A DNA stretch of 14,183 nucleotides, taken from positions 1-14,183 of the forward strand of contig JALOTR010000294.1 in assembly GCA_025457805.1 (NCBI GenBank). The letters run 5' to 3'. Made by a program: the position numbers and the translations under genes. Below are positions 1-14,183 of the stretch, piece after piece; position 1 is the first letter of the stretch; each line of letters begins with the position of its first letter. The notes beneath the pieces are model-generated. The model saw only the letters and a list, made by a program, of their open reading frames with translations, was not told the DNA's origin and did no database searches. This DNA comes from Akkermansiaceae bacterium. Its GTDB lineage: Bacteria; Verrucomicrobiota; Verrucomicrobiia; Verrucomicrobiales; Akkermansiaceae.

Positions 1-1036
1 GAGGAACATTCTCTGCATCGCCGAGGTAAGGTGCGGCGATGGGCGAGGCGGAAAGCATCACAGGTGGATTGGCACTGAGATTGGTGACCGGGTTATAACT
101 CGTGGCCATGCCTTGGAGCACCGCTTCGGTGAGCGCGGGATTCGGGCGCTGGAGGCGGAAATAATCCACTTCGGAAATCAGATCCGGCTGTCCGGGGCTC
201 GGTGCCGCGTAATTTGCATACCATGATGTCTGGACGCCGCCGTTGTGATAGGGCTCGGAGTTTTGCCAGTCCGTGTAAGCCGTCAGCCCGACCTGCAAGG
301 TGGAACCGAATGCAGGAAACGGATGGTCCGCATTCGGGTAGCGGTTTTCCACGATCCATGGTCCGGCCTCGGAGTATTTCCGCAGGCAGACGACCGTGTT
401 GCCCACGCGGATCAACTGCATCCATGTCTCATTGACGGCTTGGTTGATGCCGGTGGAACCGAAATAGAGGATCGAGTTGCTGTTGCGCGTGGTTTTGATT
501 TCGAATTGGCGGGTGCCCGGATTTCCTGCCGTGCCATAACTCAGGAAGATATAGTTTTCCGTATTCGGCACATAGTCACTGCCATAGGCGGCCGGGGGCC
601 AGACCTGATCGTTGCGATAGGGGCTGGGCCCGGCTTGGGTGATGTAAGGACGTGGCTCGTGGATGAAAATGCCGGTAAGTGAAAAAAGTCTATTAGGCGT
701 GGCTTGGGGGTTCGCGGGATTGTGGCGGCTCAAGACACGCAGCCGGGTGGTGGCGATGAAATCTCCGGAAACTTCCTTGAAAAACAAAACCCCGCGCAAA
801 TTCATGTACCAGCCCATGGCTTTCGGGACGATGCGGAAATGGCCGGGCGTGGTCGTGTTGATATCGGCGGATTCATCCGTGGAGACACCCCAGCCCTCGA
901 CCTCGTCGATGTCCTGCCAACGGGAGAAGGTGGCGGCATTGTTGAACTCATCGCCAAGCGGTTGGAGGGTGTCCGCCCGGGCTGGCACCTGCATGGTCGT
1001 GATGACTGTTAGAAAAAAGAGACCGATGGTTTTCAT
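1..1036 (-). CDS. Secreted concanavalin-like (DUF1349/LamG-type) protein, partial
   Basis: The reverse strand is open from an ATG at 1036 to the window edge, giving 345 codons; the C-terminus lies outside. Residues 1-21 form a signal peptide (MKTIGLFFLTVITTMQVPARA), so the product is exported. The body (about 25-295) is rich in Trp, Tyr, Gly and beta-type segments, with blocks such as FSRWQDI, GWYMNLRGVLFFKEVSGDF and SEVDYFRLQRP. These resemble the DUF1349/concanavalin-like beta-sandwich proteins common in Planctomycetes and Verrucomicrobia; this is family resemblance by eye only. The ATG overlaps the TGA of the upstream kinase gene as ATGA, which points to translational coupling and a shared role. 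The ligand is unknown; a carbohydrate or cell-surface polymer would fit the fold. Reading frame and signal peptide are clear, function is not. Confidence 0.8.
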   Translation of the reverse strand, partial: MKTIGLFFLTVITTMQVPARADTLQPLGDEFNNAATFSRWQDIDEVEGWGVSTDESADINTTTPGHFRIVPKAMGWYMNLRGVLFFKEVSGDFIATTRLRVLSRHNPANPQATPNRLFSLTGIFIHEPRPYITQAGPSPYRNDQVWPPAAYGSDYVPNTENYIFLSYGTAGNPGTRQFEIKTTRNSNSILYFGSTGINQAVNETWMQLIRVGNTVVCLRKYSEAGPWIVENRYPNADHPFPAFGSTLQVGLTAYTDWQNSEPYHNGGVQTSWYANYAAPSPGQPDLISEVDYFRLQRPNPALTEAVLQGMATSYNPVTNLSANPPVMLSASPIAAPYLGDAENVP

Positions 1037-2739
1037 GGTTGGTTTGAGGGAGTTTTGCGGTCCAGAACAATGCGAAAGCCGATGCCAACGCCACGGAGCC
1101 CGCGGTCATAACTGCGCACGGCCTGCGAGGGATGCGAAGGCGGGATTTCCAGCCAACTGGATCCAACGACCAGCCGGTGATCGACATTGATACCGGGAGA
1201 TGATGTCCACTCGGCCAGGTTGTCGGTGAGATCGACGGGTTGATCCGGAATGTTGTTAGATATAAGGGGTTGAATTGGACCGGGTTTGAGAACAAAAACC
1301 GCATTGAGATCGATGGCATCGGTTTCCCCGTTCGCCTGACCGATTGCGGCAAGCCACTCGGGGCGCGTGGGCAGCCGGTATGAATCCGTGGCGTCGATCC
1401 GGCCTGACTCCCGTTCACGGCGGGTGAGCCATGCGCAAAACGCCTCCGCATCCGCTTGGGAAACACATGCTACCGGATGATCCCCATTCTGGGCTGGCAA
1501 GCCGGGAGGGACCTGCCATGAAGCCTCTGTCGTCTGCCACTTGGCATCCTTGACCCAATGAACCTTGCCTGCGGAGACATGCCCGGTTTCCTCGACGAAT
1601 TTCGAGAAATCCGAACGCCGGGTCTCGATGGTGGAAAACCAGACACCTTGATTTCCCACCTCGCGGAACTTCATGCCGAGGCTGTTGGTGAAGGAATGGA
1701 AATCACTACCGGCCGGCGGCCAGAACATCCATGCGCTGAGGGCGACGGCTGCGATCACCGCCAAACATGCTGCGATCCATGTTTTTCGCGGCATGAAGCT
1801 TTCCACATGATGAAGGTCTTGCCTTACATCGGATGCCTGTTGATAGCGTTTATCCGGTTCCGCCTGCATGGCGCGAATCACCACCCGGTCCACATTCCGG
1901 CCGATGTCCACACGGCTGCTTGGTGGCTCGAAGGCTCCGCAGGGCAGGCTTCCGGTGAGCATTTCATAAAACATCACGCCCAGGCTGTAGAGATCCGCGC
2001 GATGATCGATGTCGGCGTCTCCACGGCGTTGTTCCGGCGCGACATATTCCGGCGTGCCGACCATCGCCCGCGTGAGCGTGGGAGACGTGCCGTTTGCATC
2101 GGAGTTTTTTTCATTCATCAACATCGCGAGGCCGAAGTCCGATACCTTTACTCGTCCATTCGCATCGATGAGAATGTTCGAGGGCTTGATATCACGGTGC
2201 ACAAATCCCTGCGCATGGGCGAATTCCAAAGCATCACATATCTGCCGGATGATATCGAGCGCTTGCGGCAATGGCAGTGGGCCTCTTTGGATCAACTGAT
2301 GGAGATCCGGGCCATCCACATGTTCCATCACGAAATAGAACAAAGCTCCGCGGGTTTCCCCGAAGTCATGGATCGCCACAATGTTCGGATGATTCAGCCG
2401 TGCAAGGGCCTTGGCTTCGCGTCGGAAACGTTCGGCCGCAGAGGGATCGCGACTCAACTCGGCAGGAAGGATTTTCAATGCCACTTGCCGGTCCAGAGAT
2501 ACCTGCCGCGCCTGATAGACGGCACCCATGCCACCGCGACCGAGCATCCGGATTTCCGTGAAGCCGGGGAACATGTCCTGGACTTCGGCATCATCCGGCG
2601 GCGACCACTCGACCGGTCCCTCCGCAGGCCACGATCCGCCGGGAGCACCCAGCACGCCTCGCAGCAGACCTGCGGGGTCGAGCCCGGAAAGTGCTCCGGC
2701 CGGTGGATCGGCTCCTTGCATGGTGGGAGGATGAATCAT
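1033..2739 (-). CDS. Membrane-anchored Ser/Thr protein kinase with SUMF1-like C-terminal domain
   Basis: 568 residues from the ATG at 2739; a TTG at 2757 would add six residues, and neither start has a clear Shine-Dalgarno. After a Pro/Gly-rich leader of about 55 residues comes a complete Hanks-type kinase: glycine loop GRGGMGAV (67-74), VALK lysine K89, helix-C E108, HRDIKPSN with catalytic D183, DFG 201-203, and VGTPEYVAPEQ before helix F. All catalytic residues are present, so it should be active on cytoplasmic Ser/Thr substrates. One transmembrane helix (about 321-340) follows. The remaining about 210 residues are outside the cytoplasm and resemble formylglycine-generating-enzyme/SUMF1 domains (NSLGMKF, YRLPTRPEWLAA, NLAEWTSS, GIGFRIV). 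The final third of this domain has no cysteine, so it is probably a binding or sensor domain rather than an oxidase. It follows the sigma gene by 108 bp on the same strand and overlaps the next gene by four bases. Confidence 0.93.
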   Translation of the reverse strand: MIHPPTMQGADPPAGALSGLDPAGLLRGVLGAPGGSWPAEGPVEWSPPDDAEVQDMFPGFTEIRMLGRGGMGAVYQARQVSLDRQVALKILPAELSRDPSAAERFRREAKALARLNHPNIVAIHDFGETRGALFYFVMEHVDGPDLHQLIQRGPLPLPQALDIIRQICDALEFAHAQGFVHRDIKPSNILIDANGRVKVSDFGLAMLMNEKNSDANGTSPTLTRAMVGTPEYVAPEQRRGDADIDHRADLYSLGVMFYEMLTGSLPCGAFEPPSSRVDIGRNVDRVVIRAMQAEPDKRYQQASDVRQDLHHVESFMPRKTWIAACLAVIAAVALSAWMFWPPAGSDFHSFTNSLGMKFREVGNQGVWFSTIETRRSDFSKFVEETGHVSAGKVHWVKDAKWQTTEASWQVPPGLPAQNGDHPVACVSQADAEAFCAWLTRRERESGRIDATDSYRLPTRPEWLAAIGQANGETDAIDLNAVFVLKPGPIQPLISNNIPDQPVDLTDNLAEWTSSPGINVDHRLVVGSSWLEIPPSHPSQAVRSYDRGLRGVGIGFRIVLDRKTPSNQP

Positions 2740-2847
2740 TTTTTCTGAAAATCGCAACGTCGCGTTGAGTCCGCCAGCGGTGCTTCAAGGGATTCTAAGG
2801 AATCGCGGCGATGGCATTACAGAAACCTGGAAAAAAATTCGCACGCC

Positions 2848-3633
2848 TCAAGAGAGCGCGGCCAGGAGCGCGAGCAATTCCTCCCTGACCGCAGCCGGAT
2901 CCTCATCGCCCAGAGTGGCGGCCACCTGATCCTGAAGAATCTGGCGGTATCTCAAACGCAGGCGATGCACGGCCACGCGGGTCGCATTCACCGTCCAGCC
3001 CAGCTTGGCAGCGGCTTCCTCATAGCTGAGGCCGCTGGCGGATTCCGACGCATCGAGGAAGCCCCTCAGGATTTCCATCTCCTTATCCCTTCCGCCATTG
3101 CGACGTTCTTTCTCCAAGTCGGCGAGCGCGCCGGATAGAAGCGTAAGCGCCCAGCGGCGATGATACAAAATCTCCGCCGTGGATGCCTGCGCGGGCTCCA
3201 ACTGGTAACGCTCCTCGGCGGCGATCGCGTCGAAGGAAATCGTCTCCGTTCGGCCACCGCGTCGCCACGCATCGCGTTTGTCCCGCTCGTCGCTGAGGAA
3301 GTTGGTGAAGGATGCGAGCAGGAAAGTCCTCAGCTTGCCCCGGTTTTCATCCGCGGCATGGAGTGTCTGGTTTCCGATGAGATGCGCGAAAAATCCCTGC
3401 GTCGCATCCTGCGCATCCTCCACGGCCAAACCTTGCCGACGGGCAAACGCATAAAGCGGCTCCCAATACGCTCGGCAAATCTGATCCAGCGCCCGATCCT
3501 CCCCTTCCCCGCCGCCACGTATCCGGGAAACCAGACTCCAACGAGTGTGCGGAAAGGCCCCCACCCCGGGTCGGGCGCCGGAGTCATCGTGGGAGAAATT
3601 TGCAGAATCCAGAGACACGTTCGTTTTTCCCAT
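2848..3633 (-). CDS. ECF-type RNA polymerase sigma factor
   Basis: 261 residues from the ATG at 3633. The frame stays open further upstream, but that part lies antisense to thiH and has no domain character. Region 2 spans about 48-125 (YWEPLYAFARR, then DAQDATQGFFAHL at 73-85 and RTFLLASFTNFLSDERDK). Region 4 spans about 155-233, with the helix-turn-helix YEEAAAKLGWTVNATRVAVHRLR. FPHTRWSLVSRIR at 27-39 and the long linker ending in LYHRRWALTLL are typical of ECF-like factors found beside protein kinases in Planctomycetes and Verrucomicrobia. It directs RNA polymerase to a dedicated promoter set. No anti-sigma gene is adjacent; the downstream kinase takes that position, so control by phosphorylation is a reasonable inference. 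Longer than a minimal ECF factor (about 180-200 residues) because of the N-terminal segment, the linker and a short acidic, Leu-rich tail. Confidence 0.92.
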   Translation of the reverse strand: MGKTNVSLDSANFSHDDSGARPGVGAFPHTRWSLVSRIRGGGEGEDRALDQICRAYWEPLYAFARRQGLAVEDAQDATQGFFAHLIGNQTLHAADENRGKLRTFLLASFTNFLSDERDKRDAWRRGGRTETISFDAIAAEERYQLEPAQASTAEILYHRRWALTLLSGALADLEKERRNGGRDKEMEILRGFLDASESASGLSYEEAAAKLGWTVNATRVAVHRLRLRYRQILQDQVAATLGDEDPAAVREELLALLAALS

Positions 3634-3639
3634 CCTCCT
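3634..3639 (-). promoter_or_regulatory. Shine-Dalgarno AGGAGG abutting the sigma factor ATG
   Basis: A perfect AGGAGG on the minus strand touches the chosen ATG with no spacer, which is closer than the usual 5-9 bases. The next in-frame start-like codon, a GTG five codons downstream, would have a 15-base spacer, which is too long. The ATG is still the best choice, but the match may be chance or may indicate weak initiation. Confidence 0.35.
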
Positions 3640-3694
3640 ACCCACCCCGCAGGATGGCGGCAAGCCCTCAAGTCTCAGACTACAAGCCTGACTT

Positions 3695-3700
3695 TTTATA
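3695..3700 (-). promoter_or_regulatory. Possible -10 box (TATAAA) for the sigma-kinase operon
   Basis: TATAAA on the minus strand lies about 62 bases ahead of the sigma start, within the only AT-rich stretch of the 154-bp divergent spacer. No convincing -35 hexamer sits 16-18 bases upstream. The operon may instead be read from a promoter recognised by its own ECF factor. Weak call made from composition and position only. Confidence 0.2.
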
Positions 3701-3787
3701 CAGAAATCAACTTGCGCGCGGCAGGGTGGCAAGGGGGCTCGAATCGGCTTTGACGTGGGGGGATGGACGGGGCATGGTCCGCGCGCC

Positions 3788-4732
3788 ATGGGTTTTGCCG
3801 AGGTATTTCCAGAATTGTTGAAGCGCCCCACTCCGTTGATGCGGCGCTTCGAGCGCATGCTGGACAGCGGATCGGGAGGATCGGCCGGGGATCCGTTGGA
3901 GGCAATGGTTCGGGAGAGCCGCGCGGTGACGCGGCGGCATTTCGGGCGGACGATGCGTTTGTTCGCCCCGCTATATGTGTCCAACGAGTGCGTGAACAAT
4001 TGCAGCTACTGCGGATTTTCCCGCGACGCGGGGATCCTGCGGACGACACTCACGGTGGACCAAGTGGTCCGTGAGGCGCAGCATCTGCACGCGCAAGGTT
4101 TCCGCAACGTGCTGTTGGTGGCCGGCGAGCACCCGAAGTTTGTTTCCGAGGGCTATCTGCAGGATTGCCTGGATGCGCTCAAACCTTTCATCCCCACCCT
4201 CGCCATCGAGGTGGGACCGATGGAGGACGAGCAATATGCCGAAATCGTCGCCCACGGCGCGGAGGGACTGGTGGTGTATCAGGAAACCTACGACCGCGCG
4301 GTTTACCAGACGCTCCACACGGCGGGGCCGAAGAAAAATTTCGATTGGCGGCTCGATTGCCCGGAGCGGGCCTATGCGGGTGGCTTCCGGCGGATCGGGA
4401 TTGGCGCCTTGTTCGGGCTGGCCGATTGGCGGAGCGAGGCGCTGGCCCTCTGCGCCCATCTGGAATACCTGCAGAAACATGCATGGAAGGCACAATTGAC
4501 CGTGGCCTTCCCCCGCATGCGTCCTTATGCAGGAAACTACGAATATCAGCCGGATCCCTCGCTTTTCCTGCCGGACCGCGAACTGCTGCGTCTGATTGCC
4601 GTGTTCCGTTTGTTGTTTCCACAAGTGGGCATCGTCGTCTCCACCCGCGAACCCGCCCCGCTGCGGGACGCCCTCGCGACGCTCGGCGTGACCCACATGT
4701 CCGCCGGCGCAAAAACCGAACCCGGCGGATAA
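3788..4732 (+). CDS. thiH: 2-iminoacetate synthase ThiH, truncated by a frameshift near its 3' end
   Basis: ThiH cleaves tyrosine by radical-SAM chemistry to dehydroglycine (2-iminoacetate) and p-cresol, supplying the glycine-derived part of the thiamine thiazole in many anaerobic or facultative bacteria. The ATG at 3788 is preferred; a GTG at 3755 would add 11 residues. The radical-SAM cluster motif CVNNCSYC (Cys68, Cys72, Cys75) follows LFAPLYVSNE, as in known ThiH. VYQETYDRAVYQTLH, DWRLDCPERA, IGIGALFGLADWR and FPRMRPYAG are further ThiH hallmarks. The frame ends at MSAGAKTEPGG followed by TAA, where family members continue with a Tyr and about 45 more residues. That missing tail is encoded just downstream in another frame. 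No thiS, thiG, thiF or thiC is next to it, and no TPP riboswitch is visible upstream. Confidence 0.93.
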   Translation: MGFAEVFPELLKRPTPLMRRFERMLDSGSGGSAGDPLEAMVRESRAVTRRHFGRTMRLFAPLYVSNECVNNCSYCGFSRDAGILRTTLTVDQVVREAQHLHAQGFRNVLLVAGEHPKFVSEGYLQDCLDALKPFIPTLAIEVGPMEDEQYAEIVAHGAEGLVVYQETYDRAVYQTLHTAGPKKNFDWRLDCPERAYAGGFRRIGIGALFGLADWRSEALALCAHLEYLQKHAWKAQLTVAFPRMRPYAGNYEYQPDPSLFLPDRELLRLIAVFRLLFPQVGIVVSTREPAPLRDALATLGVTHMSAGAKTEPGG

Positions 4733-4872
4733 AAGCCACCGAACAATTCCAAATCCACGACACCCGCAGCGCCGCCGAAGTGGCCGCCATGTTGCGGAGC
4801 CAGAACCTGGATCCAGTCTGGAAGGACTGGGACGAGGCGCTGCTGACATCGGTCGCCCTTGAAACGGTCTAG
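4733..4872 (+). pseudogene. thiH: Out-of-frame 3' end of thiH
   Basis: Directly after the thiH TAA, the frame whose codons begin at 4728, 4731 and so on reads IKATEQFQIHDTRSAAEV and then ends DPVWKDWDEALLTSVALETV before a TAG at 4870-4872. EQF, then P-V-W-K-D-W-D near the end, matches the normal C-terminus of ThiH (E. coli ThiH has EQF and PVWKDWD in the same places). Adding one base to the GGATAAAAGCC stretch would turn the stop into a Tyr codon followed by AAA and restore one frame of about 360 codons. The tail is still well conserved, so the lesion is recent or is a sequencing or assembly error. Confidence 0.85.
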
Positions 4873-4997
4873 GTATCGGATAGCCCGCCTTGCAGGTGAA
4901 GGATCGATCACAAGACAGTTGATAGTTTTTTATCATAATCACCATTCCGAAACTCATTAGTCTGGCCTTCCCCGCAGGAACGGCTTAAGGGTCTCCG
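4873..4997 (+). other. Intergenic spacer between thiH and the TPR gene
   Basis: A 125-bp spacer with an AT-rich core. TGATA and TATCA at 4920-4935 flank a T-rich loop and could form a short hairpin, but there is no GC-rich stem or proper T-tract after it, so it is not a convincing terminator. TATCAT/CATAAT at 4931-4939 could be a -10 element, with no clear -35 partner. A promoter for the large TPR gene is expected here but cannot be pinned down. Confidence 0.3.
4987..4991 (+). promoter_or_regulatory. Ribosome binding site of the TPR-C39 gene
   Basis: AAGGG ends six bases before the ATG at 4998 and supports this start over the second in-frame ATG at 5004, which would be 12 bases away. Confidence 0.5.
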
Positions 4998-7900
4998 ATG
5001 TTGATGGTGTCGCTGCCGCCAGTGAGTGAATTGCAGGATCTGATAGATTCCGGAAGGGTGCTGGATGCCTGGGAGTTGAGTCGGAAGACAGATGTTCCGT
5101 TGGAGCATTGGACAAAAGGTGAGGCGCTAGGGACCGCCGCGAAATTGACTCAATACCTGGGCTCTTCCCGGAAGGGCCGGGCCATGCGATGGTTGAACTG
5201 GCGGCATGATCGAAAGAATCCCAGATGGTTCTACAATGCGCTCTTCAGTCGCGCAGACTTTACTCCTGGCTACAATCTGTTGGTTGAAATTGAGAATATG
5301 CTATCTGCAAATCCGCAGATGGAGTCCGAGCCCAAGGCGGACCTGCTTGCTTTCTCCGCGAAGATCCATGCAGGATATCGGGACTTTTCCAATGCCTTCG
5401 ATCACATCGCCAGAGCACTGGACCTCCAACCGGAAGATTCCTGGTTACGGGCGCAACATTCGGCGGTTCTGGAAGCGGCGGATCGTTATGACGAAGCGCT
5501 CACTGCCGCACGCGAAGCCATCCGACTGAATCCTTTCTATCACATCGCGGTGATCCAGTGCGCGGACATCCTTGTGCACCTTGGCCAGGACGATGAAGCC
5601 ATCCGCATTCTTTCCGAAGCAGACCGTGCCACCCAACACGCGGCCTTTCCCATGCGCCTGCAGGTCCTTCACAGCGAGCGGGAAGAGCACAAAGAGGGAT
5701 TGGAATGCATGGACCGGATTGAAACGCGTTCCCCGCTGATGGAAGCGCGATTGAAATCATGGATCGCTTTCAGGCGTGCGGACTTCCACTTCCGCGCGGG
5801 CAACATGGAAGAATGTCTAACCTGTTGTGACAGTGATGATGCATATCATTTGAAACGCCTCGCCGAGAGCCTGAGGAAACCCGGAGCACTGACGAAACGC
5901 AGGGTGCGCCTTGACGTGCCATTTGTGAGACAACACCGGATGACATGCGCGCCCGCGACCTTGGCCGCTCTTGCATCATTCTGGAATAAACCTCACGAGC
6001 ATCTTTCGATCGCAGATGCCATCTGTCATGAAGGCACACCCTGGCACAAGGAGCGGAAGTGGGCGGAGCAACATGGATTTGTGGCGCGGGAGTTCCGCCT
6101 TGATTCCGAGGCGTTGGCTTCACTGATCGACCGTGGGATTCCGTTCACGCTCACCACCGAAGCGACAACAAGCGCCCACTTGCAGGCGTGCATTGGTTAT
6201 GATGATCGGACAGGCCATGTCATCCTGCGCGATCCGACGGAAAGGCACTTCGGTGAGGTGCGGATGGATGAGTTGATGGAAAACCATCCGATTGGCGGGC
6301 CACGGGCGATGACCTTGGTGCCACAAGAAGAGGTGGAACGTCTCGACGGTCTCCTACTGCCGGATGAAGCGGCCTATGAGAGTTTCCACCATCTTCTGAT
6401 GGCGATGGACGGGCACGATCGATGGGAGATCGAAGCTGCTGCAAGCACTCTGCGGGCGGTAGCGCCAGACCACCCGCTTGCTTTTCTAGGCACGGCGATG
6501 GCGGCCTCGTGGAATGACGACAAGCCCCGCCAGCTTGCGGCGTTGGAACAAATCCTGAATCATGCACCCCGGCATTCACAGAGTATCTTGAGGAAGGCGG
6601 CGGTTTTGCGCAATCTCGGCCGCTGGCAGGAACACCGCGAACTGCTGGAAGGGGAGGTCCAACACAAGGGCGTGGATCCGGTGTTTTTCTCGGAACTGGG
6701 AGAACTTCTCATCGGCGATGCCAGAATGCTTCCAATAGCTGAGATGCATCTCAGAAAAGCATTGAAGCTCAATCGCTACGAGGCACGTTGTTTTGAGAGT
6801 TATGCCAGACTCAAGTCAAAGCAACAGAAGCATCCCGAAGCGATGCGTTTGCGGAGGATCGCATCATGCCTCGCTCCGGAATTCGAGCCCTATGCAATTG
6901 CCTATCTGGAGTCATGCCGCGCCGCAGGACTTCCTGCGGTGGGAATCGCCTTTCTCACAGAAAGAGTGGATCGCTTGGGAAGCAAATCCAGCGGACCTTG
7001 GTTGACCCTTGCATCCTCCTTGCAGGATTTCCGCAGATCCCAGGAGGCTGCGGACCTCTTGCAACGGGCAGTGGCTGCGCGTCCGGACGACGGGACGCTG
7101 AAATTGCGCGGAGGATCGATGATGGTGGGCTGGGGTGAGTCCTTCCGAAAGGAGGGATTGCAATGGATGGAATCCGCGAGAGGCACCGTACAGGAGACAA
7201 ATTGGCTGCTCGAAATGGCAGTCACATACGCCTTTTTGGGAAATCGGGAAATGGCCATCCGTTGCTGGCAGGATCTTGTGCGCATTCAACCATGGTCGAT
7301 TGATGCCTGGCGCGGCTTGGCACGTCTGACAGCGGAAAAAGGAGGGCATGAGGCTGCCATCTCCCTGCTGGATGCCGCCACACGCCAGCATCCGATGCTC
7401 ATTCCTTTGTGGTGTCTGAAAGCAGAGTGGCAGTCCAATACCAAACAGGGGCCGCTTCAAACGTTGAACCACATCCTGGAAGTGGATCCCCATCAACTCT
7501 GGGCACGCAGGGAACGGGCGATTTGCCTGGCTTCATCCGGAGATATCATGGCGGCGGAAAAGGATGCCCGCGAAGCGCTCAAGACAGACCCTTGGTGTGC
7601 GGAATCCCATGGCGTCCTGGGTTCGGTTCTCTGGAAGGGCCAATCCAAGCCGGAAGCCCTCGAATGCATGCGTTCCGCCCTGCGACTGAGTGTGGATTAC
7701 ACCTTCGCCGCACAGCAACTCATCTCCATGTGTGCGGACCGTGATGCGGAGATCGAAGCCATCGGTTTCATCGAATCAGAAATGCGGAAGCAGGTCTCGG
7801 ACGGCACGATCGTGCCGGTCTATCAGAATCTCGCATGGGGTTATCTGGATCCGGCGGAATTGCTGGCGCAACTCAAGGGCTTCTGCACGGAACGTCCGGA

Positions 7901-9245
7901 TTTATGGCAGACATGGGCCGCGCTCGCCGAGCATGCCATGCGGATGAGACTGGATGACGAGGCGTTGGAAGCGGCGGATCAACTGACCCGCATGTTTCCC
8001 CTGCTTGCCCGTGCATGGCTGGTTCTTGGGAAAGTGCATCAAGCGGCAAGCCGGCATGAAGAGGAACTGCAAGCGACATCCCGGGCGATTGAATTGTCAC
8101 CGGGGTGGGATGAGGCTGTCCGCTCCCACGCCCTCGTGTTGGAGTTGCTCGGTCGCCCGGATGAGGCCTTGCAGGCATTGAAGCTGGCATGTGAACTGGA
8201 ACCTCTCAGCGGCCCCAATCATGGTTGCCATGCCGAGACACTGCGCCGCAATGGCATGAACCACGAAGCGCTTTCCAGCATTCGTGCCGCGCTGGAGTTA
8301 TGTCCTTTTTATGGATGGGGATGGCAACTTGCCGCGCAGTGGTCGGTGGAGGATGGATGCAAGGATCTGCTGGAGAAGGATCTTTTGGAAGGTGGCAGAA
8401 AGCATGGCCACAACCGCAGTTGGTGGCAGCTCGCCGCATCCACGTGGGAGATACTTGGAGAGAGGGAACAGGCACTGGACGCTGTGGATGCCGGCCTCGC
8501 CATGGATCCCACGGATGCCGACCTGCGGGATAACAAGGCATATCTCTTGTGGGCGTCCGGCAGGTTCGATGAAGCATTCGAGGCATGCGCGAAGGTGGAA
8601 GGCGAAGAGGTGGTGCCGGTATCCATCCGGGGACGCAAGGCCTGGCTTCTGATGCACTCGGGCCAACCCATCGAAGGGGTTGAGGAAATGAGGCAACTGC
8701 TGGAAGAGGAACCGGGTTACGAATGGGCCATGGCGGAACTGGCTGCCTGGCATGAAAACAGAGGCGAGTGGCAAGAACTCCGGTCACTTTCGGTCCGCTG
8801 GCTGCGCACCGCACCGAAGAACTCGCGGGTGCTGGGCTATCTGGGGATCGCGGAGATTTCGCTGGGGAACAAACAAGCGGCCAAGGAGGCCTTTGCCCGG
8901 GCGCGTTCAATTGATCCGGAATATATCTTTGCATACCGGCAGTTGTTTGACCTGCAACTTGAAGACAAGGAGTTCAAGGGGGCGGCCGCCACTTTGGCAC
9001 AAATGGAATATTATTCCCGCAGTCCATATATCATCGTTGACGGGATTCGCTTGGAACTCCGCAAAAAAGATCTTCATTCGGCATTCGACCGGGCTGCGCA
9101 GTTGCTTCACATGCCTTCGGCCACCAGTGATATCTTCGGCTGGGTGGCGGAACAGTTTCGCAAAGAAAATCACCACGATGAATGGAAGAGTGTGGATCGA
9201 CAAAGGTCCCCTCCTTGCTCCCGGAGCGCTGGTGGCCTATCTTGA
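4998..9245 (+). CDS. Giant TPR protein with embedded C39-like cysteine peptidase domain (main part)
   Basis: 1,415 residues before a TGA that follows a frameshift; the intact protein would be about 1,699. Residues 1-290 and about 455 onward are helical TPR-like repeats; many units show the A..A..L..P pattern, for example DIMAAEKDAREALKTDPW. Between them, about 303-442, lies a papain-like C39 peptidase domain. VPFVRQHRMTCAPATLAAL gives the oxyanion Gln312 and nucleophile Cys317, AHLQACIGYD gives His394, and ILRDPT gives Asp412. Glu/Gln, Cys, His and Asp occur in the order and spacing expected for an active C39-type enzyme. No signal peptide and no ABC transporter domain are present, unlike bacteriocin-exporting C39 proteins. 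TPR solenoids bind partner proteins, so a substrate- or complex-bound protease is a plausible inference. Substrate and pathway are unknown. It could also be a catalytically inert C39-like binding domain. Confidence 0.85.
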   Translation: MLMVSLPPVSELQDLIDSGRVLDAWELSRKTDVPLEHWTKGEALGTAAKLTQYLGSSRKGRAMRWLNWRHDRKNPRWFYNALFSRADFTPGYNLLVEIENMLSANPQMESEPKADLLAFSAKIHAGYRDFSNAFDHIARALDLQPEDSWLRAQHSAVLEAADRYDEALTAAREAIRLNPFYHIAVIQCADILVHLGQDDEAIRILSEADRATQHAAFPMRLQVLHSEREEHKEGLECMDRIETRSPLMEARLKSWIAFRRADFHFRAGNMEECLTCCDSDDAYHLKRLAESLRKPGALTKRRVRLDVPFVRQHRMTCAPATLAALASFWNKPHEHLSIADAICHEGTPWHKERKWAEQHGFVAREFRLDSEALASLIDRGIPFTLTTEATTSAHLQACIGYDDRTGHVILRDPTERHFGEVRMDELMENHPIGGPRAMTLVPQEEVERLDGLLLPDEAAYESFHHLLMAMDGHDRWEIEAAASTLRAVAPDHPLAFLGTAMAASWNDDKPRQLAALEQILNHAPRHSQSILRKAAVLRNLGRWQEHRELLEGEVQHKGVDPVFFSELGELLIGDARMLPIAEMHLRKALKLNRYEARCFESYARLKSKQQKHPEAMRLRRIASCLAPEFEPYAIAYLESCRAAGLPAVGIAFLTERVDRLGSKSSGPWLTLASSLQDFRRSQEAADLLQRAVAARPDDGTLKLRGGSMMVGWGESFRKEGLQWMESARGTVQETNWLLEMAVTYAFLGNREMAIRCWQDLVRIQPWSIDAWRGLARLTAEKGGHEAAISLLDAATRQHPMLIPLWCLKAEWQSNTKQGPLQTLNHILEVDPHQLWARRERAICLASSGDIMAAEKDAREALKTDPWCAESHGVLGSVLWKGQSKPEALECMRSALRLSVDYTFAAQQLISMCADRDAEIEAIGFIESEMRKQVSDGTIVPVYQNLAWGYLDPAELLAQLKGFCTERPDLWQTWAALAEHAMRMRLDDEALEAADQLTRMFPLLARAWLVLGKVHQAASRHEEELQATSRAIELSPGWDEAVRSHALVLELLGRPDEALQALKLACELEPLSGPNHGCHAETLRRNGMNHEALSSIRAALELCPFYGWGWQLAAQWSVEDGCKDLLEKDLLEGGRKHGHNRSWWQLAASTWEILGEREQALDAVDAGLAMDPTDADLRDNKAYLLWASGRFDEAFEACAKVEGEEVVPVSIRGRKAWLLMHSGQPIEGVEEMRQLLEEEPGYEWAMAELAAWHENRGEWQELRSLSVRWLRTAPKNSRVLGYLGIAEISLGNKQAAKEAFARARSIDPEYIFAYRQLFDLQLEDKEFKGAAATLAQMEYYSRSPYIIVDGIRLELRKKDLHSAFDRAAQLLHMPSATSDIFGWVAEQFRKENHHDEWKSVDRQRSPPCSRSAGGLS

Positions 9246-10098
9246 AACGCTTCCGCCGGATCGACTGCTCAAGGCCTTGCGCAAGCATGCCAAGAAGGAG
9301 AGCCCGGACAGTCAAGCACTCACCGGCGCGTGGATCCACGTGATCCAACGCTTCAAGAATGATCCTGCTGGGTTCAAGAAAACCTTGCGCAAGCTGGCAA
9401 AGGGCCACCCCCGGGAACTCCACTCCAATGGCCAGATCTGGAATGCGATGGGCGAGGCGCTGCTCACGGTTGGCGCGCCCGGAGAAGCGGCGAAATGGTT
9501 CACGGGTTGGCGGGACCGTCTTCCTGAGATGACAGCGGCTTCCTTCGTCAATCTTGCCGCCGTGGAGGACACTTGTCCGGGGAATGAGGAAGCGCATTGG
9601 ATCGAAGCCGGAAAGGCGCGCGAAGAAGGATTCCGCCGATTTCCCGATACGTCCCAATCGCAAGCCCTCAGGGCCGGTCATGCTTTCCATTTGGCCGCGG
9701 ATGGCCGCATTGATGAAGCCGGGAACTTGCTTGTGAATTTTGATGCCTCCCAGACCTGGGATTACTATCAGGCCATCGGAAACTGCACCCGGGCCATCGT
9801 GGCCGCAGCTCGCGGGGACGAGGACACGGCGCGAAAATCCATCGCCCCAGGACTCGGGCATTTGTGCCAATTCAACGATTTGGGAACGGTCCGCCTGAGA
9901 AAAAGGGCAGAGAGAGCTGTCGCCAGTCATCTGCCGTGGACGAAAGGAAAGGTCCGGAAGATGCGCAAGGAATGGAGGCTGCCGGAGCCCGTTCATGGGA
10001 ACTCCACCTGGCTCAACCCAAGTGGTGATATCCCGCTTTGGCCATTCGTGATCATCGCTTTCGTGGTGATTCGGACCTGCGCGTCCGCATTCTCCTGA
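9193..10098 (+). pseudogene. Displaced C-terminal part of the TPR-C39 protein, with hydrophobic tail
   Basis: The sequence continues the TPR protein in the next frame (codons TGG ATC GAC AAA GGT from 9193), reading WIDKGPLLAPGALVAYLETL and then helical repeat-like sequence for nearly 300 residues. Skipping a single base between about 9186 and 9207 joins the two parts. The first Met in this frame comes only in NAMGEALL near 9448, no ribosome site precedes it, and the repeat style matches the upstream part, so an independent gene is unlikely. The end is KMRKEWRLPEPVHGN, a short linker and then a hydrophobic segment WPFVIIAFVVIRTCASAFS. Basic residues before a C-terminal membrane helix suggest a tail anchor with the rest of the protein in the cytoplasm. 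Confidence 0.75.
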
Positions 10099-10110
10099 CA
10101 AACGCGGGAC

Positions 10111-10139
10111 TCCACTCGACCTCCCGGATTCGCAGTGGA
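10111..10139. repeat. Inverted repeat TCCACT / AGTGGA upstream of lnt
   Basis: Two perfect 6-base arms separated by 17 bases lie in the 73-bp gap between the TPR gene and lnt. No T-tract follows, so it is not a terminator. It may be mRNA structure, an operator or chance. Confidence 0.25.
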
Positions 10140-10171
10140 CCAGCGGGCGGTCTGTGTGGATGCTTTGCGGC

Positions 10172-11944
10172 ATGGGGAAGCAATCCTTGCGGACGGGCAT
10201 GATGATCAAACTGGCGGCGGCCGTGGCGAGCGGCTTGCTGGTGGCGGGGCTGTTTCCGCCCTTCCGGTTTTCCGCGATGGTGTGGGTGGCTTTGGTGCCG
10301 ATGATGGTGGCTCTGTGGTCGCTGGGTGGGAAACGCGCGGGATGGAAAGGCTTCGGGCTCGGCTGGCTGGCGGGCTCGGTGAGTTGCGCGATCCAATTCA
10401 ATTGGCTCTCGGTGGTTTCCCCGCTCGGGGCGGCGCTGATGCCGCTGTATCTGGGCCTCTATTGGGGGGCCTTCGGTGCCTTCGCGGCGACATGGGGAAA
10501 TCCGGGAAACTCCCCTGCCGGCGCATCCACCATCGGGGTGATTTCCAAGAGTTTGCGGATCGGGTTTTGTCATGCCGCGGTGTGGGCGGGGCTGGAGTTG
10601 CTGCGGGGCTGGTTGCTCACGGGCTTCGGCTGGAATGGCCTGGGCGTGGCATTTCATGAAACTCCCGCGATGGCGCAATCGGCCGATCTTTTGGGGGTGA
10701 CCGGTCTCTCGATGGTGCCGGTCTTTTTCCAAACCGTGCTGGTGCAGGCCGGGCGGCGCATGATGGAGGGCGCGCGCGACGGCCAACGCCGGACGCGCCT
10801 CGACTTCGCCACCGCCGCCGCCGTGGTGGGCGTGCTGGTTTGTTATGGCATCGTCCGGATCGCCACCGAGGGCCGCGGCGAGACCACGCGGCTCAAAGCT
10901 CTGCTGGTCCAACTCAACATCCCGCAGGAGGCGGCGCGGCAACTTTGGGACGGCGTGAAAGTCCACATGGCCTACGAGGACGAGACGCTCAAAGGCCTGG
11001 AGGGGCTCGCGGAAAAAGACGAGGCGCGGCTCAAGGAGGCGATGGAAAAAAGCGAGGAAGGCACGCTGGCCCTGAGTTGGCCGGACTGGGTGATGTGGCC
11101 GGAAACCGCGCTCACTGGCCGGATTTTCCGCCTCGACGATGGCAATTGGGGCACCCACCCGGAAAACCAGCGCACCATCGCCGAAGTCCGCGAGGCAGGA
11201 CCGTTCCAGCTCATCTACGGTATCAACGAACTCGAAGCCCAACCCACGCCGGACGGCCAGTTGGAGATGAAACCCCAAGGCCGGGCGTGGAATTCGATCG
11301 CCGTGATGACTCCCGAGAACCAACTCCAGACTTACCGGAAACGCCATCTCGTGATCTTCGGCGAGACCATCCCCTTTGTGGACAGCATCCCGTTTCCCCG
11401 GAAAATTTACGAACAGCAAGCAGGCGTGGAATACGGCGGATCGTTTTCGCCCGGCGAGTCGCTCGAACCCCTCCCGATCCCAACTGCGGGCGGAAAAGTG
11501 ATCGGCGCGATCCCGACCGTCTGCTTCGAAGACTCGGTTCCACGGCTCACGCGGAAATTCGTCCGCCCCGGCCCGCAGGTGATCATCAATGTGACCAACG
11601 ACGGCTGGTTCAAGGAGTCCGCTGCCGCCGCGCAGCATTTTGCGAATGCCCGATTCCGCGCCATCGAACTCCGCCGACCCATGCTCCGCTGCGCCAATAC
11701 CGGGGTCAGCGCCGCCGTGGACAGCACCGGTTCCACCGCCCATCCGGACACGGGTAAACCCCAGGTGCTGGTGGATGAAAATGGCAGCCACTTCACCCGA
11801 GGCTCGCTGCTGGTGGAGCTGGGGGTGCCGGAAAACCCATCTTTTTCCCTCTACGCCCTCATCGGCGACTGGGGGGTGATCGGGCTTTCCATGGTGGGAC
11901 TGGTGACCGGCTTCCGGACCCGCCGCCGGAGCGAAAACCACTGA
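10172..11944 (+). CDS. lnt: Apolipoprotein N-acyltransferase Lnt
   Basis: Lnt transfers the third acyl chain from a phospholipid to the N-terminal Cys of lipoproteins, the last step of lipoprotein maturation in the inner membrane of Gram-negative bacteria. 590 residues from the ATG at 10172; GTG 10154 and ATGs at 10160, 10199 and 10202 are possible alternatives. The N-terminal about 230 residues hold the hydrophobic helices, starting IKLAAAVASGLLVAGLFPPF. The C-terminal nitrilase-type domain carries the full triad: Glu311 in WPETALTG, Lys390 in YRKRHLVIFGE, and Cys451 in PTVCFEDS. NVTNDGWF, RAIELRRPMLR and NTGVSA are further Lnt hallmarks. A last hydrophobic helix (about 560-580) ends the protein. 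At 590 residues it is longer than E. coli Lnt (512), in part because of a charged insert at about 275-302, before WPE. It follows the TPR gene on the same strand; no lipoprotein-processing partner is nearby. Confidence 0.95.
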   Translation: MGKQSLRTGMMIKLAAAVASGLLVAGLFPPFRFSAMVWVALVPMMVALWSLGGKRAGWKGFGLGWLAGSVSCAIQFNWLSVVSPLGAALMPLYLGLYWGAFGAFAATWGNPGNSPAGASTIGVISKSLRIGFCHAAVWAGLELLRGWLLTGFGWNGLGVAFHETPAMAQSADLLGVTGLSMVPVFFQTVLVQAGRRMMEGARDGQRRTRLDFATAAAVVGVLVCYGIVRIATEGRGETTRLKALLVQLNIPQEAARQLWDGVKVHMAYEDETLKGLEGLAEKDEARLKEAMEKSEEGTLALSWPDWVMWPETALTGRIFRLDDGNWGTHPENQRTIAEVREAGPFQLIYGINELEAQPTPDGQLEMKPQGRAWNSIAVMTPENQLQTYRKRHLVIFGETIPFVDSIPFPRKIYEQQAGVEYGGSFSPGESLEPLPIPTAGGKVIGAIPTVCFEDSVPRLTRKFVRPGPQVIINVTNDGWFKESAAAAQHFANARFRAIELRRPMLRCANTGVSAAVDSTGSTAHPDTGKPQVLVDENGSHFTRGSLLVELGVPENPSFSLYALIGDWGVIGLSMVGLVTGFRTRRRSENH

Positions 11945-12190
11945 CAATCAATGAAATCAGCACCCGTTTTCCGGCTGAGTGCGGTATTCCGGAAGTGGAA
12001 ACTGGCCGGACGAACACGCGGATCCCAAGTTGCAAGACCCTAATTGTTAGGGAGAAATGCGGCTTTTTTTTCTTGTCGGAACCGCCCGATCTGCTTTCGT
12101 CCACGGGAACTCATTGACCCACCTCCGCAAAATCTGCGTGCCCCGGCACGGCAATCGCTTTGTGGAGCAGGTGCCACTTCCCTTTTCGCC
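11945..12190 (+). other. Intergenic region between lnt and the M15A peptidase gene
   Basis: 246 bp without a supported gene. It holds the CCCTAA/TTAGGG palindrome and a T8 run at 12064-12071, but the two are about 11 bases apart, which is too far for a classical terminator. The open frame running back from the peptidase gene to 12044 has no signal-peptide or domain character and begins inside the palindrome. Confidence 0.5.
12038..12052. repeat. Perfect palindrome CCCTAA-TTG-TTAGGG
   Basis: A 6-bp stem with a 3-base loop lies about 95 bases after the lnt stop and 139 bases before the next start. It could be a weak terminator hairpin, with T8 about 11 bases further on, or a protein-binding site. 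Confidence 0.4.
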
Positions 12191-12880
12191 ATGATCTCTT
12201 CCGATTCCGAGCAAACCCCAGAATCCGCCATCGACTCCCTGATCGACCGCCGCAGTGCCATGGGCACGCTGGGTCTTGCGGGCATGGGCATGCTGCTCAG
12301 CACCGATTTTTCCCTGGCCGCTCCCTCCAAAGCCGCGCCCAAGGTCACCGTCCCCACCTCATCCCGTCCGGCGGTCCAGCCCGTCCAGCGCCCGGCGATG
12401 GCCTTTGCTCCGGTGAATGAAATCCCGGACGAGTGGCGCACCCTCCACGGCCGCGCTGCCGCGGAATATCTCCGCTATCTCCAAGGACTCAATCTCCGCC
12501 GAGTTTCCCCCCACCAGGTGATCGCCACCCATGCCAAGAAAAAGGGCGATGTGTGGAACTCGATCCCGCCCAAAGCTTGGTGGAACCGCATGGGCTATGT
12601 GCTCCGCGTCGTGGAGCGTGTGGCCATGGAAATGAATGTGAACCAGGTTGAAGTCGTTTCCGCCTACCGCTCGCCAGCCTACAATGCGCGCTGCGCCGGT
12701 GCCCGCACCGGGTCCTGGCATCAGGCAAACGTCGCCGCAGATGTGAAATTTCCCGTCCGCGCCTCGCAGGTCACCGCCACCGCGCGCCAACTCCGCGACC
12801 TCGGCCTCTTCAAGGGTGGAGTGGGTGGTTACTGGAATTTCACCCACATCGACGCCCGCGGGCAGAATATCAATTGGTGA
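12191..12880 (+). CDS. Exported M15A/DUF882 (YcbK-like) zinc peptidase
   Basis: 229 residues from the ATG at 12191, chosen because it places the export signal at the N-terminus. Residues 1-43 look like a twin-arginine signal: an acidic/polar n-region, DRRSAMG with Arg20-Arg21, a hydrophobic stretch and SLAAPS as a likely cleavage region. Tat signals are common in this family. The C-terminal domain (about 120-229) matches peptidase M15A/DUF882: VEVVSAYRSPAYNARC, SWHQANVAADVKF and FKGGVGGYWNFTHID, ending in NINW. His177, Asp184 and His219 are the expected zinc ligands and Asp221 follows the last one. E. coli YcbK (MepK) has the same layout and cleaves peptidoglycan cross-links, so a role in murein turnover in the periplasm is likely. 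A Pro-rich linker (about 50-75) separates signal and domain. Zinc ligands are complete, so it should be active; exact bond specificity is not readable. Confidence 0.9.
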   Translation: MISSDSEQTPESAIDSLIDRRSAMGTLGLAGMGMLLSTDFSLAAPSKAAPKVTVPTSSRPAVQPVQRPAMAFAPVNEIPDEWRTLHGRAAAEYLRYLQGLNLRRVSPHQVIATHAKKKGDVWNSIPPKAWWNRMGYVLRVVERVAMEMNVNQVEVVSAYRSPAYNARCAGARTGSWHQANVAADVKFPVRASQVTATARQLRDLGLFKGGVGGYWNFTHIDARGQNINW

Positions 12881-12893
12881 GAACCGGCTGAGG

Positions 12894-12910
12894 CGGCTGT
12901 GGCCGTTTTT
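12894..12910 (+). terminator. Likely rho-independent terminator of the M15A gene
   Basis: CGGC-TGTG-GCCG followed by T5 begins 14 bases after the TGA. The stem is short (4 GC pairs, extendable with G-U and A-U pairs) but GC-rich and directly joined to the T-run. It lies in the 92-bp gap between convergent genes, where a terminator is expected. Confidence 0.5.
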
Positions 12911-12966
12911 CAGAAATTGGGTATTGGATAGTATCGCTCCATTTCGCCGAAATTTCCATCCCGCTT

Positions 12967-12980
12967 CAGACATCAGTCTG
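12967..12980. repeat. Small palindrome CAGAC-ATCA-GTCTG around a stop codon
   Basis: Perfect 5-bp arms enclose the stop codon of the minus-strand membrane protein gene in a 4-base loop. No T-tract follows on the minus strand. It may be a weak 3'-end structure or chance. Confidence 0.25.
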
Positions 12981-13617
12981 GCGAAAAAATGCTTCGTGAT
13001 ACCTTCCCGTTTTCGATGAGAAAGATGACAGAGGTGGCATTTCCGGGCTTCTGGTGCACCAGCGAAACGTGGATGCGATCAAAGCCACCCGCTTCGTCCT
13101 CATGGATCCACGGCATTCCGTAGGGGCTGTTTTCGTATTGTTGTTTCACGATTTCTGCAATGGCCGAGGCATCCGTGCCGGGTTTCGCTTTCAACATCGC
13201 GGAGCGCAAGAGGCGTTCTGAGGGCGGGGGCAGGAGGAAATTCGCTGCAAGAAGGGCGAAGACGATCAAAGCAAATGCCGGGGCTGACTTCGGGAAGCAG
13301 GCACGCCAGGCAGCACCGAACGCAAGCGCAACAAGCAGGCAGAAGGCGAGATAGCCGTAGGTGAACGCGACGACTCCGTACATTTGATCCGCGATGTAAG
13401 CCACGAACGCAACAAGGGCGATCAGCAGAATGAGAGGGATGGAAAACATCATCTTCATGCGGAAGGACGGGTTGATTCCAGGTTGTTGATTGTCTAACTG
13501 GGAGCCCGAGCCGGATGACTTGATTCGGTTAGCCATGGCGATGGCAAGGATGACGAGGAAGAGTCCGACGACAAGCACCAGGACGAATGGATTCAGCAGA
13601 AGATTCATAGGGTTCAT
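12973..13617 (-). CDS. Hypothetical four-helix membrane protein
   Basis: 214 residues from the ATG at 13617; an in-frame ATG at 13608 would shorten it by three. No Shine-Dalgarno is visible. Four hydrophobic helices are clear: about 8-28 (PFVLVLVVGLFLVILAIAMA), 57-76 (MFSIPLILLIALVAFVAYIA), 79-106 (MYGVVAFTYGYLAFCLLVAL and on) and 113-131 (AFALIVFALLAANFLLP). The C-terminal about 80 residues are soluble and contain MLKAKPGTDASAIAEIVKQQ, then YGMPWIHEDEAGGFDRIHVSL and VIFLIENGKVSRSIF, which reads like a small alpha/beta domain. I do not recognise the family. It starts 10 bases after the stop of the upstream repeat protein on the same strand, so the two are probably cotranscribed. Confidence 0.75.
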   Translation of the reverse strand: MNPMNLLLNPFVLVLVVGLFLVILAIAMANRIKSSGSGSQLDNQQPGINPSFRMKMMFSIPLILLIALVAFVAYIADQMYGVVAFTYGYLAFCLLVALAFGAAWRACFPKSAPAFALIVFALLAANFLLPPPSERLLRSAMLKAKPGTDASAIAEIVKQQYENSPYGMPWIHEDEAGGFDRIHVSLVHQKPGNATSVIFLIENGKVSRSIFSPD

Positions 13618-13627
13618 GGGAGTGTTG

Positions 13628-14183
13628 TTAGGGAGATTCGGGTTCGGGTTGGGCGGTGGCGGGTTCCCGGATGCCTTCGGTCTTCATCCAATCGCGGGCG
13701 GCGGCGGGGTCGAGGTTGAGCCAGCTCTCTCCGACCTCGCGAAGGGCGGCCTGGCGCAGGGTGAGGTCTTCGATTTCTAGTGCCCATCGGGCGGCGGAGG
13801 GCGGCTCCATTTTGGCGACGACGCCGGCGAATTCCTTGATCGATTGGTCACGCACGGGGCCGCGATCCATGGTGCCGAGATGATTGGCGGCGGCGTTGAA
13901 ATCCTGCTCGGTCCAACTGCGGATGGCGCTGGCGATGGTCTTGGAAAAATCCCCGGCGGGCAGGGTTTCCTTCATCCACGCGGTGGCGGCGGCGGGATCC
14001 CGTTGCATCAGGACGGACGGGTTTTCGCGGAGGAAGGCGGCGATCTCGTCATCGCTGAGTTGCAGGGCGGCGGATTGTTCACGAAGGGCCGCGACGCTGG
14101 CGGTGTTGAGGCTCGAACGCATGAGGATCTTGCTGATGGCCGGACGGAACTCCGCGTAGCGGGGATCGGGAAGCGCTGCGGCA
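13628..14183 (-). CDS. Verrucomicrobial-type helical repeat protein, C-terminal part
   Basis: The frame is open from the right window edge to a TAA at 13628; the N-terminus is missing. The visible 184 residues start AALPDPRYAEFRPAISKILM and carry degenerate helical repeats of about 30-40 residues with a D/E-P-AA..W core: RDPAAATAWM, QDFNAAANHL, EPPSAARWAL and LDPAAARDWM. This repeat style (alternating short helices with Asp-Pro and Trp) is frequent in uncharacterised, often exported Verrucomicrobiota proteins. Function is unknown; helical repeats of this kind usually mediate protein binding. The protein ends in a Pro/Glu-rich tail. The ATG at 14122 is internal, since coding sequence clearly continues upstream of it. 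It is followed 10 bases later by the membrane protein gene. Confidence 0.75.
   Translation of the reverse strand, partial: AAALPDPRYAEFRPAISKILMRSSLNTASVAALREQSAALQLSDDEIAAFLRENPSVLMQRDPAAATAWMKETLPAGDFSKTIASAIRSWTEQDFNAAANHLGTMDRGPVRDQSIKEFAGVVAKMEPPSAARWALEIEDLTLRQAALREVGESWLNLDPAAARDWMKTEGIREPATAQPEPESP

Follow-up and report, generated by a model that had tools for sequence, protein, structure and literature searches.

The window analyzed here is the whole 14,183-nt stretch of contig JALOTR010000294.1 of an Akkermansiaceae bacterium (assembly GCA_025457805.1). It carries a gene for a very large tetratricopeptide repeat (TPR) protein with a C39-like cysteine peptidase domain inside the repeat array (Table 1). 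The first-pass annotation of this DNA, made from the sequence alone, had located the gene correctly: the ORF at 4998-9245 (+) encodes 1,415 aa, and the codons for Gln312, Cys317, His394, and Asp412 lie where it had placed them when checked by eye. Aligned to the intact relative P0002 (1,703 aa), the first frame covers P0002 residues 7-1397 with 59% identity over 1,391 aa, and the second frame (9205-10095) covers residues 1406-1699 with 55% identity across 294 aa. Because both frames tile intact P0002, we read them as one protein with a single frame break at ~9,190-9,205. As the source bin (736 contigs) is 59% complete, the break is possibly an assembly error; it is also possibly real. Pfam returned no family match on the second-frame piece. 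Intact copies are frequent, with 106 of the 119 other homologues among the matches listed exceeding 1,550 aa. Named strains with long open copies, as called, are Haloferula luteola (1,702 aa), Luteolibacter pohnpeiensis (1,700 aa), and Chthoniobacter flavus (1,765 aa).

Table 1. Features of the window, with positions counted from its first nucleotide.
Feature	Position	Strand	Basis or remark
Ser/Thr kinase with FGE-sulfatase domain, upstream, adjoining a sigma-factor-like gene	1036-3999	-	Pfam
Radical SAM protein with BATS domain (biotin/thiamin synthesis type), upstream	3755-4729	+	
TPR/C39 gene	4998-10098	+	Read in two frames, 4998-9245 then ~9205-10098
Main ORF, 1,415 aa: TPRs, then the C39-like domain, then a long TPR array toward the C terminus	4998..9245	+	59% identity to P0002
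N-terminal helical TPR block, residues 9-293	5022..5876	+	AlphaFold model, TPR families
C39-like (papain-fold) domain, residues 302-443	5901..6326	+	
Gln312, candidate oxyanion-hole residue	5931..5933	+	Homologue conservation
Cys317, candidate nucleophile, start of first domain helix	5946..5948	+	Homologue conservation
His394, candidate general base, in beta strand	6177..6179	+	Homologue conservation
Asp412, candidate third triad residue	6231..6233	+	Homologue conservation
C-terminal TPR solenoid, residues 457-1343	6366..9026	+	Pfam, model to residue 800, 34-residue register
Second-frame C-terminal continuation, 297 aa, hydrophobic tail at end	9205..10098	+	55% identity to P0002
Hydrophobic C-terminal tail, candidate tail anchor	10036..10095	+	Best 17-residue mean hydropathy 2.09
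Apolipoprotein N-acyltransferase then M15 peptidase, downstream	10154-12880	+	

The annotation had proposed a C39-like papain fold, and Pfam, the predicted structure, and structural matches all bear this out. Peptidase_C39_2 (PF13529) matches residues 305-413 with an E-value of 1.1e-11 and 45.9 bits against a gathering cut-off of 24, and the predicted domain displays both features of that family, a papain-like fold and Cys, His, and Asp in register. Peptidase_C70 (AvrRpt2) matches the same stretch weakly, at 20.5 bits with a cut-off of 19, much less than Peptidase_C39_2 scores there; beyond this match, the window encodes a giant TPR protein with a tail anchor, and nothing about it suggests an injected effector. 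In the AlphaFold prediction, confidence is high across the domain and the segments on either side of it (pLDDT 93-94), and the predicted domain adopts a papain-like fold, the absence of which would, according to the annotation, have refuted its reading. The nearest solved folds include the double-glycine peptidases ComA, PCAT, and LahT and the endoisopeptidase PeiR, and peptidases take the top ranks whether folds are ordered by Z or by Foldseek E-value. Further matches are the C39-like domains of the HlyB type (7sgr, 8dck, 3zua) and Alr0975, a phytochelatin synthase-like, non-peptidase papain-fold enzyme. Fold alone proves no function, because non-peptidase papain-fold enzymes match too.

All four candidate catalytic residues are identical in 120 of 120 homologues listed (the best 120 of 419, the window's own protein included). 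Across 80 genome loci kept out of 129 found, His394 is present in every one, Cys317 in 79, and Gln312 in 78, the remaining one and two being gaps. Position 412 is Asp in 77/80 and Glu in 3/80 (L071, L044, and L091, each from a different phylum). The 80 loci include near-copies, L073 and L083 having identical domains and L095 and L097 coming from one species. The catalytic set named from the sequence is thus invariant at Gln, Cys, and His and almost so at Asp in the sequences examined, and homologues have kept Cys, His, and Asp rather than lost them. The C39 segment is also the most conserved region of the protein, with a mean column conservation of 0.70 versus 0.34-0.52 elsewhere (42 sequences). 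Colinearity across the family together with invariance of the Cys/His pair is far beyond chance. No double glycine for self-cleavage is prominent in the conserved-column lists.

The reading that we favor, and that we consider could equally prove right or wrong, is a stand-alone, single-gene, probably active cytoplasmic cysteine endopeptidase of ~1,700 residues, whose solenoid would position or gate the active site. Two alternatives turn on the domain itself. It could instead be a C39-fold acyl or peptidyl transferase, a deamidase, or a small-thiol-processing enzyme, in which case the TPRs would hold on to a protein substrate or a complex; we regard this as unlikely, since peptidases head both fold rankings and Gln/Cys/His/Asp is the C39 peptidase set. 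Alternatively, the protein could serve as a TPR scaffold, its C39-like domain being retained chiefly for binding or structure and catalyzing little or nothing. HlyB carries a C39-like domain that is inactive in just this way; domains of its type match our model, and Glu is tolerated at position 412. If the domain were purely structural, however, occasional loss of the nucleophile would be expected, and Cys317 and His394 are retained in every sequence with a residue there, which leaves the module reading quite unlikely.

The domain is set into a repeat architecture of nearly constant dimensions. Residues 1-800 were modeled by AlphaFold as TPRs, C39 domain, and TPRs in one unit (pLDDT 94.1, pTM 0.90), and Pfam places TPR families all along the main ORF, in agreement with the annotation's claim of repeats on both sides of the domain. 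Regular 34-residue repeats begin at about residue 970 and are seen across 970-1340. Protein length is 1,639-1,806 aa in 62 of the 67 loci measured; three are shorter (888, 966, and 1,152 aa) and two longer (1,981 and 2,115 aa). The other 13 of the 80 loci were left out of this count, five without a called main ORF and eight with an end off the contig. In the same 67 loci, the domain lies at a median of 307 residues after the predicted start and 1,221 before the stop, the predicted starts being guesses (first ATG, GTG, or TTG).

A 541-aa probe for shorter versions of the family retrieved eight proteins among the 7,997 candidates sharing most words, six of them on contigs of less than 6.3 kb and two (P0156 and P0158) on contigs of 9.9 and 14.3 kb. 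Close C39 cousins of ~80-260 aa gave 33 matches, of which eight lie on contigs longer than 16 kb; for the other 25, the contig is no longer than 3.1 kb or none is listed. When six sequences of these were inspected as candidate short proteins, five (P0121-P0124 and P0127) carried the giant family's flanks by eye, and from their sequences these five look like fragments or split genes.

We then compared conservation within the solenoid. Across residues 970-1340, positions that we take to be the classical TPR groove had a mean conservation of 0.433, versus 0.448 for other non-structural positions (one-sided p 0.86). The annotation's suggestion that the solenoid recruits substrates is unsupported, because the classical groove positions in this stretch are not more conserved than the others. 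By this measure, the alignment argues against a single conserved peptide ligand along residues 970-1340.

Relatives, mostly ~1,640-1,810 aa and with the domain in the same place, occur in Verrucomicrobiota, Planctomycetota, Acidobacteriota, Pseudomonadota, and other groups. When 84,980 species, each represented by one genome, were scanned with three peptide patterns, 194 matches were obtained, of which 129 encode relatives; with so few patterns, this number is a minimum. Within the window's phylum, sampled at a requested completeness of at least 90%, 8/288 genomes match at E 1e-15, own included. At the level of the order, the raw tally is 33/59 genomes, many being TPR cross-hits, and strong matches (E 1e-60 or better) are confined to the window's own genome, 2/36 other genomes of the genus, and 6/22 others of the order. 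In a FastTree protein tree (n = 76), which has long end branches and low support that leaves 22/73 inner branches open, phylum labels require 11 changes, versus 38.1 when shuffled and a minimum possible of 6, with some mixing. The family looks like an old accessory gene, mainly inherited, with many losses and perhaps a few transfers, as far as the sequences tell. The finding is real and is more than a singleton. A second copy in the genus (L104; G025:C215, about 5518-6713) is broken into pieces of the N-terminal 40%, its stretches matching residues 8-128, 240-311, and 307-555, with stops in all three forward frames.

The genomic surroundings offer no partner. Clustering of neighbors across 85 loci (ORFs of at least 90 aa), which include at least two duplicates (L004 = L025 and L006 = L049), gave no operon or partner gene. 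The widest non-self cluster spans seven loci, contains the window's kinase, and occurs at positions -3 to +8; clusters at a fixed position are limited to single clades, for example, four or five Planctomycetota or four Pseudomonas-type loci. The ORF calls followed a crude rule (longest ORF, minimum 90 aa) that misses small genes, and the main gene was missed or misplaced in five loci (L046, L053, L074, L079, and L088). Neighbor strands are near random, with the same strand in 36/63 upstream and 33/70 downstream. Pfam analysis of 20 of the 52 close same-strand neighbors of relatives found a diverse set, often housekeeping (MutL, Obg, TatD, RraA, a tRNA synthetase, a ketoacyl synthase, and a methyltransferase), that includes one T6SS Tle1-like lipase (L026); only 3-keto-disaccharide hydrolase appeared twice.

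None of the window's own neighbors recurs near relatives in a partner-like manner. The protein encoded by the sigma-factor-like gene matches region 4 under the Pfam cut-off, and, as called, the radical SAM ORF start overlaps this divergent ORF. Relatives of the kinase and the sigma-like protein are co-located in L048 and L092, and the kinase matches PD-T4-6 in PADLOC many times, apparently through cross-hits common to kinases in general. The N-acyltransferase/M15 peptidase pair is kept in 2/6 relatives opened (L120 and L121). A fixed insertion site at lnt was considered and rejected: lnt is present in 36/39 relatives (own included), and the TPR-C39 gene did not adjoin it in any of the six opened. 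Searches for a mobile origin gave no match for the C39 piece against viral contigs, against a plasmid collection at E 1e-20, or for residues 1-447 against phages.

These surroundings bear on two further readings. One is a stand-alone conflict or defense protein in which sensing of an invader by the solenoid would unleash the protease, as for TPR-CHAT in Craspase. The large single gene and its rarity and patchiness in the phylum and genus samples would suit such a role, and TPRs with a protease are an established defense pairing (PMC10028731, PMC8195603). In the first of these, bacterial TPR repeats are fused to a cysteine protease in TPR-CHAT (Csx29) of Craspase (PMC10028731); here, the protease has a C39 papain fold rather than a CHAT/caspase fold and is inserted within the array. 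Pfam found no CHAT family, and none of its matches for the window's main ORFs is a CRISPR family. The second describes a predicted conflict system that combines TPRs, GreA/B-C, and PIN with exchangeable effectors, some of papain fold, the effector replacing an N-terminal adaptor ahead of the GreA/B-C and PIN domains (PMC8195603); GreA/B-C, PIN, and NTPase families are absent from the Pfam matches here. PADLOC returned weak TPR cross-hits or nothing for the main protein and three relatives, the scanned neighbors are mostly unrelated to defense apart from the L026 lipase, the plasmid, phage, and viral collections gave no match, and the clustering of phylum labels on the tree is above what a rapidly transferred defense gene would be expected to give. 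The defense role raised in the annotation thus gained no evidence from PADLOC or from neighbors that are varied and frequently housekeeping, and we consider it improbable. The other reading, a free-standing double-glycine peptidase that uses its TPRs to bind the leader of a peptide from a gene elsewhere, is very improbable: the leader peptidases PCAT, ComA, and LahT are among the closest folds, but no conserved neighbor, transporters included, was found among ORFs of at least 90 aa, and the groove positions carry no special conservation.

C39 peptidases are known mainly as exporter-borne cutters of leader peptides. The domain shares the C39 peptidase fold with ComA, PCAT1, and LahT at about 17-21% identity over the fold alignment, and the placement of Cys, His, and Asp fits that published for LahT. 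In contrast to these proteins, it comes without an ABC transporter and lies within a TPR solenoid instead of at the N terminus; no ABC family is among the Pfam matches in either frame, which agrees with the annotation and speaks against an exporter fusion of the PCAT/ComA type. Separase and BepA also couple a protease to a helical or TPR solenoid, with other protease folds and with the solenoid on one side only. The profile NF033920 (PA2778 family cysteine peptidase), which represents the nearest C39 family with a name at NCBI, scores 49.4 bits on the window's protein, below its curated cut-off of 150, and 54.7, 55.2, and 31.8 bits on P0004, P0033, and P0102. Its best stretch here, residues 306-552 (profile 4-249/255), runs from the C39 domain into the TPRs, and in P0004 and P0102, it covers TPRs only; the profile is 255 long, versus a protein of ~1,700 aa with TPRs on either side. 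We thus find, with the annotation, no named system that matches. NCBI names some members "C39 family peptidase" or "tetratricopeptide repeat protein," so the sequences are already in databases, and the family apparently lacks a description in the literature searched. That search, with thin coverage of subscription journals and partly at title and abstract level, returned no description of a TPR-C39-TPR architecture, and by their titles none of the papers mentioning PA2778 concerns the family.

For the endopeptidase that we favor, our computations give the predicted fold, the Gln/Cys/His set with Asp or Glu, a fixed insertion point, and the lack of a signal peptide. In the proposed mechanism, the protein, a TPR superhelix of conserved length with a C39-type papain-fold domain inserted ~300 residues from its N terminus, would remain in the cytoplasm, and Cys317, His394, and Asp412 would hydrolyze a peptide bond in one particular protein or peptide target. 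The solenoid would position or gate the active site and bind a regulator or substrate whose gene lies at another site in the genome. The closest folds suggest, by analogy, that cleavage might follow a Gly residue. We count as support the peak of conservation in the domain, the triad and Gln shared across phyla, the matches to active-peptidase folds with Cys, His, and Asp placed as in LahT, the confident model of TPRs and domain as a single unit, the constant length and insertion point, the lack of a hydrophobic N terminus together with the frequent hydrophobic tail, and the unconserved neighbors. Against the endopeptidase reading, we count the Glu at position 412 (3/80), the groove result, the non-peptidase fold match, and a gene that is dispensable and patchy, with a broken copy in the same genus.

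A more tentative and doubtful extension is that these proteins form an undescribed protease class, whose C39 core forms part of the wall of a giant, size-constant TPR superhelix and whose solenoid would act as both regulator and substrate gate, in the manner of separase. Such a protease would work without partners on a conserved cellular target, in lineages dispersed over several phyla, and Verrucomicrobiota would have acquired membrane docking later. If true, a length-conserved family of stand-alone solenoid proteases in several phyla would represent a new mode of regulating intracellular proteolysis in bacteria. It should be easy to test, owing to the single-gene organization and the named strains with long open copies.

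The annotation had also proposed a membrane-tethered protein without a signal peptide. Using a 17-residue window with a mean hydropathy of at least 1.5 within the terminal 60 residues, we found a hydrophobic C-terminal 60-mer in 85/106 full-length homologues among the matches listed, compared with 23/5,300 random internal 60-mers, and a hydrophobic N-terminal 60-mer in 0/106, in accord with the absence of a signal peptide. By hydropathy alone, the protein has the features of a tail-anchored protein, no N-terminal signal and a single C-terminal hydrophobic segment. Among loci whose ORF ends inside the locus, four of the ORFs being cut short (L079, L081, L099, and L102), the tail is present in 20/29 Verrucomicrobiota, 0/24 Planctomycetota, 1/14 Pseudomonadota, 1/5 Acidobacteriota, 1/1 Cyanobacteriota, 0/2 Myxococcota, 0/1 Lentisphaerota, and 0/1 Latescibacterota; tree rows without short ORFs give 20/28, 0/23, 1/14, 1/4, 1/1, 0/2, and 0/1. 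The tail label requires nine changes on the protein tree, and two Verrucomicrobiota that are tailless by this rule (L032 and L037) have a strongly hydrophobic stretch farther inside. The hydrophobic tail in the window is real, and membrane tethering would be a lineage feature, given its frequency in Verrucomicrobiota versus Planctomycetota and Pseudomonadota. By its predicted distribution, the tail anchor is mainly a Verrucomicrobiota trait outside the core and definition of the family, and in that phylum, it would hold the protein at the inner face of the membrane. Among the listed homologues, 33 of the 85 with a tail show a loose pattern at or close to where the hydrophobic segment ends, Cys preceded by His or a basic residue with no more than one residue in between, and the window's tail (10036-10095) shows it as well.
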